A stretch of DNA of 64,000 nt from Halichondria panicea (taxonomy: Eukaryota; Porifera; Demospongiae; Suberitida; Halichondriidae), in NCBI RefSeq assembly GCF_963675165.1, contig NC_087391.1, forward strand, positions 5,488,126-5,552,125, written 5' to 3'. Positions 1 to 64,000 of the stretch are shown piece after piece. The first letter of the stretch is position 1, and every line of letters starts with the position of its first letter. The notes under the pieces are model-generated. The model was given only the letters and a program-made list of their open reading frames with translations. It was not told where the DNA came from and did no database searches. The translations under genes and the position numbers were made by a program.

Positions 1-97
1 ATAAGCCTATTTTCAGATCTAACTTTGATTGTCCATGCATGTACATGTATTGTAACACTTAAGTCTTAGACTGTTTTGCTGTTTTACTTGTATGTAG

Positions 98-3000
98 TTG
101 ACAAGAACTTCAGCCTTGCCACGCCCATGCTGACCTCGGAGAGGGAAATCCCCCAGCCCTCCATGTTCAACGGGAAGCTCAAAGTGTACCAGCTCAAAGG
201 CATGAACTGGCTGGCCAACCTGTACGATCAGGGCATCAATGGCATACTGGCTGACGAGATGGGCCTGGGCAAGACTGTACAGAGCATTGCGTTCCTCTCT
301 CATCTTGCAGAGGTACGTAGTATACAAGAGTGGGTGAGGGGGGGGTTAAGTTTACTGCCCTGATCTAGGAAAAACTCACCGCCATTATTATTTTTTTAGC
401 AAGTTTAATCGTGAAATTTGTGGTGAAATTGGAATCAAGTAATGGCATTTAATGGTGACCTTGTGTGTTGATCCCACTGTGTAAGAGAGTACCTATGAAC
501 TTGTTATGACCAATTTAATGGTGAAGTTTGATTTAATGGTGGCAACTGTGTAAGAGAGTGTCTATGAACTTGTCTCCATGTGTCCTCTCATTACAGCATC
601 AGAACACGTGGGGTCCTTACCTCATTGTCTCCCCAGCCTCCACTCTACACAACTGGCAGCAGGAAGCATCGAGATTCGTGCCAAGGCTGAAGGTACATTC
701 CCAGCTAATCTTAAGGAGTTGCTGGCAAATGAATGTCAGGAACATTTGTTGATTCAATTGATGTAAATGCATGTGTGTATTTATAGTCTGCTAAGTACTG
801 TTAGTAGCTTTATTGCCATAAAGCATTGGAATAATGGCATGTGCAAGGTTCTTCAATGTACATCTAATATGGCTTGTGTTGTTTGTTTGCTTTTACCCCC
901 CCCCCCCCCCTTCAGGCCCTGCCGTATTGGGGCAGCCCCCCGGAGAGGAAGGTGATACGCAAATACTGGAACCAGAAGCTGCTGTGCAAAGAGAATGCTC
1001 CCTTCCACATTCTCATTACTAGCTACCAGCTGGTGAGCTATATATAGCACCAGGTCCATTCCAGAGGGTTGTTCCTAGCAGCTTGGTGTCTAGTGTGCCT
1101 GTGTGTATGCCCTTATTTGGATCAGTATAAGTAGTCTACATGTAAAGACACTCTAAGAGTGAACATGCAATTTCCCATGCTTTGCATGCAATTTGCAATA
1201 GTTAGCAACACAATCAATGCTTGTACAGTGTCATTCGCATTTGAATGATATACAGTAATCTGTTTTGATTGCTACTGTTGTATGGTTGCTTAACCGAGGT
1301 GTGTGTGTGTGTGTGTAGGTCGTACAGGATATGAAGTATTTTCAGAGGATTAAATGGCAGTATATGATACTGGACGAAGCTCAGGCCATCAAGAGTAGCA
1401 CAAGGTGAGCATCATGACTGTATAACATGTGCTGTGACTCTCTCATCACCATCCCAGTGTTCGCTGGAAAATTCTACTGAGCTTCAACTGTCGGAACAGA
1501 CTGCTGCTCACTGGGACACCAATACAGAACACCATGCAGGAGGTAGGATACACCCAGTCCCTATGTGTACACACGTTGTACCATCTGTCCACTACCATTA
1601 TGTAGAATCTGATGCTAAAATTTGTAGTCTGTCTAAGAGAAACTACACAACTAAGACATAATTTACTTGTACAATTGCTCTACGAATTTTAGCATCTAAG
1701 ATTTTTCTCTCACTAACTGTCATTCCAGTACTAACCCCACCCCCTGTGTAGCTGTGGGCGTTGCTCCACTTCATCATGCCCACTATGTTCGACTCACACG
1801 AAGAGTTCAATGAATGGTTTAGTAAGGACATCGAGAGTCACGCTGAGCGCAAGAGCGTGTTGGACGAGCATCAGTTGTCACGGTTACATCTCATCCTCAA
1901 GCCCTTCATGTTGCGGAGGATAAAGAAAGATGTGGAGCACGAAATGGCAGAGAAGGTGTGTGGTGTGTGGTGTGTGAGGGTGTGGTGTGTGTATGGTGTG
2001 GGTGGGTTTGTGCAAGTACTGCATTTCTTAGATACATCACTGTACATGTATACAACAATAGTCCTCTCATTCTACTGCTTGCAATTGTATAAATCATATC
2101 AATGTTAGATTGAGGTCCACTTGAGCTGTGAGTTGTCCACTCGCCAGCGTCGCCTCTACCAGGGCCTGCGTCAGAGGGTCTCCATTGAGCAGCTGCTCCA
2201 GTCCTCTGGGACCTCCTCCAGTAGAGACTCTTCCTCATCACATCTCCTCAACCTCGTCATGCAGTTCAGGAAGGTATGCCTAGCTGACTGGACTGGAGAG
2301 CTCTCTCAAAACCAGACCTTTTAGTAGCTATGTATGTGTATAGTCCTTTAGACTTGAACTAGGATCATCCAATTTATTGGTAAAATTTGCATTCAGTAGC
2401 GTTTTTAGATGATAGATTTGCTGAAGCCTTTTTTTCTTTTTCATAATTTTGGTACATGTCCTATGACTTCATTGTTCACTGTTCTCTGTAGGTGTGTAAT
2501 CATCCCGATTTGTTTGAGCGTCGTAATGTAGACTCTCCTGTCTGCCTGACCACACCCCCTTACATCATCCCCACGGCAGTACACCACCTCCTCCGATCAG
2601 GTGCCCTCAGAACAAGGTGAGTAACTACACTACTGCTGTATAACTCTATAATGAATTTTGTCTCGTGTGTTGTGTAATGTGTACTGCACATACTAACCCT
2701 AGCCTCTGTAGGTTGCTCACGGTGACACTGGGTGTGCACACAGCTGACCACATCTACCACTCCACACTGCCCCATAGTGGACACTCTAGTGGTGAGTACA
2801 GTCCCCGAGTCATTGATTACACGTACATGGGATAGTGGTAGTTAAACATCTTTCAACAGCCATTAACTTTAGTTCCGATGATCCAATTTCAAAAATTTTA
2901 TTATTTTCCGAAAGCTTAGAAAGATACCTTTCAAATGATGTGTTAAAATCCATAATTTGATTCGGACCATAATTTGTCATTTTTCGCCCTTGGACCATGG

Positions 3001-6000
3001 GCTATATATAATCCATGGTATTGGGCCGAAATTAGCAAATTCTGTAATCTCCCAAATACGAACAATGATTGTACCATTTGAAAGATCTCTTTCTAAGCTT
3101 TCAGAAAATCATAAAATCGGTGAAATTGGATCCACGGAATTCAAGTTATGGCGACTGAAAGAGTCCCTGAGCCATTATTACCTGTGTCAGCTTTTACTGT
3201 TCAAGCTATACACAAGCAATGAGTATGTTCTTTGTTAATGTACAGGATGTTGGTCATTTCTTCGTCTGATGGACCTCACTCCTCAAGATGCCTCCACCGC
3301 TATGCTGGGGCCACTTCCATCACGGTCAGTAAGACCACTCTATTATGTAAATACTTATCGTACCCCCCTCAGGCTGAAGCTAGTCCTGGCTATGGTGCAG
3401 AGTGTACACCTCCTCTATCAGCAGAAGCTCTGGGGTGCCGCTGTTTCCCAACTAAGGTACACTGTCTTGGTTATATATAGCTATTCTATCACATGACTGT
3501 TTCTACAGGTCTTCATCCAATCAGCTGCTCCTTTGGCCGTCGTTTGCTACCTCCTTTCCCTCAGTTACAGACAGCCCCACTCTCTCCTCTCTCGTTTTCA
3601 CTGCCCACACAAGTCATGCCTACGCCCACACCACACACACACTGAGGCCTCTGAGGAGGGGGGAATATGCAACTGCTGACTTGACAGAAATAAGCTCCAC
3701 CGTCAGCAATCAAGACGATAAAAACAATGCTAAAATTGAAAACGTTAAAACTGCACCTAAAAATGGACTCTCTGCCGAGACTGGCAATCAAACTAGTGTT
3801 TCCGGTGGTAAACAGGCTGATGTTGCTATGGTTACAGGTACCCCCCACAGCTCCCAGGACCCCCTACATAGGGTCGCTCATCACTGTGTGCTCACGGACA
3901 TGCCAAAATTCCTCATCTCATACATACCCCAGGTCAGGTGATCTAACCAGCTATACGGAAATTGGATACCTCTTTACTAGACTAACATTTATTAGCCATT
4001 AAGGGTGCTGGAACACCTACGCCCACGTACGCCCACACACACGTTGCTAGGGAAAGCTAACTATGAAACTACCTGCAGGGGAGACATGGATCCTTCACAG
4101 GATTATGAAGCAACACTCTACTAGTGTGCATTCCAAAAATGGAGAGGAAAGGATGATGACAACAGATTTTACACTTGATTTTCATCATATAGCTAAAAGA
4201 AGTTCCGCTTAGGAAACCAGTAGAGCTATGGACTTGATTGTTTGTTTGCAGGTGCACTACACACAGCTCTTCAACATTACGAAGAGCTTTTGTTGTAAAA
4301 TCCCTTTGTTATCTATTTATGAGAATTTTTTGTCATGACACACCCTCTAGAGAAAAATCTAGACCGTATATGGACAAAGTCAGCCCGTAACTTTGTTCAC
4401 CTTACCTAATTATAGCAGCATGCTAAATATAGACCAAGTCCTGTACGTAGATAGTCAGATCGAACACTTTTTATATCTGGCTCTAGCGTACGCGTACGCT
4501 AGAGTATAAATTAAGACGTAAGCCTGTAGACCACGCCCCAATTGCGTACGTAGAGTGCAGAATTAGCGTTGAAGATCAAGAGCCATTTGTTAGTAGCCTG
4601 AAGAGAAGAGATAGGCAACGCTGGGGCTACAGACAGCGCTGACAATTGGCTGGCTCATAGACTTCTGCCAGGGTTGGCTGCTGTTTTGATGGACTTTGAA
4701 GGTAAACTATGAACTAGCTTTGCTAGCTTGATACACAGGGCCTTGCTTTTCACTCCCTTCCCCTTCAGAGCTTCCATGAAAGCCTGTGTGTAATACCACT
4801 CTTGGACCTCAGTGTCACCAGAGTGCTGTGCTCCAGGCCAAGTTGGACCAGTCTCTTTGTCTGGGCTGCAGTAATGCTTGGCTTCCCCGGGCATCGGATT
4901 GGTGGAACCTCCGCTTTTGTGAGGTCCACACAGCTCCATCTGCTTATTAGCAGACCGAATAGGGAGGTTGGGGAGGCAGCTGATCAGTGAATGGTGTGTC
5001 GTAACTGCCTCCATCGCCAGGACATCTGGAAATGAGCTTCTGTGAGTGTGATACATAAAATAAATAATAGCACAGATTGCCAACCTTCCAGACGAGTTCC
5101 TAGCGTGTTTGTAAGTATAGGTCCTCCATCCCAAGTTTTTTGCCAGAAAGGTGACTGTCCCCTTCATCTGGACAATACATGTGCATGTACAGTGAATAAT
5201 TATGTAGTGGCACCGGGTCAGGTAGAATCCATCCATAGGAACCAACCTATTTTTGTCATCGCCCCTGTTCACAATATTTTTTTCGTACCTGACCACAGGA
5301 CCATTCTGCTAACTTGGTGGCAAGGATCTCCAGCTTCTGAAGGATGCGATGCCATTGTGTGCTGGAACATGGTGGAAGACCCAACCAGCCACTCAACCGG
5401 ACGTATCAACATGCAGGTGGCCATTGAGGAGAAAGGACAACACTGGATAGTGCCATGAACAGCTCGAATCGTGGATAGTACACGTCTAAAGCACTGAAGA
5501 GAAACGTCTCCACTCGACACAAATGAAGACAGTGTGTATTAACATTAAAAGACAATCCAACCTGCTGTGTGACTAATGCTAGTTGAGGAACTCGGACACT
5601 TGTGCTGATTGTACTGAGACTGGGGTCTATTGGCACACTTACGTTTCTCCCATCTACTACTGAAGGCACTCCTTTGCTACAAATCTGGCTCTGTATTTAT
5701 TGGATTGTGTTATTTTGTTATTGATTTATTAGTTTGTGTAGCTACCTGATTTTCTTTTGCAGCTTGTAGTTAATTTAATTGAAGACATTCTCACAAAACC
5801 ACTATGTTGTTACTTGTGGTTACTACTATACTAGCGCACGCATTGAAATTAAATACTGCGTGTGCAAGTCTCAGGATCTAAACGTTGCATTTTTGTGGTT
5901 AAATTATGTCAATTTGTTACTATGTGCGGGCACCCTTAAACTTACATCTGCATTTACGTGATGGTCAATGTCATTTTGCACTTTGTATTTCAATTTTTTT

Positions 6001-6242
6001 CCCACCCCCGCCCACAGGTTCACGCATCCCTCCCACTCATGTACTGCTCTGATCGTGGTGCCGAGTACGAGAGACTTGAGTGGGTGGGCGGAGGGCCACG
6101 CCCACTTAAACAGCTCTTCCTGTCTGGGCTGGACGGAGGTGGGTGTGGTCTGGAGCTGCTACACCCGAGACTGGCCACTGGTCTGACTGCACTTACACTG
6201 CCCAATGGATGGTCTCACATTCACATACCCAGTATGTACACA

Positions 6243-6335
<93 letters not shown>

Positions 6336-8264
6336 ACACACACACACACACCTACACACACACACACTCATACACACACACACACACCCGCCCACACAGA
6401 TAAAGAGACAATGATCTACGACAGTGGTAAGATGGTGGTACTGGACAAACTGCTCTCCCAGCTCAAACACGAGGGACACCGAGTGTTGATCTACTCCCAG
6501 ATGACACGTGTCATTGACCTGCTCGAGGAGTTCATGTCGTATCGTAGACACAAGTACATCCGATTGGACGGCTCCTCTCGGATATCAGACAGACGAGACA
6601 TGGTGGCAGACTTCCAGTCTAAGTGAGAACATTAAATACACGAACACGTATATTTGTAGCAATAATCGTGTATCCCTGTACATAGTGCATGATATAGGGC
6701 ATTATATCAATAGTTGTAGCGCCTATTATACATAGTCTTGTTTAGTGGTTGTGATGTGTGTGGTGGTTTGTTACTGGTCATATTGTGTGTTTGGTTTCAG
6801 TGAGGAAATCTTTGCCTTCATATTGAGCACGAGAGCTGGTGGACTAGGCATCAACCTCACTGCAGCTGACACTGTGAGAGCTAGTTAACACACTGCATTC
6901 AAGTATTAGTTCCTGAGAATAGATACAATCTTAAACTAGTAATGTTGTCATGCCTCCAACACTCTGTACCTCCCCTAGTGAATAAGTATCGTGTAGTACT
7001 TCAACTACTGACCACCCTCCCCCCCTCTCTCTGTCAGGTGATATTCTTTGACAGCGACTGGAACCCGACGGTGGACCAGCAGGCCATGGACAGAGCTCAT
7101 AGACTAGGGCAGACCAAACAAGTCACAGTGTATAGACTCATTGTCCGAGGGACCATAGAGGAGCGGATCCTCCAGCGGGCACACGAGAAGAGTGAGGTAG
7201 GTCTGATAGGAGGGAGTGGCCGGTGTATATTTACAGCCTTGCTGATTTTCCGAAATGGGCCTGTTTTGATAGCTATCTTTGATAATTATTGCTGGATAAT
7301 TGATACAGATCCAGAAGATGGTGATCTCAGGAGGTGACTTCAAGCCAGACGCACTCAAGGCCAAGGACATGGTCTCTCTCCTGCTACATGATGATGAAAT
7401 GGAGACAAGATGTAAGTACTGTCCAGCTAGCTTGTAGAGTAGAGTTAGGGGTGGTTATGCTGTTGAAGTAAGCCAGCTAGCTTGTAGAGTTTAAGGTATA
7501 AATTGAGGCACACAATATAATAAGCTATCTGTATGCAACCTGTAAGTACACTACTCTTTGTTCAGATTACCTATTGGTGAAATGACTATAATTATATTGC
7601 CTCTCTTGCAGTTTTGGCCAAGCAAGCTGAGAAAAAAATCACACTCGATCAGCTCCAGCAAGGCAAGAAGAACAAGAGCAAACGGAAAACAGCTCCCAAT
7701 GGGACTGAATTTGAACCCCCTCGTAAACGCACACTCCCCATATCAGCCACACCCTCTCCCCTCCTGTTTACCTCTCGTCCAGACAGTGTTCTCTCAATAG
7801 CCAGTGCTGTGGATACAGTCAACGGTGAGGACAATGTCGATGTTGTAGAGGTCAGTAATGATATGCCACGACCTGGCACTACTCCGGTACGAAGCAAGAA
7901 ACGAACAGAGAACCGAAGAGGAGTCTCTAAAGCCAAGAAGTCGAGGGCACCTCTTGGAGGACGGGGCCGTATACAGCGGACAGGAAAGAAGCCGATATCG
8001 CGAAGTGCAGCTGCCTCTGCCGGTGCTATTGCTGGAGCCATGGCTGCTAACAATGCTGCTTACGCTGCGTATGGTGGAGTTGGGTACGGGATCAGTCCTG
8101 TTCCCAGTCACTCTATAGGGGGATCCCCTGGCTCTGCCCTGGTGAGCACCCTCGGGAGCAGTACTCAATCGTCCCCTCGTACTAGTCCCGGACCCACTCC
8201 CTTTGTGGCCACCTCACTCATCTCGACCCCTCCCTCTCAGAAACACTCTAAACTGACTACTTAG
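98..8264 (+). CDS. INO80: INO80 chromatin-remodelling ATPase, C-terminal part (5' end outside window)
   Basis: This is the SNF2-family motor of the INO80 nucleosome-remodelling complex, which acts in the nucleus. I place exons at 98-312, 597-692, 916-1032, 1319-1404, 1458-1542, 1752-1955, 2109-2273, 2492-2616, 2712-2791, 3246-3324, 3373-3456, 3509-3932, 6018-6231, 6400-6622, 6801-6873, 7038-7196, 7309-7411 and 7612-8264. Visible motifs are the Walker A box DEMGLGKT, the INO80-type DEAQ box, LLLTGTP, and the helicase-C motifs [16 protein letters not shown] and DRAHRLGQ. The segment [20 protein letters not shown] is typical of INO80 rather than SWR1 or SNF2. The split between the two RecA lobes holds the long INO80 insertion. 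The last exon encodes a basic, Ser/Ala-rich tail. The 5' exons lie left of the window. The intron at 3933-6017 is unusually long and carries a possible transposon. Exact exon edges around 3837-3932 are less certain. Confidence 0.95.
2841..3168. mobile_element. MITE-like palindromic element in an INO80 intron
   Basis: This AT-rich fold-back sequence has a left end GTTAAACATCTTTCAACAGC preceded by TA, internal arms carrying the mirrored text CTTTCAAATG / CATTTGAAAG, and a decayed right end. It belongs to the same family as the better preserved copies at 34440-34767 and 45271-45589. No coding capacity is seen. It lies wholly within the intron 2792-3245. Confidence 0.7.
4003..5935. mobile_element. 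Possible piggyBac-type (TTAA-flanked) insertion in an INO80 intron
   Basis: The long intron 3933-6017 contains a segment bounded by TTAA on both sides (3999-4002 and 5936-5939), with short inverted ends GGGTGC at 4003 and GCACCC ending at 5935. That pattern fits a TTAA-targeting DNA transposon, but the inverted match is only about six bases, so chance is possible. Inside are open stretches on both strands (minus 4655-5296, plus 5042-5458) that I do not recognise as a transposase. A perfect 24-base palindrome built on CGTACGCGTACG lies at 4481-4504. No functional gene is supported here. Confidence 0.35.
6240..6398. repeat. (CA)n microsatellite
   Basis: This CA-repeat tract with a few interruptions fills almost all of the INO80 intron 6232-6399 and runs up to the splice acceptor. 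Open frames of alternating Thr-His or Cys-Val across it are repeat artefacts. Confidence 0.95.
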
Positions 8265-8515
8265 TTGAACTCAATCACTCATATCTATAATTATGCATCA
8301 CAATGTACAGAGTACCTGTTTTATTATTGTCTCGATCAATTATATGATGTGTTTGTGTACACGTTGGTAAATGTTTAATCAATGTCCTGATCTTGTTGAC
8401 TGTATACAGTCTAAATAGTGATTGCATGTCTGATAAAAACTGCTGTATGGAATATACATGTTAGTGTGATGATCCCATCCCAGTGGATATTATAGCTGGC
8501 TGCATGCTAGTGGTG

Positions 8516-9255
8516 ATGGCTACTGGATCTGGGGGAGATGATCTGTACAGTGTGTTGGAGGTAGCTGCTGATGCAAGTGTCTCTGATGTCAGGAGGAGCT
8601 ATCAGAGACTAGTGAAGGAGGTAGACACACACCATTGACACAATAATGAACTCTAGTACAATAGTATTTATAGATCCAACTGAAAAAATGCGTATCAATT
8701 TACTCAACATCCACATTATGAGTAGGTATACGTGAAGTCCATCTGTGATAAAGTATGATATCTCCCCACACATGCCACACATGTACACACACTCTTTTGT
8801 CCAGTGTCACCCTGACAAGCTGTCTGCTCACCTGACTGACGAGGAGAGAGACACAGCTATGGACAAGTTCCATACGCTCAGCAAGGCATACCAGGTCCTT
8901 AGTGACCAGGAGAGCAAGGCGCTCTACGATGCTAACAGTCAATGTGAGTGTGCATATATTAATAAAAGTTTAATTTTTTTTATATACCATAATAATAATA
9001 ATAATAATTTATTTGTTCCCCCGTTCTATTATTACAGCCGCACAGATCACTCAAAAATGGCCGCTATCTGATACTGTGGACCTGGACACAATGACCTTTG
9101 ACCCTGCCTCGAAGGTGTACTCCCTATCGTGCCGGTGTGGTGGATGTTACCTAATCAGTGAGAGTGATATGGAGGATGGTGTGGAGGTGTCCTGCTGTAC
9201 CAGCTGCACCCTGTGTGTGAGGGTCCTCTACCAGCTGGCCAGAGATGAGAGATAA
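8516..9255 (+). CDS. DNAJC24: DNAJC24/DPH4, J-domain and zinc-finger cofactor of diphthamide synthesis
   Basis: The three exons 8516-8620, 8805-8943 and 9038-9255 join in phase to a 153-residue protein, close to the roughly 150 residues usual for the family. The N-terminal J domain begins DDLYSVLEVAADASVSDVRR, contains the Hsp70-activating HPD triad in CHPDKLSAHLTD, and ends with LSDQESKALYD. The C-terminal part is a DPH-type (CSL) zinc finger with the pairs CRCGG and CCTSC. In known family members this protein supplies or transfers electrons and activates Hsp70 for the first step of diphthamide formation on elongation factor 2 in the cytosol. It lies about 250 bases after the INO80 stop on the same strand. 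The start chosen is the first ATG in frame before the J domain. Confidence 0.93.
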
Positions 9256-9555
9256 GATTGTGGGAGCTGGAGTGTGTATGGAGTCATGGTTCAAAGTGTC
9301 CAAGGAGACAAACTCTGATTGAAGTACATTGTGCTGCCACAGTTCCAGTGGACTTGAATCTGATATCTATGTGTGTGTATGTATGTTCTCAAGAGTTCAT
9401 TAGATGTTCTGTACGTGTTTTTATTCCCTTGTGGATAAGATTTTTGTGCAGATATTCATTGCTCTTTGAAGATGACTAATGGCATGACATCAGCACAATA
9501 AACAAATCAGTATAATGGTGGTTTCCCTTCAGTGTAGAATGCTGACAGAACTAAA
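9256..9555. other. Intergenic spacer DNAJC24 to caspase-like gene
   Basis: This holds the DNAJC24 3' untranslated region and then, from about 9500, the presumed 5' region of the next gene. A polyadenylation-type AATAAA is present near 9498 (CACAATAAACAAATC). I see nothing else in it. Confidence 0.5.
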
Positions 9556-10134
9556 GTGAAGCAAAGAAGATCTTTATTTCTATGTAAGACAGAGCCCCCT
9601 CGCCCTTCAATGGCCACTCCTTTGTTTTCAGACATGGGCAAGACAGATGTCCTGCTCATCTCTTCAGAGCCAGCCAGCAGCAATCCATTGGTGGTCCCTC
9701 ACAGAGCCAGCTCTGGACTAACTCATACTGAGGTGGTCAAGCTAGAGAACCAAGGAGTGGGCAAGGAGAGCCATACTGATGACTGCAGTATCATGAAGGC
9801 TAGGTATGGCCTGGATAAAGACTGCTATATGTGGGAGGTGGAGCAAGGGAGGGTATCCACAGTAGAGGTGCGGAGGAAAATAGCCGCACTCTTCAGCATC
9901 ACCAAGAACCCGTCCGGTGAGTGATCGTGATTAGTCTATAAAGACTTCTTTCCTGTTCATATACAAGTTCCTTTAGATTGTCCGTATAGTGCCCGTTGCT
10001 GAAAAATAATACAATCATGTGTATATAAATATATAGCTGTATTAAAACACAGTATTGAAAATAATGTTTGTTTGTTCATGCTTTAACTACATGTAATAAA
10101 TATAAACACATGATATAACAACATTCTTCACTGT

Positions 10135-10209
<75 letters not shown>

Positions 10210-10943
10210 CAGTCATCATCCACTACACTGGGCCAGGCAAGAAGGGGACAGGGGACTGGTGTTTCAGTGATGGCTTCATCACCTTCAGGGACCTCATGGC
10301 CCTCTACACTGCTCATAGGAGACCCTCTACTGGTCGCCCTGTTCTCTTCATTGGTACTGACTGTGCCTACTCCGGTAACTGGGCTGTAGAAGCAATGAAC
10401 TATCTGGATGACAAAAAGATAGGACCATGTGGCCATGCTGCTAAAGAGAAGGACATACAACTGTCTGTACAAGCTTCTTGCTTGTCTACAGAAGTGCCCA
10501 AACGATTAGCATTTTCCACACACAGTATACAGAATGACAAGAACACTGGATGTGTTTGCTTCCGTGACTATTATCGAAATAAGGCAATTGCCGAAAACCA
10601 GCATACAACGAAATTGAACTTTAACTCCATCATGTGTAAAAATGCCGTCGACCAGCCGTGTACAATGGCCCCAGACAGTACTTGGAAAATGTGGCGAGAA
10701 TCTGAGAGGTTATGTATAATAGCTGACGCTGATAATATTCAACCAAAATGGAATGCTGTGCTTTTTGTTGATGACGAGAAAATTATTTGCGAGTTTCTAG
10801 CAGACAACACACGCACTGATGTAACAGACCATGTCCACGTGCTCAAGTCTGGTTGGGGCAAGGAGCCACCGAATGACGTCAAGCAATGGCTGCAGTTAAA
10901 CTACAGAGTGGACTATGAACACACACCAGAGGGTACTAAATAG
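9556..10943 (+). CDS. Caspase-fold (C14-like) protein with altered active-site motif
   Basis: Two exons, 9556-9916 and 10213-10943, join in phase to give up to 363 residues. A start at the second Met (MATPLF, 9610) is equally possible, and an upstream 5' exon cannot be excluded. Around the junction the text reads VIIHYTGPGKKGTGDWCF, followed about 40 residues later by FIGTDCAYSGNW. This matches the paired motifs of the caspase/metacaspase fold, HYSGHG for the catalytic His and DxCxSG for the catalytic Cys. The Cys motif is intact, but the His position of the first motif reads Pro, so the protein may be a pseudoprotease or use another residue. The stretch after it (ITFRDLMALYTAH) is typical of a group of such proteins I associate with sponges and cnidarians. 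The C-terminal 170 residues have no fold I recognise. Confidence 0.65.
10138..10207. repeat. (AC)n microsatellite
   Basis: About 35 AC units lie in the intron of the caspase-like gene, directly before the acceptor CATGCAG. Confidence 0.95.
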
Positions 10944-11049
10944 TGAATATAGATAGATGATCATGAGTGCTTTTTTAGTTTTTATGCTTGTGCTTTTTAT
11001 AGCCTTTGTCATTTTGCAAGGTCTTTTATAACTGTGTCTGTGTGTACAG

Positions 11050-11215
11050 AGATTTACATGATAGGGGGGTCAAAATTTTGCTGAGGGGGTCTATTTTTCA
11101 GTAAAATTTATTACGGGGTATCTAATTTTTCGGCGGTCCAAATTTTAAATTAATCTTGTTCAGGGGGATCTGGTTTTACGGGGGTCCAATACTTTACAAA
11201 CCACGTGGACTCTCT
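11050..11215. repeat. G-rich/T-rich degenerate repeat
   Basis: Between the caspase-like gene and MRPS10 the text repeats variants of GGGGGTC followed by AATTTT or ATTTTTC about five times. It resembles a decayed repetitive element. No coding capacity is apparent. Confidence 0.35.
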
Positions 11216-11232
11216 ATAATAAACTCTACACA

Positions 11233-12372
11233 ATGGCTAAGCTACCATTCTCTTTATGGACAAGCCTTCAAGCTGCAAGGACAATATTGAGGTGACTTAA
11301 TAATTATGATGGCTGAACAGTTGTTGATTGTGATCCATTGATTGACAGACCATCCATTATCCGGTATGGAGTGTCGGATGTGTGGACACGTGTGGTCCCT
11401 GGTGGAGTGTGTGCGTACCACTCACAAAGATTCTACTCAAACGAGGTGTGAGCAAAAAACCGAGGCTGGTTGCATTTGACCTCCGACCTCCAGGCTGGGT
11501 GGCCCCCTTTTGTCGAACCCTAACCTAATGTATTTATCCTTAGGTTGAACAGTTGGAAGATGAAGAAATGGTTCCGGAAAGATTCTATTCCAAGATCAAC
11601 GTACAAGTGAGTGAGGACTCCACACGATTGCTTAGTGGCATATTCTGATACTCTATTCTCACTCTCTGTCCATGTAGGTGAAGGGCTCTGACTACACTGT
11701 GCTGGAGAGCTACTGCCGCTATGTCATCACAGCTGGCAAGGCTCTGGACATTGACATCGGGGGACGGTAACAAATGAATAGCAATTTATAATGGAAGCAT
11801 AATTCCAAGTAGCAACTGAATACTGCTAATGTAAAGGTAGCTCTTACTATTCCATAAAAAACACAATTTATCTCTGCAATAATGATGACGTAACTTATCT
11901 CTCTGTGCAGAGTTGCCCTGCCCACTCGTATACAGAAGTTCACTGTCCTCAAGTCACCACACATCTATAAGAAGCACCGTGTTCAGTATGAGATCCGCAC
12001 ACACGCTCGACTCATGCAGGTCAAGAGGATTACTGGCACCACGGCCGATATATTCCTGGAGTACATTCAGAGGAACTTGCCCGAGGGCGTTAATATGAGC
12101 GTGTATCAGGTGAGGGACAATAAGTGTCACATAAGAGCATAGTCTAATTGTGACTATAGATATTAAATGCATAAATTGACTGAGCGTGTTGTATTTGTAC
12201 AGATAATTTATCTCAAGGCTAGGCTATATGATACATACAGGGGTAATGTACATGCAGTGACGTTGTTCTCATTTACTATCCACAGGAGAGGTTGGATCTA
12301 CTGCCCTCTCTGCTGATAAACAAGCAAGATACAAAAGACGAGGTTACAAAGAAAACAAAAAGACATAAGTGA
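11233..12372 (+). CDS. MRPS10: Mitochondrial small-subunit ribosomal protein uS10m
   Basis: Six exons, 11233-11291, 11349-11445, 11544-11606, 11678-11766, 11911-12109 and 12286-12372, sum to exactly 594 bases and encode 197 residues. The human protein is about 200. The start [16 protein letters not shown] is basic and hydrophobic without acidic residues, as expected of a mitochondrial import signal. The S10 domain shows VLESYCRYV, then [17 protein letters not shown], and the hallmark [14 protein letters not shown]. The tail is Lys-rich. The protein belongs to the head of the mitoribosome small subunit. Its stop codon is 54 bases from the stop of the convergent gene on the minus strand, so the 3' untranslated regions must be very short or overlap. 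Exons 5 and 6 are duplicated at 15865-16322. Confidence 0.94.
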
Positions 12373-12425
12373 AATGTACTGTCTCTATAGACCACTAGCT
12401 ACTGTAGTCATTCGTGTTTTTGTAA

Positions 12426-14468
12426 CTAAGCTGAGTATGGCCGTGGTTTCAGCATTGACAATTTTTGCCTGATAATCACAAGAATATCTGCTATTGGTTT
12501 TTGTGTTCTTAATAAACTTTCACATTCACGAAGTTGATCGAATATGTTCTCCATGACTATCCGTTTCTTTTCAACCCTTAGTTCGTTCAATTCGATTTCC
12601 CGTTTAGCCTTCAGGCCTTTTATTTCTGCCTCTTTATCTTTCACTTGCTTAGCTAAATCATTTTCCACAATATCTCTGTTTGCTTTAAGCCATAATTCCT
12701 CTTCCTTCCTTGCTTCTTGCTCAAGCGATTGTATGTACTCCTTTAGATGTTCTTTTTCTCGCTGGTAGGTATCAGTAAGACGCTTGTGCAGGTTCATAAC
12801 AACTGAAAACTGGGCTTTATACTCGTCAACATTGCCATATTTTATTTTCTCGACTATTTTTCCGAGTAGTTCATCCAATTCATCAACAACATGCATCTCA
12901 TCGTAGACATCTTCGCTTGGTGTGCGCCGCTGCCCCACTGGCAGTCGGCGAGAAGTTTGAAGGCTTGTTTTCTTGGCAGAATTCTTAGACAATTGCGGAA
13001 TAATGGTGTACTCTGGTACTGTTTGTTGGTAGGAAGTGGAATCAAGCTCAGGTTCTACTGGGCCCTCACTACTGGCATGTCTGTTAAAAGGCACTTTATT
13101 GCTCATACTCTTTGCAAAAGTTGTATTAGTTGAGCCTAGAATAGGTTCTAATGGTGTAAATCCATAAAGTGGTTGGTCTTTAAAAACGTGACTGTTTTCC
13201 AAACTATATGAAGCATTGCCTTCAACATTGTTTTGTGTAGTCATGCTGTTTAAAACAGTTTGTGTTTGCGAGTTTATACTAATGGCAGATATTCCAATCT
13301 CTTTGAAATATGATTCTTTAGAAGAAAATAGTGGGACAATCTGATCCGCAATAGCTGGAGAAATTATAAAGTGCAGTTCTACACAACCCTCTTTTATTGA
13401 TTCAAGCTGTAACGCTGATGGTTGTAGGCCCAGCACGTCAGCAAAACTGTCTCGGATGCGCTTTGTGTCCCCTAATGTGGTTATATCCTCTGTGCACTTT
13501 AAAACTAACACTTTTGCAGCTGGACGCGATTCAGAATGAAAGAACTTAGAAGGTATCTCAAACACACTCCTCTTACAGAAATCGGTGAGTTTACAAACGT
13601 ATTTGCTTAGGTTATCACGATCTTTATCTGTTCCATATTGGTTTATTAGTATTTCAACGATTTGGTAGTTGAAGAATGATATGTAACTACGAAGAATAGT
13701 GAACACCTCTGATACACTTGTTGCTGCTTGAATTTTTTGGTAATCTTGTATGTCGAGTAGTTTTACACCAATATTATTTCTAAACGCTTCAAGGCTAAGA
13801 ACAGAATCCTTTACTTTGCATATATCCACCCTTCCATCCAGTGAGTCTCTGATTCCCACTGTGAAGTTAGAGTAAGCAACAATAATCTTCCTTGTTTCAG
13901 AATTGAGCCTTGCTTCCAAATCAATTCTTTCATGTGTACTGAGATGTGAAGTAATAAGGAATGGAAACTGTCTATTTTGTTTTTTCGGGCAGCCTTCAAC
14001 AGAAAAGTATTGATTAAGTGTACACTCGCCACAGTATGGGCATGCAAAACTATCTGTGATATTAATTGGTTTCTCATCAGCAACTGCCAGGGGTGTATGT
14101 AGTTGTTTATCGTTTGTCTCATCAACAATCGCCAGAGGTTTAAGTTCACCGTATAAAGTATCTTCAAGTATTTTCGTGAGTTTTTGTGTCCAAGGATTGT
14201 ATTGCTTAACTATCTTACAGAATCCATAGTAGACTGAAGTATCGTATTCTATTTGGGATAGCAAAGAATCTGCCACTTTTTGCGCTCTTTCCTCTTCTGG
14301 TCTCGAGCTGTTTCTAGAAAAGTTGCGAACAGATTGTGGTATGTAACCATTGGCAAAGCATTTATCGCAGATTGAACCAAGTTCTTGTTTCATATAATGA
14401 ACAATTTCTCCATAGCACTTTTTAAAAGTTGAATACTCAGGAGTGGTAGTGGAGCCTTTAGTAGCCAT
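12426..14468 (-). CDS. Intronless 680-residue coiled-coil protein, paralogue A
   Basis: This is a single open frame without introns, unlike its neighbours. The N-terminal third has Cys pairs (CDKCF near residue 36; CPYCGEC near 143) and a following Cys/His cluster that could bind zinc. The middle contains SFFNYQIVEILINQYG and later the segment LQLESIKEGCVELHFII. I associate that module with large families of sponge and cnidarian proteins that often carry death-type or NACHT domains, but this is recollection, not a search. The last ~120 residues are a charged coiled coil rich in Glu and Lys, ending in LRECESLLRTQKPIADILVI. That C-terminus, and a PVGQRRTPSEDVYDE-type linker, are shared with paralogue B at 16376-17740. 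Function is unknown; a scaffold or immune-adaptor role is only a guess. Confidence 0.75.
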   Translation of the reverse strand: MATKGSTTTPEYSTFKKCYGEIVHYMKQELGSICDKCFANGYIPQSVRNFSRNSSRPEEERAQKVADSLLSQIEYDTSVYYGFCKIVKQYNPWTQKLTKILEDTLYGELKPLAIVDETNDKQLHTPLAVADEKPINITDSFACPYCGECTLNQYFSVEGCPKKQNRQFPFLITSHLSTHERIDLEARLNSETRKIIVAYSNFTVGIRDSLDGRVDICKVKDSVLSLEAFRNNIGVKLLDIQDYQKIQAATSVSEVFTILRSYISFFNYQIVEILINQYGTDKDRDNLSKYVCKLTDFCKRSVFEIPSKFFHSESRPAAKVLVLKCTEDITTLGDTKRIRDSFADVLGLQPSALQLESIKEGCVELHFIISPAIADQIVPLFSSKESYFKEIGISAISINSQTQTVLNSMTTQNNVEGNASYSLENSHVFKDQPLYGFTPLEPILGSTNTTFAKSMSNKVPFNRHASSEGPVEPELDSTSYQQTVPEYTIIPQLSKNSAKKTSLQTSRRLPVGQRRTPSEDVYDEMHVVDELDELLGKIVEKIKYGNVDEYKAQFSVVMNLHKRLTDTYQREKEHLKEYIQSLEQEARKEEELWLKANRDIVENDLAKQVKDKEAEIKGLKAKREIELNELRVEKKRIVMENIFDQLRECESLLRTQKPIADILVIIRQKLSMLKPRPYSA

Positions 14469-15607
14469 GCTGGTAACTGTTCACTTAATTGTTCTTTATA
14501 ATAGGGCGTAGCTTGTGTTGTGTGTTGTTATTATGCCTCGAGGCGTAGCCGCACGAGGGATACGGTAAAGCTGACTGTGTTGTGTGTGTCTGTGTGTCTG
14601 TTCCAGCTGTAACTGCTCAACGGTTGCAATGCGACGAAAACTAACAGCTTCTATAGGCTTCTAGCCACGTTCTCTTGGATTTTGATTCGTGGATTAGCAA
14701 ACTAAAGCTTCTTTCTCGAGTTATGGCTAGTTTGACTCACATTGAAGGCTGTTGCAGTCTCTTCAGAATCTTTCATAGCATCATCTGTCCGCACATACTT
14801 TCTATTCAACATATGAGTTAGCCGTGCACTAAAGCGCTAGCTTTTTGTTAGCTACAAGACTCAGAAAATATCTGTTAAAACAGCTAGCTAGCAGTAGCCA
14901 TTGATCTGTTTGGACACACCCTTTATTATTCCTGTGGATGTAATGCGCATGCGCGCTCATTCCCCACGTGTGAGAAACCAAGATCCAGATCCAGATCCTC
15001 CTGGCAGAATCATCTTTGTCTTGAGGGCCTGGTAAGCCACAAAACACTACCATATTACAATATAGATAACAATATGCATGTACACAGGTCTGATATTATA
15101 TACACTGAACTACAGATCCTGGAAGAATCAATTTTCTTCTTTCTTGAGGTCCTGGTAAGCCACATAATACAATAAATAACAACAATAGATGCATATAAAT
15201 AAGTCTTTTCTTCTCAGTGACTTTATATAGGTAAGCTAACTTTAATTTGAATGTGTGTGTGTGTGATATTCATGATTATATTGCATTGCCAGATTGTCAT
15301 AGCTACAGCACTGGGCTAGCTATGTGAATGTTGTTAGTGCATGCAGTAGACAGGGAACTAGCTAATTGTGTGCTGTGCCCACCCAAGGAGGTGTAGGAGG
15401 TTCCTATGAATATACAACTTGTCATCATGTCATCTTTTAAATTGGGCATAATAATTATAGATTCTGGATCAAGTCATGTGAGTTATGATTCAATGTATAC
15501 ATGTACACAATTTTAAACAACTGATTAACATAGCTGCAATACTATAAATGAGAACACAGTGACACAATAACTCAATACACAACGCTATAAAGCTACGGAG
15601 TGTGTGA
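14469..15607. other. Intergenic region upstream of paralogue A
   Basis: This holds the promoter side of paralogue A. A consensus NRF1-type palindrome TGCGCATGCGCG lies at 14944-14955. Two diverged direct repeats follow, centred on CTTGAGG(G/T)CCTGGTAAGCCAC near 15020-15045 and 15135-15165. Nearest the right end is the downstream flank of the duplicated alpha-SNAP exon. No gene is supported. Confidence 0.4.
14944..14955. promoter_or_regulatory. NRF1-like site
   Basis: TGCGCATGCGCG matches the animal NRF1 consensus GCGCATGCGC exactly. It lies about 480 bases upstream of the start of paralogue A. Binding is inferred only from the match. Confidence 0.35.
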
Positions 15608-15699
15608 TCAGTTAACATCCGGTCCTGCACCGACAGCCTTCTTGATATTGAGCAACATGGTCGTTGTCCAGGCATCCAGTCGAGAGATGGAGTCATAAC
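15608..15699 (-). pseudogene. Duplicated last exon of alpha-SNAP (fragment)
   Basis: The minus strand repeats the final coding exon of alpha-SNAP (true copy 17999-18097), including the stop and about 60 bases of 3' flank, with scattered substitutions. A short deletion removes the first codons at its 5' edge, between the acceptor and the DSISRLD codons. No other alpha-SNAP exon lies next to it, so it cannot encode the protein. It marks the left edge of the tandem-duplication junction. Confidence 0.85.
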
Positions 15700-15864
15700 C
15701 TGCACAGCAGGGGAGGGGAAGGGATACAACAGTACAAACACACATGATATAGCTACACCAAGTAGCTACTGAATGCTAATGCTAATGTAAAGGTAGCTGA
15801 TACTATATATTCTATATTAATGCATATCTGCAATAATGATAACATAACTTATCCCTCCTTGCAG

Positions 15865-16322
15865 AGTTGCCCTGCCCACTCATATACAGAAGTTCACTGT
15901 TCTCAAGTCACCACACATCTACAAGAAGCACCGTGTTCAGTACGAGATACGCACACACGCTCGACTCATGCAGGTCAAGAGGATCACTGGCACCACGGCC
16001 GATATATTCCTGGAGTACATTCAGAGGAGCTTGCCCGAGGGCGTTAATATGAGCGTGTATCAGGTGAGGGACAATGAGTCACATAAGAGCATAGTCTAAT
16101 TGTGACTATAGATATTAAATGCATAAATTGACTGAGCGTGTTGTATTTGTACAGATAATTTATCTCAAGGCTAGGCTATGATACATACAGGGGTAATGTA
16201 CATGCAGTGACGTTGTTCTCGTTTATTATCCACAGGAGAGGTTGGATCTACTGCCCTCTCTGCTGATAAACAAGCAAGATACAAAAGATGAGGATACAAA
16301 GAAAACAAAAAGACATAAGTGA
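15865..16322 (+). pseudogene. Duplicated MRPS10 exons 5 and 6 (fragment)
   Basis: Two exons, 15865-16063 and 16236-16322, match MRPS10 exons 5 and 6 in length (199 and 87 bases) and keep splice sites, frame and stop. Differences are few, for example RIQ to HIQ, RNLPEG to RSLPEG and DEV to DED. The first four exons, including the import signal and start, are missing. It is therefore a truncated duplicate rather than a second gene, unless it is spliced to something unseen. The intron between the exons is also closely conserved, which indicates recent DNA-level duplication. Confidence 0.88.
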
Positions 16323-16375
16323 AATGTACTGTCTCTATGAACCACTAGCTACTGTAGTCATTCATGTTCTTGGAA

Positions 16376-17740
16376 CTAAGTTGAGTATGGCCGTTTCCTC
16401 AGCATTGACAATTTTTGCCTGATAATCACAAGAATATCTGCTATTGGTTTTTGTGTTCCTAATAAGCTTTCACATTCACGAAGTTGATCGTATGTTTCCT
16501 TTACAACTGTCTGTTTGCTTTCAACTCGTAGTTTGTCCAATTCGTATGTAGCCTTTTCTAGTTTAGCCTTTAGGCTATCTTGTTCAGCCTTCAGGCTATC
16601 TTGTTCAGCCTTCAGGCCTTCTATTTCTGCCTCTTTGTCTTTCAGTTGCTTAGCTACATCACTTTCCACAAAATCTTTGTTTGCTTTGAGCCGTAATTCT
16701 TCTTCGTCCCTAATTGCTTCTTGCTTGAGCCGTAATTCTTCTTTGTCCCTAATTGCTTCTTGCTTGAGCCGTAATTCTTCTTCGTCCCTTGCTTTTTGCT
16801 CGAGCCGTTGCATGTTTTTCTTTAGCTGCTCTATTTTATGCTGATAGAGCTTAGCAAGACGCTTGTAACTGTTTTTAACAACTGAAAAGTGCGTATCAAT
16901 ATCGGCATGATTCTCTTCCACTATCATTATTTTTCCTAGTGCTTCGTCCAATTCATCAATAACGTTAATGTCATCATAGACATCTTCGATTGGTGTGCGC
17001 CACTGCCCCTCCACTAACAGTCGACGGGAAGTTGGACAACTTGGTATTGATGTGGCAACAACTTCTAAATGCTGAGACGGTTGGGGAATAATTGTGTGCT
17101 CTGGTATACTGGCTTCTACTGGTTGTTGGTAGGAATAGGAATCGAGCTCAGGTTCTGCTGGGCTCTCATCACTGATACGTCTGTTGGAAGGTGAACCAGG
17201 AATTGTGTTAAGAAGACGTGTCGGTTGAGTTTTGCTTATAATTCTTTTCCCATATTGAAACACACCTGCCTTCGATGATACTGATGATCCTGAGCCTGGG
17301 TCACTGCGGGTGCGCGATATGGGGATCCTGGTTTGGGGTCTCTTTTTAGCTGCTCGTTTGCCTTTGTCTTGTTCAGTGCTTCTTTGTAAGCTATGCAATT
17401 CCTTTTTAACATAGTGTATTATGTTACTAGTGTCAAAGAATTGGTTGAGAGCTCCAAGTATTCCTAAAAAGTTTTCTTCACTTTCAGGCAATTTTTCTCT
17501 CAAAATTTTCTTAAGGGTTACAGCTTTGGCATTCTTGTCTGGAGTTGAAAGCAATGCTTTCTGTGCCTCTGAGAGGTAGGTTTGGAGCAGATTCACGACT
17601 TTATCTGGCTCTGCGTCGACAACACTTTTAAAATAGCTTTTATATCTTTTGTAGAGCTTGTTTAATAAAATTGTTTTACTAGCACTGGCAGCCATTGTTT
17701 TATTGACATCAAGTTTACTGTTTGTATGCATATCATGCAT
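16376..17740 (-). CDS. Intronless coiled-coil protein, paralogue B
   Basis: This single open frame encodes 454 residues; the second Met (MAASASKT, residue 16) is a likely alternative start. An N-terminal helical region of about 100 residues (NKLYKRYKSYFKSV onward) could be a death-fold-like bundle, but I cannot assign it. A basic linker (RAAKKRPQTRIPISRTRSDP) and a P/S-rich region follow. The C-terminal coiled coil contains internal repeats RLKQEAIRD/KEEL and KAEQDSL. The C-terminal 60 residues and the RTPIEDVYDDINVIDELDE segment are paralogous to the gene at 12426-14468, but the N-terminal halves differ. The two genes therefore diverged by domain replacement or deletion after the tandem duplication. 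Its stop lies 54 bases beyond the duplicated MRPS10 stop, the same geometry as the original pair. Confidence 0.75.
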   Translation of the reverse strand: MHDMHTNSKLDVNKTMAASASKTILLNKLYKRYKSYFKSVVDAEPDKVVNLLQTYLSEAQKALLSTPDKNAKAVTLKKILREKLPESEENFLGILGALNQFFDTSNIIHYVKKELHSLQRSTEQDKGKRAAKKRPQTRIPISRTRSDPGSGSSVSSKAGVFQYGKRIISKTQPTRLLNTIPGSPSNRRISDESPAEPELDSYSYQQPVEASIPEHTIIPQPSQHLEVVATSIPSCPTSRRLLVEGQWRTPIEDVYDDINVIDELDEALGKIMIVEENHADIDTHFSVVKNSYKRLAKLYQHKIEQLKKNMQRLEQKARDEEELRLKQEAIRDKEELRLKQEAIRDEEELRLKANKDFVESDVAKQLKDKEAEIEGLKAEQDSLKAEQDSLKAKLEKATYELDKLRVESKQTVVKETYDQLRECESLLGTQKPIADILVIIRQKLSMLRKRPYST

Positions 17741-17998
17741 GTGTGTCTCATGTATGTGGAAGGATGCACCTTCAATATTAGCACTATTGACAGATGTGGG
17801 AGTCCTGTGAATAGATTTGTCACTCTAAAAGAATTTGCTTGCTTGACTAATGAATAATCCATCACTGGTTCACATCATTAGTGCAGTCACAATTATTATG
17901 CACAATTAGAAACAACATGGAGCAGTACTATAAATCAGAATACAGTGACACAATAACTCAACTCAATACACAATTCTATAAAGCTACAGAGTGTGTGA

Positions 17999-20747
17999 TC
18001 AGTTAACATCCGGCCCTGCACTGACAGCCTTCTTGATATTGAGCAACATGGCCGTTGTCCAGGCATCCAGTCGAGAGATGGAGTCATAGTTAGTCACCTG
18101 CATGAGGAGGGGAGGGGAGGGGAGGTGGGGGTACCATCATGTCAGTGAACACAATAGTTATAACAACAATGTAAACAACTACTGTGTGTCATTAAACACT
18201 GAGAATGTAACTTAGCACACAGAACACTCCCAATGAGACATTTATCCACTTATAATTATAATTAACACAATGATATAGCTACATGTGCTTACAATGTCAG
18301 CAAACTTGTCTGTGTCCTCCTCCTCCACTGTAACTAGTAGGTCCTGCAGAGGAAACACTCAGTATCAACCAAGTGCCATTACATACATACACATACTGTA
18401 CTGTACTATACACACTGTAAACTCACTGAGATCAGCTTTAGTTCTCTGGAGCCCTCAAAGCCAGGGTGGAGTTGTCTGTAGCGAATGGTGGCATCCTGTG
18501 TAGTGTGTGTGGGGTGAGAGGGGTGTGTGTGAGGGAGGTGGGGAGTGGGTGTGAGGGGGTGGGTTACATAGACAAAACTACTGAAAACAATAAGGCAGCT
18601 TTCCAAGACAAGATATCAACAACATCAACAGCTGGACTATACACACACATTCCTGAGAGGCCTTCCCCACACACACACACGCCCACACACACACACACAC
18701 ACACACAATCCATTGCTTACCCTGGCATCGCCTGGACTGATGCAGAAGTTACAGAGAGAGGCTTTAAAGAAGTAGTCCTTCGCAGCATACTTGAGCAGTG
18801 TGTTAGTGAGAGAGTTGATGCCAATCTAAACAATGTGTGTGTACATACAGTCAGGTATGCCTTCATTATCTCAATGGCAGTAGACTCACTTCTTCAAACA
18901 GTTCAGCTGCCTTCTTATAGTTCTGCATGGTGGCTGACATGTGAGCCACCTTCAGTAGAGCTTTGTTTGAAGACCTGTAGCAGTAGAGAAGTGAGGTCAC
19001 AACTACCCATACAATACATACACGACTGTACATCCGTATACTAAATTTGTGGGTGGTTGATTGTTAAAACTTGATGCTATAAAAATTATTTCTGCACAAC
19101 AAGGACAACGACAACAGTACACACAGCTGCCAACGTACGAGATTGCATCCTCTCCTTTGTAGAAGTCCGAGGCCTGCTCGTAATGAGTGATAGCTTGTTC
19201 ATAGTCCTGTACCTCCGTCTCAAATATATCTGCCACTGTGTTGTGGTAACGTGCCGCCAGGCTGAACCGTCCCTGTGTGTGTGGGGGTGTATGTGTGTGT
19301 ATGGGTGCGTGTGTGTGTGTGTGGGTGGTGTGGGGTGTGTGAAGCGTGCCCCTCAGATATATTTATCAAGGCTCACCATATCAGTGTATATCTCGACTGC
19401 CTTCAGATAACACTCAGTGGCCTCTGCAATGGAAACACAACAATCACAATACCCACCCCCTCAATCACAATACCCACCCCCTCAATCACAATACCCACTT
19501 CCTCCAGTAGCTGGAGGGAACAATACTAGTTCCCAGTATAGTACATGCTGTATTAATATGATGTGTGGGAGTACACCATACTCCATTGACTGTCTGTCAC
19601 TCATGATGGCACTAATACAGGCTCTGCTCAGACATGAAGCATAGTCTCAAGAGAGGCACTTATAGACACACCCTAACATTCCACATCAGCCTACAGTCTA
19701 TTAACTATAACACTAGTCTACTCAGTGTAGACCACCCAGCCAGTGTACCTGTAGCATCGTCCTTCTTGAGCACCTGACCTGCCTCCACTAGCGTGCTGGC
19801 TGCCTCGTGCTTAACGTCCAGTTCAATATGGATCTGAGCAGCACGTCTAAACGCCTCACCAGCAGCTGTGCCAGGGAGGAGAGTAGTCAGAGCAGTGCAT
19901 GCACAATGTATGGAGTAGAGAGTGGTCACGTCAATATCAATGCTTTCTGTAGTTTTTAAAAGCCTCAAATTATTTTTCATCAAAACTGAATTTTCTACAC
20001 ACAGATACTCTCACTGACCTTTGTACCTCTTGCCGACCTTGTAGGCATTGGCTGCCCTCACGAAGAGGTCAGCTGCCTCCTCCTTCTTAACAGTGCCACT
20101 CCTACAGTGGGGACACAATGGATAGTTACAAGTACATTGAACAAACACTCCTTATACTATTACAATAAGTAACACAAGGATAGAGTGAGGATATAATTAT
20201 AAGGGAAGAAAATAAGTACGTTCACAGTGTAGCCACTCACCCAAATATACTTCCAAAGAAGCCCTGGGATGACTTGAGCTTCTTCTCTGCTTGTTCTATG
20301 AACTCTCTGGCCTTCTTGTCCTGAGGGCCATCAGGGGGCGTGGCCTTAGCTGCAGGGGGTTTCCCCTGCGACGAGGGGGTGGTCTTAGGCTTTGCTGAAG
20401 CAGCTGCAGGAGGGGACTGTTTCGGCTCTGGCTGTGTGGGTTCCGGCTGTGTTTGAGAGGGCGGGGCCTCACTCTTTGTGGGGTCATCTGGAGGGAATGA
20501 GTAATGAGATATGATCAACAAACACATAATTATTAATTCTATACGTCCAAGCGTACAAACAGTTCACAGTAGCTACACTGATGCTAGGTGGCTAACCTTG
20601 TGATGTTTGTGTGTCCTCGGGTGTGTGGGATGATTCCTGCTCAGTGGGTGTGGTCTCGGGAGGGTCGGTGGAGACTGGGATAGCTCCGGAGAACCCATTC
20701 TCTACTGATGATTCCTCCACTGGTGGTTCAGACTGGAGATCCGACAT
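17999..20747 (-). CDS. NAPA: Alpha-SNAP, SNARE-complex disassembly adaptor, with long N-terminal extension
   Basis: Eleven exons on the minus strand (20597-20747, 20241-20487, 20019-20101, 19749-19865, 19377-19423, 19139-19272, 18890-18974, 18721-18825, 18427-18495, 18293-18343, 17999-18097) sum to 1188 bases, or 395 residues. Human alpha-SNAP is 295. The family signatures are AREFIEQAEKKLKSSQGFFG, AFRRAAQIHIELDVKHEAAS, YEQAITHYEQASDFYKGE and the C-terminal YDSISRLDAWTTAMLLNIKK, whose Leu pair activates NSF. SNAP bridges NSF to SNARE bundles on membranes. About 100 extra residues precede the canonical start and are rich in Pro, Thr, Gln and Glu (for example TQPEPTQPEPKQSPP). The extension is in frame with an ATG at 20747 and runs continuously into the conserved core. 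A shorter internal start is not excluded. Confidence 0.95.
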
Positions 20748-21501
20748 TACAGTAGTTTAGTAATGAGGAACTATTGGGTAACCTGTGGCATGAGTGGGAG
20801 TAGGATATGGATCAGTTGCGTCGGTATGAATGGGTCCAGGTATAAGAGGTTGTGTGTAGTAAAGTGCACTGTGTGTTCATACGTCTAGATAGATGCAATC
20901 AAAGTATTCGATATCAGTATTGACAGTTTTACGGCATTACTAGCTATCACGGTATTAATATTAAAGTAAATGTATCGTATCGACATCAATAGCAGCCAGC
21001 CAGTGACAACCACACTAGAGGCTCTCTGATGGACCCCCACGTATCATGACATGTACTGTGTCTTGTGTATGGCTATGTCAACTCACTGCAGAGCTAGAGC
21101 TAGAGAGAAGGGCTTGACAGACTTGGGTAGCTTCCTTTTAAAGTGTACAATAGACCATAGATATATAGTGGTAGACACACCCCAGTTTGCTGATGAGGCA
21201 GATTAATTTACACGTGACATCAACAGTGGAGGAAGCTAAGACGACCTCTCCACTGTACTACAGCTAGCTAGCTAGCTTGACTGACTACTGGTCGGCTTTT
21301 TGTGTTCACTGGTCGCATTCTGATCTTGCACTGTATAAAGGTGTGTTACAACTCAACAAGTGCACAGCCGAATCGTACAATGTATGAATGTGTGTGCGTG
21401 TAGCGTCAACCTTTAACTACCACCCCCCCACAGTACACACACACACACCACACACACACACCACACACACACACACACGTGCATGCATGCAGGTTTGTGT
21501 G
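20748..21501. promoter_or_regulatory. Divergent intergenic region alpha-SNAP / ENTPD
   Basis: The start codons of alpha-SNAP (minus) and ENTPD (plus) face away from each other across 754 bases, so both promoters lie here. A TATA-like CTGTATAAAGG occurs at 21331-21341 on the plus strand, and a CA-rich tract lies at 21435-21478 just before the ENTPD start. An unseen 5' exon of ENTPD could be present. No other gene is evident. Confidence 0.4.
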
Positions 21502-28759
<7,258 letters not shown>

Positions 28760-29636
28760 TCTGAGTGTTGTGTAAAGTGTTTTGTAATTTTTCTAATAAT
28801 TATGCACCGTATGTTGTTCTTATTACACAATGGCCTCATTTGAACAAATCTCTCTAATATAATTTGTATACACCGGCCGTGCACATGTTACAGGTGGAAG
28901 ACTTTTTGTGTGTATTATATTATACACTGTTTTAACTGTGACACTCTCAATAAGTAATTATAGGGATAATAAAGAATCATGAATTGCAGGATAAATGGTT
29001 GTGAAAAAAAAAATCTCATTTGGGAGTATGATAATATATATGTGAACGAGAGAAAGAGAATAAATGAAACAACAGTTTGGACAGGTTAAATAATAAAGTT
29101 CATGTTTTCAGTTCTAGTTTGCTGAGCTCCTCCCTGCTAAGTCCAGCTGCAGGTCATCACTGAACAATCTCTCCTCACACACTCTGTGCTTCACTGTGCT
29201 TCTACAATTAGACACAAGGTAGGCTAAGATCCCAGCCAGTAGCTGTATACAGCCAGACTCACCTGTGCAGGGGATACAAGCGGTGTACAAGGGGGATTCC
29301 CCAACATGTCTAGAATACATCATCACCTAACAGTTTAGTCATGCGGAAGCCATACCTAAAAGTGGCTGATAAGTGTTTGTAGTGAGATCACACGGCTGCA
29401 CCGCTAGCTAAAATATTTGATCATGTGGTCTAGCCGCTAAGAAAACCACTTATCCAATGCAAACAACCACTTAGACAGCTGCACAAGTAGCTCATGTGTA
29501 ATTTGCCAGACGCTACCTCCGGGATGAAACGATTGGCTTGTGAGATTACTAACAAATAGGCTCTAGCAAATACAACCCTTTTCACCTCACTTGAAATGCA
29601 AATTTTATTAGAAAGTCAACTATAGGCTCTGTACAC

Positions 29637-30046
29637 TAGCTACAGTGTACACAGTGGGATCACACTATAGGCTCTGTACACTAGCTACAGTGTACACAGT
29701 GGGAACACACTATAGGCTCTGTACGCTAGCTACAGTGTGCACAGTGGGACCACACTATAGGCTCTGTACACTAGCTACAGTGTACACAGTGGGAACACAC
29801 TATAGGCTCTGTACACTAGCTACAGTGTACACAGTGGGACAACACTGTAGGCTCTGTACCGTGGCACTAGCTACAGTGTACACAGTGGGAACACACTATA
29901 GGCTCTGTACACTAGCTACAGTGTACACAGTGGGACCACACTATAGGCTCTGTACACTAGCTACAGTGTACACAGTGGGACCACACTATAGGCTCTGTAC
30001 ACTAGCTACAGTGTACACAGTGGTACCACACTACTGTAGGCTTTGT
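29637..30046. repeat. 45-bp intronic minisatellite, about 9 units
   Basis: Tandem units begin CTAGCTACAGTGTACACAGT, continue GGGACCACACTATAGGCTCT and end GTACA. They lie just downstream (in the minus sense) of the Tudor exon in TDRD9 copy C. Equivalent arrays have 2 units at 36131 and 19 units at 47012. Open frames in it are artefacts of a 45-base period. Confidence 0.93.
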
Positions 30047-31166
30047 ACACACTTGAGGTAAACTAAGATAGCGTATTCAGCTTTTTGCCTCACCTGAATC
30101 ATGAGGTATTTGCTCATTGTGAGTTGCTTGAACCTGTCGTTTGCCTCAGCTGACCACTTGCCATCAGATGAGCTCTGAATGGTGGGTTTGACGGACGTGA
30201 GGAAACACTCGATGGCCTGCATATCGAGCTCTGTGTCACTGGAGGAGAGCTCACACAGTACACCAGTATTCACCATCTCCACGTTACCGTAGTCCACAAA
30301 TACCACATGGGCATACACCTGTGAGGGTGTGTGTGGGTGGTGTGAGGAGTGGATATATAGACATGTGAGTGTGTGGGTGTAAGGGGTGGTGTGAGGAGTG
30401 GGTATAGACATTTGAGGGTGTGGGTGGTGTGACGTTGTGAGGGTGTGGGTGGTACGTACCTCATTTGTCTCCTCGACGACCTCCATGCCAACGACCTTTG
30501 CCCGATAAAACAGCCCGTCCTCAGAGAAAGGGGCAAGACAGAACATGCCCTCCATCTTGGCTGGGGGACAAAGGAGCGGCTTCAGACTACGAGTGTTGAT
30601 ACTGTCCAGTAGCCGTCTCATGTTCGTCGTGGCAACCTGGTCGGCCAACTGGGCCCAGAAGTGGCCAGCATCAATGTACTGCAAGATAGGTCAGTATACA
30701 ACATGGCTTTAAAGTAACAAGGTCAAACAAGAACAAGAGCAATCAAATTACAATAATCAGTCAAAATAGGTTTTCTTATACACTTAATGCACATACCGAA
30801 TAATTTGCTGGTGAAAAAACTTTGTTAATTATAGACAAATCAGCAGAAAAGTTGACATTTTTCGATCGAACTATTGCGTTCTGGCAAGGATCGTGTTGTG
30901 TCATTACTTGTTGCAAAGTGATCAACGCTTGCTGAGTTCGCATATGTTTGATGCTCACAAAACATTCTAGTAATACGGTATCACAATTTTTTGCTATTAC
31001 AAACAGGGAAATCTTGTTATTGTCAAGTGTATAATTATTATACAAACACGGAATTCTTCATTTATTGTCTAGTGACGTGGATATTATACAAACACGAAAA
31101 TCTATCCGTTTCTATCACCTCTACCGTGTCATGTTATGTGTGGGTGTTTCAAGTGCAAACTAAGTC

Positions 31167-31173
31167 TATAAAA
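31167..31173 (+). promoter_or_regulatory. TATA box of nested copy C
   Basis: TATAAAA occurs 90 bases before the start codon of nested copy C, in a block (AAACGTGCACAGCTACAGCA) conserved with copies A and D. Copy B lacks it. Confidence 0.55.
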
Positions 31174-31256
31174 CGTGCACAGCTACAGCAAACCGTATCC
31201 GACTGATTATCGTCACACGTACGACACTGTCACTATTCCCGTGGAGACTACTAACT

Positions 31257-32706
31257 ATGTCTTCTGTACTCCTAATATTTTGCTGCCTCCTTGGTCTGGG
31301 GTCAGCCTGGAACCAACCGAGCACCTGCTATGTTAGGAGCCAATCCAGTGGAACCGAGACACAGCTAACAAAGATTAGTGAATCACTCGAATATCTATCA
31401 GAGCTGAAACACATTCGTGAAACACTGGAAACTATTGCCGACAGATTGCTGGGTAAGTACGTAACAATACTCACAGTCAAAAGTGACTCAAGTGTGTATA
31501 TTGCTATCCATGCATGTAACTACAATAATCTGTCTCTTAACTGTTGCAGATGCTGAAGGAAATGCAAGTGCACCAGTGTCAACTACCAGCATGCCAACAA
31601 CAGCCACATCAACCATGGAAGCAACAACTGCCACTACCAGTGAACCAACAGCAACCACATCAACCATGGAAGCAACAACTGCCACTACCAGTGAACCAAC
31701 AGCAACCACATCAACCATCGAAGCAACAACTGCCACTACCAGTGAACCAACAGCAGCCACATCAACCATGGAAGCAACAACTGCCACTACCAGTGAACCA
31801 ACAGCAACCACATCAACCATCGAAGCAACAACTGCCACTACCAGTGAACCAACAGCAGCCACATCAACCATTGAAGCAACAACTGCCACTACCAGTGAAC
31901 CAACAGCAACCACATTAACCATGGAAGCAACAACTGCCACTACCAGTGAACCAACAGCAGCCACATCAACCATGGAAGCAACAACTGCCACTACCAGTGA
32001 ACCAACAGCAATGACCACAGACCCACCAACTGCTTCTGACACTTGCGGTGGACCAGGATGGACAAGAGTGGCCTACATTAACATGACTGACCCCAACCAA
32101 CAATGCCCTCAAGGACTTCAACTGACAGACTATTCGATAAGATCATGTGGTCGTCCACCAACGTCTAGTGTTGGTGTTTGCTCATCTGTTACGTTTCCAG
32201 TGGGTTATGTCGAATACAGGCAGGTGTGTGGGAGAGCAGTAGGTTATCGATTTGGAGTAAACTACGCATTCTTTGGATACTATTTTCAAGGTAGGAATAC
32301 TATCGATGTTCACTATGTCGATGGACTCAGTGTCACGCATGGGCAATCTCCACGCACACATATCTGGACGTTTGTCAGTGGTCTGTACAATGGAACCAAT
32401 GGTGATCATAGCCCTCAAACGCGCTGTCCTTGTGATGAGGGGAACGGTTCTCCTCCATTCGTGGGAAATGACTACTTTTGTGATAGTGTGGCCACAGATA
32501 ATACCGGTTTTCGTTTCTATCCCGACAATGCGCTGTGGGATGGTCAGTTTAGCCTCAACACATGTTACAATTACAATAATCCTCCGTGGTTTACGAAAAC
32601 TCTATCAACTCCAACTACTGATGACATTGAGCTACGAATGTGCTTCCTTAATCACAACACATTTTCTAACATGGGACTTCAGCTCTTGGAACTATACATC
32701 AGTTGA
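31257..32706 (+). CDS. Nested secreted mucin-like protein, copy C, 8 repeat units
   Basis: The two exons 31257-31452 and 31550-32706 join to 450 residues. Parts are the signal peptide MSSVLLIFCCLLGLGSA, the helix SLEYLSELKHIRETLETIAD, eight 17-residue repeats of the type TMEATTATTSEPTAATS (31612-32010), and the Cys-rich domain from CGGPGWTRVAYINMTDP to the stop. The Thr/Ser content of the repeats (9 of 17) suggests dense O-glycosylation and an extended stalk. There is no membrane anchor, so it should be secreted. The gene lies antisense within the intron between the VFVEFERP and Tudor exons of TDRD9 copy C. The repeats carry only TAATS and TATTS endings (one TATTL). The frame is intact, so this is the best candidate for a functional short-stalk member. 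Confidence 0.85.
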
Positions 32707-33016
32707 AGTGATTGCGAATGAATATTTGCTGAGAACTTTTAGTTTATTAAAAAACTCTCTTAGTTTAGCTGAGTGAGAACATGAACACTACAAGTGAACA
32801 CTACCTAGTCTCGTATTGTAGCACTAGTTCGTTGCATGTTTAAGCAAGATCAAAGAAGTCACAGCGCAACTATTTTCATTTAGATCATAGTCGTATGATG
32901 TACTATTACTGCACTGGAAAATGTACAATAATAGTAAAGCAGTGCAGTAGTAGCGTATCACATCCGGACCAGTATTGCACAGGGGCTCGTTTTCGAATAA
33001 AGGCCGCGGCTAAAAT

Positions 33017-33106
33017 GGTCAGTCCTCACTGTCCTTGTGATGAGGGGAACACTTTTGGCTCTCCCCTCCATTTGTTGGAAATGAATACTTTTGTGATAAT
33101 GTAATT
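33017..33106 (+). pseudogene. Relic fragment of a further nested-gene copy
   Basis: About 90 bases repeat the CPCDEGNTYGSPPF..GNDYFCDS part of the nested family (TGTCCTTGTGATGAGGGGAA and onward) with frame damage. It lies immediately beside a TDRD9 exon, 310 bases after the intact copy C. An equivalent relic lies at 50646-50720 beside copy A, and only its last bases remain near copy B (42593-42610). An older, second nested copy existed before the TDRD9 block was duplicated. Confidence 0.75.
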
Positions 33107-34439
33107 ACATACCTCAGTGATGACAATCTGCTTAATACCACTATCAGGGAGCTTCATCTCCTTCAGTGCCCTGGCTCTAATTACAGGGACGTCCTCGTTC
33201 CTCTGTGAAGAGGGGAGAGGGGACTCGTCAATATAGAAGGCAAGCTTGTTCCTCTCTTGTCGGCGTTTGAGTGCGATGAGGACAGCATCCAAGACGGGGG
33301 TGTCAGCTGATTGTGATCGGGAGTGCGAGTGAGGTCTCTCAAACTCAACAAACACTCTAACATGAGAGGAGGGGCAAAGTAATGGAGAATATATAAATAC
33401 AAGTATACTGCACTAGTTACAATAAATATGAGCAAGGGATGGAGGCTGTGGCACAGACTAAAAATCGTTCCGGTTTGCAAAACTATGTACACAAAACGTA
33501 TATATATATACAGGTGTATGCATGGATTGGTGCTATAATGGGAAATATCCAAATGTTCTTGTTGCCTTAATAAACTCACTCTGACGTCTTCTTGTGTAGT
33601 TCCTTGATGGCCTCCCTCAATAGCAGTACTCTAGCACTCCTCTGCTGGTCAATCCTCTCCTCAGAGATGTTGATGCCGAGGTGTAGGGGGAAGAGAGGAT
33701 GGGAGGAGTCGTCTGTCTCCCCTGTATCCACTCTGAGTATATCCCTCCTCCTCACTTTGTTCCAGCCTGCACTCACTCCTTGGTACGGTGTGATGGAGTC
33801 ACGAGGCTTCAGAATTAGCCTGAGAATAATTATACGCAGTACACACACATAATGTCACAGAGCTGTACACGTGCACAATGTCATGCATAGAGTAGCTAAA
33901 CAAGCAGACATCTGTTTATCTCACAAGGAGGTAGCTCTAGTATTGAAAAGGACCACTACATACATGTACAGCTGCAACACACACACACACACATGCATAA
34001 TTACCAGAGGGACTCACTCTTTAATGAGGTTCCTTGCTTTCGTCTGGACCTCCTGCAACATGGTGTCATTCAACTCTCCAATAACATCCTCGTCCCATAC
34101 AGCGAGGTTGATTACCAGACGAAGGTTGTTCACCTATGGAGTGGGCGTGTGTGTGTGTGTGTGTGTGTGGTACTAGTACATAATGGTACATACATGCAGC
34201 AGCATGGTGAAATGCACACTAGTCTCGTCCAGGCCGAAAAGGGTATATACATTAATTTGTACCATTTTGAGGTCATCCTGTGAGATGAGGGTGTCAAAGG
34301 TTAACTCCATATCGTGCTCACTGTAGATGCTCTCATCTGTGTCCACATCGAAACCCAACCCACATATGGCCCCAGTGTACTGACGCTTCAACTCATTAGC
34401 TCTGGAGAACAAAGCACGTGGAATATTACACCTGTTATA

Positions 34440-34767
34440 GTTGGAACATCTTTCAACAGCCATAAACTTAAATTCCGTTGATATAATCTAAACAATTTTA
34501 TGATTTTCTGAAAGCTTGGGAAGAGACCTTTCAAATGGTACCATCAATAGTCATATTTGTAAGATCAGAAAATTTGCTAATTTCGGCCCAATACCATGGA
34601 TTATAGCCCATGGTCCAAAGGCGAAAAATACCAAATTAGGGTCCCAAATAAATTTTGGATTGAAACACATCATTAGAAAGGTCTTTTTCTAAGCTTTCAG
34701 AAAATCATACAAATTTTGAAATTGGATCATCAGAACTAAAGTTAATGGCTGTTGAAAGATGTTCAAC
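34440..34767. mobile_element. MITE, TA-flanked, 328 bp
   Basis: Terminal inverted repeats GTTGGAACATCTTTCAACAG and CTGTTGAAAGATGTTCAAC are flanked by TA on both sides, as in Tc1/mariner-derived MITEs. Subterminal arms with AAGCTTTCAGAAAATCAT mirror each other. It lies in an intron of TDRD9 copy B, with the same insertion in the intact copy at 45271-45589. Insertion therefore preceded duplication. Confidence 0.88.
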
Positions 34768-36130
34768 TAGACCTGCATGCATATACGCATGTCTTATAAT
34801 AGCTACTAGCTGGCTACTAATACGTACATGTAGTACGCTCACCTCATCTCAACACAGGGTGCAAACAAAATGGCGACCAAGTGGAGGAGTGCAGGGATGT
34901 TGGGCATGAGGGTGGTGTGCCTAGCGATGCAGGTATTGCCTGAGGGGTTTAACGCCACATAGCCTGCCACCATCAGTCTGTCACGACGGTCCTGTGGTTC
35001 ACTGTTGACCACGATACAATTGACTGAGTCTCGCTCGATGCGAGCCTGTCGGTATCCCCCGGCAATGGTCATCTGGTGGAAGGTCACCTCGTACATACTG
35101 TCAGGACCTCTCAGCTCAAACTGAAGAAGAAATTTGCTTTGCTTAGACATAAATCCACATCTAAAATAAATCTTGTAGGGATACTAAGTGCCTGAGGGAT
35201 ACTAGTCCCCAGAGGCACTTCTCCCTTGTATATCTAATTATCAACTAGTGTCTAACGTTTGTTCGTTCTGTTCACCTTTCTTTCTCTGGGGTACTTCTTG
35301 GTCCTGTCCTCCTCCACCCAGGGGATGGTCTTGGTGGTGCTGGACTCGTACCTCCCTCCTCTACCACCCACACTGGTCGAGGCCTCGGACGCCTGAGCTG
35401 CTAGAGTCTGAACGTGGGCAAACTGCACAGGGGGGCGGGGCGTTAGCATAATCATGCTGATCATAATAATTATAACTTGGAATACTTACATACAAATAAT
35501 TATCATTTGGAAGAAAATGACCAGTTACCAATATAGCTCCTACAATTAGACACAAGATAGGCTAAGATCACAGCCTAGTATGCCTATATAGCCAGACTCA
35601 CCTTCGAGGGGTAGGGCTCCTCACAGTGGACAGCATGACCTTCCTTCACAAGCACCTCGTTGATGAAGATGTCCTCCTGGCTTGTAGTATCGTACAGGTC
35701 GACACGTAGGGAATTCCCCACACGAGAGTACACCTGTGCAGGGATACAAGCGTTGTACAAGGGGATTCCCTAACATGTCTAGAGTACATCATCACCTAAT
35801 GGTTTAGTCATACGGAAGCCAAACCTAAAAAGTGGCCAATTCACCGTACAGAGTCGTCCACACATAGTGGCGCTGTAAGTGGCTGATAAGTGTTTGTAGT
35901 AAGCTGCTGTGAGATCACACACATGCACACTTAGCTGATTAGCCGCTAAGTAAACCACTTATCCAATGTAAACAACCATTTAGACTGCTGCACAAGTAGC
36001 TCATGTGTAATTTTCCAGAAGTTACCTCTATGATAAAACGACTGGCTTGCGAGACTACAAGCGGTTGATATGCAATGTAAAATGTAAACCCGTTTCACCT
36101 CACTTGATTTGTAAACTTTAAAGTCAACCA

Positions 36131-36222
36131 CTAGCTACAGTGTACACAGTGGGACCACACTATAGGCTCTGTACACTAGCTACAGTGTACACAGTGGGAC
36201 CACACTGTAGGTTCTGTACACA
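36131..36222. repeat. 45-bp intronic minisatellite, 2 units
   Basis: This is the copy B equivalent of the arrays at 29637 and 47012, with only two units beginning CTAGCTACAGTGTACACAGT. Confidence 0.92.
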
Positions 36223-37016
36223 CTTGAGGAAAATTAGGATAACGTATTTCAGCTTTTTGCCTCACCTGAATCATGAGATATTTGCTCATTGTGAGTTGCT
36301 TGAACCTGTCGTTTGCCTCAGCTGACCACTTGCCATCAGATGAGCTCTGAATGGTGGGTTTGACGGACGTGAGGAAACACTCGATGGCCTGCATATCGAG
36401 CTCTGTGTCACTGGAGGAGAGCTCACACAGTACACCAGTATTCACCATCTCCACGTTACCATAGTCCACAAATACCACATGGGCATACACCTGTGAGGGT
36501 ATGTGTGTGGGTGGTGTGAGGAGTGGGTATAGACATGTGAGGGTGTGTGGGTGTGAGGTTGTGAAGGTGTGGGTGGTGTGAGGTGTGGGTGGTACGTACC
36601 TCATTTGTCTCCTCGACGACCTCCATGCCAACGACCTTTGCCCGATAAAACAGCCCGTCCTCAGAGAAAGGGGAAAGACAGAACATGCCCTCCATCTTGG
36701 CTGGAGGACAAAGGAGCGGCTTCAGACTACGAGTGTTGATACTGTCCAGTAGCCATCTCATGTTCGTCGTGGCAACCTGGTCGACCAACTGGGCCCAGAA
36801 GTGGCCAGCATCAATGTACTGCAAGATAGGTCAGTATACAACATGGCTTTAAAGTACAATAATCATAAGGTTATTATTATTTGTTTTCTCGCACTAAATG
36901 GACATCTGACTAGTTAAAGTTTTTGCGGATTATACTTTTGCGTAGTGATCATAGCCTGTACAGATCCAAGGTAAGACAGCATAATAATGTTTATACTCAC
37001 AAAACATTCTAGTACC

Positions 37017-37340
37017 GTATATCTTCTAATTTATCGGACACTTCTAATTACCCCGGACACTCTTTTGGGCAATTTTCGTTGTTCTAGTACAACGGACACT
37101 CCAGTACTTCTAAATATCCGGACAATACCTTGAAAAGTTAGAGTGCTGTTAGATAGCTTTGAGTAGCTATAGTTTTAGATAGCTAGTGCAACTATTCAGT
37201 CGTAGCAAGTTGTATTAAACTTAGCTAGCTCGCATGCAGCTGCTTGCTTGTTCCGGACATTTCGCATGCTCTATAAAAATCTGTTCCAATTATACCCGGA
37301 CAATTTCCAAAATAATTATTTTTTGCTGTTCGATGATTAT
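37017..37340. mobile_element. Fold-back insertion upstream of nested copy B
   Basis: About 300 bases, absent from the matching place upstream of copies A and C, carry repeated CCGGACA/CGGACACT motifs near both ends (37034-37095 and 37250-37310). They interrupt sequence otherwise shared with the other copies. It is probably a MITE or similar insertion; exact ends are uncertain. Confidence 0.45.
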
Positions 37341-37558
37341 GGTAATGCAATATAAGAATTTCTATCATTTTTTGCCTCGTTAAGGTATTCCAAACACGGA
37401 AATCTTGATTTTAATTGTCCAGTGTATTACCTCTACCGTGTCATGTTACGTGTGGGTGTTTCAAGTGTGCTAAAACGTGCAGAGCTACAGCAAACCATAT
37501 CTGACTGATAATCACCACACATACGACACTGTCATTATTCCCGTGGAGACTACTAACC

Positions 37559-40500
37559 ATGTCTTCTGTACTCCTAATATTTTGCTGCCTCCTTGGTCTG
37601 GGGTCAGCCTGGAACCAACCGAGCACCTGCTATGTTAGGAGCCAATGCTCCAGTGGAACCGAGACACAGCTAACAAAGATTAGTGAATCACTCGAATATC
37701 TATCAGAGCTGAAACACATTCGTGAAGCACTGGAAACTATTGCCGACAGATTGCTGGGTAAGTACGTAACAATACTCACAGTCAAAAGTGACTCAAGTGT
37801 GTATATTGCTATCCATGCATGTAACTACAATAATCTGTCTCTTAACTGTTGCAGATGATGAAGGAAATGCAAGTGCACCAGTATCAACTACCAGTGAACC
37901 AACAGCAGCCACATCAACCATGGAAGCAACAACTGCCACTACCAGTGAACCAACAGCAACCACATCAACCACGGAAGCAACAACTGCCACTACCAGTGAA
38001 CCAACAGCAGCCACATCAACCATTGAAGCAACAACTGCCACTACCAGTGAACCAACAGCAGCCACATCAGCCATGGAAGCAACAACTGCCACTACCAGTG
38101 AACCAACAGCAGCCACATCAACCACGGAAGCAACAACTGCCACTACCAGTGAACCAACAGCAGCCACATCAACCATGGAAGCAACAACTGCCACTACCAG
38201 TGAACCAACAGCAGCCACATCAACCATGGAAGCAACAACTGCCACTACCAGTGAACCAACAGCAACCACATCAACCATGGAAGCAACAACTACCACTACC
38301 AGTGAACCAACAGCAGCCACATCAACCACGGAAGCAACAACTGCCACTACCAGTGAACCAACAGCAGCCACATCAACCACGGAAGCAACAACTGCCACTA
38401 CCAGTGAACCAACAGCAACCACATCAACCATGGAAGCAACAACTGCCACTACCAGTGAACCAACAACACCCACATCAACCACGGAAGCAACAACTGCCAC
38501 TACCAGTGAACCAACAGCAGCCACATCAACCATGGAAGCAACAACTGCCACTACCAGTGAACCAACAACACCCACATCAACCATTGAAGCAACAACTACC
38601 ACTACCAGTGAACCAACAACACCCACATCAACCATGGAAGCAACAACTGCCACTACCAGTGAACCAACAGCAGCCACATCAACCATGGAAGCAACAACTG
38701 CCACTACCAGTGAACCAACAGCAACCACATCAACCATGGAAGCAACAACTACCACTACCAGTGAACCAACAACACCCACATCAACCACGGAAGCAACAAC
38801 TGCCACTACCAGTGAACCAACAGCAACCACATCAACCATGGAAGCAACAACTGCCACTACCAGTGAACCAACAGCAGCCACATCAACCATGGAAGCAACA
38901 ACTGCCACTACCAGTGAACCAACAACACCCACATCAACCACGGAAGCAACAACTACCACTACCAGTGAACCAACAGCAGCCACATCAACCATGGAAGCAA
39001 CAACTGCCACTACCAGTGAACCAACAGCAACCACATCAACCATGGAAGCAACAACTGCCACTACCAGTGAACCAACAACACCCACATCAACCATGGAAGC
39101 AACAACTGCCACTACCAGTGAACCAACAGCAGCCACATCAACCATGGAAGCAACAACTGCCACTACCAGTGAACCAACAACACCCACATCAACCATGGAA
39201 GCAACAACTGCCACTACCAGTGAACCAACAGCAGCCACATCAACCATGGAAGCAACAACTGCCACTACCAGTGAACCAACAACACCCACATCAACCACGG
39301 AAGCAACAACTACCACTACCAGTGAACCAACAGCAGCCACATCAACCATGGAAGCAACAACTGCCACTACCAGTGAACCAACAGCAACCACATCAACCAT
39401 GGAAGCAACAACTGCCACTACCAGTGAACCAACAACACCCACATCAACCATGGAAGCAACAACTGCCACTACCAGTGAACCAACAGCAGCCACATCAACC
39501 ATGGAAGCAACAACTGCCACTACCAGTGAACCAACAGCAGCCACATCAACCATGGAAGCAACAACTGCCACTACCAGTGAACCAACAACACCCACATCAA
39601 CCATGGAAGCAACAACTGCCACTACCAGTGAACCAACAACACCCACATCAACCATGGAAGCAACAACTGCCACTACCAGTGAACCAACAACACCCACATC
39701 AACCATGGAAGCAACAACTACCACTACCAGTGAACCAACAGCAGCCACATCAACCATGGAAGCAACAACTGCCACTACCAGTGAACCAACAGCAGCCACA
39801 TCAACCATGGAAGCAACAACTGCCACTACCAGTGAACCAACAACACCCACATCAACCATTGAAGCAACAACTACCACTACCAGTGAACCAACAACACCCA
39901 CATCAACCATGGAAGCAACAACTGCCACTACCAGTGAACCAACAGCAACCACATCAACCATGGAAGCAACAACTGCCACTACCAGTGAACCAACAACACC
40001 CACATCAACCATGGAAGCAACAACTGCCACTACCAGTGAACCAACAGCAGCCACATCAACCATGGAAGCAACAACTGCCACTACCAGTGAACCAACAACA
40101 CCCACATCAACCATGGAAGCAACAACTGCCACTACCAGTGAACCAACAGCAGCCACATCAACCATGGAAGCAACAACTGCCACTACCAGTGAACCAACAA
40201 CACCCACATCAACCATGGAAGCAACAACTACCACTACCAGTGAACCAACAGCAGCCACATCAACCATGGAAGCAACAACTGCCACTACCAGTGAACCAAC
40301 AACACCCACATCAACCATGGAAGCAACAACTACCACTACCAGTGAACCAACAGCAGCCACATCAACCATGGAAGCAACAACTGCCACTACCAGTGAACCA
40401 ACAACACCCACATCAACCATGGAAGCAACAACTACCACTACCAGTGAACCAACAACACCCACATCAACCATGGAAGCAACAACTGCCACTACCAGTGAAC

Positions 40501-42188
40501 CAACAGCAACCACATCAACCATGGAAGCAACAACTGCCACTACCAGTGAACCAACAGCAACCACATCAACCATGGAAGCAACAACTGCCACTACCAGTGA
40601 ACCAACAGCAACCACATCAACCATGGAAGCAACAACTGCCACTACCAGTGAACCAACAACACCCACATCAACCATGGAAGCAACAACTGCCACTACTAGT
40701 GAACCAACAGCAGCCACATCAACCATGGAAGCAACAACTGCCACTACCAGTGAACCAACAACACCCACATCAACCATGGAAGCAACAACTGCCACTACTA
40801 GTGAACCAACAGCAGCCACATCAACCATGGAAGCAACAACTGCCACTACCAGTGAACCAACAGCAGCCACATCAACCATGGAAGCAACAACTGCCACTAC
40901 CAGTGAACCAACAGCAGCCACATCAACCACGGAAGCAACAACTGCCACTACCAGTGAACCAACAGCAACCACATCAACCATGGAAGCAACAACTGCCACT
41001 ACTAGTGAACCAACAGCAACCACATCAACCATGGAAGCAACAACTGCCACTACCAGTGAACCAACAGCAACCACATCAACCATGGAAGCAACAACTGCCA
41101 CTACTAGTGAACCAACAGCAGCCACATCAACCATGGAAGCAACAACTGCCACTACCAGTGAACCAACAACACCCACATCAACCATTGAAGCAACAACTGC
41201 CACTACCAGTGAACCAACAGCAGCCACATCAACCATGGAAGCAACAACTGCCACTACTAGTGAACCAACAGCAACCACATCAACCATGGAAGCAACAACT
41301 GCCACTACCAGTGAACCAACAGCAACCACATCAACCATGGAAGCAACAACTGCCACTACCAGTGAACCAACAGCAGCCACATCAACCACGGAAGCAACAA
41401 CTGCCACTACCAGTGAACCAACAGCAGCCACATCAACCATTGAAGCAACAACTGCCACTACCAGTGAACCAACAGCAATGACCACAGACCCACCAACTGA
41501 TTCTGACACTTGCGGTGGACCAGGATGGACGAGAGTGGCCTACATTAACATGACCGACCCCAACCAACAATGCCCTCAAGGACTTCAACTGACAGACTAT
41601 TCAAGAAAATCATGTGGTCGAACACCAACGTTTGACGGTAGTGTTTGCTCATCTGTCATGTTTCCAGTGAGTGATGTCCAATACAGGCAGGTGTGTGGGA
41701 GAGCAATAGGTTATCGGTTTGGAAAACCCTTAGCATTCTTAGAATACCACATGTATGGTAGGAATATCGATGTTGCATATGTCGATGGACTCAGTGTCAC
41801 GCATGGGCAATCTCCACGCACACATATCTGGACGTTTGCCAGTGGTCTGTTCAATGGAACCAGTGGTGACATTTTCCCTAACTATCGCTGTCCTTGTGAT
41901 GAGGGAAATACATATGGTTCTCCTCCATTTGTGGGAAATGACTACTTTTGTGATAGTGTGGCCACACTTACTAACTATGGTGTAAACGGGTTTCGTTTCT
42001 ATCCCGACAATGCGCTGTGGGATGGTCAGTCGAGCCTCAACACATGTTACAATAACAATAATCCTCCGTGGTTTACGAAAACTCTATCAACTCCAACTAC
42101 TGATGACATTGAGCTACGAATGTGTTTCAATGATGACAGCACACATTCTAACATGGGACTTCAGCTCTTGGAACTATACGTCAGTTGA
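37559..42188 (+). CDS. Nested secreted mucin-like protein, copy B, 70 repeat units
   Basis: The two exons 37559-37757 and 37855-42188 join to 1510 residues. The signal peptide, helical segment and Cys-rich C-terminal domain are nearly the same as in the short copies. Between them are 70 tandem 17-residue units, TMEATTATTSEPTAATS and variants, from 37917 to about 41477. Ends of units are TAATS, TATTS or TTPTS; the TTPTS form is absent from the 8-unit copies. Every unit is exactly 51 bases, so no stop or frameshift occurs. The predicted product is a very long, Thr-rich, probably O-glycosylated stalk with a globular Cys-rich head. The gene lies antisense in the 36819-42618 intron of TDRD9 copy B. 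Its upstream region lacks the TATAAAA of the other copies because about 11 bases are missing near 37470, so transcription is uncertain. Confidence 0.85.
37917..41477 (+). repeat. 51-bp coding minisatellite, 70 units
   Basis: The first unit starts ACCATGGAAGCAACAACTGC at 37917 and the last at 41436. The difference, 3519, is exactly 69 x 51, so no unit has gained or lost a base. Variation is by substitution only (ATG/ACG/ATT at codon 2; GCC/ACC at codon 7; GCAGCC/GCAACC/ACACCC near the end). The last unit diverges after 42 bases, into ATGACCACAGAC. Confidence 0.97.
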
Positions 42189-42402
42189 AGTGATTGTGAG
42201 AAATGCTGATAACTTTTAGTTTATTAACTAGACAACTCTCAAGTTTAGCTGCATGAGTGAGAACAAAGAAATGAACACTATATATACCTAGCATTCTCGT
42301 ATTGTAGACTATAGCTATATAATTAGTTTGTTGCATGTTTGCCACAACGCAACTATTTTCATTTAGATTATAGTCGTATGATGTACTATTACTGCACTGG
42401 AA

Positions 42403-42572
42403 ATTTTCATGGGGTAAAAAATTCGTTCAACTCGAGAAACAGAGGTTTTCGTGAATAAAAATTTCGTTTAGTCTCGTTGCCTGCACTGCATTCCGGTAAG
42501 CCACACCTACGTTAACATTTTGTGGAGGTCAGCTTGCCCACGAAAATAACGAATATTTTACCCCATGAAAAT
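42403..42572. mobile_element. Short MITE, 170 bp
   Basis: Inverted ends ATTTTCATGGGGTAAAA and TTTTACCCCATGAAAAT are perfect over 17 bases and extend to about 25 with one mismatch. It lies 3' of nested copy B only; copies A and C lack it, so it inserted after the duplications. Confidence 0.85.
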
Positions 42573-43901
42573 TACCCGCTATAATACGGTACTTCTGTGA
42601 TAGTGTGTAATTACATACCTCAGTGATGACGATCTGCTTAGTGCCACTATCAGGGAGCTTCATCTCCTTCAGTGCCCCGGCTCTAATTACAGGGACGTCC
42701 TCGTTCCTCTGTGAAGAGGGGAGAGGGGACTTGTCAATATAGAGGGCAAGCTTGTTCCTCTCTTGTCGGCGTTTGAGTGCGATAAGGACAGCATCCAGGA
42801 CGGGGGTGTCGGCTGATTGTGATCGGGAGTGCGAGTGAGGTCTCTCAAACTCAACAAACACTCTAACATGAGAGGAGGAGGGGCAAAGTAATGGAGAATA
42901 TATAAATACAAGTATACTGCACTAGTTACAATAAATATGAGCAAGGACTGGAGGCTGTGGCATGGACAGTACATGCACGCACACAGTATATTCCGTAACA
43001 TGCATAGAACTGGAGCACTAACTGTAGAGCTATATAGCTACAATGTATTAAGTAACTATTCTCCATAATTGTGTGTAACTGTGCTCTCACTTGAAAGTCT
43101 CAAAGTGAAGTGCTTTCCCCTTGCCGCAGATGTTGAAGAGTTGGCACGAGGTAGTGCTGACAACTACAAGTGCCAGGAATTAAAGAGAGCATTGCGCATT
43201 ATCAGTTTCAAGAAGCATCTATCCACAACACACAAGCCCCACACCCACCCACCCACACACACCATCAAGCCCACCCTCTCCACACACACACACCATGACA
43301 ATTGTTTTGGGTCATGGCCGAACATGGCTTTCTCACAACTCTCCTCCTCCAGAGGCAGCCAGCTGATGAGGGTAGAACGACCCGCAGATCACCAACTGCA
43401 TGAATAAAATATTTATGTGGATAACCGATGCTTGCTGTAGACAATTAAAACTACCAATTAGTTTGTGATGGCGATCTTTTCCCCGATTCAAACTTTCTGT
43501 GGTGGGAGGAAATTAGATAATACTTTGTGTGAGCTAGCTGCCTCATTGTACTGGGTCTAAAGGTCACCTGATAGTAGTGCGTTTTGGGGGAAGAATACCG
43601 TAAATTGCCAGCCTCATTCGTAGTTCCCTCACGACCTCGCGCATAAACAAATCACTGTATATAATAGTACACATCCTGTATATATCACAGTCAGGTGGAA
43701 GACTTTCTTTGTGTTGGAGATACTATTTTAACTGTGCACTTTCAACAACATTTCACGTAATTATAAGAGATAATAAAGAATCATGAATTGAAGTATAAAT
43801 AGTTGTGAAAAACAATCTCATTTGAGAGTATGATAATATATATGTGAACGAGAGAAAGAGAATAAATGAAACAACAGTTTGGACGGGTTAAATAATAAAG
43901 T

Positions 43902-44725
43902 TCATGTTTTCAGTTCTAGTTTGCTGAGCTCCTCCCTGCTCAAGTCCAGCTGCAGGTCATCACTGAACAATCTCTCCTCACACACTCTGTGCTTCACTGT
44001 GGAGAAGTGATGCTTGAGCTCCAGGGGACACCCACACAGCACATTGCATAGGTCACATGACAGCCTCGCAGGTGTACGAGAACTAACCAATAAAACAACA
44101 AAATATCATATGACAATTAATCTAGCTAGCATGTAATTACTGTGTATAATAATGAAGTCTCTTTAATGCTGTCACTATAAATCCTCCAATATAATATGGT
44201 AGCTGCTGTTGAAGAGTAGACTAGGTACCGCATTTATTTGATTAGGGCCACACTAAAAATAGTTCCGGTTTGCAAAACTATGTACACAAAACGTAGCATG
44301 GATTGGTGCTATAATCCAAATGTCTTGTTGCCATAATAAACTCACTCTGATGTCTTCTTGTGTAGTTCCTTGATGGCCTCCCTCAATAGCAGTACTCTAG
44401 CACTCCTCTGCTGGTCAATCCTCTCCTCAGAGATGTTGATGCCAAGGTGTAGGGGGAAGAGAGGATGGGAGGAGTCGTCTGTCTCCCCTGTATCCACTCT
44501 GAGTATATCCCTCCTCCTCACCTTGTTCCAGCCTGCACTCACTCCTTGGTACGGTGTGATGGAGTCACGAGGCTTCAGAATTAGCCTGAGGATAATTATA
44601 CGCAACAGAGCTGTATACACAATGTCATGCATACATAGCTAAACAAGCAGAGATCTGAACACTTTGTTTATCTTACAAGGAGGTAGCTCTAGTATTGAAA
44701 AGGACCACTACACATGTACAGCTGC

Positions 44726-44805
<80 letters not shown>

Positions 44806-47800
44806 CATAATTACCAGCAGGGACTCACTCTTTAATGAGGTTCCTTGCTTTCGTCTGGACCTCCTGCAACATGGTGTCATTCAACTCTCCAATAACATCC
44901 TCGTCCCCTACAGCGAGGTTGATCACCAGACGAAGGTTGTTCACCTGTGGAGTGGGCGTGTGTGTGTGTGTGTGGTACCAGTAAAGGTAGTGTATACATG
45001 TAGCTGCATGGCGAAATGCATATTGCAAACTAGTTTTCGTTTCCAGGAGCTATAGTGTTATAACAGACAAAGTGGCCAAAAACAAGGCAGTACCATTTTG
45101 AGGTCATCCTGTGAGATGAGGGTGTCAAAGGTCAACTCCATATCGTGCTCACTGTAGATGCTCTCATCTGTGTCCACATCGAAACCCAACCCACAAATGG
45201 CCCCAGTGTACTGACGCTTCAACTCATCAGCTCTGGAGAACAAAGCACGTGGAATATTACACCTGTTATAGTTGGAACATCTTTCAACAGCCATAAACTT
45301 GAATTCCGTTGATATAATCTAAACAATTTTATGATTTTCTGAAAGCTTGGGAAGAGACCTTTCAAATGGTACCATCAATAGTCATATTTGTAAGATCAGA
45401 AAATTTGCTGATTTCGGCCAAATACCATGGATTATAGCCCATGGTCCAAAGGCGAAAAATACCAAATTAGGGTCCCAAATAAATTTTGGATTGAAACACA
45501 TCATATGAAAGGTCTCTTTCTAAGCTTTCAGAAAATTTTGAAATTGGATCATCAGAACAAAAGTTAATGGCTATTGAAAGATGTTCAACTAGACCTGCAT
45601 ACACGCACGGCTTATAATAGCTACTAGCTAGCTACTAATACGTACATGTAGTACGCTCACCTCATCTCCACACAGGGTGCAAACAAAATGGCGACCAAGT
45701 GGAGGAGTGCAGGGATGTTGGGCATGAGGGTGGTGTGTCTAGCGATGCAGGTATTGCCTGAGGGGTTTAACGCCACATAGCCTGCCACCATCAGTCTGTC
45801 ACGACGGTCCTGTGGTTCACTGTTGACCACGATACAATTGACTGAGTCTCGCTCGATGCGAGCCTGTCGGTATCCCCCGGCAATGGTCATCTGGTGGAAG
45901 GTCACCTCGTACATACTGTCAGGACCTCTCAGCTCAAACTGAAGAAGAAAAAACCTGTTTATAAACTTTGCTTGCTTAGACATAAACCAAAATTATAAAT
46001 CTTGTAGGGATACTAAGTGCCTGAGGGATACTAGTCCCCAGAGGCACTTCTCCCTTGTATATCTAATCATCAACTAGTGTCTAACGTTTGTTTGTTCAAT
46101 GTCCCCACCTTCCTGCCTCTGGGGTACTTCTTGGTCCTGTCCTCCTCCAGCCAGGGGATGGTCTTGGTGGTGCTGGACTCGTACCTCCCTCCTCTACCCC
46201 CCACACTGGTCGAGGCCTCGGACGCCTGAGCTGCTAGAGTCTGAACGTGGGCAAACTGCACCGGGGGGTGGGGCGTTAGCATAATCAAGGCAATCATAAT
46301 AATTATACACAATCATAACTTGGAATACCTACATGTACTAATCTGTACAATAATTATTGATCAATTTTTGGTAGCTTCTTTGAGAGACCATAAGAAAAAG
46401 ACCAGCTACCAATACAGCTTCTACAATTAGACACAAGGTAGGCTAAAATCACAGCCAGACTCACCTTCGAGGGGTAGGGCTCCTCACAGTGGACAGCATG
46501 ACCTTCTTTCACAAGCACCTCGTTGATGAAGATGTCCTCCTGGCTTGTCGTATCGTACAAGTCGACACGTAGGGAATTCCCCACATGAGAGTACACCTGT
46601 GCAGGGATACAAGCGTTGTACAAGGGGGATTCCCCAACATGTCTAGAATAAATCATCACCTAACAGTTTAGTCATACGGAAGCCATACCTAAAAAGTGGC
46701 CAATTCACCGTACAGAGTCGTCCACACATAGTGGTGCTGTAAGTGGCTGATAAGTGTTTGTAGTAAGCTACTGTGAGATCACACATGCACACTTAGCTAA
46801 AATATTTGACAAATCTAATTAGCTGCTAGTAAACCACTTATCCAATGCAAACAGTCATTTAGACAGCTGCACAAGTAGCTCATGTGTAATTTGCCAGACG
46901 TTACCTCTGGGATGAAACGACTACCTTGCGAGACTACTAGCGGTTGTAAATTAATATGCTGTAATACAACCATTTTCACTTCACTTGAAATGCAAACTTT
47001 AAAGTCAACCACTAGCTACAGTGTACACAGTGGGACCACACTATAGGCTCTGTACACTAGCTACATGTACAGTGTACACAGTGGGACCACACTATAGGCT
47101 CTGTACACTAGCTAGCTACAGTGTACACAGTGGGACCACACTATAGGCTCTGTACACTAGCTACAGTGCACACAGTGGGACCACACTATAGGCTCTGTAC
47201 ACTAGCTACAGTGCACACAGTGGGGCCACACTATAGGCTCTGTATACTAGCTACAGTGTACACAGTGGGGACCACAGTATAGGCTCTGTACACTAGCTAC
47301 AGTGTACACAGTGGGACCACACTATAGGCTCTGTACACTAGCTACAGTGTACACAGTGGGGAACACAGTATAGGCTCTGTACACTAGCTACAGTGTACAC
47401 AGTGGGGCTACACTATAGGCTCTGTACACTAGCTACAGTGTACACAGTGGGGCCACACTATAGGTTCTGTACACTAGCTACAGTGCACACAGTGAGACCA
47501 CACTATATATAGGCTGTGTACACTAGCTACAGTGCACACAGTGGGACCACACTATAGGCTCTGTACACTAGCTACAGTGTGCACAGTGGGACCACACTAT
47601 AGGCTCTGTACACTAGCTACAGTGTACACAGTGGGACCACACTATAAGCTCTGTACACTAGCTACAGTGTACACAGTGGGACCACACTATAGGCTCTGTA
47701 CACTAGCTACAGTGTACACAGTGGGACCACACTATAGGCTCTGTACACTAGCTACAGTGTGCACAGTGGGACCACACTATAGGCTCTGTACACTAGCTAC

Positions 47801-50800
47801 AGTGTACACAGTGGGACCACACTATAGGCTCTGTATACTAGCTACAGTGTGCACAGTGGGACCACACTGTAAGCTCTGTACACACTTGAGGTAAACTAGG
47901 ATAGCGTATTCAGCTTTTTGCCTCACCTGAATCATGAGGTATTTGCTCATTGTGAGTTGCTTGAACCTGTCGTTTGCCTCAGCTGACCACTTGCCATCAG
48001 ATGAGCTCTGAATGGTGGGTTTGACGGACGTGAGGAAACACTCGATGGCCTGCATATCGAGCTCTGTGTCACTGGAGGAGAGCTCACACAGTACACCAGT
48101 ATTCACCATCTCCACGTTACCGTAGTCCACAAATACCACATGGGCATACACCTGTGAGGGTGTGTGGGTGGTGTGAGGTTGTGAGAGTGTGGGTGGTGTG
48201 AGGTTGTGAGGGTGTGTACCTCATTTGTCTCCTCGACGACCTCCATGCCAACGACCTTTGCCCGATAAAACAGCCCGTCCTCAGAGAAAGGGGCAAGACA
48301 GAACATGCCCTCCATCTTGGCTGGGGGACAAAGGAGTGGCTTCAGACTACGAGTGTTGATACTGTCCAATAGCCGTCTCATGTTCGTCGTGGCAACCTGG
48401 TCAGCCAACTGGGCCCAGAAGTGGCCAGCATCAATGTACTGCAGGATAGGTCAGTATGCGCAATGTGGCTTTAATTAAAGTAACAAGGTCAAACAAGAAT
48501 ATGAGCAATAAAGTTACAATAATCATCGTAAGAGTCATTGTCTGTTTTCTTACACTTAATGAACATACCGAATAATTAATTTTGTTGGTGAAAAAACTTT
48601 GCAAATGTTAGCGGATTATATTTTGCGTAGTGATGCTCACAAAACATTCTAGTAATACAATAATTATTATAAGACTTATTTTCGCAAAAATTTCATCAAA
48701 CACGGAAATCTCAATTATAGTTGTACGGTCTATTACCTCTATCGTGTCATGTTATGTGTGGGTGTTTCAAGTGTGCTAATTAAGTCTATAAAACGTGCAG
48801 AGCTACAGCAAACCGTATCCGACTGATTATCATCACACGTACGACACTGTCACTATTCCCGTGGAGACTATACTAACTATGTCTTCTGTACTCATAATAT
48901 TTTGCTGCCTCCTTGGTCTGGGGTCAGCCTGGAACCAACCGAGCACCTGCTATGTTAGGAGCCAATGCTCCAGTGGAACTGAGACACACCTAACAAAGAT
49001 CAGTGAATCATTGGAACATATTCGTGAAGCACTGGAAACTATTGCCGACAGATTGCTGGGTAAGTACGTAACAATACTCACAGTCAAAAGTGACTCAAGT
49101 GTGTATATTGCTATCCATGCATGTAACTACAATAATCTGTCTCTTAACTGTTGCAGATGATGAAGGAAATGAAAGTGCACCAGTGTCAACTACCAGCATG
49201 CCAACAGGAGCCACATCAACCATGGAAGCAACAACTGCCACTACCAGTGAACCAACAGCAGCCACATCAACCATGGAAGCAACAACTGCCACTACCAGTG
49301 AACCAACAGCAACCACATCAACCATGGAAGCAACAACTGCCACTACCAGTGATCCAACAGCAACCACATCAACCATGGAAGCAACAACTACCACTACCAG
49401 TGAACCAACAGCAGCCACATCAACCATGGAAGCAACAACTGCCACTACCAGTGAACCAACAGCAGCCACATCAACCATGGAAGCAACAACTGCCACTACC
49501 AGTGAACCAACAGCAGCCACATCAACCATGGAAGCAAAAACTGCCACTACCAGTGAACCAACAGCAGCCACATCAACCATGGAAGCAACAACTGCCACTA
49601 CCAGTGAACCAACAGCAATGACCACAGACCCACCAACTGCTTCTGACACTTGCGGTGGACCAGGATGGACGAGAGTGGCCTACATTAACATGACCGACCC
49701 CAACCAACAATGCCCTCAAGGACTTCAACTGACAGACTATTCGATAAGATCATGTGGTCGTGCATCAACGTCTAGTGGTGGTGTTTGCTCATCTGTCATG
49801 TTTCCAGTGGATGGTGTCCAATACAGGCAGGTGTGTGGGAGAGCAATAGGTTATCGGTAGGGAACCAACTACGCATTCTTTGGATACTACCATGGAGGTA
49901 GGAATACTATCAATGTTGGATATGTCGATGGACTCAGTGTCACGCATGGGCAATCTCCACGCACACATATCTGGACATTTGCCAGTGGTCTGTTCAATGG
50001 AACCGGTAACGGTTATTCTCACCTGCGCTGTCCTTGTGATGAGGGGAACACTTATGGTTCTCCTTCTCCTCCATTTGTGGGAAATGACTACTTTTGTGAT
50101 AGTGTGGCCACACCTAATAACTGGAATGTAAACCCGAATCGTTTCTATCCCGACAATGCGCTGTGGGATGGTCAGTCCAGCCTCAACACATGTTACAATA
50201 ACAATAATCCTCCGTGGTTTACGAAAACTCTATCAACTCCAACTACTGATGACATTGAGCTACGAATGTGCTTCCATAATCCCAACATACATTCTAACAT
50301 TGGACTTCAGCTCTTGGAACTATACATCAGTTGAAGTGATTGTGAATGAATATTTGCTGAGAGCTTTTAGTTTATTAACAAACTCTCTTAGTTTAGCTGA
50401 GTGAGAACATGAACACTACAAGTGAACTCTACCTAGCATTCTCGTATTGTAGACTATAGCTATAAAAGTTTGTTGCATGTTTGAAAAAGATCAAAGAAGC
50501 CACAGCGCAACTATTTTCATTTAGATCACAGTCGTATGATGTACTATTACTGCACTGGAATTGTAAAGCAGTGCAATAATAGCGTATCACATCCGGACCA
50601 GTACTACATGCGGCTTGTTTTCGAATAAAGGCCGCGGCTAAAATGTTCAGTCCTCTCTGTCCTTGTGATGAGGGGAACACTTTTGGTTCTCCTCCATTGA
50701 CTACTTTTGTGATAGTGTGTAATTACATACCTCAGTGATGACAATCTGCTTAGTGCCACTATCAGGGAGCTTCATCTCCTTCAGTGCCCCGGCTCTAATT

Positions 50801-51429
50801 ACAGGGACGTCCTCGTTCCTCTGTGAAGAGGGGAGAGGGGACTCGTCAATGTAGAGGGCAAGCTTGTTCCTCTCTTGTCGGCGTTTGAGTGCGATGAGGA
50901 CAGCATCCAGGACGGGGGCGTCGGCTGATTGTGATCGGGAGTGCGAGTGAGGTCTCTCAAACTCAACAAACACTCTAACATGAGAGGAGGAGGGGCCAAG
51001 TAATGGAGAATATATAAATACAAGTATACTGTACTAGTTACAATAAATATGAGCAAGGGCTGGAGGCTGTGGCATGGACAGTACATGCACACACACAGTA
51101 TATTCCGTAACATGCATAGACTGTACAGTACTAACTGTAGAGCTGTAGAGCTACAATGTACGTAAGTAACTATTCTCTATTTATATGATAGTGTGTGTCT
51201 CTGTGCTCTCACTTGAAAGTCTCAAAGTGAAGTGCTTTTCCTTTGCCGCAGATGTTGAACATCTGGCAGATCTGGTCACTGTGGGTTACAGGATCACGAG
51301 GTAGTGCTGACAACTACAAGTGCCGGGAATTAAAGAGAGTATTGCATTATCAGTTTGTAAGGTCATTCCACAACACACACTAGTCATCAAGCCCCCCCCC
51401 CCCACACACACACACCATCAAGCTCCCCA

Positions 51430-51481
<52 letters not shown>

Positions 51482-54400
51482 ATGATGGTTGTCTTTGGGT
51501 CATGGCCGGACATGGCCTTCTCACAACTCTCCTCCTCTAGAGGCAGCCAGCTAAAGTATTGAGGGTAGAACGACCCGCAGATCACCAACTGCAAGCGTCA
51601 TACAATAAAGGATAATCGATGCTGCACTGTAAAGAAATAAAACTACCTTGAGAATCAATCTGTGATGGCGATCTTCCTCAAACTTTCTGTGGTGGGAGGA
51701 AATTAGATTGTACTTTGTGTGAGCTAGCGGCCTCGTTGTACTGGGTCTAAAGGTCACCTGATAGTAGTGCGTTTTGGGGGACGAATACCGCGAGTTGCCA
51801 GCCTCATTCGTAGTTCCCTCACAACCTCGTCGACCTCGCGAATGGCTCGATAACTGATCATGTTTCTCTCGCACCACCGCTCCTCATTTGAACCACGGAA
51901 GAGATGTCTCTGTTCTCTCCACGCCTATGAGGGGTACGTAAAGTCATGTGACAGTCATGTGACCTACTGTACAGAAACCACTAACGTACATTGTATGCAT
52001 TGAGAAATGCCAAACAGTCGCTGTCTGTTCCATTCGCCCAAGCTCTCTTTGACCTGGAGGAAATAGCTCTCTTATCAATATAATTTATATATAGTTTTGA
52101 CTTCATTTATTGGCTATAGCGTCTAGCGTAGCATCTTCGAACAATCTTAGTTGTAAGCTTTTAGAAATACGATTGCCAGAACTGAAGTTATGGCTGTTTA
52201 AATACATGTAGTCTATACATTTTGTTAGCAATACCCAGTAAAGCACAATAGGGCCTTGGCCTAATTACTCGTAAGGAAATCAAACCAACCCACATATCCT
52301 TATAGAGTTATATAGTTGCACATAATTACAGAACGTACTTGTAAGACTTGAGAGGGTTTGTAAACGAGCTGCTGAGGAGGGGGCGTGCTGAGAGGGCAGC
52401 TGCGATGATGATGCAGTCCTCCAGACACCCAAACACATGACCCAGGATCACCAAACGCCCCAGACGCACGTCTATAGGGAGTGTCTCCAAAATGACCCCT
52501 ACAAAGGTCAAATCTCCGTTGTAGGGGTTGTTTACCCCTTCGTATAGCACTGTCAGCGCACCCACCTATATAGAGAGAGGGAGAGTTACGATATCACATT
52601 CTAGGGATTGACCACACCTCCTTGAGATTGAGGATAGCTCTCTCAATATCGTCCAGTTTGGGTGGCTGGAGGGCAGAGCCTAGGATGGAGCGGGGTTCAC
52701 CAAAGTCCAACTTTTTGGCCTTCAAGATCACACTTTCCAGGGGACAGCGCTGGTGTGTGTGTGTGTGTGTGTGGGAGGGGGTACAGGTGTGTGTGTGTGC
52801 AGTTGAAGTGGGCGGGGCTTACTAGCATCTCAGGAGTGCTGTACTCTGGCACATGTTTGTTGTAGAAATCTCTCTTTATCAACCGATAGCATCTCCCCCT
52901 AGCCACACGACCTGCTCGGCCCTTTCGCTGAGTCAGCGATGCTTGAGAGGCCAGAACAGTCTTGAGGCACACATACTTTGTTCGCCAGTCACACGTCAGC
53001 TGCTTCACCAGACAAAAATCAATCACTGCATGGAAAAAAGAATTGCTTGCTTATCTATGGCAATCTACTCTTTATACATGTTCAATGCAGCTGCATTTAA
53101 GTATATATACCACAAGTAGGCCCACCCACCATAGCGAATATCTGGGACAGTGATGGAGCTCTCAGCAATGTTTGTAGCCAGAATTATCTGCAGATTAAAA
53201 AAACAATTCATCAGCAACGACTAATGATAGAACTTGGTAATCTATAGTAAGAATATACAACAGTGCATGAGGCTTACCTTTCTGCTTCCAGCTTCAGGCT
53301 TGAGGAAGACTCGATGTTGGTTCTCTGAGGATATGGTGGAATGGAGGGGGAGCATCGTCCAGTTGCTGGAGGGGGGAGGTTGTAATATGACAAGCCACAC
53401 CGTACACAGTAGTGTAATATGTGTGTGTGTATTCGCAGTCTTACTTTGTTCCCGAGCGTTTTGAGAGGAGATCCTGCATTTCCCGTATCTCTGGCAGTCC
53501 CGGTAGAAACACAAGCACGGTCCCTCGCACAAAATTTCCCTTACCATACCTGCACAATGGGTGTGGTCGAACAAAAATAACCCCGCCCCTTTTACCTTGG
53601 GTCATCGGAGGCGAGATCGTCAAAGCTCAGAATGAGACGAAGTGCCATGTTCATAGCCTCCTCCGTCACTCTGGGATTGTCTGGATCCATCGGTTTGCAC
53701 TGTGGGAAAGCATCATTTGGGGATTTTAGTAATGTACATAACAAAACACCTCCCACACACTCACACCACACACTCACAGTTCCCACGTGTCGGATGTCGT
53801 CCAGGAAAAACTCGAGGACAGGATGGGTCCTCCCCTCCACAGACAGTTTGGGGGCAGGGCGGGGAATACCCTCCACACGGGACGAGAAATAGTTAGCAAA
53901 CATCTGTGCCTCGATTGTGGCCGACATGAGGATCACCTGACAGAGATTGTGTAACACTTGGTACGAATGTTACGCTATGGTACTGCATTACCTTGACAAG
54001 CTTTGAGTTAGTTCTGATGAGCTTACGCACGACAAGCAGGCAAAAGTCCGTATCCTTGTCTCTCTCATGGACCTAAAGAGTGACCACACATGTGTACATA
54101 CAGTATCATACATCACGGATATTTACTTTGACAAAAATACCATGGTCTTTTTCCGAAAATGCGAAATTATGGCCGATTCCAAATTTGAGCACAACATCTC
54201 AACGGACTACTTCTTCTAAGCTTTCAGAAATCAAGTCCGTTGAGATGTTATAGCAGGCATTGAATTTGGAACATCAGAACTCTAGTTACAGAAAGGACTC
54301 TAGTACTCGCAAAAATACAGGCCTAGGCAGGCAGTACAATCTGCTTCTAAAAAGCCACTAAGGCAGACATTATTATAGCTGTGTGTACGTACACCCACGC

Positions 54401-55224
54401 TGCCTCACCTCATCCAGAATAATGTGTGTGTACTGGTTCAAGCTCTTCATGTTGATCATCTTCTGCAGCAGTACTCCGGTCGTAACAAAAGTCAGTCGTG
54501 TGTTTTCACTAATATTCCTGTCCATGCCAATCTGATAACCCACCATACCCCCCACGTCCCACCCCCTGCATTGGGACACGTATTTGGCGATACTTGTGGC
54601 AGCGATACGACGAGGTTGGGTACAAACAATGTTGCAATACTTCTGGCTTCTCACATGATGGTCCAGAATGTATTGCGCCACTTGCGTGCTTTTACCACTC
54701 CCGGTTTCGCCTTGGATCACTGTCACTGAGTTTGACTCTATCACACGGACGATCTCTTGTCGATGGTTTGCAATCGGGAGTGGAGGAGTTAAATTGACGT
54801 CAAAACTACAACTTTTGTACACGTCCGTTTCGGTGTTTTGTCGAGGGTCATAATCGTCATCGCCTGGAAAAGCGCTAGAGTTGAAAGGTCGACTGGTGGG
54901 TCCAATATCCTCGGTCCCGGTGGTGCTGGTGATGTCTGTTTCATCTTCATTATAGATCTTTGAGATTTCCTCCAATCTACGCACACGATCATAATAGCTG
55001 TCCTTTGCCTTTGCTGGAGAGCGTTTAAGAGGTTGTGGACGGTTGGCCTGTCGTTGTCTCTCCTTGGCTGCTTCGACTGCAATGGCCTCTGCTTTGAGCT
55101 TCTCTATCGCTGCTGATCGACCCACCCCGGGACCTGTCACTACGGGCATGTTCTCGGGGACCCTTGGCAAGGGATTAGAAGTACAGAACCAGCCTAAAAC
55201 ATCATCGTTGCTGAAGAGGGCCAT
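43902..55224 (-). CDS. TDRD9: TDRD9, DExH helicase-Tudor protein of the piRNA pathway (intact copy A)
   Basis: Twenty-five exons, from 54409-55224 down to 43902-44082, sum to 4338 bases and 1445 residues (human about 1380). The others are 53992-54072, 53778-53936, 53596-53699, 53445-53549, 53278-53365, 53130-53187, 52823-53025, 52618-52749, 52339-52565, 51990-52053, 51758-51924, 51647-51685, 51481-51588, 51213-51278, 50731-50974, 48220-48438, 47927-48151, 46465-46596, 46109-46255, 45661-45938, 45094-45232, 44829-44944, 44346-44585. Walker A GETGSGKST is at residues 172-180 and DEVH at 271-274, followed by the ATNIAESS and QRKGRAGR motifs and an HA2-like region. The Tudor domain (about 888-1079) has FSEDGLFYRAKV and VFVDYGNVE, which suits binding dimethyl-arginine on Piwi proteins. 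A C-terminal CDLC...H...H zinc-finger-like element ends the protein. In animals TDRD9 silences transposons in the germline. Transcription starts within 283 bases of SYVN1. Confidence 0.94.
44731..44803. repeat. (CA)n microsatellite
   Basis: About 37 CA units lie in a TDRD9 intron. The equivalent site in copy B (33979-33992) has only about seven units. Confidence 0.93.
45271..45589. mobile_element. MITE, TA-flanked, 319 bp
   Basis: This is the same element as 34440-34767 at the equivalent intron position of the intact TDRD9, with terminal repeats GTTGGAACATCTTTCAACAG and GATGTTCAAC between TA dinucleotides. A few substitutions and small deletions separate the two copies. Confidence 0.88.
47012..47880. 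repeat. 45-bp intronic minisatellite, 19 units
   Basis: Nineteen occurrences of the unit starting CTAGCTAC lie in the intron after the Tudor exon of the intact TDRD9. Most units are 45 bases, and a few have small insertions. Copies B and C have 2 and 9 units at the same place. Confidence 0.93.
48787..48793 (+). promoter_or_regulatory. TATA box of nested copy A
   Basis: TATAAAA occurs 92 bases before the start codon at 48879, in the same block as copy C. It is a likely core promoter element by conservation and distance. Confidence 0.5.
48879..50334 (+). pseudogene. Nested secreted mucin-like gene, copy A, 8 units, with in-frame stop
   Basis: Exon 1 is 48879-49059 and exon 2 starts at 49157. 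The signal peptide, helix and eight 17-residue units (from 49219 to about 49617) are intact. In the Cys-rich domain the codon TTT seen in other copies (CGG TTT GGA) reads TAG at 49858-49860. After it the frame stays open to the normal stop at 50332-50334 with good conservation (CPCDEGNTYGSP, GNDYFCDSVATP). The lesion is therefore recent and single. The truncated product would keep only about the first third of the head domain. It could be a pseudogene, a null allele of this individual, or a shortened secreted stalk. It is antisense in the 48439-50730 intron of TDRD9. Confidence 0.85.
51430..51480. repeat. (CA)n microsatellite
   Basis: A CA tract of about 25 units adjoins the splice donor side of TDRD9 exon 51481-51588, in the minus sense. 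Confidence 0.9.
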
Positions 55225-55506
55225 TTTTTTTCTTTGTTTAGTTGGCTTGCCACGTGGGTGCTGGAGGAAAGCCCATCCCTTTTTCTTAACCTTAGGGGAA
55301 AACCATTTTGTATTAGTTTGCTGCTAGGGGAAACCCCTAACTACTGTACCTTATCAAAGTCACATGCTATGCTTAGACCAATCACTAGGGCACACATTTT
55401 ACTATTGTCTTGTTTGTGGTAGCTTTTCATTGTATCTCATCTTGGCAAGCAGAAGCTTGTTCGCTACTATTCTCCTGTGACTTTCATGTACAGCAGTAGT
55501 ACGGCC
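55225..55506. promoter_or_regulatory. Bidirectional promoter region TDRD9 / SYVN1
   Basis: Only 282 bases separate the start codons of TDRD9 (minus) and SYVN1 (plus), so both promoters and 5' leaders must fit here. No TATA box is evident. A TTTTTTT tract and a CACGTG E-box (about 55251-55256) lie close to the TDRD9 start. Confidence 0.5.
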
Positions 55507-58500
55507 ATGAGAGTGCTCCTGCTAACCCTGGGAGCCACGGCCCTCACTAGTCTGGTGGTCAGCAATGCTTACTTGAAGAAGGAGCAGTTCTATCCCACTG
55601 TAGTGTACCTGCTCAACTCTAACAGGAGTCTGTGTGTGCTCTATCTGCAGGGATTTGTGACACTGTATCTGCTGTGTAGCTTGCTCAAGAAAATGTTCTT
55701 TGGTACTCTCAGAGATGCCGAGGTGGAGGTACGTGTGTACATGTACGTTACGTTTAATAATTAAGGCAACCGGACCGCCCTCTAAATAATGTTGTGACAT
55801 TTCGCCCAATATAGCTCTATTTGTATGCAGTTTGCAGTTTGTGCACATAATAACGATACAGCAGTAGTTTATATATCTCGTCTCTGAAGTCCCTTATCTA
55901 ATGTGTAACTAGCATACGCTGCACTGGCTGGATTGTGTAATGCTTCCTGCAGCACCTGATAGAGAGCTCGTGGTTTGCAGTGCTGGAGACCTTCATTCTA
56001 CTAGCTGCCTTTCATCAGGAACTCAACATTACATTTGTGTCCATGATCTCAGTGCTGTTTGTTATGAAGAGCTTCCACTGGCTCGCAGGAGACAGGGTCG
56101 ACTATGTGAGTAGTGTGTGTGGGCGTGTGTGTAGGGTGGGGGTGGAGGAGTCTTTCTTTGACTTCTCATAACTTTTGTTGGGAATGTCCAATTCCAGAAA
56201 TGCCTCATTTACACACTAGGATACTTATGTATGATCACCTAAAATCTTATTGACCTCCTCTCCCCCCTCCCTCCAGATGGAAAGGAGCCCCCTCATTTCC
56301 TGGTTGTTCCACTTGAGGGCAGTGACCCTCCTACTGTTACTAGGGACTCTAGACTACCTGTGTATGCGTAGTGCCTGGAGGAGTATAGCAACAAAGGGAC
56401 TGTCAGTGGAGATTGTGTTTGGACTTGAGGTACACTCTCCGGTCTCTGAAATTATCATTTTTAACTGATTGTGGCTGTTCACAAAGTTTGCTAACCCCCA
56501 CCTCTCTGCAGTATGCCATCATGTTCTTAAACCTGATAAACACTCTCCTTCGTTACATCCTCCACACTATTGACCTTCAAAGTGAAGACCCTTGGGAGAA
56601 TAAAACCATCTACATGAGAATTGTTGACATTATACTAGGTTTGAAATTTTGTACTTACTATATTGTAACTTTGTTACTTTGTCTACTCTTGTGTGCAGGT
56701 TTTTTCAAGCTGATCATCTATGTCAGCTATATGAGCTTCATGCTTTATGTTTTGTTCATTCCTCTACACATTGCCAGGAGAATCTACATCACAGCCAAGT
56801 AAGTACCGCCCACACCCCACACCACACCCACACACACACACACACATACACACTGTAGGAACTTTCAGAAGAGCATCGCTGACGTGATCTCCTCACACAA
56901 AGCCATCAGAAACCTCAACACACTGTAAGTATAGTTCCCATAAGTTAGTAACCTCACATGACTCTGTATTTCTACATGTAGGTCTATATAATTATATACT
57001 GTATCGATAATCCATACCTCACCCCCCCCCCCTCCACACATAGGTACCCTGATGCCACTGCCGATGAACTGAACACAGCTAACAACGTGTGTATTATTTG
57101 TCGCGAGGAGATGGCTGATCGTTGCAAGAAGCTTCCCTGTAACCACATATTCCACATGGCTTGTCTCCGCTCCTGGTTCCAGCGACAACAGACTTGCCCC
57201 ACCTGTAGAATGGACGTACTCAGTGAGAGTGCGGTCTCCAGGATGAACCAGGCGCAGCAGAGGAGAGCCAACATTAACCAACAACAACCTCCACCACAGC
57301 CGGAGGGACAAGGTGATTTCACAATTAAAAGATGAATGTTGTATGTAGCCCTTTGAAAGGCCTATCTAAAGGGATGTGTTAGAGAGATTTTTCCAAAATG
57401 GGCCTGTTTTGATAGCTACGTCAGTGGGTGTCCTAGTTATAGTGGACAGTACTATAAAATTATGACCATGTCTGTATCTCAAGCATTACCTGTGTACACT
57501 GGTGTGTGTTGATGTGTGTGCTTTGTGTTTCTTCCTGTGTAGGAGGTCTTCCTCCCCCTAATCTTGGCTTCCCCATGATGTGGCCAGGAATGGTCCCACC
57601 TCCTCCAATGCAACAAAACCAACCACCACAGCCAGCACCAGCGGCCGCGGCTGCAGGACCTCAGCAGCAACCCAGGGAGGAGCAAGGTATGTACCACACA
57701 CCACCACACTTGTATGCTAGCTGTACTGTACTGTGTCCATGTATGCCTAGATTGTGCAGCCTTTGTAATAGCGTTTGTTTCTCTAGATGGTGGTGGTAAT
57801 GCTCCAGCCACAGAAGGTGTTGCTCCAGTGGATGGTCAGCCAGCAAACAATGGTCAGAGTGCCAATGGCCCCGAACCTGGTCAAGGGGCAAACATGCTGC
57901 CTCCATTTCCACCATTTATGGTACCTCCACCGTTTGGGCTCATGCCGCCACCGTTTGGAGCTGTGCCATCGTTTGGACCTGTACCACCATTTGGTGAGGA
58001 TATTGAATAAATGTGTTACATAAGTGCAAACTTGTGTGTAGTAAGAATACATGCATGTACACTGATTAGTCTTCGTTCTGCAGCAGTAAGTACATGTAGT
58101 GTTAGTACTGTTCATTATATTATGATGGAATTGGCTCTGTAACTAGAGTTCTGATGGTCCAAATTCAATGATTTTCTGATTTTCTGAAAGCTTGGAAGGA
58201 GCCCATTCAGATGGCATATTGATCTATATCACAACCTAACCCCCCCCCCCCTCCAGGTGGCATGCCGAGTGGTGATGTAATGGCAGGCCTAACAGACGAG
58301 CAGCTGCACTCTCTCGAGGGTATGGAGAGAGCCAATGTTGAGGCTCGTGTTCAACTATTGAGGAATGTTCAGAGACTGCTAGACTCGGCAGTGACCCAGC
58401 TCAACCAGTACTCTGCTGTTATGGCAACTCTGGGGTGAGTTGGAGCTGTCAGCTAGTCGTTCTTTGCTCAGTATATTTGCATGTGCAATCCCAAGAGACA

Positions 58501-59205
58501 AGTGTTAGTACTCTGAAGTGTGTGTGTTGCAGTCTTGGGATAGCTGTATCCAGTGTATTGTATTCTAGTACGGGCTAGTACAGTACTTCATTGTTTCTTC
58601 TCTACACTTAATGTAGTATCAATCTATTGAGTAGCTGTAATCATGTAGTTCACACTGTCTTTTCACATTGTTCATTGTGCTAACAATACCACTCTCTCTC
58701 CTATAGCCCTTCGGCTGGACCTGGTTTCCCTGGTTACCCCCCTCCCCCAGACCACACGGCGGGACCAACCCTCTACACAAGCCAAGCCACTCCCACTCAG
58801 AGTCGTCAGAAACCACCAGACACACAAACACAAACTAGCTTCACTGGAAGCTCCTCGAAACTTTCAGAGCTGAAACCTACTTTCTCATTCTCTAGTGGTA
58901 ACTTGGAATCGGACACAGAAGAAAACTCGATTCCTGATCCTGGAACGGAATCGAGACAAGGTCTCAAGAGTGTAGATAATTTGACAGAGAGTGATGTCTC
59001 TGAAGAGGTCAAGTCTAAACCGCTGGTTCCAAAACTGGAGCCATTGGAGCAAGTGGACGATTCACTTAGCCAAGAAATGGCTGATATCAGACAACGCAGA
59101 TTGCAGAGATTCAACTCAGTACCACAATCAGGTAGTGTTGTTGCCGTGGAGGACAGAGCTGGAACTAAAGATAGCGATGTGGACAATGTCACGGAGATCG
59201 ATTAG
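55507..59205 (+). CDS. SYVN1: SYVN1/HRD1, ER-associated degradation E3 ubiquitin ligase
   Basis: Eleven exons (55507-55728, 55953-56105, 56277-56429, 56512-56638, 56699-56798, 56859-56924, 57044-57312, 57543-57686, 57787-57993, 58257-58434, 58707-59205) sum to 2118 bases and 705 residues. The first ~270 residues form the multi-pass ER membrane domain (MRVLLLTLGATALTSLVVSN, then QFYPTVVYLL and later helices). A RING-H2 domain follows near residues 291-330, with CIICREEM, CNHIFHMACL and CPTC, which recruits E2 enzymes. The cytosolic tail is Pro-rich (PPFGLMPPPFG and similar). A conserved helix LTDEQLHSLEGMERANVEAR matches the region that binds partners in HRD1 proteins. The protein ubiquitinates misfolded ER proteins for export and proteasomal degradation. 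The end is an acidic and basic low-complexity stretch. Confidence 0.95.
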
Positions 59206-59362
59206 TTAGCATAATATTGTGTTGACTCTGTATTCATTACTTACTAGGGTTTAATTACACGTATTCATGCTCCCGATTTTTGTTTTGCATTAAACTGTCT
59301 GCACCTCTCATGGCTAGGCTGACTATTTACCGTGAATCATCTACCTATACCAACTTGCTGCT

Positions 59363-59411
59363 TAGTCTCATGAATCAGCAGCACCTTTGGTGCGGCTGAT
59401 TCATGAGACTA
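59363..59411. repeat. Perfect inverted repeat
   Basis: The 16-base arms AGTCTCATGAATCAGC (59364-59379) and GCTGATTCATGAGACT (59395-59410), plus a T-A pair outside and a GCACC/GGTGC inner stem, form one hairpin with a three-base loop. It sits between SYVN1 and the selenoprotein gene. It could be a MITE remnant or an RNA hairpin in the SYVN1 3' region. Confidence 0.85.
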
Positions 59412-59521
59412 CTTGCTTGTTCTTTGCCAGAGCGGGGCCGGGGGTAAAGGAATTGGGTTGTGTGGCTTATTCTCGAGACTAATGATATAAGGGGGGGGAG
59501 TGGCACTCCAGTGTTTTTGCA

Positions 59522-60511
59522 ATGGACCCAAACTCCAAAGAAAAGAAGCTGGTTTTTGCTACCCAACAGCTCACTGCTAAACTGACCACAGTGGTGACAA
59601 GCTGTGCCAAGGAGATAGAAGAAGACGGTGCACTGCAGTTCAGCAAGAACTCTGGACGACGTGACAAGGGGATCATGAAAGCAACCCTACCCATCATGCT
59701 CGCTTATTGTGACTGGCTTATGGCTGTTGGTGTCAAAACTAGACAGCAAATGAAAGATATCTGGGAGAAATTTGTCGACAACAAGGACGTGCGGGACTGT
59801 GTGGAAGAATTGAAGCAAGCAGAAGAAGCTTTCAACTCGTTGCTGGAGGGGGTGAATGAAGTTGTGCAAAAGGACGAAGAAATTACGGTATGCATGAGCA
59901 TTTTGATTGTTTTGTATTTTACTTTTTTCCTTGTGCAGCTAAAGTCCTTAGAGACAGTTACGAGGGGAGGAGTCCTACCGACGACATTACCACTGCAGGA
60001 TCTGGATACTGGAGCTCAAATCATTACGGGAGATATTTTGAGAGATCCTTACACTCTGTTCATTTTGAACCGGAATCTTTCCTGAGGTCCATGCAACAAA
60101 CACATTCAGGCTGTTCAAGCAGCATTGGGAGATTTCGAAAAACTTGGTTGTCGAGTAGTTTTGGTATTTAGTGGATCGAGGAAAGACACATTATTGTGGG
60201 AGGAACAGAATGAACGAATCAAAATGGCCAAATTTGTAGACGCTAATTGGTTGCTGTATCGCAAACTCAATCTCCGACGGCATGTGGACATACTCACGTC
60301 ACACAATATGTGCAAATATGGAGAGCAAATGGTTGGTGGTGGCGAGTCACCTTCGAGCTCCGTACAATATCCAGATGATGACCTTTGGATCATGGGTGGA
60401 GATTTTATAGTCACACAAGACGGCCTTCTGGTGTATGCATATCATCAGCGAACCTTCTACCAAAGGCCAGCTGTAGAAGAGCTGCTCGATGCTTTGAAAG
60501 CTCACAATTAA
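59522..60511 (+). CDS. Peroxiredoxin-like (AhpC/TSA, SelU-type) selenoprotein with Sec at in-frame TGA
   Basis: Two exons, 59522-59887 and 59939-60511, flank a 51-base intron. They join to 312 residues if the in-frame TGA at 60083-60085 is read as selenocysteine (residue 171). The thioredoxin-like core reads YTLFILNRNLS-Sec-GPC, then ALGDFEKLGCRVVLVFSGSR, and later LWIMGGDFIVTQDGLLVYAY. This places Sec exactly where AhpC/TSA-type proteins have the first Cys of their CxxC motif. Conservation of the fold continues well past the TGA. A hairpin with SECIS features lies at 60554-60622 in the 3' untranslated region. The N-terminal 120 residues are helical and of unknown function. The nearest known families are PRXL2/SelU and SelL (UxxC or UxxU motifs); which one is unclear. 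The role is likely thiol redox. The alternative is a pseudogene with a nonsense mutation, which the SECIS makes unlikely. Confidence 0.85.
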
Positions 60512-60553
60512 GCCAGAAACATTGAACATTGAACTATGTTCGTGTGTGTGTTT

Positions 60554-60622
60554 GTCTCATTTTTGATGTCAGTTGCTTAAATCTCCTAGGAGCTAGTTGC
60601 TGACTGAAATTGTTTATGAGAT
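60554..60622 (+). promoter_or_regulatory. SECIS element (selenocysteine insertion signal)
   Basis: Lower helix GTCTCAT (60554-60560) pairs with ATGAGAT (60616-60622). Internal-loop bases follow, then the quartet UGAU (60564-60567) opposite UGAA (60605-60608), which fits UGAN/KGAW. Upper stem GTCAGTTGCT (60568-60577) pairs with AGTTGCTGAC (60595-60604) with one mismatch. AAA (60579-60581) lies on the 5' side of the apical loop, 11 bases after the quartet, and CTCC/GGAG (60583-60592) forms an extra mini-stem, as in form 2 SECIS. The base before UGA is U rather than the usual A or G. Confidence 0.8.
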
Positions 60623-61164
60623 GTACATGTACACGTATGCAATGTTTAATATACTGGTATATACAGTGGACACTTGCAACGGAGAAATGCATGACAACAG
60701 TAAAATGACTGCATGTTCTACAAAATCTAGCGCAGATTGTATAAAGCGTGATTGGGGGAAGTTGGGTTGTCGCCTGGTTTCACTTAATGATTTGTAAGTC
60801 CATTTGAACTCACGCCTTATCTATCACATGATCTACTAAACCTAACCACTAAAGCCACACCAATTCTTCCCAAAGCTATCTAGCCATCACATAATGAATC
60901 GTTTATTAGGGCCAAACTGAATAAATATCTATGATAGCATTCTAGTATCTAAGAATGCTTGCAATAATTTGACTGATGTATGTGTATTTTATTAGGTTTG
61001 TTTTTTAGGGGGGAGGGGCAAGCCCATGCCTTGGCTACATTAGTATTAGGTGTTGTGTGATCATCAGTTTTGTAGCTCAGTATATACCTTGACCATCATG
61101 CAACAATTCATCTTCATCAATAGACAACAAAAACAAAAACAATTAAACGGACACAGAGCACAAA
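60623..61164. other. Intergenic region after the selenoprotein gene
   Basis: This holds the rest of the selenoprotein 3' region and the 3' side of the GPR180-like gene. A short stretch at 60730-60799 reads DWGKLGCRLV in one frame, vaguely like the DFEKLGCRVV of the upstream protein, but too short to call. AT-rich sequence follows. No gene is supported. Confidence 0.4.
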
Positions 61165-62878
61165 TCAGATGACATTAGTAGCACTGGAAGTGCTGTCTGA
61201 GCTACCATAATAGAAATTCTTAAGTCCCTTGTAGTAGCCACGATCTTGTACAGTGTTCAAGTGACTATCAAACTGAAATATAAGTTTAGCCCATCGAGGG
61301 GCGAACAAAACCATGGCACCTACGTTAGCTAATAAATCAAATACCAGCAAAAATGCAGTAACTACACGATGCTTATAAAGGGGATTGATAAATGCGATTA
61401 TGAAGACCACTAAAGGAAGATAACAAAACCATATGATATACATAAACGATAAAGAGAAATAGAGCTTCAACTTCTCAGGTCGATTTTCAACGAGATAAAT
61501 CTGTCTCATTTCATAGAGAATGTAGGCCAGGAGTGCAAGTCTATAGGCAAGGTAGAGAGCCCCCGGCCAGCTCTGGAAGGTGTGGTTAGTCCAAATAGAC
61601 AGGGGAAACACTTGATTCTGAACCTGGGCCGGGGAAAAAAGAGACACAATGTGAACACCTATATGCACAAGACTGTGTAGTAGTGCGAGCAGTAGTGTAA
61701 AATTATGTTTAAAATGGCACAAAATAGCGGAAAAATGCATCACTTATAACAAATACACACAATCTTCCATACAACAATACAACACACAGTACATCTGTAT
61801 ATACACTCACAACAGCCCAAATGAAGTACACAGAGAAGAAGACCACATACGCTCCCCATACTCCAAACGTGAGTTTCTTCCAGCGTAGAGCACTGTCTGT
61901 CACCATCCAGCCCTTACCGATGAGCAATAGCACAAGAATCAGCAGCCAATCGGAAAACTGGTTGAACACCTCTCCCAAGAACAAGCACCATACCGCTCCA
62001 AACCCATCACCAGCGAACACAGCATAATGGATCAGTTCAAATATCACATGAAGGAACTCCAGCACCAGAGATGCAGTGAATATAGCTGGTAATAGATGCA
62101 TCCTTCGAAAACCTATCGCGGACGTTTTGCACCATTTCCCGCAGAGTCCAAAGTGCATTGCGAGATGTATGGAGAGCAGGGCCAGGTATACAACGGAGAA
62201 CAATAACTGCATGAGTAGTACTCCCTCCAGCTCAAGCGAAAATTGGTAGACGAATGGATTCAAGTGGGTGTTGTTTTCCGGATCTGAGTTGACAAGACTT
62301 ATATCGTACCAGAGAGTACTATTTTCCGTTTCACTCCATTTACAGCTGGATGAGTAGTTGCGATCACAAGCCAACATGAAGAGATAGTAAAATTCAGTTT
62401 TTGGAGATTCTTTTACGCGAAAAGTGAAGTCATTTCCAGGAACTACACGAATGGAGTTGGGTTGGTTACAAGATAATGGGTCTTGATTGTTGCATGGAAG
62501 CCTTCTGATGTAGTCCTTCATTCCACTGGGGCAGGTATGGTCGTCCACTGAAATACTCTCGTTGAGAACCGACTCAAACACTGCGTTGCACGACATTACG
62601 CCATGCTTAGCTACGAGACTGTCAGAAACATCCTGAGGTACAAGCACTAACAACAATCCAGATCGTATCGTGACAAAGAGATCTTCCGTTTTAACGGACC
62701 CAAATACATACAAATTTTGACCAGAAGCAACTCCAAACTTGGCTAAATAGTACAGGGGGGCATTGTTGTTCCTGTCATCTGTAGGCAAAGGAGAATGTTT
62801 TGTAACACCACTGACTCTTGTCCCAGCAGACAGCTTGCACACTAGCAGGAGGAGCAGGGCAACTGGCAAACCACCCAT
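61165..62878 (-). CDS. GPR180/TMEM145-like seven-transmembrane protein
   Basis: Two exons, 61811-62878 and 61165-61623, join in phase to 508 residues. The start chosen (62878) gives a clean signal peptide MGGLPVALLLLLVCKLSA; an ATG 35 codons upstream (62983) is in frame but would bury it. An extracellular domain of about 220 residues has Cys pairs and several NxS/T sites. Seven hydrophobic segments follow, beginning with LEGVLLMQLLFSVVYLALLS. They contain FNQFSDWLLILVLLLIGKGW, a motif of the GpcrRhopsn4 family (GPR180, TMEM145). Such proteins are thought to act in trafficking or signalling at membranes rather than as classical G-protein receptors. The C-terminus is Ser/Thr-rich. It is divergently arranged with the next gene, 192 bases apart. 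Confidence 0.85.
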
Positions 62879-63070
62879 GGCATGCCGGTTAGCTAGCTGT
62901 ACACTTCTAAACCTTATCTTGTGAATCTCTAGTTTGGTTTCATACCATGTGACTGTTGACGAGCCCCTCCCCCTCAAAGCCATTAGACTAAAAATCTAGC
63001 TAGCTGCAGGAAACAGAAGGATGTTTATATACTTTTGATGATCTCTAACTGTATCTAGCCGAGCTGCAAG
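62879..63070. promoter_or_regulatory. Divergent promoter region
   Basis: It lies between the start codons of the GPR180-like gene (minus) and the next receptor-like gene (plus), 192 bases apart. No TATA box is obvious at the expected place. Confidence 0.35.
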
Positions 63071-63357
63071 ATGCGGAACAGTGCCAACAACTTCACCAGA
63101 GGTGATATCAACTTCTCCTACCAAGCCTGTGTGCCCAGCTATAACGAATCTCAAGCTCTAATGAGCAAATGCTCAATGATGGCTAACTCTAGCCAGCAAT
63201 GTGTACAATTCTGTGACTCATTCCCTGCGGTGCTGCCCTGGGTGTATCTGAGCTTCAGCTCTCTCTCTGCTCTCTGCTGTTTGGTAGTGTTCCTGAGCTA
63301 CTACCTTATCCCTAAGCTGAGGCACAGCGGGCACTCCACCAAGGTCTTTCTGTTGCG
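63071..63357 (+). CDS. First exon of a putative 7TM receptor (continues beyond a splice donor)
   Basis: The open exon starts at ATG 63071 and ends at a GTGAGT donor at 63358. It encodes about 95 residues: a Cys- and Asn-rich extracellular stretch with NxS/T sites, then one membrane helix (SFSSLSALCCLVVFLSYYLI) ending in PKLRHSGHSTKVFLLR. A short ectodomain before helix 1 and the PKLR...TKVFLLR cytoplasmic loop resemble cAMP-receptor-like or Frizzled/secretin-class receptors. One exon is not enough to decide. The next exon is not visible before 64000. Confidence 0.5.
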
Positions 63358-64000
63358 GTGAGTTGCTTAGTGCACGTTTTGGGTAGCTAGCTATACACAA
63401 TAAAAACAAACAGTTTAAGCCTAGCTACGTGGTATTGTCAGTAGTAGGCTTTTAATTTTTGTCTAAGACTGATTGCATGGAGTCATGTGAGGTACTAGGG
63501 GTTGCATTTTGGTGACAGTGTAAACTTCTTTGTTCACAGTTGTACTCTCTTCACTCTTAATTGGCAAGTGTGCGTAAGCTACACACATTAACAGCATTGT
63601 ATCGAAACAATAATATGTGACAGGCTCTGGGAAAACCAGACTATTGGAGCAGACTAAAATATGTGTGATTAATGTACCAAATAATAGAGCAGAGCATCGC
63701 CTACACAATGATATGCTTAGTGTTCACATACCTAGTTTCATACCCGAGTCATGCACGTTGGAAACTCGAAGCCGTAAAATGTAGTATCGAGAAAAACGAC
63801 TCTCAAAGATTGCTTAATTAGGAAAAATAAGGTAATAGCGAAACTTTGGACGAAGCGTTTCGATGGAAAGAGTTGGATTTAGAGCATCAGATTTTACAGA
63901 GAGGTAGTAGAAGGACTGTAGATACTTATACATCAATAACATTTTATTTGAGATTTTATACTGTAGGCATAAATTTAGCTGTAGCTCAATACTAAATTCT
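63358..64000. other. Presumed first intron of the receptor-like gene
   Basis: AT-rich sequence after the splice donor. I find no exon with a good acceptor and open frame, no RNA gene and no clear repeat. Confidence 0.4.

Follow-up and report, generated by a model that had tools for sequence, protein, structure and literature searches.

SelL is reportedly a Sec-x-x-Sec protein, as Shchedrina et al. are said to have described it in 2007, and a diselenide has been proposed for it. Another group, the 'AphC.like' selenoproteins, was reported in three sponges and called sponge-specific by Jiang, Ni and Liu in 2012 (PMC3473315), with three genes in Amphimedon (Aq.AphC.like_a, b and c), two in Oscarella and, in Suberites, one incomplete gene. 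In the available part of that paper, SelL and AphC.like are listed separately in Amphimedon, and AphC.like is not among the families named as multi-Sec (SelL, SelW and SelP). Related work repeats the 'AphC-like selenoprotein in sponge' (PMC3828610) and describes an algal UxxC protein, 'AhpC_b', with prokaryotic Cys homologues (PMC7539508), as well as Prx-like proteins of bacteria that have UxxC or UxxU motifs (PMC2398784, PMC13188914); the excerpts consulted of PMC9925728 and PMC2874816 contain no further family member. In the openly accessible literature that we searched, we found no other description of the sponge AphC.like proteins and no UxxU form.

We analysed a window, by which we mean the whole 64-kb stretch of DNA, and searched the genome assembly that contains it, 131.5 Mb in 39 contigs and eukaryotic to judge from its introns and animal-like genes. 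At 59522-60511 (+) the window carries a two-exon gene with a 312-residue product. Judging by its sequence, this product is very probably a selenoprotein, most likely of the AphC.like type, in which UGA171 would be decoded by way of a SECIS element in the 3' UTR, and a peroxiredoxin-like oxidoreductase of thioredoxin fold in which Sec171 would be paired with Cys174. Coding exon 1 (59522..59887, +) encodes residues 1-122, a predicted helical N-terminal region across which the full-length paralogues align. Coding exon 2 (59939..60511, +) encodes residues 123-312 and the TAA stop, and contains an AhpC/TSA-like thioredoxin-fold domain recognized by Pfam and NCBIfam models. Between them we read from the sequence a 51-bp GT-AG intron of phase 0 (59888..59938, +), whose length is divisible by 3; the 17 residues that it would encode if unspliced are absent from both paralogues in the alignment. 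The in-frame TGA (60083-60085, +) is codon 188 in the unspliced frame and codon 171 after intron removal, so that the position and codon number given in the preliminary description are right once the intron is taken out. The predicted Sec171 lies in the context LNRNLS-U-GPC-NKHI, forming the motif Sec-Gly-Pro-Cys (UGPC), and is followed by the presumed resolving residue Cys174, encoded by TGC (60092..60094, +). Downstream of the TGA the frame stays open for 141 codons, up to the TAA at 60509-60511, in agreement with the roughly 140 residues of family pattern first noticed there. Standard annotation would end the gene at the TGA and so miss the redox half of its product.

The surroundings of the gene show several features of their own. 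An inverted repeat (59364-59410; TCATGAATCAGC ... GCTGATTCATGA) precedes the start codon by roughly 110-160 bp, and its 12-base arm has exact copies nowhere else in the window. Downstream, on the opposite strand, is a gene for a GPR180/TMEM145-type membrane protein (61709-62983, -; Pfam 2.2e-12). A 51-bp tandem repeat occurs at 37887-41477 (70 copies), 31594-32011 and 49201-49617; the first array lies inside a 1472-codon open frame (37770-42185) that by eye is mucin-like and Thr/Ser-rich (TTSEPTAATSTMEATTA), and a shorter open frame (31465-32703) is similar to it. Another tandem family is built of 45-bp units and forms two arrays (29619-30050 and 47010-47883). Elsewhere in the assembly, the matched part of a cathepsin-L-like frame (L151, C9:2570213-2570782) starts with SSWAF, which we take to be a silicatein-like change, and four relatives have SCWAF, SCWSF or GCWAF. 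Of COX1 only a short fragment was found, on C1, and no mitochondrial contig was seen among the assembly contigs.

The AhpC/TSA-like domain proposed at the outset was recovered by Pfam, the product matching both AhpC-TSA_2 (6.2e-7; 30.2 bits against a cut-off of 27) and AhpC-TSA (9e-6, above its cut-off). A motif search of the whole protein for P...[TS]..[CU] found no PxxxTxxC, and we accordingly rejected a classical peroxiredoxin; in the absence of this motif a disulfide/selenosulfide oxidoreductase, or else a peroxidase of atypical kind, is the more probable reading. The N-terminus had been called unfamiliar and, indeed, no Pfam family scored above cut-off in residues 1-122, but both paralogues share this region and a comparable sponge family had already been published, to judge from the available text (PMC3473315). 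Single-sequence AlphaFold2 predicted four helices of low confidence for exon 1 (pLDDT 57) and, run without an alignment on exon 2, reached a pLDDT of 37; both structure models were too poor for use. Against the PDB, a single-sequence search returned two DHFR chains only (best E 0.17), and a profile search gave weak matches, best 0.0046 for ResA and then peroxidoxins, which would fit a thioredoxin fold and nothing beyond it.

We then considered the 3' UTR. The hairpin noticed earlier was found independently by the Rfam covariance model SECIS_1, which aligned over its full length (model 1-64) with 60554-60622 (+) at 31.4 bits (E 8.6e-4 in 1801 bases); since the gathering score is 35 bits, a gathering-level Rfam scan of the window is silent. 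Its parts are the core TTGA (60563-60566), starting 51 nt past the stop, the apical AAA (60579-60581) and the 3' TGAA (60605-60608), and the folding energy of the hairpin is -18.8 kcal/mol (z -2.77), equalled by 3 of 200 shuffles. The core, UUGA, is unusual: eukaryotic SECIS cores are usually AUGA, with GUGA in many sponge SECIS, according to the accessible part of PMC3473315. In the whole genome the SECIS_1 search, in which 133 of 1782 candidates were scored, gave three matches at E<=10 (33.6, 31.4 and 21.6 bits), none above the gathering score, and the element studied here is the second of them (E 0.0147). The top match (L002, C4:7065201-7065267, -) lies behind a frame with a TGA in VNVASKUG that we named by eye as glutathione-peroxidase-like, and may serve as a useful positive control for the search. 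As a further control, SECIS_1 also matched below cut-off in 4 of 14 prokaryote genomes at E<=10. When both strands of the 64 kb were scanned for a strict SECIS core, with thresholds chosen post hoc, the candidates being already known, and retaining the elements of all three genes of the family, a single one of 1704 overlapping 150-nt windows was positive, and it held the 60554-60622 element.

A search of the genome with the exon-2 protein (E<=10) found three places: the gene itself, L006 on C16 (C16:5265981-5266529, -; 36% identity) and L007 on C9 (C9:5963006-5963539, -; 35%). These three genes, hereafter the trio, are on three different contigs, and the two paralogues look single-exon. Their full-length proteins, 314 and 318 residues long, respectively, have the N-terminal region in common with the window protein, to which they are 31-36% identical, and TGAs are the sole interruptions of their frames. 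Both have a TGA at the aligned codon 171 and a second one at the position of Cys174 (URPU in L006, USPU in L007), and their own stops are TAA and TAG. The paralogues thus appear, from their reading frames, to carry two selenocysteines each, as Sec-x-x-Sec. Rfam SECIS_1 was not found in L006 or L007. Our own core scan placed ATGA..AAT..AGAT 51 nt past the stop of L006 and GTGA..AAT..TGAT 48 nt past that of L007; a first, loose version of the scan listed further sites, one of which, in L006, had better energy.

These alignments bear on the possibility of a pseudogene or an assembly error, in which the TGA would be a true stop or a misread TGC or TGT and the frame behind it would be dead. Both paralogues retain the TGA at the same codon in spite of their divergence, the 141 codons past it are not only open but conserved, and a SECIS element is in place, which together leave this explanation a close to negligible probability. 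Splicing around the TGA is likewise rejected, as the paralogues align through it ungapped. Reading of UGA171 as selenocysteine through the 3' UTR SECIS is strongly supported by these comparisons, and the selenoprotein with a UxxC redox motif put forward at the beginning is borne out by the TGA in 2 of 2 paralogues and by Sec or Cys in 32 of 32 bacterial homologues (see below).

The genome also contains candidates for the decoding machinery. The tRNA-Sec model gave nine matches at E<=10, four of them above cut-off. The best of them, on C17 (73.4 bits), is the only one that ARAGORN identified as tRNA-SeC (anticodon TCA), and seven other loci were tRNA-Ser according to the same program; in the controls the model matched in 14 of 14 genomes, above cut-off in five. 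A cluster of tRNA-Ser genes (L009-L012 and L015, C8:5704687-5706891), with anticodons TGA and CGA, also matches the tRNA-Sec model. SepSecS was matched by six stretches on C2, all above cut-off and one with an internal TGA (3 of 14 controls match). Two further TGA-bearing frames, on C3 (L026/L025, C3:7040899-7041606, -; TGA in UVMC) and on C2 (L027/L032, C2:7716065-7716502, -; TGA in UPLC), are presumably SelU-like, a name given by eye; Pfam AhpC-TSA_2 matches them as well. Our core scan found a weak SECIS-like core downstream of the UVMC frame and none near the UPLC frame, so that their reading as selenocysteine frames is only likely.

The affiliation of the protein was assessed in alignments and domain scores in which U was always entered as C. 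The NCBIfam model NF040769, 'SelL-related redox protein', has a cut-off of 120 bits and gave 75.3 bits (4.2e-21) for the window protein, 102.3 for the L006 domain (below cut-off) and 120.3 for that of L007 (just above it). In a six-frame search of the genome the values were 67.5, 86.6 and 104.4, respectively, none above cut-off. A SelU3-type protein (18% identity) scored 72.3, so NF040769 by itself cannot tell the window protein apart from SelU. This near-equality, together with the UxxC motif and the match to AhpC-TSA_2, is what speaks for membership in the SelU (PRXL2) family, the resemblance remarked on in the preliminary description; the motif and the domain match stand, but the profile rankings and the SelU-like TGA frames on C3 and C2, which are separate genes, go against the assignment. 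Over 33 rows comprising the bacterial relatives and one SelU3-type sequence, a profile of the trio domains ranked nine bacterial UxPC rows first (8.6e-22 to 4.5e-14). With default filters 31 of the 33 rows were listed, the SelU3-type row and L125 being missed; with filters off the SelU3-type row came 32nd (4e-4) and L125 last (0.003). The window protein alone placed three UxPC rows first, followed by other bacterial rows intermixed with UxPC, and the SelU3-type row 31st (E 0.24); for each trio member that row ranked 31st to 33rd. We therefore regard membership in SelU as highly unlikely. Bacterial SelL-related UxPC proteins appear closer to the protein in sequence, and SelU is the weaker filing.

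The bacterial homologues were collected with NF040769 from two sets of genomes. In the first, 40 of the 80 bacterial genomes that a probe had reached, 13 matched at 1e-10 and two were above cut-off; in the second, 395 genomes of one phylum, 19 matched at 1e-25 and nine were above cut-off. The sets share one locus, leaving 32 different loci, all of which were aligned. The Sec column is occupied by Sec (TGA) in 20 of them and by Cys in 12, and three columns further on are 27 Cys, four Ala and one Ser. Since that column is part of the model used to collect the loci, the Sec/Cys conservation is partly built in; the use of TGA rather than another codon in 20 rows is not built in by the choice of model. 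Three other TGAs lie inside the matched stretches, all at the terminal end. None of the 32 rows has Sec at the second position, and the UxxU motif of the paralogues is thus not mirrored in the bacterial sample. A contig search with the three-row trio alignment returned 149 stretches, none of which was confirmed, and tblastn of plasmids with the L007 domain gave no match at 1e-3.

An unrooted tree was built from 34 of 36 rows, without L125 and L128, which have fewer than 150 residues; in it the trio forms one clade (100/99). It sides with the UxPC rows and two Cys groups, apart from the SelU3-type row (92/96, unstarred), which is a long branch and the lone SelU-like sequence in the tree. Because the Cys groups and the UxPC rows meet in an open fork (81/87) on the trio's side, a sister relation of UxPC to the trio is not established. 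Profile and tree may be taken as a lead for a bacterial origin, short of a demonstration. We can only offer as a conjecture, and a rather doubtful one, that the trio represents a sponge-lineage family in which a single genome toggles between Sec-x-x-Cys and Sec-x-x-Sec forms, and which would derive from bacterial SelL-related UxPC selenoproteins, Sec having been kept through a transfer in which the in-gene bacterial SECIS had to give way to a eukaryotic one in the 3' UTR.

Alternatively, the gene could be a UxxC form of SelL proper, which in aquatic animals is a diselenide protein with UxxU. Both paralogues are UxxU, NF040769 scores rise from the window protein to L006 and to L007, which passes the cut-off, and an exon-by-exon search of the genome with this model listed no further SelL-like gene. 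Against this, the window protein itself is UxxC and below the NF040769 cut-off, even the best six-frame match in the genome (the L007 gene) stays under that cut-off, and Amphimedon has SelL and AphC.like listed apart in the accessible text of PMC3473315. On balance we consider this assignment unlikely, and retain the AphC.like-type selenoprotein as our reading.

For such a protein the fold family, together with the UxxC motif, suggests a working cycle. Once UGA171 is decoded by way of the 3' UTR SECIS, Sec171 would attack the substrate, Cys174 would resolve the intermediate with formation of a selenenylsulfide, and a reductase of the thioredoxin type would restore the enzyme. In the paralogues, since a second Sec replaces Cys174, a diselenide would form instead. 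The helical N-terminus may, at a guess, serve dimerisation or partner binding. The UGPC, URPU and USPU proteins would offer a natural comparison of selenenylsulfide and diselenide centres that share a fold and occur in the same animal.

Compared with the known systems, the window protein shares with SelU/PRXL2 the UxxC motif in an AhpC-TSA_2 domain, whereas the SelU-like frames of the genome are genes separate from the trio. SelL, compared here by motif, has Sec-x-x-Sec like the paralogues, whereas in the window protein the second of these positions is a Cys. The bacterial UxPC SelL-related proteins resemble the trio in the Sec position, the xPC motif, a His three residues past the Cys and a domain of about 165 residues; in contrast, they are 19-29% identical to it, the open frames of eight matches have 181-239 codons versus the 312-318 residues of the trio, and they lack a second-position Sec. 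With AphC.like, as described in the accessible part of PMC3473315, the window gene has in common a Sec in a Trx-like/AhpC-like domain, three genes per genome (in Amphimedon), the two coding exons of two of the Amphimedon genes and a variant SECIS core (GUGA in Amphimedon a, b and c). The Amphimedon genes differ in arrangement, a and b being in tandem and c having five exons, whereas the trio is dispersed and two of its members look single-exon; that text also mentions no Sec-x-x-Sec form, such as L006 and L007 have. Because such a family has been known since 2012, the window gene, matched by published description, is most likely a member of the sponge AphC.like family. What goes beyond the earlier reports is a further AphC.like-type member, its Sec-x-x-Sec paralogues and the bacterial link, which as a lead would connect a family described as sponge-specific with the bacterial SelL-related selenoproteins.
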